From positions 1 through 44,983 of the forward strand of contig JAHDSB010000015.1 in NCBI GenBank assembly GCA_018433015.1: a stretch of 44,983 nt of DNA, read 5' to 3'. A program made the position numbers and the translations under genes. The stretch is from Clostridia bacterium (lineage in GTDB: Bacteria > Bacillota > Peptococcia > DRI-13 > SV3-B141). The notes beneath the pieces are model-generated. The model made no database searches, was not told the DNA's origin, and worked only from the letters and a program-made list of their open reading frames with translations. Each line of letters begins with the position of its first letter. Position 1 is the stretch's first letter. Positions 1 through 44,983 of this stretch are shown here, one piece after another.

Positions 1-2
1 CT

Positions 3-158
3 TTAATAGTCTTGCTCTTTGGATTCACTCTCCAAAAAGCCGGATTAATCGTTGGTGTAGGAACTGCACTCCATCATGGTGCAGATAGCCTTATTGCTTT
101 AGCAGTTTATTCTACTGTTTCTCTAATCATCCCCAAAAAAGTAGCTGAAACAAACTAA
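3..158 (+). CDS. C-terminal end of an unidentified membrane protein (partial)
   Basis: An open frame enters from the left edge and stops at TAA (156-158), giving 51 residues rich in Leu, Ile, Val and Gly. Two hydrophobic stretches surround a short polar segment containing HHGAD, and the tail is a basic-polar KKVAETN. This looks like the last one or two membrane helices of an integral membrane protein. The family cannot be named from so little sequence. It runs convergent to the regulator gene that ends at 171, with only 12 bases between the two stop codons. Confidence 0.55.
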   Translation, partial: LIVLLFGFTLQKAGLIVGVGTALHHGADSLIALAVYSTVSLIIPKKVAETN

Positions 159-170
159 AGAATGTTTAGC

Positions 171-845
171 TTATTTCAGAAGCTTTGATTTTCTTATCAT
201 CAATGTCACTATTACACCAATTATAGAATAGGGAGTTAGTAAATATAACATATCCGTCCAAAAGGTAATTGGTCTTCTGATAATGGGGAACAAAAAGAAA
301 CCGGAATAAATCATGGGGATAGGCAACAATAACCATACACTAATTATGTAAAAAGCTCTCTTTATATGTGTTTGTTTTTCGATAAAAGTATTTTTATCAC
401 TACCCACTTCAAATAACATAACTGCTAGTATTTGAACCAAAAAACAAACTCCAATTTTTATTCCATTTTCCCTCAATATCGAATTAATATTCTCGCAATG
501 TGGATCGCCAAAAAGTATAAATAGAAAAGCCAGCAGCAAGGCAATTATTTCAATTCCTATACAGATTTTTGCTATCATACGAGTATAATGATGTTTCGGC
601 ATATTTTCTTGCTTGGTCATATTTGCAGTAATATTGCTAACATTATTCATCTCATTATTTAATAAATAGTCAGTTGATACTCCAAATAATTTACTTAACT
701 GAAGAATCCTATCCGAATCAGGCCTTGATTCATCTAATTCCCATTTGGAAATTGCTTGTCTCGAAACTGTAATTTGTAGAGCTAACTGTTCCTGTGACAT
801 TCTTTTTCCTTTTCTAAGTTGTTGTAGTTTTTCTCCAAATGTCAT
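171..845 (-). CDS. XRE-family transcriptional regulator with C-terminal membrane domain
   Basis: The protein has 224 residues. Residues 3-62 form a Cro/C1-type helix-turn-helix; the core TVSRQAISKWELDESRPDSD is typical of XRE regulators of low-GC Gram-positives. A polar linker (about 65-85) is followed by about four hydrophobic segments (roughly 90-112, 127-146, 165-187, 197-216), so the DNA-binding domain is probably tethered to the membrane. Such proteins are common in Firmicutes and often sense envelope stress or ligands, but the target here is unknown. The ATG is preceded by GAAGGGAG at good distance. The gene stands alone between the fragment at the window edge and the nucleoside transporter operon. 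Confidence 0.85.
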   Translation of the reverse strand: MTFGEKLQQLRKGKRMSQEQLALQITVSRQAISKWELDESRPDSDRILQLSKLFGVSTDYLLNNEMNNVSNITANMTKQENMPKHHYTRMIAKICIGIEIIALLLAFLFILFGDPHCENINSILRENGIKIGVCFLVQILAVMLFEVGSDKNTFIEKQTHIKRAFYIISVWLLLPIPMIYSGFFLFPIIRRPITFWTDMLYLLTPYSIIGVIVTLMIRKSKLLK

Positions 846-950
846 TATAAGACTCCCTTCAATTTGATACTTTTATCTTAGCATCATACTCAGTTGCCTT
901 CTACCAAATATACTAGAACATCCGCAACTAACAGTTGCACCTACTAATAA

Positions 951-1003
951 AAAGAAGAACCAGACTGTATTTTACCACCATGATTACAGTCTGGTTCTTC
1001 TTT
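951..1003 (-). terminator. Intrinsic terminator of the xpt/nucleoside transporter operon
   Basis: A perfect 19-bp inverted repeat (951-969 with 985-1003, 15-nt loop) lies 11 bases past the stop codon of the last transporter gene. Read on the minus strand, the right arm ends in CTTCTTT and runs into TTATTAG, a usable U-tract. Confidence 0.85.
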
Positions 1004-1013
1004 CTTCTTACAT

Positions 1014-1949
1014 TCAGCGTTCTTCTCTAAAGTAAGGATTACCCAAGCCTTGAGGGGGTGCATTTTCTTTAGATTTTCTAAAAGATATTACTACCAAGAT
1101 AACAACTGTAACTATATAAGGCAACATATCCAGGAAATACATCGATACGGGAAAACTAGTATCTTGAATCCTAAAACCAATAATATCTAATCCTCCAAAA
1201 AGATATGAACCTATAACAGCCTTATACGGATTCCAAATAGCAAAGATAACTAAGGCTACTGCAATCCAACCCCGTCCTGCTGTTACATTGTTTTGCCACA
1301 CCGGTATATACACTAAAGATAAATAAGCTCCGCCTAAACCGCAAAGAGCTCCGCCTAATAGGATATGAAAATATTTATAGAAAGTTGTATTTATACTAGC
1401 CACATCAGCAGCACCGGGATTTTCTCCCACCGCTCTTACGTTTAATCCAAAACTAGTTTTATAGAGATATACTCCTACTATGAAAACTGATAAATAACTT
1501 AAATAAACAAAAATATCTTGCTGGAAAAATATTTCCCCCAGAACAGGAATTTTACTTAATCCAGGGAAAGCAAAGGGTCTGAAAAAGCTTTTTACCGTGG
1601 CCGGAACAACCTGTCCTACTAAATTTTGCCCCAAAAAACCTGCAAATCCCGTTCCAAAGGTAGTTAACGTTAAACCTGTTACAACTTGATTAGCTCGAAA
1701 ACTTACTGTTAAAACAGCATAAATTAACGCTCCTGCTGCACCTGCAAGCATGGAAGTTAATAAGGCGATAATTGGACTATGGGTAACTAAAGCCGTCTTA
1801 AAACCAATTATAGCTCCCATCAGCATCATACCCTCGACGCCTAGATTAAGATTACCCACTTTTTCAGTTATAATTTCACCCAATGTAGCAAAAAGGAGAG
1901 GAGTCCCCGCTACGATTGCCGCTGCTAAAAAGGATATCGTCGCATCCAT
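1014..1949 (-). CDS. nupQ: Nucleoside ABC transporter permease (NupQ/YufQ type)
   Basis: This is an integral membrane subunit of a BMP-type ABC importer, 311 residues with about eight to nine hydrophobic helices. The N-terminal region GTPLLFATLGEIITEKVGNL followed by NLGVEGMMLMGA is the hallmark of the second permease of the Bacillus NupNOPQ guanosine importer and its spirochaete relatives. It is the last gene of the operon, 6 bases after the partner permease, with an AAGGAG site before its ATG and a strong terminator after it. The adjacent xpt gene and PurR-type boxes favour purine nucleosides as substrate. The exact ligand is inferred from context. Confidence 0.87.
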   Translation of the reverse strand: MDATISFLAAAIVAGTPLLFATLGEIITEKVGNLNLGVEGMMLMGAIIGFKTALVTHSPIIALLTSMLAGAAGALIYAVLTVSFRANQVVTGLTLTTFGTGFAGFLGQNLVGQVVPATVKSFFRPFAFPGLSKIPVLGEIFFQQDIFVYLSYLSVFIVGVYLYKTSFGLNVRAVGENPGAADVASINTTFYKYFHILLGGALCGLGGAYLSLVYIPVWQNNVTAGRGWIAVALVIFAIWNPYKAVIGSYLFGGLDIIGFRIQDTSFPVSMYFLDMLPYIVTVVILVVISFRKSKENAPPQGLGNPYFREER

Positions 1950-1955
1950 ATTCCT

Positions 1956-3029
1956 TTACTCCTTTTTTGAAATAGATTGAAAAGATTTATTCCAGACTAG
2001 CTTATAGCGAATAAAGAACTCGCTTCCTAAAACAAAGAATAGGATCATGCCCTGTAAAAGCTGAGCTGCTGCTTGGGGAATTCCAAAAGCTGTCTGAATA
2101 AAAGATCCACCTTGCACAAGCGCTGCAAAAAGCAAGGAAACAATGACAATAACAAAGGGCTTCAAGGCAGAAAGCCAAGTGGTAATTATGGCTGTAAAGC
2201 CAACACCCCCGGAAACCTCTACCGATAAAGTGTTGTGTAAAGCTGAAGCCTGTATCATGCCAGTTAATCCACATAAACCACCACTTAAGAAGATGGCAGT
2301 AATTATAGTTCTTTTTATATTAATCCCCGCATATGCTGCAGTATTTTCACTTTCTCCCAAGACCGCAATTTCAAAGCCTTTTTTGGTGTAATTTAAGAAT
2401 ATATAGATTAAAACTGTTAACACAAGGGCAAAAACCCACCCTATGTGAACACCAAAAAGATCAGGCAAAATAGCATTATCAGTAAAATGGGGGATTTTAG
2501 GAAATCCCATAGCTTTAGGATCCTTCCAGGGTCCATATTGTAAATACTGAATCCATTTGAGGGCAATATAGTTCATCATTAAAGTAATAATAGTTTCGTT
2601 GGTGCGCCATTTAGCTTTGAAATAGGCTGGTACAGTAGCCCATAGGCCACCACCAATAATACTTGCTAATATCATTATGGATATTAGCAAAGGTTTAGGA
2701 AGGTCGGGATAATTTAAGGCCACGTAACTTGCCAGAAAAGCCCCCATACAAATTTGCCCTTCCCCTCCGATATTCCAAAACTGCATTTTAAAAGCTATGG
2801 CAATACCTAAAGAAGTTACCACCAGGGGTATAGTTTTAATAATTACTTCTTTCACGCGGTAAACAGAACCAAAGGCTCCTTTCACCATGGCGATATAAAC
2901 ATCCACAGGATTTAACTTTAATAAAAGTATTATAAAAGCCGCTGCCACTAAAGCTAAAATAATGGCTAAAATCCGTATGGCAACAATTTTTGTTTTAGGC
3001 ATTTCGCCTCGTTTCTGCATCCTAAACAA
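1956..3029 (-). CDS. nupP: Nucleoside ABC transporter permease (NupP/YufP type)
   Basis: This is the first permease of the BMP-family importer, about 357 residues. An N-terminal membrane helix (around residues 17-41) is followed by a domain with about eight further hydrophobic segments; the stretch GGEGQICMGAF near residue 92 is conserved in this permease family. Two starts are possible. TTG at 3029 has GGAGGG eight bases upstream and overlaps the end of the ATPase gene. ATG at 3002 has only a GAGGC four bases away. It pairs with the permease at 1014-1949 to form the membrane channel energised by the double ATPase encoded upstream. Confidence 0.87.
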   Translation of the reverse strand: MFRMQKRGEMPKTKIVAIRILAIILALVAAAFIILLLKLNPVDVYIAMVKGAFGSVYRVKEVIIKTIPLVVTSLGIAIAFKMQFWNIGGEGQICMGAFLASYVALNYPDLPKPLLISIMILASIIGGGLWATVPAYFKAKWRTNETIITLMMNYIALKWIQYLQYGPWKDPKAMGFPKIPHFTDNAILPDLFGVHIGWVFALVLTVLIYIFLNYTKKGFEIAVLGESENTAAYAGINIKRTIITAIFLSGGLCGLTGMIQASALHNTLSVEVSGGVGFTAIITTWLSALKPFVIVIVSLLFAALVQGGSFIQTAFGIPQAAAQLLQGMILFFVLGSEFFIRYKLVWNKSFQSISKKE

Positions 3030-4545
3030 TTTCCGTACCCTCCAGATACTGTTTCTTTTCCCCCGCCATCATTAAACCTAACTCATCTTTAGTAGTTTTA
3101 GCCGCATCTATAATACCTGTAACTTCTCCATTACAAAGGACCATAATACGGTCACATAATTCTAGTAAAACATCCAAATCTTCTCCGACAAAAAGAATAG
3201 CTACGCCCTTTTCCTTTTCTTCATTTATTAAATCATATATTTTATAACTCACATTAATATCCAACCCTCTAACAGGGTAGGCAGTTATTAGTAGCTTAGG
3301 ATCTGAATCTAATTCTCTTCCTAATAATACTTTTTGAATATTGCCGCCCGACAACTGTCTTATAGGATGATGGATACCAGGAGTACTAATGTCTAGTTTT
3401 TTTACAATTTTTTTCGCTTTTTCTGCTGCTTTCTTTCTATCAATAAAAAGCCCTTTATCATTTTGATAGGATTTTAGAATCATATTATCAACTATATCCA
3501 TAGAAGCTACTAAACCCATACCCAATCTATCTTCCGGTACAAAACTCATGGTTATGCCACAAGTAATTATTTCCCTTGGGCTCTTACCCACTAAACTTTC
3601 ATTATTGAACAGAATGTCTCCGGATTCTAAAGGAAAAAGACCTGCTATAGCTTCACACAGTTCTTTTTGACCGCTTCCGGCTATACCTGCAATACCAAGT
3701 ATTTCACCACTTCTAATATGGAAGCTGATATTTCTTAATACCTCAATACCTTCTACATTCTTGGCATTGATATTTTTTACTTGGAGCGTCACTTCTCCCT
3801 GGGGAACTTGTACCCTATCTATGGATAAGTCTAGAGGGTGTCCCACCATCAATTCTGCTAATTCTTTGGGACTAGTAGTTGTTTTATCTAAAGTTTGTAT
3901 AGTTTTACCTTTGCGCAGTACTGTTATTCGATCGGCTATAGCCATTACTTCATTCATTTTATGGGTAATAAATATTACTGCACAACCTTCTTCTTTCATC
4001 TTCTTAACAATTTTAAAGAGCTTCTCTGTTTCCTGAGGAGTTAAGACTGCCGTAGGTTCATCTAAAATTAAAATATCAGCCCCTCTATACAGAACCTTCA
4101 AGATTTCCAAGGTCTGTTTCTCCCCTACCGACATGTCATATACCTTTTTATCGGGGTCAACCCCCAATTGAAATCTTTCTGACAAAGCCTTTATTTTAGC
4201 GGCATGAGCTTTCTTATTTAGAAAAATCCCATTCTTTTGTCCTAACATGATATTTTCCTGGGCTGTCATAATCTCCACCAGTTTAAAATGCTGGTGAATC
4301 ATTCCTATTCCTAATTCTAAGGCCGCCCTAGGCGATGTAAGTTTTACTTCCTGGTCACGAATAAAAATAGAACCGCTGTCAGGGCTATAAATCCCTGACA
4401 GCATGTTTACTAAAGTACTTTTCCCTGCTCCATTTTCTCCGAGCAAAGCATGAATTTCCCCAGCTTCTACTTGTAAATTGATATTATCGTTAGCTACAAC
4501 ATCACCAAATATTTTGGTGATGCCTTTCATCGCTATATAAGACAT
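3022..4545 (-). CDS. nupO: Nucleoside ABC transporter, double ATP-binding protein (NupO/YufO type)
   Basis: This 507-residue protein holds two fused ABC ATPase domains, the usual size for the energising subunit of BMP/ribose-type importers. Domain 1 is complete: Walker A GENGAGKST (about 36-44), signature MSVGEKQ, Walker B ILILDEPT. Domain 2 has the degenerate Walker A region GIAGSGQKE, a good signature RQLSGGNIQK, and an altered Walker B/D-loop region, TAYPVRGLD, where relatives usually read QPTRGLD. A catalytically weak second site is therefore likely. It lies between the solute-binding lipoprotein gene and the permease genes and overlaps the latter by 8 bases if the TTG start of nupP is used. 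Confidence 0.88.
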   Translation of the reverse strand: MSYIAMKGITKIFGDVVANDNINLQVEAGEIHALLGENGAGKSTLVNMLSGIYSPDSGSIFIRDQEVKLTSPRAALELGIGMIHQHFKLVEIMTAQENIMLGQKNGIFLNKKAHAAKIKALSERFQLGVDPDKKVYDMSVGEKQTLEILKVLYRGADILILDEPTAVLTPQETEKLFKIVKKMKEEGCAVIFITHKMNEVMAIADRITVLRKGKTIQTLDKTTTSPKELAELMVGHPLDLSIDRVQVPQGEVTLQVKNINAKNVEGIEVLRNISFHIRSGEILGIAGIAGSGQKELCEAIAGLFPLESGDILFNNESLVGKSPREIITCGITMSFVPEDRLGMGLVASMDIVDNMILKSYQNDKGLFIDRKKAAEKAKKIVKKLDISTPGIHHPIRQLSGGNIQKVLLGRELDSDPKLLITAYPVRGLDINVSYKIYDLINEEKEKGVAILFVGEDLDVLLELCDRIMVLCNGEVTGIIDAAKTTKDELGLMMAGEKKQYLEGTEIV

Positions 4546-4561
4546 TAATTATCCACTCACT

Positions 4562-5668
4562 TTATTGTTTAGGATTTCCCACTACTCCTTCAACAAACCA
4601 ATCCATACTTGTTAATTCTTCATCTGTTAAAGTTTCTCCTTCAGCTACACGGATTTCTCCAGCCTGACCTTTAATAGGACCGCTAAATACTTTAAAGGAA
4701 CCATCGATTATTTCTGCTTTAACTTTTTCTATTGCTTCCTTAGCACCTTCAGGAGCATTTTCTGTAAGAGGAGCTAAATCTACAATGCCGTCTTCCATAC
4801 CACCCCAGTAGTTTTCTGCTTTCCAGGTGCCGTCCATGATAGCTTTAACTTGTTTTTCGTAATAAGGGCCCCAATTCCAAACGGGTGCTGTAATATATGC
4901 TTTGGGAGCTACATCTTTCATATCCATGTTATAGCCAATGGACCATACACCTTTTTCTTCAGCTGCAATTTGGGGACCAGGTGCATCCTGATGCTGGGTT
5001 ATAACGTCACAATCCTCAGCTAATAAAGCCACAGCAGCATCTTTTGCCTTTGCTGCATCAATCCAAGTATGAGTCCACTTTACATGAACTGTAGCATCGG
5101 GATTAACAGAACGAACCCCTAATGTAAAGGCATTAATTCCCCGCAATACCTCTGGTATTTCATAAGCAGCTACATAACCGATTTTATCAGTCTTAGTCTT
5201 CATTCCAGCAGCAATTCCAGATAAATAACGCGCTTGATAAATTCTGCCGAAATAAGCTCCCATATTTTCATTAGTCATATATCCTGAGCAATGCATAAAC
5301 TTTACATCGGGATGAGCTTTAGCGGCATTTAATGTGTAATCCATAAAGCCAAAGCTTGTAGAGAAAATTACATTACATCCTTGGTCGATCAAATCATTAA
5401 TTACTTTTTCACATTCAGGTCCTTCGGGAACACTTTCCTTATAAAGAGTATCGATATTTAAGTTATTTTCCAATTGTTTACGAGCTACATCATGGGAGGT
5501 TGTCCAACCACCATCGCTAGCAGGTCCTACATAAACAAAACCTACTTTTACTGCAGAATTATCCGCTTCTGCATTTTCACCAGGAGCTTTTTCTTCCTGC
5601 CCGCATCCTGTTAGAGCAAGAGCTAAAAACATACACATAATTAGCAAAATACTAACTGTCTTTTTCAT
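4562..5668 (-). CDS. BMP-family nucleoside-binding lipoprotein
   Basis: This is the extracytoplasmic substrate-binding component of the importer, 368 residues. A lipoprotein signal peptide (Lys-Lys at 2-3, hydrophobic core 5-18) ends in the lipobox LTGC, so Cys22 should be lipid-anchored after cleavage. The mature part matches the BMP/PnrA/Med family, whose members bind purine nucleosides; examples of family-typical segments are VGFVYVGPASDGGWT near residue 42 and the downstream YEIPEVLRGINAF. The ATG follows TAGGAGGAG. The gene lies 75 bases after xpt and 16 bases before the ATPase gene, consistent with one transcript. Nucleoside specificity is inferred from the family and from the salvage enzyme next door. 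Confidence 0.9.
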   Translation of the reverse strand: MKKTVSILLIMCMFLALALTGCGQEEKAPGENAEADNSAVKVGFVYVGPASDGGWTTSHDVARKQLENNLNIDTLYKESVPEGPECEKVINDLIDQGCNVIFSTSFGFMDYTLNAAKAHPDVKFMHCSGYMTNENMGAYFGRIYQARYLSGIAAGMKTKTDKIGYVAAYEIPEVLRGINAFTLGVRSVNPDATVHVKWTHTWIDAAKAKDAAVALLAEDCDVITQHQDAPGPQIAAEEKGVWSIGYNMDMKDVAPKAYITAPVWNWGPYYEKQVKAIMDGTWKAENYWGGMEDGIVDLAPLTENAPEGAKEAIEKVKAEIIDGSFKVFSGPIKGQAGEIRVAEGETLTDEELTSMDWFVEGVVGNPKQ

Positions 5669-5743
5669 TTTTTCTCCTCCTAAAAATTATATTTTAAAAT
5701 ATTTAATCAGCAAAATTTAAAACTCTTTTGCTGTACCCATACC

Positions 5744-6313
5744 TTATTTAAATATAATTTCCCCATTATTCATTGATTCAATTATCACTAAAGACTCTAA
5801 TTTTGAATTATGTTCTTTAAACATTGCTCTACCTTTTTGTGCACTTTTCTCTATAACTATTCCTATCCCAGCCACTTCTGCCTTAGCCTGTTCTACTATG
5901 TCAATGAGGCCGGCCATAGCATTCCCTTTAGCTAAAAAATCATCAATAATAAGGACTTTATCTTGAGGTTGAAGGTATTCTTTAGACACCCTTATCTTAT
6001 AACTTTTATCTTTTGTAAAGGAATAAACATCACTTTCATAAGTATCCTTTCCCAAGTTGCTGGCATCATGTTTTTTAGCAAAAAGTACAGGCACATCAAA
6101 ATACTGTGCCGTTATTGAAGCTAAGGCAATGCCCGAAGCCTCTACAGTTAATATCTTTGTAATTTCCCTATCAGCGAAACGCTTCTTAAATTCTTTTCCT
6201 ATTTCATTGAAAAGCTTAATATCTAGCTGATGATTTAAAAAGCTATCCACTTTAATAATTCTGTCATCTATTACTTGGGCACATTGTAGTATCTTTTGTT
6301 TAAGAATATCCAT
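5744..6313 (-). CDS. xpt: Xanthine phosphoribosyltransferase
   Basis: This cytosolic purine-salvage enzyme transfers phosphoribose from PRPP to xanthine. It has 189 residues, close to the about 194 of Bacillus Xpt. The PRPP-binding loop reads KVLIIDDFLAKGNA (about residues 119-132), and the N-terminal MDILKQKIL and the substrate-binding region LTVEASGIALA are typical. I chose ATG at 6313: GAGGAG sits nine bases upstream of it, whereas the in-frame TTG at 6319 is only three bases from that site. It is the first gene of an operon continuing into the nucleoside importer and has PurR-type boxes upstream. Confidence 0.92.
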   Translation of the reverse strand: MDILKQKILQCAQVIDDRIIKVDSFLNHQLDIKLFNEIGKEFKKRFADREITKILTVEASGIALASITAQYFDVPVLFAKKHDASNLGKDTYESDVYSFTKDKSYKIRVSKEYLQPQDKVLIIDDFLAKGNAMAGLIDIVEQAKAEVAGIGIVIEKSAQKGRAMFKEHNSKLESLVIIESMNNGEIIFK

Positions 6314-6397
6314 TAGCAAAAACTCCTCATTGATCTAAACTGTAATAAAAAATAAATACGTTCTTAATTATGTAATGTTAGAGTAAATTACCTGCGA

Positions 6398-6441
6398 TTA
6401 TCCGAACATTTTTTGTTGCATACAATATAATGTTCGTATTC
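6398..6441 (-). promoter_or_regulatory. PurR-type operator (inverted PurBox pair) upstream of xpt
   Basis: Two copies of the CGAACATT core face each other: TTATCCGAACATT on the plus strand (CGAAC at 6403-6407) and AATACGAACATT on the minus strand (GTTCG at 6432-6436). If 14-bp boxes are drawn around the cores, 16 bases separate them. That matches the geometry of Bacillus PurR sites, which are inverted 14-bp boxes 16-17 bases apart. The pair lies just downstream of the proposed promoter, so a bound repressor would cover the start of transcription. No PurR gene is in the window. Confidence 0.75.
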
Positions 6442-6470
6442 ATAATAAAATATAATTGTCTAAAAAGCAA
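6442..6470 (-). promoter_or_regulatory. Candidate promoter for the xpt-nucleoside importer operon
   Basis: On the minus strand, TTGCTT (6470-6465) is followed after exactly 17 bases by TATTAT (6447-6442). The -35 match is modest and the -10 good. Its downstream edge abuts the PurBox pair, which supports the assignment. Confidence 0.45.
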
Positions 6471-6516
6471 GGTCTTTATCGAAAACAATACCATATTTAA
6501 GAAAATATTGTTAATT

Positions 6517-6547
6517 AGAAAATAGAGCATTCTTAAAATGCTCTATT
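6517..6547 (-). terminator. Terminator downstream of tRNA-Sec
   Basis: An 11-bp perfect stem (6521-6531 with 6537-6547, 5-nt loop) closes the interval between tRNA-Sec and xpt. On the minus strand it is followed by TTCTAATT. On the plus strand it is followed by a longer T-run, so it may work in both directions. The only gene transcribed into it is the selB/tRNA-Sec unit. Confidence 0.65.
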
Positions 6548-6609
6548 TTTTTATCATGTACATATTATTTTACCATTTAGTTGTACAAAAGTAGAAGTTT
6601 TTTTATTTT

Positions 6610-6706
6610 TGGCGGGAGCGTGTGGGAATCGAACCCACCAAACGGAGGATCGCTCCGCCTCACTGGTTTTGAAGACCAGGAGCACCACCAGATACTATCC
6701 GCCCCC
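6610..6706 (-). tRNA. selC: Selenocysteine tRNA (anticodon UCA)
   Basis: The minus-strand 97-nt sequence begins GGGGGCGG and ends CGCTCCCGCCA with an encoded CCA. The anticodon arm CTGGTCTTCAAAACCAG presents UCA, which reads UGA. The molecule is longer than canonical tRNAs, has a long variable arm (GCGGAG paired with CTCCGT) and a T-arm GTGGG-TTCGATT-CCCAC, all diagnostic of bacterial tRNA-Sec. The acceptor pairs seven positions with one G-U. It begins 8 bases after the selB stop codon, so the two are probably co-transcribed. Confidence 0.95.
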
Positions 6707-6714
6707 ATTATTTT

Positions 6715-8628
6715 TCATTTGCAGATCTTTCTATTATCTCCTTCTCTAACTGTTATATGTATTTTGTCTAAATGATTTAAAAGTGGCAGTGCAATTTTTC
6801 TTGTTGTTCCTAAAAGATCTCGAGCTTGGCTAACCGTAAGACTTTCATTTTTAATAAACCAGTCTTTTATTCTTACTATACCTTCCTCATAAATATTACG
6901 TAAAATATAAATATCTTTGGCTAGAGGTACTATTTTTTCTTTTTTTAATAAATATTTTAGTATCTGTTTCCCTAACTCTTCATCAATATTTATTTGTTGT
7001 AATACCATGGGCCAATTAGGTACTTGCCATTGGCACTGTAAAAGATATTTTTCTATTCCTTGTATTTTTTGAAACAAATTTTTTTCAATAATATGTTCAT
7101 ATCCATAAGGTACTAGATATCTACCTTCTATAATCTTCAATATCTGTTTCTCACACAGATATTGAATAAAGTAGTTGAATTTTTTTAACGAAAGGACCGG
7201 TTTTATACTAGTTCTGATAGCTTCTTTATCTGCACCAAGTTCTAAGGGGTATTTTTCAATATGTTTTTTTATTTCCCAGGAAATATTCTTTTCCCACTCA
7301 TTTAATTTTTCCATATCTAAAAATAAGTCTATCTCATCATAACAAATCTTTGCAATGCGTTCCTCCTTAACTAATTCTTCAAGTGATTTATCAATTTGCT
7401 CTGTACTAAAATACAAATACTTTTCTATTTCCTTATACTCAACTAGTCTACCTTTTTCTTTAAGATAAAGCTCTGTTCTATCTTTGTGACTTCCTTCTGC
7501 CTTTATTATAAGACTATTAAATAATTCTTTATCCCTTTTTTTATGCTTGGACGCATTGGCCTCTATAATAGTTCCTCCTCCTATAGTATGGGGCGGAGAA
7601 TAACTCCTAATAATAAATTGATCTCCTCTTATTACTACGATAGGTTGCTCTAAAATAATTTGAGCAAAACCTTCTTCTCCTCCTTTTAATTCATCCTTAT
7701 CTAAAAGCAAAATCCTCCCAAAAATTTCACCGGTTCCTTGATGAAACCGAATTCTCTCGTAAGACTTAAGTTCCTTCTCTAGATCATTTATAAGATGCAA
7801 AATCACGTCGATTCTTTTAGTAGTTGTCAGCCAATCTGGAGTAGCTAAGATATCTCCTTTTTTTATATCACTTAACTCCATCCCGATTAAATTAATAGCA
7901 GTTCTTTGACCAGCTAAAGCCTTTTTTACCGGTTTATTATGTATTTGTATATTTCTTACTCGTGCCTTTTTTTTCTTTACGGGAAATTCCAAAATATCTC
8001 CCACTTGAATTGAGCCATTAAATAACGTACCTGTTACAACTGTGCCAAAACCTTGTACAGTAAAAATACGGTCTATAGGTAATCTTGCTCCCTGGTAATT
8101 TTGGGAAAGATCTTTAATATAATGCAGTTTATTGTCAATAGCTTTTAGAAGTTCCTCTATCCCAATATTTTGAGGTGCTGATGTTTCAATAATTTCAGCA
8201 TCTTTATATTTAGTATCGGCGAGCAAAGCTGCTATCTCTTCCTTGGCTAAATATTTTAGCTCCTCTTCCACCAAATCAATTTTTGTTATTACTATAAGTA
8301 AATTTTTTATTTTCAAATACTGCAATATATAAAAATGTTCTTTTGTCTGGGGCATAACCCCTTCGTCAGCAGCAATTACTAAAAGGGCCAAATCTATCCC
8401 TGCCGCTCCAGCCACCATATTCTTGACGAATCTTTCATGCCCCGGAACGTCAATAAATGCTAATTCTTTCCCATTACTTAATACCCTATGGGCAAAACCC
8501 AGTTCTATGGTAATACCCCGCTCTTTTTCAGCTTTTAAGCGATCTGTATTTTGCCCTGTTAATGCTTTAACTAAAGCTGTTTTGCCGTGATCAATATGTC
8601 CCGCTGTTCCCACCACATAATAAGACAA
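6715..8628 (-). CDS. selB: Selenocysteine-specific translation elongation factor SelB
   Basis: SelB is a GTPase that carries Sec-tRNA to the ribosome at UGA codons marked by a SECIS hairpin. From the TTG start at 8628 it has 637 residues. G1 is GHIDHGKT (10-17), followed by [17 protein letters not shown] and TKID, then EF-Tu-like domains II/III. A C-terminal region with repeated winged-helix character follows; this part binds the mRNA hairpin. The TTG is chosen because GAGAGGAGGG precedes it and the protein then begins directly at the GTPase fold; extending to 8751 would overlap the upstream gene with unrelated residues. selA and selD are not in the window. Confidence 0.95.
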
Positions 8629-8645
8629 AGATTTTCCCTCCTCTC

Positions 8646-9686
8646 TCAATTTTTTCCTACCGTTGCCCTTATTAAAATAGCTATTAGAAAAAATACTCCA
8701 ATATAACCTAATAAGGGGTATATTGTCTCTACAGCTTGAGAAAAGGACCATCCTGCAAAAGGTAGTGTGGGCAAAATTAGAAGTAAAATTAAGTAGTGTT
8801 TAGGCCAAGGAATACTACTTCCTAGTCTTCTTAATAAACCATAACTGTTGCTCAGTGCCGTTGTTAATAAAGCAAACCATAACATAAAAGAAAATACTTT
8901 ACCTACCGAAGAATTTATTTTATTAGCTAAAGCTAACATAGGAATAGCCTGATAGATAATTTCTTTTTCTTCAAAGAGTAAAGAATAACAAATAACTGCT
9001 GACATAAAACTAAATAAAACACCTCCTAAAAGAGCTCCTAAAACACCCTTCTTACCTACTTTACTGCCCAGGGAAGACAATATTGCTATTATGGGTATTA
9101 AATTATAAGAAACATAAAGGAGGGTTGATATTAGCAAATTATTACCTATCAAATTATTACCCGTTACGAGTATAAGTTCACTATTTTGCGCAGAAGACAT
9201 ATTCAATGTAGCAATAATTAGGCACATAATTATCAGTACAGGAACCAACAAACTATTTACCATAATTATGCCTTCTAAATCTTTAATTAAAACAATCACT
9301 AAGATAAGGGCCGTTAAAAAAAAACCTACCCATAAAGGAAAACCCCACTGTTGCGAAAAAAGACTTCCACCACCAATTAACATTACTGTTAAACCCATAA
9401 ATAAAAATATCCCTATAATAATATCTATTACACCTATAAATTTACCAGGAAAGAGATAATTTAAATAATCATAATAGCTTCTCATTTTCTTTTGTCTAGC
9501 CTTATTTATAATTAAAGCACCTATTATGCTAAAAAAGATTCCTGCTACTAAACAACCCCCTACTCCAGCTTTCCCAAAAACGCCAAAAAATTTCAGAATT
9601 TCTTGTCCAGAGGCAAATCCTGCTCCAATAATAGTGCCCAAATAAGTAAAAGCTACTTTCAACGGGATTAACTTGTTAGAACTCAT
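8646..9686 (-). CDS. YkvI-family membrane protein, putative transporter
   Basis: The protein has 346 residues with about ten hydrophobic helices. The first helix region, FTYLGTIIGAGFASGQEILK (13-32), is characteristic of the YkvI family of uncharacterised membrane proteins. These have a LeuT/APC-like look: a broken first helix containing GAGFASGQE. Substrate and direction are unknown. It starts at ATG with GGAG upstream and ends 17 bases before the selB start, so it may be the first gene of a ykvI-selB-tRNA-Sec unit. Whether this has anything to do with selenium metabolism is open; proximity is the only hint. Confidence 0.8.
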   Translation of the reverse strand: MSSNKLIPLKVAFTYLGTIIGAGFASGQEILKFFGVFGKAGVGGCLVAGIFFSIIGALIINKARQKKMRSYYDYLNYLFPGKFIGVIDIIIGIFLFMGLTVMLIGGGSLFSQQWGFPLWVGFFLTALILVIVLIKDLEGIIMVNSLLVPVLIIMCLIIATLNMSSAQNSELILVTGNNLIGNNLLISTLLYVSYNLIPIIAILSSLGSKVGKKGVLGALLGGVLFSFMSAVICYSLLFEEKEIIYQAIPMLALANKINSSVGKVFSFMLWFALLTTALSNSYGLLRRLGSSIPWPKHYLILLLILPTLPFAGWSFSQAVETIYPLLGYIGVFFLIAILIRATVGKN

Positions 9687-9798
9687 ATACTATTCTCCGG
9701 TTAAAATATTGTCTACTTAACTCTATATCTATGATCGTTTTGCTTGCTTCTTGCTTATATCATATTTATTTATTTTTTTAAAATATATTAGTTAATCA

Positions 9799-9827
9799 GG
9801 ATAAAAGTTTAAAATATACATATACTA
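9799..9827 (+). promoter_or_regulatory. Possible sporulation-type promoter of yyaC
   Basis: GGATA (9799-9803) and TATACTA (9821-9827) lie 17 bases apart, 28 bases before the yyaC start codon. This resembles forespore sigma-G promoters (GNATA and CATNNTA). Bacillus yyaC is expressed late in the forespore. The match is imperfect and the region is AT-rich. Confidence 0.3.
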
Positions 9828-9854
9828 TCCTCATAATTTCTGCGGAGGTAGTTT

Positions 9855-10466
9855 ATGGGTAAAATTTTAAATTTGTTTAGTCAGTTGGCTACTCCCAAAA
9901 CAGAAGAACCCAAACTGCGCTTTCATATTGATGACCCCTTGGTAATAGTAAAAATGTCCAATAGTATGATTGATTTAATTAATAAATCTCCTCTTAATAA
10001 AGACCTTGTCATATTATGTATAGGTACTGATCGTTCCACAGGTGATAGCTTGGGACCTTTAACAGGTTGGAGATTAAAAAATCTTTTACGAAATTCCGGA
10101 ATAAAAGTTTATGGTACAGTTGATGATCCTGTTCACGCTGTAAACTTACAAGAAAAACTAGATGAAATTAAAAATCACTATAAAGACCCATTAATTATTG
10201 CTATAGATGCATGTTTAGGAAAAGTATCTAATGTTGGAACAATACTTTTACAAAATGAAGCCCTTCGTCCAGGGGCCGGTGTAAATAAAAACTTACCGGC
10301 TGTTGGAGATATAAGTATTTCTGGTATTGTAAATGTAGGAGGATTTATGGAATTTCAAGTTTTACAAAATACTCGTCTAAGCCTTGTCTTAAATATGTCT
10401 CAGACTATAGCAAATAGCGTTTATTTAGCATTACGCCGGACTTTACCAAAAGAAAAAGTTAATTAA
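9855..10466 (+). CDS. yyaC: Sporulation protein YyaC (GPR-like fold, DUF1256)
   Basis: The protein has 203 residues and belongs to the YyaC family, found in endospore formers near the origin and distantly related to the germination protease GPR. Recognisable blocks are LVILCIGTDRSTGDSLGPLT (about 48-67), GTVDDPVHAVNL (about 93-104), IIAIDACLGKVSNVG (about 114-128) and the Gly-rich PAVGDISISGIVNVGGFME. The motif GTDRSTGDSLGP suggests a metal or substrate site, but the family's activity is unproven. GGAGGT precedes the ATG. It is one of only two plus-strand coding features left of the origin and ends at a strong terminator shared with bactofilin. Confidence 0.88.
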   Translation: MGKILNLFSQLATPKTEEPKLRFHIDDPLVIVKMSNSMIDLINKSPLNKDLVILCIGTDRSTGDSLGPLTGWRLKNLLRNSGIKVYGTVDDPVHAVNLQEKLDEIKNHYKDPLIIAIDACLGKVSNVGTILLQNEALRPGAGVNKNLPAVGDISISGIVNVGGFMEFQVLQNTRLSLVLNMSQTIANSVYLALRRTLPKEKVN

Positions 10467-10474
10467 TTCAAGAA

Positions 10475-10514
10475 AAAACCCCTTGTCTCACTTTACGTCG
10501 AGACAAGGGGTTTT
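10475..10514. terminator. Bidirectional terminator between yyaC and bactofilin
   Basis: A perfect 15-bp stem (10475-10489 with 10500-10514; core CCCCTTGTCTC/GAGACAAGGGG; 10-nt loop) has A/T runs on both flanks, so it can terminate both convergent genes. Confidence 0.9.
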
Positions 10515-10532
10515 ACTCTATTATTCATTTAA

Positions 10533-10973
10533 TTATTTTGCGGCTGTTTTTACTTCTTTACCAGATTTATTTATTTCATTATTAATTTTGCTATTGTTTT
10601 TATTAAGCTCATCTTTAAGCTCCATAGAGCAGTTTCCTTTAAATATTGCGCCCTCTTCAATCATTAAATTTTTAACTTTCATATCACCATATAGCTTCCC
10701 AGATGGAGCAAGATCTACTTTACCCGCAGCATGAATATTTCCCTTTAAATAACCTGCCAATAAGACATTATTAGCTTCAACTGTAGCTTCTAATTTACCT
10801 GTTTCACCTATAACCAAATCACCTTTTGTCTTAATTTCCCCGTTAAACTCTCCATCAACACGAATAGTTCCCGTTGCAGTAATAGTCCCTTGAAACAAGG
10901 TATCTTTACCAATTAAGGTATTAACTTTATCTGGATTTGGACTTTGTGAATTTGATTTACTACTGCCAAACAT
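10533..10973 (-). CDS. Bactofilin, polymer-forming cytoskeletal protein
   Basis: The protein has 146 residues from the preferred start. A short N-terminal tail leads into a repetitive beta-helix region (about residues 22-105) with the bactofilin pattern, for example TLIGKDTLFQGTITATGTIR, then VDGEFNGEIKTKGDLVIGE and GYLKGNIHAAGKVDLAPSGK. A charged Asn/Lys-rich tail follows. Bactofilins self-assemble without nucleotide and often recruit cell-wall hydrolases. ATG at 10973 has AGGAGT nine bases upstream. An alternative ATG at 10997 overlaps the stop of the upstream M23 gene (TAATG) but has no good ribosome site. Tight coupling to the peptidase gene suggests a shared role in cell shape or sporulation. 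Confidence 0.9.
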   Translation of the reverse strand: MFGSSKSNSQSPNPDKVNTLIGKDTLFQGTITATGTIRVDGEFNGEIKTKGDLVIGETGKLEATVEANNVLLAGYLKGNIHAAGKVDLAPSGKLYGDMKVKNLMIEEGAIFKGNCSMELKDELNKNNSKINNEINKSGKEVKTAAK

Positions 10974-10996
10974 CTGCTTCACACTCCTGCTTATCA

Positions 10997-12103
10997 TTAT
11001 TGATTTAATACATCTAAGGGGTTGATCCAGTTTCCGTTCTTAGCTACGCCAAAATGCAAATGAGTTCCTGTAGCCCGGCCTGTCCTACCCATACGTGCAA
11101 TTATTTGTCCCCTCTCAACTTTTTGCCCTTTACGTACTAATATGGAGGAATTATGTGCATATTGAGTAACATAGCCAAAACCATGGGAAATGATCACAAC
11201 CCGTCCCCAAGACGCTTTATAACCGGCGAAAGTAACAACTCCTCCCCCCGCAGCTCTTATGGGTACACCATAAGATGAAGCTACATCAATACCTTTATGA
11301 AACTCACTTCCTCTATGTGAAAAGGGATTCTTTCGCCACCCAAATCCCGATGTTAGCCTACCGCTTACAGGCCAACCATTAGGAATAGCTTTTTGAAATG
11401 CAAGTTGTTTTTCTACATCCGACTTGAGTTTGTCCATAGCTTCTGCCTGTTGAGTAAGCATTCCGTCCATTTTATTTAAATCTTCTTTTAATTCTACTAA
11501 TGTATCTTTTTCTCCCTCTGGAAAAGGAAGCTCTAGAATTTTCTCTTCCGTACCCGCTAATTCTTCTATATTTTCATTTGCAAGAAGATCATCTTCAACA
11601 TTTGTTAAATAAGGTATCATAGCTCTATTTTGCTTATTTAAAGAGATTTCTTGTTGATTAAGTCCCATTGTTAACAATTGATAACGTTCTTTACCACGTG
11701 AACTCTGAGCCTCTCGGGATTCTTTTTCATCTTTTATTGATTTAGATAAACCTACTTTTTCTCTAACTTCTTGGTCCAGTTTAATTAAAGCATCAAGTTT
11801 GCTACTCATACTCCCTGCTAATCCCTTTAGCTCGTTAATCTCTTGGGCTTGAGCCATATTCACTTCTTTTAATACTTTATTTTCGTCAGCCAGATATTTC
11901 AGATAAAAAAAACCTGTTACAAAATAGCCTACTATTAACATACACGTAACGCTAAAAAAAAGAAATGTCCTAATAGCCCACATGGGTATACAAAAATTCT
12001 TGACCGGCCCTCTCTGATTATGAGGAATCACCATCATAGTCATATGTGAAAGCTTTTTCTTTTTTCTAAATTTATTCCAATTTAAACTTAATCCCCTATT
12101 CAA
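10997..12103 (-). CDS. Membrane-anchored M23 family peptidoglycan endopeptidase
   Basis: The protein has 368 residues. A basic cytosolic N-terminus (KFRKKKK) and one membrane helix (about 42-67) are followed by a long Glu/Lys-rich region with coiled-coil character (about 72-235). The C-terminal LytM/M23 domain starts at GWPVSGRLTSGFGWRKNPF. The zinc ligands are present: H269 and D273 in HKGID, and H350 in THLHFG with H348 beside it; H317 in QYAH fits the catalytic position. An active cell-wall hydrolase on the outside of the membrane is expected. The start is TTG with AAGGAAGG eight bases upstream. Bactofilin is encoded immediately downstream, a pairing known in other bacteria to position wall remodelling. 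Confidence 0.92.
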   Translation of the reverse strand: MNRGLSLNWNKFRKKKKLSHMTMMVIPHNQRGPVKNFCIPMWAIRTFLFFSVTCMLIVGYFVTGFFYLKYLADENKVLKEVNMAQAQEINELKGLAGSMSSKLDALIKLDQEVREKVGLSKSIKDEKESREAQSSRGKERYQLLTMGLNQQEISLNKQNRAMIPYLTNVEDDLLANENIEELAGTEEKILELPFPEGEKDTLVELKEDLNKMDGMLTQQAEAMDKLKSDVEKQLAFQKAIPNGWPVSGRLTSGFGWRKNPFSHRGSEFHKGIDVASSYGVPIRAAGGGVVTFAGYKASWGRVVIISHGFGYVTQYAHNSSILVRKGQKVERGQIIARMGRTGRATGTHLHFGVAKNGNWINPLDVLNQ

Positions 12104-12229
12104 CGCGCAAACCTTCCTTTTATCAAACCTATGAATAATTATAATGCAAACTTTAGAGTTCTGCTAACCCTCAATTTAGATTCGCTATTCTTATATATAA
12201 ATCCTCCTAAAAAATATAAAGTTTTACTT

Positions 12230-12262
12230 AAAAAAGAGCAAAATCAAATTTTACTCTTTTTT
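12230..12262 (-). terminator. Terminator of the DUF4446 gene
   Basis: A 14-pair stem with one C/A mismatch (12230-12244 with 12248-12262, 3-nt loop) overlaps the stop codon of the gene at 12251. On the minus strand the right side of the hairpin ends in CTCTTTTTT. Confidence 0.7.
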
Positions 12263-12763
12263 AACGGAGGAACGTATAGCCTGTTCTTCTTCAATTGATA
12301 ATTTATATGATGATTTTCCTTTTCTAATAGGTTTAGCATATGTACGAGCATCATCCCGTCCATAAATGCTGGTAAGTACAATTCCATCCCCATTTTTATT
12401 CAACAGTGCTAAAGAATAACTTAAATCTCCTCCCATATCATTAAAGGCATTGTAGCGCTGTATTCCAACATGCTGTAAGCTGTTTATTTGAGCTTTTTCT
12501 ATTTCTTTAAGTTTATCTTCATATATTTTAAGTGTAAATATCACTTTTTCTAGCTTCTCGGCATTATTAAGCATTATATCTTCTATATTTTTACCTTCTA
12601 ATCCTCGCATTAGGGTTTTATATTGATTTGCTAGTTTATTTAAACGCTTTATAACAATTATGAAAACAATTATACCTACTAAAAATGTTGTTAATAAAAA
12701 TAATGCAACTAAATTGAAGTTATTTTCCATTACATTTAATACAGACTCCAGGTAATTTACCAC
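12251..12763 (-). CDS. DUF4446 family membrane-anchored protein
   Basis: The protein has 170 residues from the preferred GTG. One N-terminal membrane helix (about 18-40) is followed by a charged helical region, then a C-terminal domain with the conserved block VGIQRYNAFNDMGGDLSYSL and GIVLTSIYGRDDARTYAKPI, diagnostic of DUF4446. The function is unknown; the family is widespread in Firmicutes near the origin and partition genes. GTG at 12763 is chosen because AGGGGG lies eight bases upstream; the longer frame to 12793 lacks a ribosome site. It precedes the M23/bactofilin pair on the same strand but has its own terminator. Confidence 0.85.
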   Translation of the reverse strand: MVNYLESVLNVMENNFNLVALFLLTTFLVGIIVFIIVIKRLNKLANQYKTLMRGLEGKNIEDIMLNNAEKLEKVIFTLKIYEDKLKEIEKAQINSLQHVGIQRYNAFNDMGGDLSYSLALLNKNGDGIVLTSIYGRDDARTYAKPIRKGKSSYKLSIEEEQAIRSSVKKE

Positions 12764-12851
12764 TTTTAATACCCCCTCAAAAAGACAATGCACAAATTTT
12801 ATAAATGGAACATGATATAATTCTAACCTTGATTTTTATGTAAGCATGGAT

Positions 12852-13538
12852 CTATGTAAATAAAATCAAAACATTCATAATAATCCCTGCTATAACGATG
12901 GATGGTAATAAATTTGCTACTTTTACTTCCTTAATCTCCAGGACATTTGCTGCTATTCCTAATATTAACAATCCTCCAGTGGCAGAGACTTCAGCCAGTA
13001 CCGCTTCACTCAGAAAGCCTTTCACTAGCCCTGCTAATAAGGTCAATGCCCCTTGATAAATAAAGACAGAAAGGGATGAAAAAGCTACCCCCCAACCAAA
13101 AGTTGAGGCAAATATTATTGATGATATGCCATCAAGAACAGACTTTGCAAAAAGAATTTTATGATTTCCTGTTATTCCACTCTCTAGTGCTCCCAGGATT
13201 GCCATGGCACCTACACAATAAACTAATGTAGTAGTAACAAAACCTTTTACAAAGTCGCCATCTTTTGCGGAAATCAAGGAATTAATTTTATTCCCTAGTT
13301 TTTCTAAAAGTCCTTGAATATCAAAGAATTCTCCTATAACTCCACCTATCACTAAACTAGTAATAACGATCAATTCATTGTTGGTTTTTAAGGCCATCTT
13401 TAGACCGATTAAAGCAACCGATAAACCTATGCCATGCATTATTGTAGTACGGTATTTAGTCGGTATCCCTTTTCGCAGGAAAATTCCGATTAAGGCACCT
13501 AGAATAATTGCTGTTGCATTTACTACTGTTCCTAGCAT
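12852..13538 (-). CDS. DUF554 family membrane protein (YdfK-like)
   Basis: This is an integral membrane protein of 228 residues with about six to seven hydrophobic helices. The N-terminus MLGTVVNATAIILGALIGIF is typical of DUF554, and KSVLDGISSIIFASTFGWGV carries the conserved DGISS core. The function is unknown; a small-solute transporter has been suggested for such folds but not shown. ATG at 13538 is preferred over the frame beginning at 13565 because family members begin at this Met-Leu-Gly-Thr and GGAG precedes it. The 167 bases upstream show no clear feature. Confidence 0.85.
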   Translation of the reverse strand: MLGTVVNATAIILGALIGIFLRKGIPTKYRTTIMHGIGLSVALIGLKMALKTNNELIVITSLVIGGVIGEFFDIQGLLEKLGNKINSLISAKDGDFVKGFVTTTLVYCVGAMAILGALESGITGNHKILFAKSVLDGISSIIFASTFGWGVAFSSLSVFIYQGALTLLAGLVKGFLSEAVLAEVSATGGLLILGIAANVLEIKEVKVANLLPSIVIAGIIMNVLILFT

Positions 13539-13732
13539 TCTCCCTTGCTCCTCTCCTCTGACCAATTAATTGCTCTATAACTTATCTTTCCAATGCAAAT
13601 CCTTCTATCTCTAAAACAAAAAGGCTGACCCTACTCATCTTCAGATTGTAGTATCCCATTGACAAAGACTTACTTTATTATACCTTCTCTACTAAAATGT
13701 GAATAGTAGCTAGATTTTATTGGTAATTTTTA

Positions 13733-14212
13733 TTATATCTTTGTTTTACCGGGGCGGGGTATATGATTCCGTAATATAAGATAATTAGCTATTATTACAT
13801 GTGATATAACACCTAATATGAATGTAGCAAAGCTGTTCCAATTCAAATCAACCCAATACCCATAGTAAGTTAAGATATTTTTTTGTATAGTAGAACCTGC
13901 TGCAAATAACATGATATAAATAACTAAAGTATACCAGTTTTTACTAAAGTATTTTATATAATGACAAAAAATAATAACAGGTGGAAACCAATCTAAGGCT
14001 AAGGTAAACTCGAATCCGGCTACATTTATAAGCATATTTTGTGTAGCCCATAATTTAAACAACGTAGATCCCACAAACATAATCAACAACGCTAAAAAAA
14101 TACCAAAGTAAATTCCTGCACTAAAATAATCTTTTATTTTTTTCACGGGTACTAGTAAAAACATTCCCAAGTATAATGCTATAGTTATATATAGCCAAAA
14201 TAAAGGCCCCAT
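13733..14212 (-). CDS. Small polytopic membrane protein resembling the CBO0543 family
   Basis: The protein has 159 residues with about five hydrophobic helices and the aromatic-rich patches LALDWFPPVIIFCHY and LTYYGYWVDLNW. This pattern (short loops, WFPP motif, terminal helix ending in basic RNHIPRPGKTK) resembles the CBO0543 family of uncharacterised Bacillus/Clostridium membrane proteins. No function can be assigned. ATG at 14212 has GAGGAGGG five bases upstream. It sits just after the hyd operon terminator and is a separate unit. Confidence 0.6.
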   Translation of the reverse strand: MGPLFWLYITIALYLGMFLLVPVKKIKDYFSAGIYFGIFLALLIMFVGSTLFKLWATQNMLINVAGFEFTLALDWFPPVIIFCHYIKYFSKNWYTLVIYIMLFAAGSTIQKNILTYYGYWVDLNWNSFATFILGVISHVIIANYLILRNHIPRPGKTKI

Positions 14213-14290
14213 TTCAACCCTCCTCATTTTTATATCAAAATTAGTTTCTCACAAAACACTAATATTATTTCACTGTAATAGTGTTAGTTG

Positions 14291-14333
14291 ATAAAAATAA
14301 AACGCAAGGATTAACCTTGCGTTTTATTTTTAT
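14291..14333 (-). terminator. Terminator of the hydrogenase operon
   Basis: A perfect 19-bp stem (14291-14309 with 14315-14333; core AACGCAAGG/CCTTGCGTT; 5-nt loop) begins 22 bases past the hydA stop. A/T runs are on both sides, so it may also protect the operon from convergent transcription. Confidence 0.9.
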
Positions 14334-14355
14334 CATATTAATTTATAATGCTATC

Positions 14356-16128
14356 TTATTCTTCTTTACCTGCTAAAACTGCATACTTAGGTCTAGGTGT
14401 ATACTTGGTGTGGAGAAGATGATGTGATTTTTCACCTAACGGTTTAACTAAATAAGTTTCATAAAGTTCTTTAACTGCAGGGTTGTCATGAGATTTTCTC
14501 ATGGGCATACCTTTATCTTCTTCATAAATAGCTTTGGCCCTTAAGGCGAGATAATCATCTTCCAACTCAATACGTTGAGGTCCTGAAACTAAGGGTTGAC
14601 CTCCACCTCCCACACAGCCACCAGGACAAGCCATAATCTCAATAAAATGATACTCAGCTTCTCCAGCTTTAACTTTATCTAAAAGTTTACGTGCATTAGC
14701 TAATCCATGAGCAACTGCTACTTTGACTGTGCCTAAAGGAGGAAGATCTACACTTGCTTCTTTAACTCCCTCTAGACCTCTAACCATATCAAAATCAAGA
14801 TTTTCTAATGTTTTATTAGTTACAACCTCATATACGGTACGTAAAGCAGCCTCCATAACGCCACCAGTTGCCCCAAAGATCAATCCTGCACCAGTAGAAA
14901 GACCCATAGGTAGATCATATTCTTCTTCAGCTAACCTTCTGAAATTAATACCTGCTTCTTTTATCATACTAGCTAATTCACGAGTTGTTAAAACAGCATC
15001 TACATCAGCAAATCCACTATCTCTTAATTCGGGACGTTGACGTTCAAATTTTTTGGCCGTACAAGGCATAATAGATACTGAGAAGATCTTAGCAGGATCA
15101 ACGCCTGCTTTTTCAGGATAATATGTCTTAGCTAAAGCCCCAAACATTTGTTGCGGTGATTTAGCTGTAGATAAATTATCTAAGAATTCAGGGTAATTGT
15201 GTTCACAGAATTTAACCCAGCCAGGACTGCAAGAAGTGATCAACGGCAACTTGCCTCCCTCTTTCAGCCTCTGTAACAGCTCATTTCCTTCTTCTAAAAT
15301 TGTTAAATCTGCAGTAAAATCTGTATCAAAGACTTTATCGAAACCTAGTCTTTTCAGAGCAGCTACCATTTTCTTGGTTACTGATGTTCCAACGGGATAA
15401 CCGAATTCTTCACCTAAAGCAGCTCTTGTTGCCGGAGCTGTCTGAACTACTACATGTTTATCAGGATCATTAAGGGCTTCCCATACTCTCTGAGTATGAT
15501 CCTTTTCTCTTAAAGCTCCTACAGGACAAACATTTACACATTGTCCACAATATGTGCAGTTAACTTCTGCTAAGGGACGATTAAAGGGAGGAGCTACTAT
15601 ACTTTCAAATCCTCTATCTGTAGCACCTAAAATACCAACGCCCTGTACTTCTTTACAAACGCTTACACAACGTTGACATAAGATACATTTATCGGGAATC
15701 CTTTCAATAGCGGGAGAGGATAAGTCCTCGGGGAAAATAGACATATCTCCCTTAAAGGGAATATCTTTGATTCCTAATTGTTTAGCTAAGTTTTGTAATT
15801 CACAGTTCGTATTGCGGGTACATGTGGGGCATTCCATGGGATGGTTAGATAGTATCAGCTCTACTACTGCTTTACGTGCTTCTCTGATAGCAGGAGTGTT
15901 GGTTTTTACAACCATTCCTTCAGAAACAGGATAACAGCAAGAAGTTTTTAATCCTCTAACCTTTTCTATTTCAACTAAACATACCCGGCAGGCCCCAACT
16001 TCGTTTATTTCCTTCAAATAGCATAGAGTAGGTATATAAATACCGGCCTTTCGTGCAGCTTCTAAAACAGTAGCGTCTTGAGGAACCTGCACTTCTTGAC
16101 CGTCAATTGTTAAAGTTACCATTTCCAT
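14356..16128 (-). CDS. hydA: NADH-linked [FeFe] hydrogenase catalytic subunit HydA
   Basis: This is the catalytic subunit of a trimeric, probably electron-bifurcating hydrogenase that makes H2 from NADH and reduced ferredoxin. It has 590 residues. The N-terminal [2Fe-2S] domain has Cys36, 47, 50 and 64. The His-Cys3 cluster reads HPMECPTCTRNTNC (96-109). Two [4Fe-4S] motifs are at Cys148-158 and Cys191-201. H-cluster motifs are TSCSPGW (298-304), MPCTAKKFE (355-363) and MACPGGCVGGGGQP (499-512). The H-cluster Cys ligands are all present, but the residue after Cys300 is Ser301 instead of the usual proton-relay Cys. It is the last gene of hydC-hydD-hydB-hydA, starting 34 bases after hydB, with AAGGAG before the ATG. 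No maturases (hydEFG) are in the window. Confidence 0.96.
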   Translation of the reverse strand: MEMVTLTIDGQEVQVPQDATVLEAARKAGIYIPTLCYLKEINEVGACRVCLVEIEKVRGLKTSCCYPVSEGMVVKTNTPAIREARKAVVELILSNHPMECPTCTRNTNCELQNLAKQLGIKDIPFKGDMSIFPEDLSSPAIERIPDKCILCQRCVSVCKEVQGVGILGATDRGFESIVAPPFNRPLAEVNCTYCGQCVNVCPVGALREKDHTQRVWEALNDPDKHVVVQTAPATRAALGEEFGYPVGTSVTKKMVAALKRLGFDKVFDTDFTADLTILEEGNELLQRLKEGGKLPLITSCSPGWVKFCEHNYPEFLDNLSTAKSPQQMFGALAKTYYPEKAGVDPAKIFSVSIMPCTAKKFERQRPELRDSGFADVDAVLTTRELASMIKEAGINFRRLAEEEYDLPMGLSTGAGLIFGATGGVMEAALRTVYEVVTNKTLENLDFDMVRGLEGVKEASVDLPPLGTVKVAVAHGLANARKLLDKVKAGEAEYHFIEIMACPGGCVGGGGQPLVSGPQRIELEDDYLALRAKAIYEEDKGMPMRKSHDNPAVKELYETYLVKPLGEKSHHLLHTKYTPRPKYAVLAGKEE

Positions 16129-16162
16129 GAGCGGTCACTCTCCTTAATCTAATTTTAGGGCC

Positions 16163-17956
16163 TTATTCTTTTATTACGGCACCAAATTTACAGTTGTCTA
16201 AGCAGGCACCGCACTTAATACATTTCTCTTGATCGATAACATATGGTTCTCTAACTTTCCCACTAATAGCATTAACAGGGCAATTTCTTGCACATAAACC
16301 ACAACCGCGACATTTGTCAGAGTCAATTTTAAAGGAAACAAGAGATTTACATACACCTGCCGGACATTTTTTATCATAAATATGTGCTTCATATTCATCA
16401 CGGAAATACCGTAGTGTACTCAATACAGGGTTAGGTGATGTCTGTCCTAAACCACATAATGCTGTATCTTTAATAGTTTTGGCCAGCTTTTCTAAAGTAT
16501 CAATATCTTCTGGTTTACCCTTGCCCTCGGTAATACGTTGCAAGATCTCCAGCATTCTTTTTGTTCCAATACGACAGGGTGGACATTTACCACAGGACTC
16601 CTCCTGGGTAAACTCCAAGAAGAACCGTGCTATATCGACCATGCAAGTATCCTCGTCCATAACAATAAGTCCACCAGACCCCATCATGGAACCAATACTA
16701 AGCAAGTTATCATAATCTATTTCTAAATCTAAATGCTCTGCAGGAATACATCCGCCAGATGGTCCTCCAGTTTGAGCTGCTTTAAATTTCTTTCCTTTAG
16801 GTATTCCTCCACCAATTTCATAAATTATTGTACGCAGAGTCGTACCCATAGGAACTTCAATTAAACCCGTATTATTAATGTTACCTGCTAAGGCAAAAAC
16901 TTTTGTACCTTTACTTTTCTCTGTACCTATGGTATTAAACCATTCCCAACCATTGCGAATAATGCGTGTGATATTAGCAAATGTTTCAACATTATTTATA
17001 ATTGTAGGTTTGCCCCATAGTCCTTTAACAGCAGGGAAAGGCGGTCTATTTCTAGGTTCTCCTCTTTTTCCTTCAATTGAATTGAGAAGAGCTGTTTCTT
17101 CACCACAGACAAAAGCTCCTGCTCCCAGACGAATGTCAACGTCAAAATCAAAACCTCTACTGAAAATATTTTTCCCTAATAGTCCTAACTCTCTTGCTTG
17201 TTTAATTGCAATTTTTAGACGCTGTACAGCAATAGGGTACTCAGCTCTAACATAAATATACCCCTGATTTGCACCTATAGCATATCCGGCAATAGCCATT
17301 GCTTCTAAGATGCAATGGGGATCACCTTCTAAGATACTTCTATCCATAAAGGCACCAGGGTCACCTTCGTCGGCATTACATACTACATATTTTTGGTCAC
17401 TTTTGGAATTATAAGCAAATTGCCATTTCAGACCTGTAGGGAATCCTCCGCCACCACGTCCTCTTAAACCTGATTTTTTAATAACATCAATAACTTCCTC
17501 AGGAGTCATTTCATTTACAACTTTTCCTAAGGCAAAATAACCTTCGTGGGCTATATACTCTTCAATCTTTTCCGGATTGATTCTACCACAGTTTTCTAAA
17601 GCTACACGTTTTTGATGTCTAAAGAATTCAATATCTTCAAAATCTTGGGTTCTAACTTCTACACCTGGTTCATGATAAAGCAGACGCTTTACGACACGAC
17701 CTTTAATAAAGTGCTCTGCTGTAATTTCTTTAATATCTTCCGGTTTAACTCTACAATAAAATGTCCCCTCAGGATAAACAACCATTATAGGTCCTAAGTT
17801 ACAGAAACCGAAGCAACCAGTTTCGACAACTTTTATTTCCTTTTCTAAACCGTTATCTTCTAGTTCCTTACGTAACGCGCTTATAACCTGCAGGCTTTCT
17901 GAAGAGGTACAACCAGTACCGGTACAAACCAGCACGTGGGAACGATAAAAATCCAT
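16163..17956 (-). CDS. hydB: Hydrogenase NAD(H)-binding flavoprotein subunit HydB (NuoF-like)
   Basis: This subunit binds NADH and FMN and passes electrons between NADH, ferredoxin and HydA. It has 597 residues. The N-terminal thioredoxin-like [2Fe-2S] domain has Cys11, 16, 48 and 52. The NuoF core has the Gly-rich NADH/FMN region RGRGGGGFPTGLKW (165-178) and NADEGDPGAFMDR (194-206). The [4Fe-4S] motif ESCGKCPPCRIG has Cys455, 458 and 461, with Cys501. CPAGVC (531-536) is a further metal site in this family. Two C-terminal ferredoxin motifs hold Cys549-559 and Cys579-589. The full cofactor set and length match bifurcating HydB. It lies between the small ferredoxin-like gene and hydA. Confidence 0.95.
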   Translation of the reverse strand: MDFYRSHVLVCTGTGCTSSESLQVISALRKELEDNGLEKEIKVVETGCFGFCNLGPIMVVYPEGTFYCRVKPEDIKEITAEHFIKGRVVKRLLYHEPGVEVRTQDFEDIEFFRHQKRVALENCGRINPEKIEEYIAHEGYFALGKVVNEMTPEEVIDVIKKSGLRGRGGGGFPTGLKWQFAYNSKSDQKYVVCNADEGDPGAFMDRSILEGDPHCILEAMAIAGYAIGANQGYIYVRAEYPIAVQRLKIAIKQARELGLLGKNIFSRGFDFDVDIRLGAGAFVCGEETALLNSIEGKRGEPRNRPPFPAVKGLWGKPTIINNVETFANITRIIRNGWEWFNTIGTEKSKGTKVFALAGNINNTGLIEVPMGTTLRTIIYEIGGGIPKGKKFKAAQTGGPSGGCIPAEHLDLEIDYDNLLSIGSMMGSGGLIVMDEDTCMVDIARFFLEFTQEESCGKCPPCRIGTKRMLEILQRITEGKGKPEDIDTLEKLAKTIKDTALCGLGQTSPNPVLSTLRYFRDEYEAHIYDKKCPAGVCKSLVSFKIDSDKCRGCGLCARNCPVNAISGKVREPYVIDQEKCIKCGACLDNCKFGAVIKE

Positions 17957-17989
17957 GTATATTCCTCCTTCTCTTTAGCCTAACCTGGC

Positions 17990-18370
17990 TTAGTCTCTTT
18001 TTTCCGTATTTTCTATGTTTACTAGCCAATCTGTAACCGGCTGATTATTAACAATATGTTGTACTATTACTCTCTTAACTCTTTCAGGTGTTAATTCCCC
18101 ATACATAAAAGGTTTCTTGCCAGGCATTTCTACTGTGATTAAGGGTTCTTTATGGCACAGACCTGGGCAACCCGTTTGTTTTACATGGATATCAGTTAGA
18201 TTACGTTCTTTTAACTCTTCCATCACCGCATTCAATATGTCACGAGCACCGTTAGCAATACCGCATGTACCCATGTGTACTATAATAGAAGGTGCCCCTT
18301 TATCTTCCCGCATAGCCATTTCTTTTTCAGTCTTCTCTTTTATAGCTAAAAGTTCTTCTATTGAGCGCAT
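17990..18370 (-). CDS. Thioredoxin-like (2Fe-2S) ferredoxin-domain protein of the hydrogenase operon
   Basis: The protein has 126 residues, an N-terminal helical region and a NuoE-C/thioredoxin-like ferredoxin fold. The first cluster motif reads HMGTCGIANGARD and the second QTGCPGLCHKEP, so only three Cys (35, 67, 71) are visible where classical members have four; His32 occupies the usual first Cys position. Comparable small subunits sit between hydC and hydB in other Clostridia and are called HydD in some acetogens. A structural or electron-transfer role is inferred. ATG at 18370 has AAAGGTGG eight bases upstream; the in-frame GTG at 18376 is too close to that site. Confidence 0.8.
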   Translation of the reverse strand: MRSIEELLAIKEKTEKEMAMREDKGAPSIIVHMGTCGIANGARDILNAVMEELKERNLTDIHVKQTGCPGLCHKEPLITVEMPGKKPFMYGELTPERVKRVIVQHIVNNQPVTDWLVNIENTEKRD

Positions 18371-18388
18371 AATCACCCCACCTTTCCT

Positions 18389-18877
18389 TTACAGGTTTTT
18401 ATATTTCTTAATAATATCTGTAACATCATCAGTTGTTAATCTACCGTGAACATTATCGTTTACTGTCAATACAGGCGCCAAACCACAAGCACCTAGACAG
18501 CGACAAGCTTCTAAGGTAAACATACCATCGTCAGTAGTTTCACCAACTCTTATTCCTAGTTGTTTCTCTAATTCAGACAATACTTGCCCTGAACCTTTTA
18601 CATAACATGCCGTTCCTAAGCACACACTAACTTTGAACTTACCTTTTGGCTTTGTACTAAATAGTGAGTAAAAGCTTACAACACCATAAATTTCACTAAG
18701 TGGTACTTCTAACTTTTCTGCAATATATGCCTGAACCTCTTCTGGCAAATACCCTACTACTTGTTGAACTTCGTGCAGTATAGGGATTAATGAACCTTCT
18801 TGACCTTGGTACTTTTCAATAATACGGTCAATCAGATCATAATTAATTCCTGTACTGCATTGACATTGGCATACCAT
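18389..18877 (-). CDS. hydC: Hydrogenase [2Fe-2S] subunit HydC (NuoE-like)
   Basis: The protein has 162 residues. A helical N-terminal part is followed by the thioredoxin-like [2Fe-2S] domain with ligands Cys86 and Cys91 (VCLGTACYVKG) and Cys127 and Cys131 (CRCLGACG). Segment EIYGVVSFYSLFSTKPKGK is the conserved NuoE core. The extreme N-terminus adds CQCQC (3-7), not part of the NuoE cluster. It forms the NADH-oxidising arm with HydB. It is the first gene of the operon, with AAGGAGGT before ATG and a 298-base upstream region carrying a TTGACA box and a large palindrome. Confidence 0.94.
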   Translation of the reverse strand: MVCQCQCSTGINYDLIDRIIEKYQGQEGSLIPILHEVQQVVGYLPEEVQAYIAEKLEVPLSEIYGVVSFYSLFSTKPKGKFKVSVCLGTACYVKGSGQVLSELEKQLGIRVGETTDDGMFTLEACRCLGACGLAPVLTVNDNVHGRLTTDDVTDIIKKYKNL

Positions 18878-19046
18878 GCTTTTACCTCCTTGCTTGTAAT
18901 AGATTATTTGATAAATAGATTTACATACTTAAATTAACTGAATAAAATAGTTTATGCAACTATTTTTTTACAGATATGAAATATATAGCGCTAATATTCA
19001 AAAAACTACACTGTTTCTTACTCTTATACTAATATAATAGCAATAC

Positions 19047-19078
19047 TTAGTACTAGTGCGCACTAGCACTAATGTCAA
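19047..19078 (-). promoter_or_regulatory. hyd operon promoter region with a 26-bp operator-like palindrome
   Basis: On the minus strand a perfect -35 hexamer TTGACA (19078-19073) is followed directly by a 26-bp inverted repeat (19072-19047), 12 of 13 positions matching; the central 14 bases CTAGTGCGCACTAG are a perfect palindrome. The repeat fills the entire spacer and the expected -10 position (TAGTAC at 17 bases, a poor -10). The layout fits a repressor site or an activator-dependent promoter. The sequence is not the Rex consensus. The remaining 300-base interval is AT-rich, with one short hairpin near 18944-18966 of unclear meaning. Confidence 0.6.
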
Positions 19079-19175
19079 CGTTTAATTTAGATTATAACAT
19101 ATCTCTTATTTATTTTGCATTAGTTATCTTATAAAAAATAATATAAAAATTAACTAACATGTTAAAGTAGTAAAA

Positions 19176-20048
19176 TTATACAATTTTATCTTTTGTGAAT
19201 AAAGATACAATTCGTTCAAAATCGTCTGTACTATAGTATTCGATTTCTATACTACCTTTTTCTCCCTTGTTTTTTATCTTAACCTTAGTACCACATACAC
19301 TTCTTAATCTTGATTCAAGATCTATTATAATCGGTGATTTTTCAAGTTCTTTTTTATTCCTAGTAATAACTTTATCTTTATTTTCAATCAACCTTTTAAT
19401 GAGATTTTCTGTTTCTCGAACAGATAATTGTTTATTTATTATCTCTTCAACAGTAGATATCTGTATTTCTTCATCTTCAATTGCTAAAAGAGGACGTGCA
19501 TGCCCTACTGTTATATACCCTTGGGATAAGTATTTTAATACATTTTTTGGTAAATTCAAAAGTCTTACCATATTAGCAATCTGAGATCGACTTTTAGATA
19601 CTCGTTTAGCAACTTCCTCTTGAGTTAGTTTAAATTCTTCCATTAACCTTTTATAAGCAAAAGCCTCTTCTACAGGGTTTAGATCTTGTCTTTGTATATT
19701 TTCAACTAAAGCTATTTCCATCATTTGTTTATTTGAGAAATCTTTTATTACGGCAGGAATTTTTCCTATTGATATCTTTTGACAAGCTCTAAGTCTTCTT
19801 TCTCCAACAACCAATTCATATTTTCCATTATTAAGGGGTCTAACTATGATAGGTTGTACTACTCCATGTTCCTTAATTGAATCAGCTAATTCTAACAATT
19901 TTTCTTCATCAAAAGTCCTGCGAGGTTGAAAGGTATTGGGTTCAATCAACTTTACATCTATTTCTGTAACCGGCTCGCCAGCATCACCAGTTTGAGTTGA
20001 GGTAGGAATTAATGCCGATAAACCTTTACCTAATCCCTTTTTATTCAC
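19176..20048 (-). CDS. parB: Chromosome partition protein ParB (Spo0J)
   Basis: This is a CTP-dependent DNA clamp that loads at parS and recruits SMC. It has 290 residues. The N-terminal signature GLGKGLSALIP is followed by the ParB/Srx CTPase domain with GERRLRACQ (about 94-102), the helix-turn-helix TQEEVAKRVSKSRSQIANMV (about 144-163) and a C-terminal dimer domain. GTG at 20048 is chosen because AAGGAGGT lies eight bases upstream; the TTG at 20054 is too close. The start overlaps the end of parA by 8 bases, implying translational coupling. Three parS sites lie 0.9-1.3 kb upstream. Confidence 0.95.
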   Translation of the reverse strand: MNKKGLGKGLSALIPTSTQTGDAGEPVTEIDVKLIEPNTFQPRRTFDEEKLLELADSIKEHGVVQPIIVRPLNNGKYELVVGERRLRACQKISIGKIPAVIKDFSNKQMMEIALVENIQRQDLNPVEEAFAYKRLMEEFKLTQEEVAKRVSKSRSQIANMVRLLNLPKNVLKYLSQGYITVGHARPLLAIEDEEIQISTVEEIINKQLSVRETENLIKRLIENKDKVITRNKKELEKSPIIIDLESRLRSVCGTKVKIKNKGEKGSIEIEYYSTDDFERIVSLFTKDKIV

Positions 20049-20802
20049 GCCCAATAACCTCCTTTGCTAATTCTACATACTGCTCTGCTCCTTTAGATTT
20101 AGGATCATATAAAATAATAGGTAGCCCATAACTAGGGGCTTCACTTAATCTAACATTTCTAGGAATAATAGATCTAAATACCTTTTCTTTAAAAAATTCT
20201 TTTACTTCATCTACTACTTGGATGGAAAGATTAGTACGGGCATCAAACATGGTTAAAACAGCACCTTCAATTTCTAAATCGGGATTTAGATGCTTTTTGA
20301 CAAGGGCTATTGTATTCATTAACTGACTTAATCCTTCTAAAGCATAATACTCACATTGTATAGGTATTAAAATACTGTCAGCAGCAGTCATTGCATTAAG
20401 AGTTAATAATCCTAAAGACGGGGGACAATCAATAATTATATAATCGTAATCTTCCTTTATAACTGCTAAAGCTTTCTTTAGCTTCATTTCCCTAGATATA
20501 GCTGATACTAATTCAACTTCAGCTCCCGCTAACTGCATAGTAGCCGGTAAAAGGGTTAGCTTTTCTATTTGTGTGGGTTGAATAATATCTGCAACTTGTA
20601 AACCATTTATTAAACAATCATAGATACATTTTCCTGTACTTAGTTTATTAATACCAACACCACTGGTGGCATTTCCTTGGGGATCAGTATCAACTAGCAA
20701 TATTTTTTTTCCTAAATTAGCCATGCATGCTGCGACGTTAATAGCGGTTGTGGTTTTAGCTACCCCACCTTTTTGATTCGCTATGGCTATCGTTTTACCC
20801 AT
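20041..20802 (-). CDS. parA: Chromosome partition ATPase ParA (Soj)
   Basis: This Walker-type ATPase works with ParB in origin segregation and, in Bacillus, regulates DnaA. It has 253 residues. The deviant Walker A is KGGVAKTTT near the N-terminus (about 10-18), Walker A' DTDPQGN follows, and Walker B YIIIDCPPSLG is intact. ATG at 20802 follows GAGGT at eight bases; the longer frame to 20847 adds an unrelated 15-residue extension. It overlaps parB, and a pair of parS sites lies about 120 bases upstream, so ParB bound there could influence parAB expression. Confidence 0.95.
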   Translation of the reverse strand: MGKTIAIANQKGGVAKTTTAINVAACMANLGKKILLVDTDPQGNATSGVGINKLSTGKCIYDCLINGLQVADIIQPTQIEKLTLLPATMQLAGAEVELVSAISREMKLKKALAVIKEDYDYIIIDCPPSLGLLTLNAMTAADSILIPIQCEYYALEGLSQLMNTIALVKKHLNPDLEIEGAVLTMFDARTNLSIQVVDEVKEFFKEKVFRSIIPRNVRLSEAPSYGLPIILYDPKSKGAEQYVELAKEVIGRE

Positions 20803-20917
20803 GATTATAACCTCATTTCTGATGATTCTTACATTACAAGTATACATTCAACAAAAATTTATATACTCCTTCTAACATAACTGCATATTAGTATTTATAT
20901 TACTACTTTATTAAATA

Positions 20918-20960
20918 AAAAATGTTCCACGTGAAACAATGTTTCACGTGGAACATTTTT
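20918..20960. other. Two parS sites in inverted orientation, forming a perfect hairpin
   Basis: TGTTCCACGTGAAACA (20923-20938) and its mirror TGTTTCACGTGGAACA (20940-20955) both fit the Bacillus parS consensus TGTTNCACGTGAAACA. They are exact reverse complements centred on three bases. With flanking A5 and T5, the whole forms 20-bp arms (20918-20937 with 20941-20960) that could also act as an intrinsic terminator on either strand. They lie upstream of parA. The rest of the 523-base noc-parA interval is AT-rich and shows no convincing gene. Confidence 0.93.
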
Positions 20961-21287
20961 ACATATTTGTATTTTATAATTGCATAATTATTCTTCTAAT
21001 TATGATTATTATAACTATAATTATAATAACGAAAAAGTTAACTGTCATTATACCAGAAATTGTTTTGCAGTTTTTTCAGATACCTTATGTTTTAAGATCT
21101 TGTGAAACCAATGATATATTACGGCAAAAATACTTTCCATAAATATTTCATAAATTAGTTTAAAAATATATTCCATAAAAATTTACTTCCTTTATTTATA
21201 GCTCATTAAATTTTGTTTTGCTCATTTAGTTAATAAATTGTTTCTCAATATCTTAATTACACTGCTATTTTTCATTAATGGCTCTAT

Positions 21288-21323
21288 AAAAAAAGAATGT
21301 TTCACGTGAAACATTCTTTTTTT
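21288..21323 (-). terminator. parS site embedded in the noc operon terminator
   Basis: A perfect consensus parS TGTTTCACGTGAAACA (21298-21313) is the middle of an 18-bp-arm palindrome (21288-21305 with 21306-21323) that starts two bases beyond the noc stop codon. Read on the minus strand, it ends in CATTCTTTTTTT, a strong U-tract. The element therefore looks like both a partition site and an intrinsic terminator. Confidence 0.85.
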
Positions 21324-21325
21324 AT

Positions 21326-22171
21326 TTATTTCTTTTGTTTAGGTATTTTTATCAATACTTCTATGTAATCTTCGTAAAATTCTTCTTTCATGGTAACATT
21401 TAAACCTGCATCTTCTATTGCTGTAACTGCGGATTTAATAGTATTCAAATATAACCTCATGTCCTTAAATATACGTACTACTTTTTTCTTTTTAGTAGCC
21501 TCTTCTTCACTTTGTTTAGTACTATTCATGTATTCTTCAACTAATTTATCTGTTTCACGAACATTCAATTCTTTCTCGTAAATTTCTTTTAGTACTTCCA
21601 TCTGCATATCCACATTATTAAGTTTTAATAATGCCCGAGCATGTCGTTCTGTTATAAACTCTGTAGTGATATTTTCCTTTACTATATCAGGTAGTTTTAA
21701 TAGTCTTAATTTATTTGCAATTGTTGATTGACTCTTGCCCACTTTCTTGGCAACTTCTTCTTGAGTCAAAGAAAATTCATCTATCAGGCTTCTATATCCT
21801 TCTGCTTCTTCAAAAAAATTAAGATCTTCCCTTTGTAGATTTTCAATCATAGCAATTTCAGCTATTTCTTTATTTGATAATTCTCTAATAATAGCCGGGA
21901 TGGTTTTTAGACCTATGCTTAATGAAGCTCGTAATCTTCTTTCTCCTGCTACTAATTCATAATTATTATCTAATTTTCTAACTATAATTGGTTGTATAAC
22001 ACCATATTGTTTTATTGATTTTGCTAATTCTTCTAATTGTATAGGGTCAAAATATTTCCTGGGTTGAAATGGATTAGTTTTTATAGTTGAAATTTCCAGT
22101 TCTTTTATATTTTCATTACTATTATCGATTTGATGGAAGCCAAACATCTTAGATAATGATTGCCTAACCAA
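21326..22171 (-). CDS. noc: Nucleoid occlusion protein Noc (ParB paralogue)
   Basis: This is a DNA-binding ParB-family protein of 281 residues, placed between rsmG and parA exactly as noc is in Bacillus. The N-terminus VRQSLSKMFGFH has the amphipathic character of the Noc membrane-targeting helix (Bacillus begins MKHSFSRFFGL). The CTPase domain has AGERRLRASLSIG (about 71-83) and the helix-turn-helix reads TQEEVAKKVGKSQSTIANKL. Start TTG at 22171 has AAAGGGGGT six bases upstream. An alternative is a second ParB that also binds parS; without knowing the residues that switch parS to Noc-site specificity I rate Noc as likely, not certain. Confidence 0.82.
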   Translation of the reverse strand: MVRQSLSKMFGFHQIDNSNENIKELEISTIKTNPFQPRKYFDPIQLEELAKSIKQYGVIQPIIVRKLDNNYELVAGERRLRASLSIGLKTIPAIIRELSNKEIAEIAMIENLQREDLNFFEEAEGYRSLIDEFSLTQEEVAKKVGKSQSTIANKLRLLKLPDIVKENITTEFITERHARALLKLNNVDMQMEVLKEIYEKELNVRETDKLVEEYMNSTKQSEEEATKKKKVVRIFKDMRLYLNTIKSAVTAIEDAGLNVTMKEEFYEDYIEVLIKIPKQKK

Positions 22172-22257
22172 AGGAATACCCCCTTTATCTCCCTTGATAA
22201 ATTATTCTGGGAAACTTATTTTTCTCCTGCTTTATTCTTACTTTTTCTTCCATTTTT

Positions 22258-22968
22258 TTATAAAGGTTTTTTATTAGGTATTCCTGGACGCCTTGGATAT
22301 TCATGTGGTGTTAATCTTTCTTTTTTTATTTCAATTATGGTTCTAACTCCCTCATTTAACGGCAGTTCAAACCTATAAATATTACTTACTTTTCCGCCTA
22401 ATTTTTCGAGTGCAGATTGTGAATTTTCGCATTCCACTTCCCCTTCAGGTCCCTTATATGCTATAAATATTCCGTCTTTTTTAATAAAGGGTAAACAGTA
22501 TTCACTTAGTGTAGATAACTTTGCAACAGCTCTAGAAACAACAAAATCATATTTTTCTCGATATTTTTTATTTCTTCCAAGATCCTCAGCACGCCCATGA
22601 ATAGTTTCAGTATTGCTTAAACCCAGCAATTTAATCATATGATTTAAAAAATTAATTCTCTTATTTAATGAATCTACCAATGTTATTTTGAGATCTGGAC
22701 ATAAAATTTTAATTGGTATCCCAGGAAATCCAGCTCCCGTACCTAAATCTAACATTGATTTACCACTTTGACATGTAAAGACTTTAATTCCTAATAAAGA
22801 ATCATAAAAATGTTTGATAGCAACATCTTCTTCTTTAACTGTAGTCAAGTTCATTTTTGTATTCCAGTTCATTAATTCATTTTGATAAGTTTTAAACATC
22901 TCCACCTGTTCAGCAGTAACGGGTATACCTACATTTTCTAATAATTCCTTAAGTAACTCTATGTTCAC
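22258..22968 (-). CDS. rsmG: 16S rRNA (guanine-N7) methyltransferase RsmG (GidB)
   Basis: RsmG methylates G527 of 16S rRNA using S-adenosylmethionine. It has 236 residues, the family length. The SAM-binding loop [17 protein letters not shown] (about 70-86), the preceding [20 protein letters not shown] and [15 protein letters not shown] are strong family markers. The GTG start overlaps the mnmG stop (ATGTGA) with GGGGGG five bases before it, so translation is coupled. It sits between mnmG and noc, the standard origin-proximal order. Confidence 0.96.
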
Positions 22969-24851
22969 ATTTTCCCCCCTCTGCGTTTTTGCTCTAAGTA
23001 AACCAGCAATACAGATAGATCTGCAGGGGATACTCCAGATATACGACTTGCTTGTCCTACAGATGTAGGTTTTATTTTACTTAACTTTTGACGTGCTTCA
23101 ACTGACATACCTTTTATATTGATAAAATCAAGTTCTTCCGGTATTCGCCTATTTTCCAATTTTTCAAACCTCTCAACCTGAGCCAATTGTTTCTGAATAT
23201 AACCTTCATATTTAATTTGTATTTCAATTTGACTAACAACTTGCTCGGGCAATTCTCTACCTTCTCCAATTTCAATTAAATCTTTATACTTTAATTCTGG
23301 TCTACGTAACAATTCATATAATGTAATGCCTTGTTTTATAGCTGTGCTGCCTTTTTCCTTCAACAATGCAGCTATCTTTTCATGTTTTGGAGTAACTGAT
23401 ACTTCCCCTAACCTTCTTAATTCATCTTCTATCATAGTTTTTTTTCTTTTAAATAACTCATATCTTGTATCAGTAACCAGACCTATTTCCCGACCTTTTT
23501 CTGTTAAACGTAAATCTGCATTATCCTGCCTTAATATTAGCCTATATTCCGCCCGGGATGTCATCATACGATAAGGTTCGTTGGTACCCTTTATCACTAA
23601 ATCATCTATTAATACTCCTATATAAGCTTCTGATCTTTTTAAGATAAATGGTTCCTTATTCATAATCTTAAGAGCTGCATTAATTCCTGCCATCAAACCT
23701 TGGGCAGCTGCTTCCTCATAACCGGAAGATCCATTAATTTGGCCGGCACAAAATAGACCATCAATTTTTTTTGTTTCTAGATTTAGCTTTAACTGGTCCG
23801 GCACCACATAATCGTATTCAATAGCATACCCGGTTCTTACTACCTCAACTTTTTCCATACCTTTTATAGTTTGCAGGAAACTTAATTGTACTTCTTCCGG
23901 CAAACTTGAAGACATACCTTGTACATATTTTTCAGATGTCCCCAGCCCCTCGGGCTCTACAAATAACTGATGCCTTTCCTTATCAGCAAATCTTACTATT
24001 TTATCTTCAATTGAAGGACAGTATCTGGGGCCGGTACCGTGGATTTTACCACTAAATAATGGAGAACGATGAAGATTATCTCTTATCACTTGATGGGTTG
24101 CTTCATTTGTATAAGCTAGATAGCAAGGAACATTATGACCTGTTCCCCTTTCTGTCATAAAAGAAAAAAATTCTGAGTTTTCATCACCAGGTTGTTCAAT
24201 CATTTGAGAAAAATCAATGGTATTACCATCAACTCTAGCCGGTGTCCCTGTTTTAAATCTCCCTACTTCTAATCCTATAGCTCTTAAACTTTCTGTCAGC
24301 TTTAATGCTGCTCTTTGCCCATTAGGACCAGCAATATAACTTGTATCACCGATAATTATTTTCCCGCCTAAATATGTCCCGGTACAAAGAATAACCGTTT
24401 TTGCTTGATATATTGCTCCTGTTTCTGTTTCTATGCCCATAACTTTATTTTCTTCATTAATTAACACTTTTTCTACTAATGCCTGCTTAAGATCAAGATT
24501 TTCTTGCTGTTGAAGTACTGAAGTCATTCTCTTTTGATAAAAATATTTATCTGCTTGGGCTCTTAAAGCATAAACTGCTGGGCCTTTGCCAGTATTTAAT
24601 AACCGAATTTGTATGTATGTTTCATCGATGTTTTTTCCCATTTCTCCGCCTAATGCATCAATTTCTCGAACCAAATGACCTTTAGCAGGTCCACCGATAG
24701 AAGGATTACAGGGCATTAAGCCTATATTATCCATATTTAATGTAAATATTACTGTTTTGCAACCTAAACGTGCAGCAGCCAATGCTGCTTCACAACCGGC
24801 ATGGCCTGTTCCTACTACTATACAATCATAAGTACCAGCTGTATATGTCAT
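22965..24851 (-). CDS. mnmG: tRNA uridine-34 carboxymethylaminomethyl-modification enzyme MnmG (GidA)
   Basis: This is the FAD-dependent partner of MnmE in forming cmnm5U34 in tRNA. It has 628 residues, full length. The N-terminal dinucleotide fold is [20 protein letters not shown] (11-30). [31 protein letters not shown] and GRFKTGTP are conserved, as is the Cys-containing [17 protein letters not shown]. The C-terminal helical domain that contacts MnmE/tRNA is complete. GGAGG precedes the ATG. It starts 14 bases after mnmE ends, in one transcript with rsmG and noc. Confidence 0.97.
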
Positions 24852-24865
24852 TTAAATACCTCCTA

Positions 24866-26248
24866 TTATTTCCCCAAGCAAAACTGCGAAAATATTTTAT
24901 CAACAATATCTTCGGCAAGAGATTCACCCGTGACTTCTCCCAGGTTATACCACGCCTGTTTTAGATCTATGGTAATAAAATCGGCGGGCATCTCCATTAC
25001 GGCACTTTCTTCGGCTCCTTTTAATGCTTCCTCAGCTTTAACTAAAGCATCTTTTTGACGAAGATTTGTCAAGATTGTCTTATTATTTACTTCTAATCCT
25101 GGCCCCAAAAATAATTTATTTATTATATCTTCCAATTCTTTTAATCCATATTTTTCCTTAGCTGATATAAATAATAAATTATAATCTTTTAATTGTGACA
25201 CTATTTCCTGCTTCTGATTTTGATTATTCGCAACATCTACTTTATTTACTAAAATAATGACTTTACTTTTAGGGAGTTCCTTAATATAAGATATATCTTC
25301 TGCTGTAACTCCTTCCAATATATCTAAAACATATATTATTATATCTGATTGTTGGATAGCTTCTCTTGTTTTTTTCACACCAATTTTCTCAACAATATCT
25401 TCCGTTTCTCTGATACCCGCGGTATCAATTAAAACTAAAGGAATTCCTCCCAAATTATAATACTCTGCAATTATATCTCTTGTTGTCCCGGGTACATCGG
25501 TAACAATAGCCCTCTTCTCATTTAATAGTGCGTTTAGTAGACTTGACTTTCCCACATTTGGTTTACCTATTAAAACTGTTTTTAATCCATCTCTAATAAT
25601 ACGTCCACTTTTATATGTAGCAATTAGGCTCTCCACCTTTGCTTTAGCATCACCAACTCTTTTAATAATTTCTTCCGTTGTCAATCTGGTAATATCTTCT
25701 TCTGGAAAATCAATATCCGCCTCTAAATATGCTAAAACTTCAGTTATATCCTCTTTTATAGCTTTTATAGCTTGTAAAGTACTTCCTTGAATAGTACTGG
25801 CTGCCGCTACCACTGCTTTTTCTGTTTTTGCATTAATTAAATCCATTATGGCTTCAGCTTGTGATAGGTCAAGCCTCCCATTAAGAAATGCCCTTTTACT
25901 GAACTCCCCTGGTTCTGCTAATCTTGCACCATTTTGTAGCACAAGCTCTAAAATTTTCTTCAGTACTACCATACCACCATGACATTGTAGCTCTACTACG
26001 TTCTCTCCTGTAAAACTATGAGGTTCTCGCATTACTAACGCTAATACCTCATCTATTACAACTCCGCTCTTATCTTTAACATAACCATAAGTTATTGTAT
26101 AATTTGGCTTTTCTCGTAATTGAATACCTTTTTTACTATAAAATACTTTATCTGCAATTACTTCGGCATTTGCTCCAGAGACCCTGATAATCCCAACTCC
26201 GGCAGAACCAAAAGCTGTAGTAATCGCCGCTATGGTATCATTTATCAC
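24866..26248 (-). CDS. mnmE: tRNA-modification GTPase MnmE (TrmE)
   Basis: MnmE is the GTPase half of the cmnm5U34 system. It has 460 residues from GTG at 26248 (Bacillus MnmE has 459). The N-terminal folate-binding domain begins INDTIAAITTAFGSAGVGII. The inserted G domain has G1 GKPNVGKSS (about 228-236), then GTTRD, DTAG and NKVD. The extreme C-terminus FCLGK matches the conserved catalytic-Cys tail C-[ILV]-G-K. The start is chosen from AAGAGG nine bases upstream; a second in-frame GTG at 26257 would be too close to it. It is the first gene of the mnmE-mnmG-rsmG-noc group. Confidence 0.97.
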   Translation of the reverse strand: MINDTIAAITTAFGSAGVGIIRVSGANAEVIADKVFYSKKGIQLREKPNYTITYGYVKDKSGVVIDEVLALVMREPHSFTGENVVELQCHGGMVVLKKILELVLQNGARLAEPGEFSKRAFLNGRLDLSQAEAIMDLINAKTEKAVVAAASTIQGSTLQAIKAIKEDITEVLAYLEADIDFPEEDITRLTTEEIIKRVGDAKAKVESLIATYKSGRIIRDGLKTVLIGKPNVGKSSLLNALLNEKRAIVTDVPGTTRDIIAEYYNLGGIPLVLIDTAGIRETEDIVEKIGVKKTREAIQQSDIIIYVLDILEGVTAEDISYIKELPKSKVIILVNKVDVANNQNQKQEIVSQLKDYNLLFISAKEKYGLKELEDIINKLFLGPGLEVNNKTILTNLRQKDALVKAEEALKGAEESAVMEMPADFITIDLKQAWYNLGEVTGESLAEDIVDKIFSQFCLGK

Positions 26249-26321
26249 ACATTTCACCTCTTGCGTTAAATATACCTTAAATCCTATTATTATCCAAGAT
26301 TTTAATCTTATACAACATTTA

Positions 26322-26354
26322 GAAAAAATAAAAGTCTGGTTGTTGAGCCAGACT
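26322..26354 (-). terminator. Terminator of the rpmH-rnpA-yidD-yidC-khpB operon
   Basis: On the minus strand, AGTCTGG and CCAGACT form a 7-bp stem (26354-26348 with 26339-26333, 8-nt loop) followed by TTTTATTTTTTC, about 20 bases after the khpB stop. Confidence 0.8.
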
Positions 26355-26375
26355 GATACTTTTATTAATTATATT

Positions 26376-27005
26376 TTAATTTATTTTTTTTCTTAATGAT
26401 ATTACTACTTTACGATAAGGTTCTTCACCTTCGCTTATTGTTTGGACATTCCGGTCACTTTGCAAAGTAGTGTGAATTATTCTTCTCTCTTGAGGATTCA
26501 TTGGCTCTAATACAACACGGTGTCCGGTCCTTTTTACCTTATCTGCTAGTCTATGTGCAAGTTTAATTAATGTATCTTCTCTTCTCTTTCTATATCCTTC
26601 TGCATCTAATATTATCTTTTTTCTTTCCTGTTGATCTTTATTACCAACTAGATTAACTAAATACTGTAACGCGTCTAACGTTTCCCCTCTTCTACCTATG
26701 ATTAGTCCCAAATCTCCTCCAACCATAGTAAGTTTTAGACATTCACTATCTTCTTTAGCTATAACCGTCGTCTTAATATTCATTTTTTCCGTTACTTGTT
26801 CTAAGAATCTCTTTGTTACTTTATTTCGATCAAGTTTTTCTGTAACTCGTATTAGTGCAGGTTTAGCTCCTACCAATCCTAAAAAGCCCTTACTCGCTTC
26901 CTTTAATATTTCAATTTCCGCTTCATCTTTAGTAATCTGTAATTCACTTAAACCTTTCCTTACCGCTTCCTCAACAGAACGAGCTGTTACTTCTATGCTT
27001 CTCAT
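26376..27005 (-). CDS. khpB: RNA-binding protein KhpB (Jag/EloR)
   Basis: This cytosolic RNA-binding protein has 209 residues with the standard three parts. The Jag N-terminal domain is at 1-50 (GLSELQITKDEAEIEILKE and GFLGLVGAKPA). The KH domain is centred on GLIIGRRGETLDALQYL (about 95-112; here GRRG replaces the usual GKRG). The C-terminal R3H domain includes PMNPQERRIIHTTLQSD. In other Firmicutes KhpB works with KhpA in controlling cell elongation and mRNA. Its ATG overlaps the yidC stop (ATGA), so it is translationally coupled, and a terminator follows. Confidence 0.95.
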   Translation of the reverse strand: MRSIEVTARSVEEAVRKGLSELQITKDEAEIEILKEASKGFLGLVGAKPALIRVTEKLDRNKVTKRFLEQVTEKMNIKTTVIAKEDSECLKLTMVGGDLGLIIGRRGETLDALQYLVNLVGNKDQQERKKIILDAEGYRKRREDTLIKLAHRLADKVKRTGHRVVLEPMNPQERRIIHTTLQSDRNVQTISEGEEPYRKVVISLRKKIN

Positions 27006-27673
27006 TTACCACCCACTTCCCCCTTTTGCATAGCGGGCTGACGATTGATATATAGCTGCTGTAGAGTTCCAAATACGCTAAAGAATATCCAATATAAACC
27101 TAACCCCGCCGGGAACTTAATACTAACATAAGCAATAAAAATGGGCATTATATATAGCATGGTTTTTTGGGTTCCCGCCATGGCATCATCACCTCCAGTA
27201 GGTGATGTTAGCTTTGTTTGTAAGTAAGTTGTCAGTCCAACTATTACTGGTATTATATAATACGGATCTGGATTCTTTAAATGAGGAATCCATAAAAAAC
27301 TAGAACCTAAATCAGCATATTGAAAATCCCTTAAAGCCTGAAATAACGCAATGATTATCGGCATTTGAACTAATAAAGGGAGACATCCCGACATAGGATT
27401 AACCTTATTTTCCTTATATATTTCCATAATAGCTTGATTAGCTTTTTCCGGATTCTTTTTATATTTGGCCTGTATTTTTTTAACTTCAGGCTGAATTTCT
27501 TGCATTTTTTTCATAGAATGCATTTGTTTATATGATAAAGGATATAAAACAAGTTTAAGCAATAATGTAAACATTATTATAGCTAATGCATAACTAGGTA
27601 TTCCAATATTTACTGTTATTTGATAAAAAAATTGTAATACGGATGCTATACCACTAACGAGCGATTGCCACAA
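27002..27673 (-). CDS. yidC: Membrane protein insertase YidC (short Oxa1 type)
   Basis: This is the Gram-positive short form, 223 residues, inserting proteins into the cytoplasmic membrane. About five hydrophobic helices are visible; the cytosolic hairpin KKMQEIQPEVKKIQAKYKKN (about 55-74) and NPMSGCLPLLVQMPIIIALF (about 91-110) are signature segments. No lipobox is present at the start, unlike Bacillus SpoIIIJ/YqjG. The only plausible start is TTG at 27673, because no ATG, GTG or TTG lies upstream in frame. It lacks an adjacent strong ribosome site; AAGGAGG is 38 bases upstream across a hairpin (separate entry). Confidence 0.93.
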   Translation of the reverse strand: MWQSLVSGIASVLQFFYQITVNIGIPSYALAIIMFTLLLKLVLYPLSYKQMHSMKKMQEIQPEVKKIQAKYKKNPEKANQAIMEIYKENKVNPMSGCLPLLVQMPIIIALFQALRDFQYADLGSSFLWIPHLKNPDPYYIIPVIVGLTTYLQTKLTSPTGGDDAMAGTQKTMLYIMPIFIAYVSIKFPAGLGLYWIFFSVFGTLQQLYINRQPAMQKGEVGGK

Positions 27674-27717
27674 ATTATTCCCGTTACAAATTTGATTCTG
27701 TAACGGTTCACCTCCTT
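27674..27717 (-). promoter_or_regulatory. yidC ribosome-binding site with an intervening hairpin
   Basis: On the minus strand the order is AAGGAGG (27717-27711), TGAA, a perfect 8-bp inverted repeat CCGTTACA...TGTAACGG (27706-27699 with 27688-27681, 10-nt loop), GAATAAT, then the TTG start at 27673. Linear spacing between site and start is 37 bases, too far. If the hairpin folds, the effective spacing becomes about 11 bases. Confidence 0.6.
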
Positions 27718-27721
27718 CTCT

Positions 27722-27931
27722 TTACTTAACTGGATCATATCCACCCGGATGAAAGGGATGACATTTAAGTATACGTTTAATTGCTAAATAGCATCCTTTA
27801 TAAGGCCCAAACTTTAAAATAGCCTGGTAAGTATACTCTGAACAAGTTGGATAGAAACGACAAGTAGGCCCTTTTAATGGAGAAATATATTTTTGATATA
27901 TCCGGACCAAGGTAAGTAACACTCTTTTCAT
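27722..27931 (-). CDS. yidD: Membrane protein insertion efficiency factor YidD
   Basis: This small basic protein of 69 residues assists YidC-dependent insertion. The family pattern is complete: [20 protein letters not shown]-like N-terminal part (here [20 protein letters not shown]), [14 protein letters not shown], then the His/Pro-rich [11 protein letters not shown] tail. ATG at 27931 is chosen; a GTG one codon earlier (27934) touches the rnpA stop and is equally possible. It lies between rnpA and yidC, the universal order. Confidence 0.93.
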
Positions 27932-27933
27932 CA

Positions 27934-28289
27934 CTATTCATCCCTATTTAAATTTAATAAATGTGCTTTCTTTAATAGAATCCCAATATTTTTTTCAATT
28001 TCATGCAAAGACATACCAATGATTCTATTACGCGCTATTAAAATTATATCACAAGATTTATCAATATAGTGGATATATGGCTTTATAGCATGTCTCATTT
28101 GCCGTTTTATTCTATTTCTTAATACGGCTGTACCTAGCTTTTTAGCTACAGCAAAACCAATTCTCGAATTCTTACTATCTTCCCTTTTATATGAATAAAG
28201 TACTAAATAAGGATTTGCTATAGATTTTCCCTTACGATGAATTTTTCTGAAATCTTCTTTTTTTTTAATCGATATTTATATGGTAACAA
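27934..28289 (-). pseudogene. rnpA: Ribonuclease P protein component RnpA, interrupted by a one-base shift
   Basis: RnpA is the protein subunit of RNase P. Frame 1 starts at TTG 28289 (AAGGTGG five bases upstream) and reads LPYKYRLKK, then enters an A9 tract (28266-28258 on the minus strand). The protein continues in another frame as KEDFRKIHRKGKSIANPYL and onward through the signature RNRIKRQMRHAIKPYI to TAG at 27936-27934. One extra A would give an intact 118-residue RnpA with the usual RLKKKEDF start. Frame 1 itself stops soon after the tract. The rest shows no damage, and rnpA is normally essential, so a homopolymer sequencing error or slippage-dependent expression is more likely than a dead gene. 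It lies between rpmH and yidD as expected. Confidence 0.88.
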
Positions 28290-28364
28290 TAATACCACCT
28301 TAATTTTATTATTTTACTATTACTATTTTACCCTAATACAACTAAAAGGCCACATCAAGCGGCC

Positions 28365-28499
28365 TTAAGCTGATAATTTTTTTCTTCCTTTCGTACGTCT
28401 ACGTTTTAAAACGTTCCGCCCACCTTGACTCTTCATCCTATTAAGAAATCCATGAACTCTTTTATGCTTACGGTTCTTGGGCTGATAAGTTCTTTTCAA
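28365..28499 (-). CDS. rpmH: 50S ribosomal protein L34
   Basis: This 44-residue basic ribosomal protein reads [17 protein letters not shown] then [20 protein letters not shown], essentially the L34 consensus. Start TTG at 28499 is preceded by GGAGG at about eight bases; longer in-frame extension to 28610 is not protein-like and overlaps the promoter. It is the first gene of the leftward rpmH-rnpA-yidD-yidC-khpB operon and faces dnaA across the origin. Confidence 0.96.
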
Positions 28500-28563
28500 T
28501 ACTAACACCTCCTGCCAAAGCACCATCCCGTACATTTTCATTTTTTTTGTCACATACAAAAAA

Positions 28564-28592
28564 ATTATAAAGCAGACTGGATTAGATGTCAA
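28564..28592 (-). promoter_or_regulatory. Consensus sigma-A promoter of rpmH
   Basis: Minus strand TTGACA (28592-28587), 17-base spacer, TATAAT (28569-28564): a perfect vegetative promoter 65 bases before the rpmH start. The nearest DnaA box begins 11 bases upstream of the -35. Confidence 0.85.
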
Positions 28593-28602
28593 GAATAATA
28601 GT

Positions 28603-28791
28603 TTATCCACGAATTGTGGATAACTTATGGTTTTGTTTGTGTATAAAGATTAATTATTGTTGATAACTTAAACTAATTCTGGTATGATGTTAACAAAAAG
28701 CGGTGTTTAACCACATAATTATCCACATCTTGTGGACAACTATGTGGATAATTTATTATATCATTATATATTTATGTTTTGTTGTGGATTA
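28603..28791. other. oriC: Replication origin, upstream DnaA-box cluster
   Basis: Between rpmH and dnaA there are three perfect TTATCCACA boxes: minus at 28615-28623, plus at 28719-28727, minus at 28743-28751. There are also single-mismatch boxes at 28603-28611, 28658-28666, 28707-28715, 28731-28739 and 28783-28791. Such a cluster beside dnaA is the first half of the bipartite Firmicutes origin and probably also autoregulates dnaA. The 120 bases from there to dnaA are AT-rich, with no further clear signal. Confidence 0.93.
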
Positions 28792-28912
28792 TTTTTTTTA
28801 AATCTGCATGGGCCGTCGTGTCTTTTTCTTAGTTTAAACTTTAATATTTCATTGTATTTTATAGATAATTTAAAATTATCATAAATATCTCAGCATCTTA
28901 GGAGGTTTTTTC

Positions 28913-30268
28913 ATGGTTAAAAACCATCTCTCCGAAACGTGGCAAAGTATACTTCACTTATTAGAACAAGAATTATCGAAACCAAGTTTCGATACATGGT
29001 TAAAATCTACAAAACTAATTTCTTATAAAGATCATATTTTAACCATTGTAGTCCCTAATGAATTTGCAAAGGATTGGTTAGAAACCCGTTATTTTAATTT
29101 AATCAAAAACACAGCTACCCAAGTTGTTAACGAAGATGTTTCTCTAAACTTTGTAATTCAAGGTCATGAAAATGCTTTGGAAAAACCACAATACGAAAAA
29201 TTTAAACCTTACCCCAAAGCAAATCTTAATAGTGATTACGGTGCTTCAACATTAAACCCCAAATATGTTTTTGATACTTTCGTTGTAGGTAACAGTAACC
29301 GCTTTGCTCATGCCGCTTCCCTTGCTGTGGCGGAAGCTATAGCTAAAGCATACAACCCCCTATTTATTTACGGCGGAGTAGGTTTAGGTAAAACCCACCT
29401 TATGCACGCTATAGGTCACTATGTTCTTGATTACCATAAAAATTTGCGCGTCATGTACGTTTCTTCAGAAAAATTTACTAATGAACTTATCAATGCCATC
29501 CGTGACGATAAAACTGCCCAATTTCGCAACAAATATAGAGGTATTGATGTACTTCTCATTGATGACATTCAATTTTTAGCCGGCAAAGAAAGAACTCAAG
29601 AAGAATTCTTCCACACATTTAATGCCTTACATGATGCTAATAAACAAATTATTATTTCCAGTGATCGTCCGCCCAAAGATATTCCTACTTTAGAAGACCG
29701 TTTACGTTCCCGTTTTGAATGGGGCTTAATTACAGACATTCAACCCCCTGATTTAGAAACTAGAATAGCTATTCTAAGAAAAAAATCTGAACTGGATAAT
29801 TTAAATATCCCCAATGAAGTCATGGTTTATATCGCTAATAAAATTCAATCAAATATTAGAGAATTGGAAGGAGCTCTTATTAGAGTTATTGCCTATTCTT
29901 CATTAAGTAAAAAAGATATTACTATGGATTTATGTATAGAAGCTCTAAAAGATATCTTACCTGATAGCCGACCGAAAATAATTACAGCAGCCCTCATACA
30001 AAATATCGTAGCAGAACATTTTGGTTTAAAGGTGGATGATTTTAAATCCAAAAGAAGAACCCGGGATATTGCTTTTCCAAGACAATTAGCTATGTACCTT
30101 TGTCGTGAATTAACAGACTTATCCTTACCTAAAATCGGTGAAGAATTTGGGGGCAGAGATCATACAACAGTTATCCACGCTCACGAAAAAATCTCTACTG
30201 ATTCTAAAAAAGATCCACAACTCGAAGCAACTATAAAAACACTGATAGAAAAATTACAAAACAATTAA
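28913..30268 (+). CDS. dnaA: Chromosomal replication initiator DnaA
   Basis: This AAA+ initiator has 451 residues. Domain I (1-85) begins with the typical [20 protein letters not shown]; a short linker domain II follows. Domain III has Walker [10 protein letters not shown] (154-162), the trio-contact segment [17 protein letters not shown] and Walker [21 protein letters not shown]. Domain IV ends with the DnaA-box reader [15 protein letters not shown]. All motifs are intact. AGGAGG precedes the ATG. It is the first gene of the rightward arm and is flanked on both sides by DnaA boxes. Confidence 0.98.
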
Positions 30269-30340
30269 CTGTGGAAAACTTTCACTATAAGCTGTGATTA
30301 TCCTGTGAGTAATATATTTTTTTAATTTTAATGTACAAAA

Positions 30341-30475
30341 TGTGGACAACTATTTACACTTGTCCACATTTTATCAACCTAACTCACAGCTACATATATC
30401 CACAGAATTTTACCTTTTCCACATATCCACAAGCCCTACTACTATTACTAATGATTTTATACATTACTAAATAAT
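30341..30475 (+). other. oriC: Replication origin, unwinding half: DnaA boxes, DnaA-trios and AT-rich DUE
   Basis: Between dnaA and dnaN lie boxes TGTGGACAA (30341-30349, minus), TTGTCCACA (30360-30368), ATATCCACA (30396-30404) and ATATCCACA (30423-30431). The last is followed by AGCC and then the three-base series CTA CTA CTA TTA CTA (30436-30450), the complement of 3'-GAT/AAT DnaA-trios, and an AT-rich run to 30475. This box / GC-rich spacer / trio / AT-rich order matches the basal unwinding system described for Bacillus subtilis. Confidence 0.85.
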
Positions 30476-30495
30476 AGGCCAGGAGGAATACAGCT

Positions 30496-31599
30496 ATGAA
30501 ATTTACAGCTACCAAAGACAATCTTTCATTTGCTGTTACAGCTGTACAAAAAGCCGTTAGTACCAAGAGTTCACTCGCTGTATTAACGTGCATTAAGATA
30601 GAAGCACAGGGTAACATGCTTTATTTTTCTGCAACAGACTTAGAAATGGGTATACAATGTAACACCCCTGCAGATGTCAGTGAAGAAGGAGTTATTATTG
30701 TACCAGCCCGATATTTTGCAGAAATAGTAAAAAAATTGCCAGATTCTTTAATCACTATATATTTGGCTAATGACAATAAATTAATAATTAACTTTGATCA
30801 ATCTCAATTAACTTTAAATACACTTCCACCAGATGATTTTCCTAATATTCCTGATTTTAAAGGTGAAAATGTTATTGAAGTTAACTCAGCCATACTTAAA
30901 AAAATGATTCGTCAAACAGTGTTTGCAGCAGGTGTAGACGAATTTCGTCCTCTATTCACAGGAATACTATGTGAAGTAAAAGATAATATTTTACGAATGA
31001 TTGCTACAGATACGCATCGTCTAGCATTACGTCAAGGTACTCCACAAAAAAATCCTGATGAAGATGTGAGTTTTATTGTTCCAGCTAAAATGTTGTCTGA
31101 AGTTGCTCGCTTAATTTATGAAGATGATGAAACTTGTTACATTTGCCTTTATAAGAATCTTGTATCTTTTACCATTGCTAATATTCGTATTATATGTCGC
31201 TTATTAGACGGACAATTTCCCGATTATAAACAAGTAATACCTGTACAATATAAGACTAAAGCCTTAATTAAAGTAAAAAATTTACAAAATGCTCTAGATA
31301 GAGTATCTTTATTTACTATGTCTAATGACAATAGCAATACTATCCACATAAATGTCGAAAACAATTTAATTACTGCTTCTTCCCAATCAGAATTAGGTCA
31401 AGGGTATGAACAACTAAACATTGAAACTGAAGGTATCCCAGTTATGATATCTTTCAATGCTCGCTACTTATTAGATGTGTTCAAGATATTAGAATCAGAA
31501 ACTGCAACAATAGAGTTTACAGGACCTTTAAGTCCTTGTATTATTAGACCTACGGAAAATGATAATTTTCTATATTTAGTTTTACCTGTTAGATCATAA
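30496..31599 (+). CDS. dnaN: DNA polymerase III beta subunit (sliding clamp)
   Basis: This is the ring-shaped processivity clamp, 367 residues with three repeated clamp domains. Markers are the N-terminal MKFTATKDNLSFAVTAVQKA, the mid-region FAAGVDEFRPLFTGILCE and ATDTHRLALRQG, and the C-terminal LVLPVRS, close to the usual (L)PMR(L) end. AGGAGG lies before the ATG. It follows the unwinding region and precedes recF by 18 bases; the small S4-domain gene often found between dnaN and recF in Bacillus is absent. Confidence 0.97.
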   Translation: MKFTATKDNLSFAVTAVQKAVSTKSSLAVLTCIKIEAQGNMLYFSATDLEMGIQCNTPADVSEEGVIIVPARYFAEIVKKLPDSLITIYLANDNKLIINFDQSQLTLNTLPPDDFPNIPDFKGENVIEVNSAILKKMIRQTVFAAGVDEFRPLFTGILCEVKDNILRMIATDTHRLALRQGTPQKNPDEDVSFIVPAKMLSEVARLIYEDDETCYICLYKNLVSFTIANIRIICRLLDGQFPDYKQVIPVQYKTKALIKVKNLQNALDRVSLFTMSNDNSNTIHINVENNLITASSQSELGQGYEQLNIETEGIPVMISFNARYLLDVFKILESETATIEFTGPLSPCIIRPTENDNFLYLVLPVRS

Positions 31600-31617
31600 G
31601 AGGAGGGGGTTTACCCC

Positions 31618-32742
31618 TTGTATTTAACTAATCTAAAACTTAATAAATATCGAAATTATGACCAGTTGAATGTAGATTTTTCAGCCCATATAAATATTAT
31701 TGTTGGGGAAAATGCCCAAGGCAAAACTAATTTGATTGAAGCTATTTACTATCTTTCCTCAGCTAAAACTTATCGTATTGCACGGGATAATCAATTAGCT
31801 AAATGGAATGATAATTTTTTTTCTATCTTAGGAGAATTAACAAATAAAAACGGTAAAGTAGTAATTAATGTTCAATATCAGAACAAAGATGGACAGAATA
31901 ATAAAGAAATAAAAATTAATGGTCTGAAAATAAAACGCCTAGCTGATTTATTAGGGAATGCTATGGTTGTTCTCTTTGCTCCTGAAGACTTGAATATAAT
32001 AAAAGGCTCCCCTGCAGAAAGAAGGAAGCTCTTAGATCATGATATTTCTCAAGTTAGTTCTAGTTACTATATAAAATTACAAAAATTTAATCGTTTACTT
32101 ACTCAACGTAATGCATTATTAAAAAAAATAGGCAGTAGAAATGCTAAAAAGGAAGAGTTACAAGTTTGGAATGAACAACTTGTAGACATTGGTTCTGATA
32201 TAATAATAAAAAGATTAGAGGTGCTAGAGAAATTAGTACCTTTAACACGTCTCATGCAAAGAAAACTTACAAAAGGACAAGAAAATTTAGATATAAAATA
32301 TCTCTTAAACAGACAGAAAGAATTGAAAAAACATGATAATATTAAATTATTATTACTTGAGGAGTTAGATAAAACAGCCGAAGAGGAAATCAGACGTGGT
32401 ATTACTTTATGGGGTCCTCATCGTGATGATCTATTAATCCTTTTAAATGGCAATAATTTAAAATTATATGGATCTCAAGGACAACACAGAACCTCAGTTT
32501 TAGCTATAAAACTTGCCGAATTGGAGTTTTTTAAAGCAGAATCAGGAGAATACCCTATATTACTTTTGGATGATGTTTTATCAGAATTAGATTCTCAAAG
32601 AAAAAATATGCTTTTAAACACTATTCAAGAAAGATGTATTCAATGTTTTATTACTACCACAGAGGATTTAGATTATCTATGGGATGATAGAACTTGTATA
32701 AAAAAATTTAATATAAGCAATGGTTATTTAATTCAACCATAA
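31618..32742 (+). CDS. recF: DNA replication and repair protein RecF
   Basis: This SMC-like ATPase loads RecA at gaps. It has 374 residues. The N-terminus reads YLTNLKLNKYRNYDQL. Walker A is GENAQGKTN (30-38). The conserved FAPEDLNIIKGSPAERRKLLD, the signature YGSQGQHRTSVLAIKLAE and Walker B PILLLDDVLSELD near the C-terminus are all intact. Start TTG at 31618 with AGGAGGGGG eight bases upstream. It lies in the dnaA-dnaN-recF-remB-gyrB series. Confidence 0.96.
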   Translation: MYLTNLKLNKYRNYDQLNVDFSAHINIIVGENAQGKTNLIEAIYYLSSAKTYRIARDNQLAKWNDNFFSILGELTNKNGKVVINVQYQNKDGQNNKEIKINGLKIKRLADLLGNAMVVLFAPEDLNIIKGSPAERRKLLDHDISQVSSSYYIKLQKFNRLLTQRNALLKKIGSRNAKKEELQVWNEQLVDIGSDIIIKRLEVLEKLVPLTRLMQRKLTKGQENLDIKYLLNRQKELKKHDNIKLLLLEELDKTAEEEIRRGITLWGPHRDDLLILLNGNNLKLYGSQGQHRTSVLAIKLAELEFFKAESGEYPILLLDDVLSELDSQRKNMLLNTIQERCIQCFITTTEDLDYLWDDRTCIKKFNISNGYLIQP

Positions 32743-32753
32743 GGAGGATAACG

Positions 32754-33011
32754 GTGTTTTTGCATTTAGGAGGAGACGTTACTGTTTTAAGAAAGGATAT
32801 TGTTGGTATCTTTGATCTAGAATCAACAAAAAATCCTATTACGAAAGAATTTTTAGAAATAGCAAAAAATGAACACTCTATTATCAAAATAATGGACAAA
32901 CAACCTAGTAAAAGTTTTATAATAGTCGGAGATAATGTATACTACTCCCCCATTTCCTCTAACACTTTACAAAAAAGAACTTTAAATAAACAAGGTTTGA
33001 GTGAAGAGTAA
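32754..33011 (+). CDS. remB: RemB/YaaB family protein (DUF370)
   Basis: The protein has 85 residues. The first block FLHLGGDVTVLRKDIVGIFD and the later KSFIIVGDNVYYSPISSNTL match the DUF370 family of RemA/RemB, the latter (YaaB) encoded between recF and gyrB in Bacillus. RemA is a DNA-binding activator of matrix genes; the role of RemB is less clear. The GTG start is preceded by AAGGAGG. The 120 bases before gyrB hold no gene. Confidence 0.85.
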   Translation: MFLHLGGDVTVLRKDIVGIFDLESTKNPITKEFLEIAKNEHSIIKIMDKQPSKSFIIVGDNVYYSPISSNTLQKRTLNKQGLSEE

Positions 33012-33119
33012 AATCCGTAACGGATACTTTACTGCTTTCCTCGATTCAACTAACCTCTTAGTAGGAGATAAGTACAGTTATCATGGGGGAAAGGTTTACT
33101 TTATCCGATAGTATATTGA

Positions 33120-35024
<1,905 letters not shown>

Positions 35025-35033
35025 TATAAATAT

Positions 35034-35068
35034 CCTGTATATCTTTTGAGGTATACAGGTTTTTTTTG
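35034..35068 (+). terminator. Terminator after gyrB
   Basis: CCTGTATATC (35034-35043) pairs with GGTATACAGG (35050-35059), ten pairs including one G-U, 6-nt loop, followed by a run of eight to nine T. Confidence 0.9.
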
Positions 35069-35084
35069 TATTCGACATTATTTG

Positions 35085-35127
35085 ATAATTTACACATATT
35101 GTAAATTATGATTATATTGATTAGAAT
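35085..35127 (+). promoter_or_regulatory. Promoter with operator-like inverted repeat before the receiver-domain gene
   Basis: TTGTAA (35099-35104) and TAGAAT (35122-35127) are 17 bases apart. A perfect 9-bp inverted repeat ATAATTTAC / GTAAATTAT (35085-35093 with 35101-35109) overlaps the -35, which suggests a regulator site. Confidence 0.45.
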
Positions 35128-35205
35128 GTATTTGTATGTGATTTCAATAATAATTTTGTTGTATAAGTTAAATTAAAAGGGATTTTTCCAAGAAGGTGGT
35201 TTAAT

Positions 35206-35571
35206 TTGAGAATAGCAATTATTGATGATGAAAAAGGTATCTTACTTTCTTTAAGTATTTTCTTAGAAATGGAGGGTCATGTACCAATTACATTTTCTTC
35301 GCCTTATGAGGCCTTAGAAAAGATACCGTACAAAAATCTGGATTTGATTATTCTTGATATGAGAATGCCGGAAATGAATGGAGAGCAAGTAGCCCAAATT
35401 TTAAAAAAAGATCCCAAAACAAAAAATATACCCCTGATATTATTTTCAGCCCATGAAACTTTACCGGAAGTGGCAGCCCGAGTTGGAGCTGAAGGAATTC
35501 TGGAAAAGCCATTTAAATTTTCTAAATTAGAGGCATTGATTCATAATTTTCAAAAAAATAAATATGCTTAA
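35206..35571 (+). CDS. Single-domain response regulator (CheY/Spo0F-like receiver)
   Basis: This is a stand-alone receiver domain of 121 residues with no output domain. The acidic pocket is D7 and D8 (IIDDEKG), the phospho-acceptor is D51 in LIILDMRMPEMNG, the switch residue is S81 (LILFSAHE) and the Lys is K101 (LEKPFKF). All are present, so it should be phosphorylatable. There is no histidine kinase nearby. Start TTG with AAGGTGG six bases upstream. It lies between gyrB and gyrA with its own promoter-like region, not as part of a gyrBA operon. Its partner is unknown; Spo0F-type phosphorelay or chemotaxis-like roles are both possible. Confidence 0.88.
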   Translation: MRIAIIDDEKGILLSLSIFLEMEGHVPITFSSPYEALEKIPYKNLDLIILDMRMPEMNGEQVAQILKKDPKTKNIPLILFSAHETLPEVAARVGAEGILEKPFKFSKLEALIHNFQKNKYA

Positions 35572-35662
35572 ACCTCTAAAAATAGGGATTAAACCTTAAA
35601 AAAGTGAAAAAATTTGCTTTATAAATCTAAAAAAGCTATACTACAACTATATAACTGTTATT

Positions 35663-35705
35663 AACATAACAAGGCTAGCAAGAAGCTAGTCTCAATTTTT
35701 ATGTT
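35663..35705 (+). other. Compound hairpin in the gyrA leader
   Basis: An outer 7-bp stem AACATAA/TTATGTT (35663-35669 with 35699-35705) encloses an inner stem AGGCTAGC/GCTAGTCT (35672-35679 with 35685-35692, one G-U) followed by CAATTTTT. It could terminate the receiver gene transcript or shape the gyrA leader. It ends 15 bases before the gyrA ribosome site. Confidence 0.45.
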
Positions 35706-35731
35706 GTTATCAGGCAAACGAGGTGATAATA

Positions 35732-38164
35732 GTGGAATTAAACAGTGAAGGTAAAGTATTGCCTATTCGTATAGAAGATGAAATGAAAAAATCCTACATA
35801 GATTATGCCATGAGTGTAATAGTGGGAAGGGCGCTTCCTGATGTAAGAGATGGTTTAAAACCTGTACACAGACGTATACTCTATGCTATGCACGAAACGG
35901 GCATGACTGCTGATAAAGCTCATAAAAAGTCAGCTCGTGTAGTCGGTGATGTTCTAGGGCGCTACCATCCTCATGGTGATTCGGCAGTATATGATGCTAT
36001 GGTTAGGATGGCGCAGGATTTTTCTTTTCGTTATCCATTAGTTGATGGTCACGGAAACTTTGGTTCTATAGATGGTGATTCGGCTGCAGCTATGCGTTAT
36101 ACAGAAGTTCGTATGGCTAAAATAACCCAGGAATTATTAAGGGATATTGAAAAAGATACAGTTAATTTTACTCCTAACTATGATGACAGCTTAAAAGAAC
36201 CAGCAGTACTACCTGCTCGAATTCCCAATCTTCTAATCAACGGATCTTCTGGTATAGCTGTAGGGATGGCTACTAATATTCCTCCTCACAATATAACAGA
36301 AGTTATTAATGGCGTTATATCATTAATAAATAATCCAGAAATAACCATAAGTGAGCTTATGGAAGTAATAAAAGGGCCGGATTTTCCAACAGGAGGTATT
36401 ATCTTAGGAAAAGAAGGAATAAAAAAGGCCTATGAAACAGGGCGAGGAACCGTTCGCGTAAGAAGTTTATCTTCTATTGAAAAAATGAACAATGGTAAGA
36501 TGCAAATAATTGTTACTCAATTGCCTTACTTTGTAAACAAAGCCAGATTAATAGAAAAAATAGCTGATCTGGTTAGAAATAAAAAAATAGAAGGTATAAC
36601 TGATCTGCGTGATGAATCGGACCGCAAGGGTATGCGTATAATCATAGAATTAAAGAGGGATGTAAATCCCCAAATTATTCTTAATCAATTGTATAAGCAT
36701 ACTCAGTTACAAGATAGCTTTGGTGTCATTATGCTAGCCTTAGTTAATGGCGAACCAAAAATCTTAAATTTAAAAGAAATGTTATATTACTATCTTGAAC
36801 ACCAAAAGGATGTAGTTGTACGTCGTACCCGCCATGATCTAAAAAAAGCAGAAGATAGACTTCATATTGTAGAAGGTCTAAAAATTGCCATTGATCATAT
36901 TGATGAGGTCATACGCATTATCAGACAGTCCCGGGATGTTGAAAAGGCAAAAGCTAATTTAATAGAAAGTTTTGCTTTATCAAAAATACAGGCACAAGCC
37001 ATTGTAGATATGCGCCTAGGAAAATTATCAGGTTTGGAAAGAGAAAAATTAGATGAAGAGTACCAGGAATTACTAAAACAGATTAATTACTTTAAGAGTG
37101 TGTTAGCTGATGAAAAACTAGTATTAAAAATAATTAAAGATGAACTAGTAAAAGTAAGGGATAAGTATGGTGACAAACGACGTACTCAAATAAGTAAAAA
37201 TGACGAAGAGATTGATATAGAAGATTTAATTGAAGAAGAAGATGTAGTAATAGCCATAACACGTGGTGGTTATATTAAGAGACAACCTTTAGATACTTAC
37301 CGCAACCAAAAACGTGGAGGTAGAGGTATATCTGCCCTAACCACCAAAGAAGATGATTTCGTGGAGCATTTATTTATAACTACTACTCATCATTATCTTT
37401 TATTCTTTACTAATAAAGGTAAGGTATATCGCCTCAAGGTATATGAAATTCCCGAAGCCAGTCGTCAGTCAAAAGGTACTTCTATTGTTAATTTACTTTA
37501 TATTACTGGAAAAGATACTATCAAGAATGTTATTCCAGTTAAAGAGTTTAAAGAAGGGCAGTACCTACTAACAGCTACAAGAAATGGAATTGTTAAGAAG
37601 ACGAGTTTGACTGAATATGATTCTTCTAGGAAAGATGGAATTATTGCTCTTACCTTGGATGAAGGTGATGAGTTGATAGGGACAAGACTTACCAATGGTG
37701 ATGACGATATTCTTTTAGCAACAAAACATGGGATGGCTATTCGTTTCCATGAATCGGAAGTTAGAAATATGGGGAGAACGGCTAGGGGAGTTAAAGGTAT
37801 TAATCTCAAGAAAAATGACGAAATTGTGGGGATGGCTATCTACAATGATAATGCAGATTTATTAGTGATTACTGAGCAGGGTTATGGAAAGAGAACCAAA
37901 TTAAGTGAATTCCGTTCCCAAACCAGGGCAGGAAAAGGACTAATAGGTCTGAAAATTACTCCGCGCAACGGCTTAATTGCTGGAATTATGGCTGTCTTTG
38001 AAGAAGATGAAGTAATGATTATCACAAAAGAAGGTATTATGATCAGAGTATCAGTTGATGGTATATCGACAATGGGAAGAGCTACCCAAGGTGTTAAGAT
38101 TATGAGTTTAAGCACTGATGATCATGTTGTGGCTTTAGCTAGAGTAGCAAATAAAGATGAGTAA
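35732..38164 (+). CDS. gyrA: DNA gyrase subunit A
   Basis: This is the breakage-reunion subunit of gyrase, 810 residues from GTG at 35732 (GAGGTGAT upstream; an in-frame GTG at 35723 lies inside that site). The N-terminal [20 protein letters not shown] is conserved. The quinolone-resistance region [15 protein letters not shown] is wild type at the positions equal to Ser83 and Asp87 of E. coli. The catalytic Tyr123 is in [10 protein letters not shown]. The C-terminal beta-pinwheel carries the GyrA box QKRGGRG (within [10 protein letters not shown]), so negative supercoiling activity is expected. Confidence 0.97.
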
Positions 38165-38169
38165 TATTA

Positions 38170-38198
38170 TTGTCAAGATAAAAGTTATAGTGTAAGAT
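38170..38198 (+). promoter_or_regulatory. Candidate promoter of ackA
   Basis: TTGTCA (38170-38175), 17-base spacer, TAAGAT (38193-38198), 75 bases before the ackA start. A 12-bp perfect palindrome GTTATATATAAC (38236-38247) lies in the leader; its meaning is unknown. Confidence 0.5.
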
Positions 38199-38272
38199 AC
38201 AAAATGGCTAGAAATTGTAGAAAAAATAATTTATAGTTATATATAACATATCAGTTAGGAGGAATTTTAAAA

Positions 38273-39481
38273 GTGAAAATTCTCGTAGTTAACTGCGGTA
38301 GTTCTTCATTAAAATACCAGTTGTTTGATATGACTAATGAAGAAGTACTTGCAAAAGGTCTTGTCGAACGTATAGGATTACCCGGTTCAGTTTTAACACA
38401 TCGTCCGGGTTCTGAAAAATACGTTTTTGAAACTGAGATTCCTGATCATGAAAAGGCTATAAAAATGGTTTTGGATGCTTTAATTGATCCTGAGCACGGT
38501 GTACTCAAATCTATGGATGAAATTACAGCTATTGGACATCGTGTAGTGCATGGTGGAGAAGACTTCTCCGGTTCTGTTAAAATAAGTGATTCAGTAATGA
38601 AAGCTCTAGAAGATAATGTAGAATTAGCACCATTACACAATCCCCCTAACATCATGGGAATAGAAGCATGCACTAAAATAATGCCGGATGTTCCTCAAGT
38701 AGGTGTTTTTGATACAGCTTTTCATCAAACAATGCCGCCTGAAGCATATCTCTATGGGATTCCCTACGAGTATTATGAAAAATATAAGATCCGGAGATAC
38801 GGTTTCCACGGTACATCCCATAAATTTGTATCAGAACGTGCTGCGGAGTTAATAGGACGTCCCATTGATGAACTCAAAATAATTACCTGCCATTTAGGAA
38901 ATGGTGCAAGTATTGCTGCAGTAAATAAAGGTAAATGTGTTGATACCAGTATGGGTTTCACACCTTTGGCAGGTTTAATGATGGGAACTCGTAGCGGTAA
39001 TTTGGATCCTGCAATTATTTTCTATTTAATGAATAAAGAAAATTGGGATGTTGAAAGGGCTAATGCCTTCTTAAATAAAGAATGTGGAGTTTTAGGTGTT
39101 TCTGGAGTAAGCAGTGATTTTAGAGATATTGAAAGCGCTGCAGAAAAAGATAATGATAGAGCTCAATTAGCTTTAGATCGTTTTGCATACGTTGTTAAAC
39201 TGTATATTGGTGCTTATGCTGCTGCTTTAAATGGTGTTGATGCGGTGGTATTTACAGCTGGATTAGGAGAAAACTCTATTTCTATGAGAGAAAAAATCTG
39301 TAGTGATTTAGATTATTTAGGTATCAAAATTGATACAGATAAAAATAATACTCGTGGTAAGGAAGTAGATGTTTCAGCTGATGGTGCTAAAACTAGAGTT
39401 TTAGTTATTCCCACAAATGAAGAGTTAATGATAGCTCGTGATACTTACGAAATCGTAAAATCTGGTAAGGATAGTCTATAA
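38273..39481 (+). CDS. ackA: Acetate kinase
   Basis: This enzyme converts acetyl phosphate and ADP to acetate and ATP, the substrate-level ATP step of acetogenic fermentation. It has 402 residues. Motifs are the N-terminal [27 protein letters not shown], the active-site region [20 protein letters not shown] and [18 protein letters not shown], the adenosine-binding [20 protein letters not shown] and [13 protein letters not shown]. Start GTG with AGGAGG upstream. Phosphotransacetylase (pta), often adjacent, is not in the window. It has its own promoter after gyrA. Confidence 0.97.
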
Positions 39482-39511
39482 GTTTATATTTAAAATTAAT
39501 AAAGTAATTAT

Positions 39512-39566
39512 AAGCACTGCTCTTGAATAGATTAATGGAAAGTGGATATTCGGGGGCAGTGCTTTT
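39512..39566 (+). terminator. Long-loop hairpin ending at the start of the PdxT-like gene
   Basis: AAGCACTGCTC (39512-39522) pairs with GGGCAGTGCTT (39554-39564; one G-U) across 31 bases, ending in TTTT directly before the ATG at 39567. It could be the ackA terminator. Its right arm contains the only Shine-Dalgarno-like bases (GGGGG) of the next gene. Confidence 0.5.
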
Positions 39567-40127
39567 ATGAATATTGGTATATTGGAAGTTGAAGATTCGG
39601 TAGATATGTTTTATTTATTCATAAGAGAAAGTGGCTTTATTCCTAAAAGGGTAGGAAAAGCTCTACATTTAAGGGATATTAATGGGTTGATTATTGCTGG
39701 AAGTAATAGTTTATTGCTAGATGATGAGGAATTAAAAGAAGAAATAATAAAAAAAACAATTTCAGGTATGCCTATCTATGCTTTGTGTGCAGGAATAACA
39801 TATTTAGCTAAAAATATTGAGGGTGAAAAGAGTTTTACGTTAGGTTTAATGGATATCACAGTTAGAACGTATAAATTAAAAAATAATAATAAGTTTTTAG
39901 CTGATTTAATAATCCCCGTTTTAGGAGAAAAGCCTGTTAAAGCTGAGTTTAATAATTCCCCATACATTGTTGATGCTAAACCCAATGTAGGAATTTTAGC
40001 TACTTATGTTGATAATATAGTGATGGCCAGACAAGGAAACTTTTTAGTAAGCTCCTTTTATTCAACTGATAGGCGGATATGTAGATATTTTTTTAATATG
40101 GTAAAAGATTCACTAAGTGATAAATGA
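39567..40127 (+). CDS. PdxT-like class I glutamine amidotransferase homologue lacking catalytic His and Glu
   Basis: The protein has 186 residues, colinear with PdxT, the glutaminase of pyridoxal-phosphate synthase. NIGILEVEDSVDMFYLFIRE matches the PdxT N-terminus, MPIYALCAGITYLAK holds the nucleophile Cys74 in its elbow, and IVMARQGNFLVSSF matches the stretch before the catalytic His. There, the usual SFHPE reads SFYST: His is Tyr165 and Glu is Thr167. The oxyanion/glutamine loop GGES is also changed to AGSNS. Glutaminase activity is therefore unlikely, yet the frame is intact and its base composition fits the neighbours. No pdxS is near. The assignment rests on my alignment from memory; a different GATase1-like family is possible. 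Confidence 0.65.
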   Translation: MNIGILEVEDSVDMFYLFIRESGFIPKRVGKALHLRDINGLIIAGSNSLLLDDEELKEEIIKKTISGMPIYALCAGITYLAKNIEGEKSFTLGLMDITVRTYKLKNNNKFLADLIIPVLGEKPVKAEFNNSPYIVDAKPNVGILATYVDNIVMARQGNFLVSSFYSTDRRICRYFFNMVKDSLSDK

Positions 40128-40146
40128 AAAAAATTAAATTTGTGAC

Positions 40147-40175
40147 TTGCATATCTAAGATTTATATAATATAAT
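40147..40175 (+). promoter_or_regulatory. Promoter of the serine operon
   Basis: TTGCAT (40147-40152), 17-base spacer, perfect TATAAT (40170-40175), placed just before the first T-box leader. Confidence 0.75.
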
Positions 40176-40187
40176 AACAATCAAACT

Positions 40188-40422
40188 TTATAGAACGCTT
40201 TGACAGGGAAAAGTAAATGGATTATCTTTTCAAGAGAGCTGATGGTTGGTGTAAATCAGTAAAGATTGCTATTGAATTCCGCCCCAGAGTTTCAGTTAAT
40301 TACTGACGTCCATGTTCGTTACGCATGTAAAGAGTGGGTTATTATACATAGCCAATTTGGGTGGCAACACGGGTTAAAGATCTCGTCCCAAGCCTTTTGA
40401 AGAGAAGGTGGGGCGAGTTTTA
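40188..40422 (+). promoter_or_regulatory. T-box leader 1 (serine, specifier UCC)
   Basis: The T-box sequence TTTGGGTGGCAACACGGG (40356-40373 region) is followed by an intrinsic terminator CTCGTCCCA/TGGGGCGAG (40382-40390 with 40409-40417) and TTTTA. The Stem I features are AGAGAGCTGATGGTTGGTG and the specifier loop region GAATTCCGCCCCAGAG, where TCC at 40278-40280 is followed by a purine. Uncharged tRNA-Ser(GGA) would stabilise the antiterminator. Confidence 0.93.
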
Positions 40423-40449
40423 TTTATATAAAAATTAATATTTTATAAA

Positions 40450-40701
40450 AATGCAATGAAAGGGAAAAGAGTCTCTTATTTTTTAGAGAGTTGGTGGTTG
40501 GTGCAAACCAACAAGTAAGAGGATCGTAATTCCACCCCGGAGCAGAAAATGATAAATTTTACGGTCATGTCCGTTATACATGTAATCAAGCTGGATATTT
40601 ATAAGCTGTAATATGTTTATAATTCAACTTGGGTGGTACCGCGGGTTAAGTGCACTCGTCCCAATAGATAATTGATTTATTGTGGATAAGTGCATTTTTT
40701 T
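40450..40701 (+). promoter_or_regulatory. T-box leader 2 (serine, specifier UCC)
   Basis: A second complete leader follows at once: Stem I elements GAGAGTTGGTGGTTGGTGC, specifier region GTAATTCCACCCCGGAG (TCC at 40531-40533), T-box GGGTGGTACCGCGGG (40631-40645), and a terminator pairing TGCACTCGTCCCAATA (40651-40666) with 40678-40694, ending in a T-run. It ends 75 bases before the aminotransferase gene. Confidence 0.95.
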
Positions 40702-40776
40702 ATATATTATTTAACCTATCAAATAAGGATTTAAGTAAAAAAGAAAATAATTATAGATTTTAAGGAGGAAATAAGA

Positions 40777-41937
40777 ATGAGAGATAAGCAATATTTAATG
40801 ATTCCGGGTCCTACTCCAGTACCTGCCAAAGTAATGGAAGGAATAATGGCCCCACCTATTGGACATCGGACTCCTGAGTTTGGCCAAATTATCAAGGAAG
40901 TAACAGAAAATATCAAAGAAATTTATCAAACTAAAAATGATTTGTTTATTCTAACATCTTCAGGAACTGGTGCTATGGAAGCTGCAGTAGCTAATTTTGT
41001 AAATAGTGGCGAAAAAGCAATAATAATGGATAATGGTAATTTTGGCGAAAGATGGGTGAAAATTTGTGATCGCTATGGTGTAGATGCAGAAGTTATTTCT
41101 GGACCATGGGGTGAACAAGCTGATCCTAAAGCCTTAGCTAATCGTTTAAACCAAGACAAAAATGGAGAAATCAAGGCTGTATTTGTAACCCATAATGAAA
41201 CATCAACAGGGGTATTAAATGATGTTAAGGCGCTACGTGAAGCTATGGGTGATCATCCTGCACTTTTTATTGTTGACTCTGTTAGTGGAATGGCAGCAGC
41301 TCCCTTGAAAGTTGATGAATGGAAGCTTGATGTAGTAGTAAGTGGTTCGCAAAAAGCATATATGATTCCCCCGGGATTAGCTTTTGTGAGTGTGAGTGAT
41401 AAGGCTTGGTCGGCAAGCGATAAAGTAAAAAATCCTCGTTTCTATTTTGACTTGCGGGCAGCTAAAAAATCTTATGATGAAAAATATAACACGCCCTATA
41501 CTCCCGCTACTAATTTGGTTCTTGGTTTACAGTGTTCTTTAAAAATGATGAAAGAAGAAGGATTAGAAAATATTTATAAACGTCATAATTACTTTAAAAA
41601 TATTGTTAGGACTGCTGTAAGGGCCTTAGGATTAGAACTATTGGCCACGGATAAGGCTGCTTCTGCTTCCGTCACTGCTATAAAGAAACCGGAAAATATC
41701 GATGTAAAAGATATAACAAAGATAATGAGAACTAAACATAATATTGTTATGGCTGGGGGTCAAGGAAAATTAAAAAATGATATTTTTAGAATAGGACATC
41801 TGGGTTATGTTCATGTAAATGATATTATTGTAACTATTGCTTGCTTAGAGATGACTTTAAAAGAATTAGGAATGAATGTGGAACTAGGTCAGGGTGTAAG
41901 GGCTATGCAGGAGTTTATTTTGAAAGGAGATAAATAA
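40777..41937 (+). CDS. Class V aminotransferase (alanine-glyoxylate/serine-pyruvate type), probable phosphoserine aminotransferase
   Basis: This PLP enzyme has 386 residues. The N-terminal block MIPGPTPVPAKVMEG and GHRTPEFG are typical of the alanine-glyoxylate aminotransferase branch of class V. TSSGTGAMEAA (60-70) binds the cofactor phosphate, D167 lies in IVDSVSGM, and the Schiff-base Lys is K193 in SGSQKAYMIPPG. Classical SerC is a different branch; here the enzyme sits directly before serA and serS under serine T-boxes, so the likely reaction is 3-phosphohydroxypyruvate to phosphoserine. That role is inferred from context. AGGAGG precedes the ATG. Confidence 0.85.
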   Translation: MRDKQYLMIPGPTPVPAKVMEGIMAPPIGHRTPEFGQIIKEVTENIKEIYQTKNDLFILTSSGTGAMEAAVANFVNSGEKAIIMDNGNFGERWVKICDRYGVDAEVISGPWGEQADPKALANRLNQDKNGEIKAVFVTHNETSTGVLNDVKALREAMGDHPALFIVDSVSGMAAAPLKVDEWKLDVVVSGSQKAYMIPPGLAFVSVSDKAWSASDKVKNPRFYFDLRAAKKSYDEKYNTPYTPATNLVLGLQCSLKMMKEEGLENIYKRHNYFKNIVRTAVRALGLELLATDKAASASVTAIKKPENIDVKDITKIMRTKHNIVMAGGQGKLKNDIFRIGHLGYVHVNDIIVTIACLEMTLKELGMNVELGQGVRAMQEFILKGDK

Positions 41938-41939
41938 AG

Positions 41940-44833
<2,894 letters not shown>

Positions 44834-44858
44834 TGTATAATACAGGTTAATTGAAAAG

Positions 44859-44888
44859 GTAAATTCCAGTTTGTAAAAGTAAATTCCA
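44859..44888. repeat. Short direct repeats downstream of serS
   Basis: GTAAATTCCA occurs at 44859-44868 and 44879-44888, 20 bases apart, each after an A-rich run (AAAAG). The last 150 bases hold no gene. A weak AAAAGCT/AGCTTTT hairpin lies about 20 bases further on. Confidence 0.6.
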
Positions 44889-44983
44889 CAGAGTTGGATT
44901 AGTTTAAAAAAGCTGTGTTTGCAAGCTTTTATACAGGTTTATCTTAGGAAAAATTAAGGCAATTAAACTAGTGAAAGTATAAA

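Follow-up and report, generated by a model that had tools for sequence, protein, structure and literature searches.

Most known cases of slippage decoding in bacteria involve mobile elements, genes with two products, or the decaying genomes of endosymbionts. E. coli dnaX undergoes -1 ribosomal frameshifting on A_AAA_AAG, a heptamer flanked by a Shine-Dalgarno-like element on its 5′ side and a hairpin on its 3′ side. In Thermus thermophilus dnaX, by comparison, mRNAs with several tract lengths arise from an A9 run and about half of the product is made by slippage (PMC1088944); in that gene the genomic frame encodes the full-length protein, with slippage yielding a second, shorter product. In many bacterial genomes, selection against slippage-prone runs becomes visible at a length of nine, and the same work argues that homologues which conserve the length of an A9 run probably use it for slippage (PMC1088944). 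A single base is the commonest transcription insertion in A/T runs (PMC5574713). Polymerase slippage can further restore expression of genes that are interrupted by an out-of-frame A tract and otherwise undecayed, as described for pseudo-pseudogenes (PMC1088944) and for Blochmannia genes (PMC3017870); these cases come from reduced endosymbiont genomes or scattered single strains. Finally, a report on Citrobacter rodentium tssM (PMC4256274) describes transcriptional frameshifting in a homopolymer-interrupted secretion-system gene of one species, where two length variants are made.

The rnpA gene described here shares features with each of these systems. Like Thermus dnaX, it places an A9 run within a bacterial housekeeping gene; unlike Thermus dnaX, its genomic frame appears to lack a functional product, and slippage would give the sole one. 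It resembles the pseudo-pseudogenes and endosymbiont genes in being undecayed apart from an A tract that puts it out of frame, but it differs from them in encoding the RNase P protein, in residing in genomes of about 3.8-4.4 Mb, and in that the split is conserved across a genus and recurs at the identical codon in another lineage. Like tssM it is homopolymer-interrupted, and with E. coli dnaX it has in common an in-phase A_AAA_AAG heptamer, whereas neither an upstream element nor a downstream hairpin is convincing. The open-access collection searched contained no paper on rnpA frameshifting, and rnpA goes unmentioned in the main text of the GeneTack survey. Our comparisons indicate that the essential RnpA of this bacterium and, independently, of three species in a distant genus is very probably made only through polymerase or ribosome slippage on a tract of A9-A10. 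In these genomes of normal size, an essential housekeeping gene appears to owe its only product to slippage.

The window, a stretch of 44,983 nucleotides, is one whole contig (C137) and covers the dnaA region of a 3.75 Mb, 99%-complete genome in 197 contigs. Its minus strand carries an rpmH, rnpA, yidD, yidC cluster in the usual gene order (Table 1). As the sequence-only reading had described, a TTG start with a ribosome site leads into RLKK and nine A, after which RnpA continues in the next frame. Frame 0 translates as MLPYKYRL, four lysines and ISEKFIVRENL, a total of 23 codons, and then meets TAG. The -1 frame is open from the A9 tract to TAG 27936-27934, overlapping the yidD start, and has no start of its own because TAA 28278-28276, a short distance 5′ of the tract, closes it; inspection of the window sequence found no ATG, GTG or TTG in this frame before the conserved core. 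Together with the following G, the A9 tract forms A_AAA_AAG in phase (28263-28257, minus strand), a feature absent from the earlier reading.

Table 1. Sequence features of the split rnpA locus and its neighbors in the window.
Feature	Position	Strand	Remarks
Shine-Dalgarno AAGGTGG of rnpA	28295..28301	-	5 nt ahead of start codon; from sequence
rnpA start TTG	28289-28287	-	from sequence
Frame-0 ORF: TTG, MLPYKYRLKKKKISEKFIVRENL, TAG 28220-28218	28218..28289	-	true RnpA N terminus; start region kept in frame 0 in g72 relatives
Putative A9 slippage tract, codons 8-11	28258..28266	-	exactly nine A; A10, A10 and A9 at the equivalent site in G087, G124 and G237
RnpA core in -1 frame, intact to normal C terminus	27934..28266	-	PF00825 E 4.1e-26 in genome search
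TAA closing the RnpA -1 frame just 5′ of the tract	28276..28278	-	from sequence
yidD (membrane insertion factor family)	27722..27934	-	overlaps rnpA stop; assigned from gene order and sequence, no family search
rpmH (ribosomal protein L34), upstream neighbor	28365..28499	-	start inferred within listed ORF 28365-28610

One extra A restores a 118-residue protein, as had been claimed, and this -1-shifted product matches whole-domain profiles: PF00825 with 100.5 bits over profile positions 1-108 of 109 (93.4 bits for the -1 frame alone), and NCBIfam TIGR00188 with 77.8 bits against a cutoff of 38.35. The RNR-type core motif LRNRIKRQMR is present, and the rpmH-rnpA-yidD-yidC order lies near dnaA. 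In intact relatives, the spacing from the L to the DF motif is four residues, which is what a net -1 change gives in the window; a -2 change, which would leave one residue too few, therefore does not fit. A second intact rnpA elsewhere in the chromosome would have spoken against the earlier reading, but a profile search of the 99%-complete genome returned a single match and no further copy. The genome also carries an intact type-A RNase P RNA (316 bits), and the search for a type-B RNA gave only a weak match at the type-A locus.

The strongest evidence comes from a second genus. In a survey of the phylum, G087 and G124, which belong to a single genus, stood out with a too-short rnpA frame, and G237 was added as the one further family member in the genome collection; these are the three species compared in genus g72, which belongs to family f54 in another class of the same phylum. 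All three have one rnpA each (L208 in G087, L209 in G237, L210 in G124), and the position and direction of its split match those in the window to the codon. A G-rich site precedes the ATG start, MLQK(K/Q)YRL is encoded in frame 0, and beyond the tract — A10-G in G087 and G124, A9-C in G237 — RnpA follows in the -1 frame, which in 3/3 species is closed by TAG just 5′ of the tract and has no start. In two of these species the tract is the sole A/T run of at least 10 in the sequence sampled, 400 kb of G124 (G124:C19:281759) and 356 kb of G087 (L289:8231).

Selection acts on both sides of the tract. Nucleotide differences in rnpA among the g72 species amount to 15-20%, and dN/dS in the -1 frame past the tract is 0.175, 0.128 and 0.136 among the three species (pS 0.41-0.54, that is, 41-54% of synonymous sites changed), compared with 0.67-1.48 in the remaining two frames; differences in the short frame-0 N terminus are likewise mostly synonymous. 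Because purifying selection is seen in both the frame-0 N terminus and the -1 frame, it looks as if the two parts are translated as one joined protein, while the DNA has stayed out of frame throughout this divergence. Heavy synonymous change on both sides, with the frames kept, rules out a sequencing error or a fresh pseudogene in g72. Moreover, G237 replaces its sister's A10-G with A9-C at unchanged length, so the frame has been kept despite an altered tract.

Relatives of both lineages retain ordinary genes. The relatives read from the order of the window all have an intact rnpA — the comparison that had been proposed at the outset — and the nearest of them (L006, L016) have lysine codons interrupted by AAG; rnpA is also intact in the nearest other family of the g72 class (G248/L268), the sole other one compared. 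Because near relatives of the window and of g72 have intact genes, the split appears to have arisen at least twice independently at the same codon, and the slippage-dependent state appears stable over substantial species divergence. Recurrence beyond the window rests on the three species of one genus: a split-spacing pattern run across 398 genomes of the phylum matched rnpA only in the window genome and in these species, its other matches falling in unrelated places. No split rnpA was found among 341 genomes in the class of Clostridium (L053) or 300 in the class of Mesobacillus (L036), where only intact rnpA or unrelated sites matched; the patterns require a six-A run and certain residues, such that some split genes would escape them, and the Clostridium-class pattern would not match the window's own sequence.

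We judge it probable, though well short of assured, that the window rnpA is a real gene whose frame changes at A9, with RNA polymerase slippage as the most likely mechanism. From the selection on both parts we infer that RnpA is produced from the split gene, and from the features common to the four tracts that polymerase rather than ribosome slippage is responsible. The tract would be read one nucleotide longer in a fraction of expression events, yielding full-length RnpA: some rnpA mRNAs would gain one A (or 1+3n) from RNA polymerase, and the lengthened mRNAs would be translated normally by ribosomes, while unslipped mRNAs in the window bacterium would give a 23-residue dead-end peptide. Common to the four split genes is an uninterrupted run of at least nine A; no one heptamer or structure is common to them. 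Polymerase slippage is placed first because of this shared run, together with the lack of a common heptamer or a consistent stimulator. Set against the proposal that conserved A9 length marks use for slippage (PMC1088944), the g72 genes conserve the frame, and their tract length varies by one end substitution only.

Ribosomal frameshifting is an unlikely but serious alternative, in which tRNA-Lys in the P and A sites would slip back by one base and join the N terminus to RnpA on an unchanged mRNA; the two kinds of slippage could also both contribute. A slippery heptamer is in phase in 4/4 cases (A_AAA_AAG in the window, A_AAA_AAA in G087 and G124, A_AAA_AAC in G237), and because A_AAA_AAR or A_AAA_AAC is present in all four, sequence cannot separate polymerase from ribosome slippage. 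The window version, known as the shift site of E. coli dnaX, ranks with the heptamers most prone to shifting (PMC5009743). However, an in-phase heptamer arises automatically when the tract has one A less, and its A-site codon varies — AAG in the window, AAA in G087, AAA in G124, AAC in G237 — and in E. coli heptamers ending in AAA or AAC shift far less readily than the one ending in AAG (PMC5009743). Less slippage on AAG is also expected in the window bacterium because its genome encodes a separate tRNA-Lys CUU.

Signs of a stimulator for such a shift were not seen in the window and are faint and variable in g72. No Shine-Dalgarno-like element lies ~10 nt upstream in the sequence, and the region downstream folds no better than shuffled controls do, both in the window (z 1.41) and in 2/3 g72 species, G087 alone falling below them (z -2.26). 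Just past the tract, columns 3-9 / 69-75 of the g72 alignment (A1) may form a 7-pair stem, with one compensatory pair among the three sequences; taken singly, only G087 favors this stem. Unstimulated -1 heptamers in E. coli reach 2-10 fold over a 0.055% background, i.e. well under 1% (PMC4066793), a figure that, like the other slippage and frameshift rates cited here, comes from other organisms.

It is rather improbable that the window's A9 reflects an assembly or read error, with the chromosomal tract in frame and rnpA ordinary there. Long A tracts are the usual site of such errors, one error among the hundreds of A8+ runs per genome would not be odd, and the A9 is a single observation from one strain's assembly, with no member of its genus or family among the comparison genomes. 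Other A8-A9 coding runs in this assembly nevertheless keep frame. In an 842 kb sample of the window genome, all A9/T9 runs within strong ORFs are in frame, as are 36/38 A/T runs flanked by coding sequence, the two exceptions reading by eye as the beginning of a gene and as an intergenic site resembling a terminator; no confirmed homopolymer frameshift besides rnpA was found in these 842 kb. The same control gave 16/16 runs in frame in G124 and 3/4 in G087, where the exception reads as an ordinary gene start. These controls make an error in the window assembly less likely, while a single one is still compatible with them. In addition, the identical split is fixed in three g72 species, which error cannot explain and which raises the prior for a genuine split in the window. 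The sequence-only reading had weighed a homopolymer read error against slippage; the g72 comparison strongly favors slippage, leaving an error with a low probability for the window taken alone.

A frame-shift Viterbi scan of the window genome, which poorly detects splits near gene starts, returned 130 frame changes; almost every one came with a start codon and a ribosome site, as normal gene overlaps do. Candidates were judged by eye with no family searches: of 15 frame changes with no obvious start, none fell at A/T runs of at least 7, and those inspected read as gene boundaries or repeat proteins. Separately, at L124:6487, a PIG-L-type deacetylase ORF carries a G6 run close to its beginning, and a GTG preceded by a ribosome site lies in another frame; the gene may simply be ordinary and start at a later ATG.

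Far less probable is that the tract varies in phase, or that the clone sequenced had recently lost the frame, whereby replication slippage would flip the tract and part of the population would be in frame. A tract of 9-10 A is mutable, and in-frame A8-A9 rnpA genes are common in relatives (9/82 with A8 or more), yet 3/3 g72 species are in the identical out-of-frame state, including one with A9-C for A10-G at unchanged length, and out-of-frame clones are not expected to grow without slippage because rnpA is normally essential. A start at ATT just before the tract, with no change of frame (the window's -1 frame reads ATT AAA AAA AAA GAA GAT), is scarcely credible and was rejected: G087 also has ATT, but G124 and G237 have ACT at the equivalent place, no ribosome site lies at the right distance, and the frame-0 N terminus is conserved through synonymous change in g72.

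The split probably originated when a mutable Lys-codon tract lost one A in an ancestor whose rnpA was in frame; slippage would then have supplied enough RnpA for the state to become fixed, a neutral view that is the simplest. A more ambitious proposal, which we offer only tentatively, is that in several Bacillota-type lineages with normal-sized genomes slippage at an A9-A10 tract is the sole source of RnpA, and that selection keeps the gene out of frame as setting or regulating RnpA output, for instance through a link to the speed of the polymerase or to nucleotide pools. The sequence-only reading had already suggested that slippage could tune RNase P levels. In either case, the split gene would provide a clean natural system for measuring the need for RnpA and the frequency of polymerase slips. 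Annotation pipelines may call such rnpA genes pseudogenes, truncated, broken or missing. The rnpA lysine tract is a natural hot spot for splitting, since the 9/82 relatives noted above carry eight or nine in-frame A's at the equivalent site. The tract alone does not prove use of slippage, because some intact rnpA genes carry A9-A10 in frame as well. One such gene, at L211 (G209) on the minus strand, is an intact in-frame rnpA with A10 at the equivalent site, which serves as a control for assembly of an in-frame A10 and is one deletion away from the split state.
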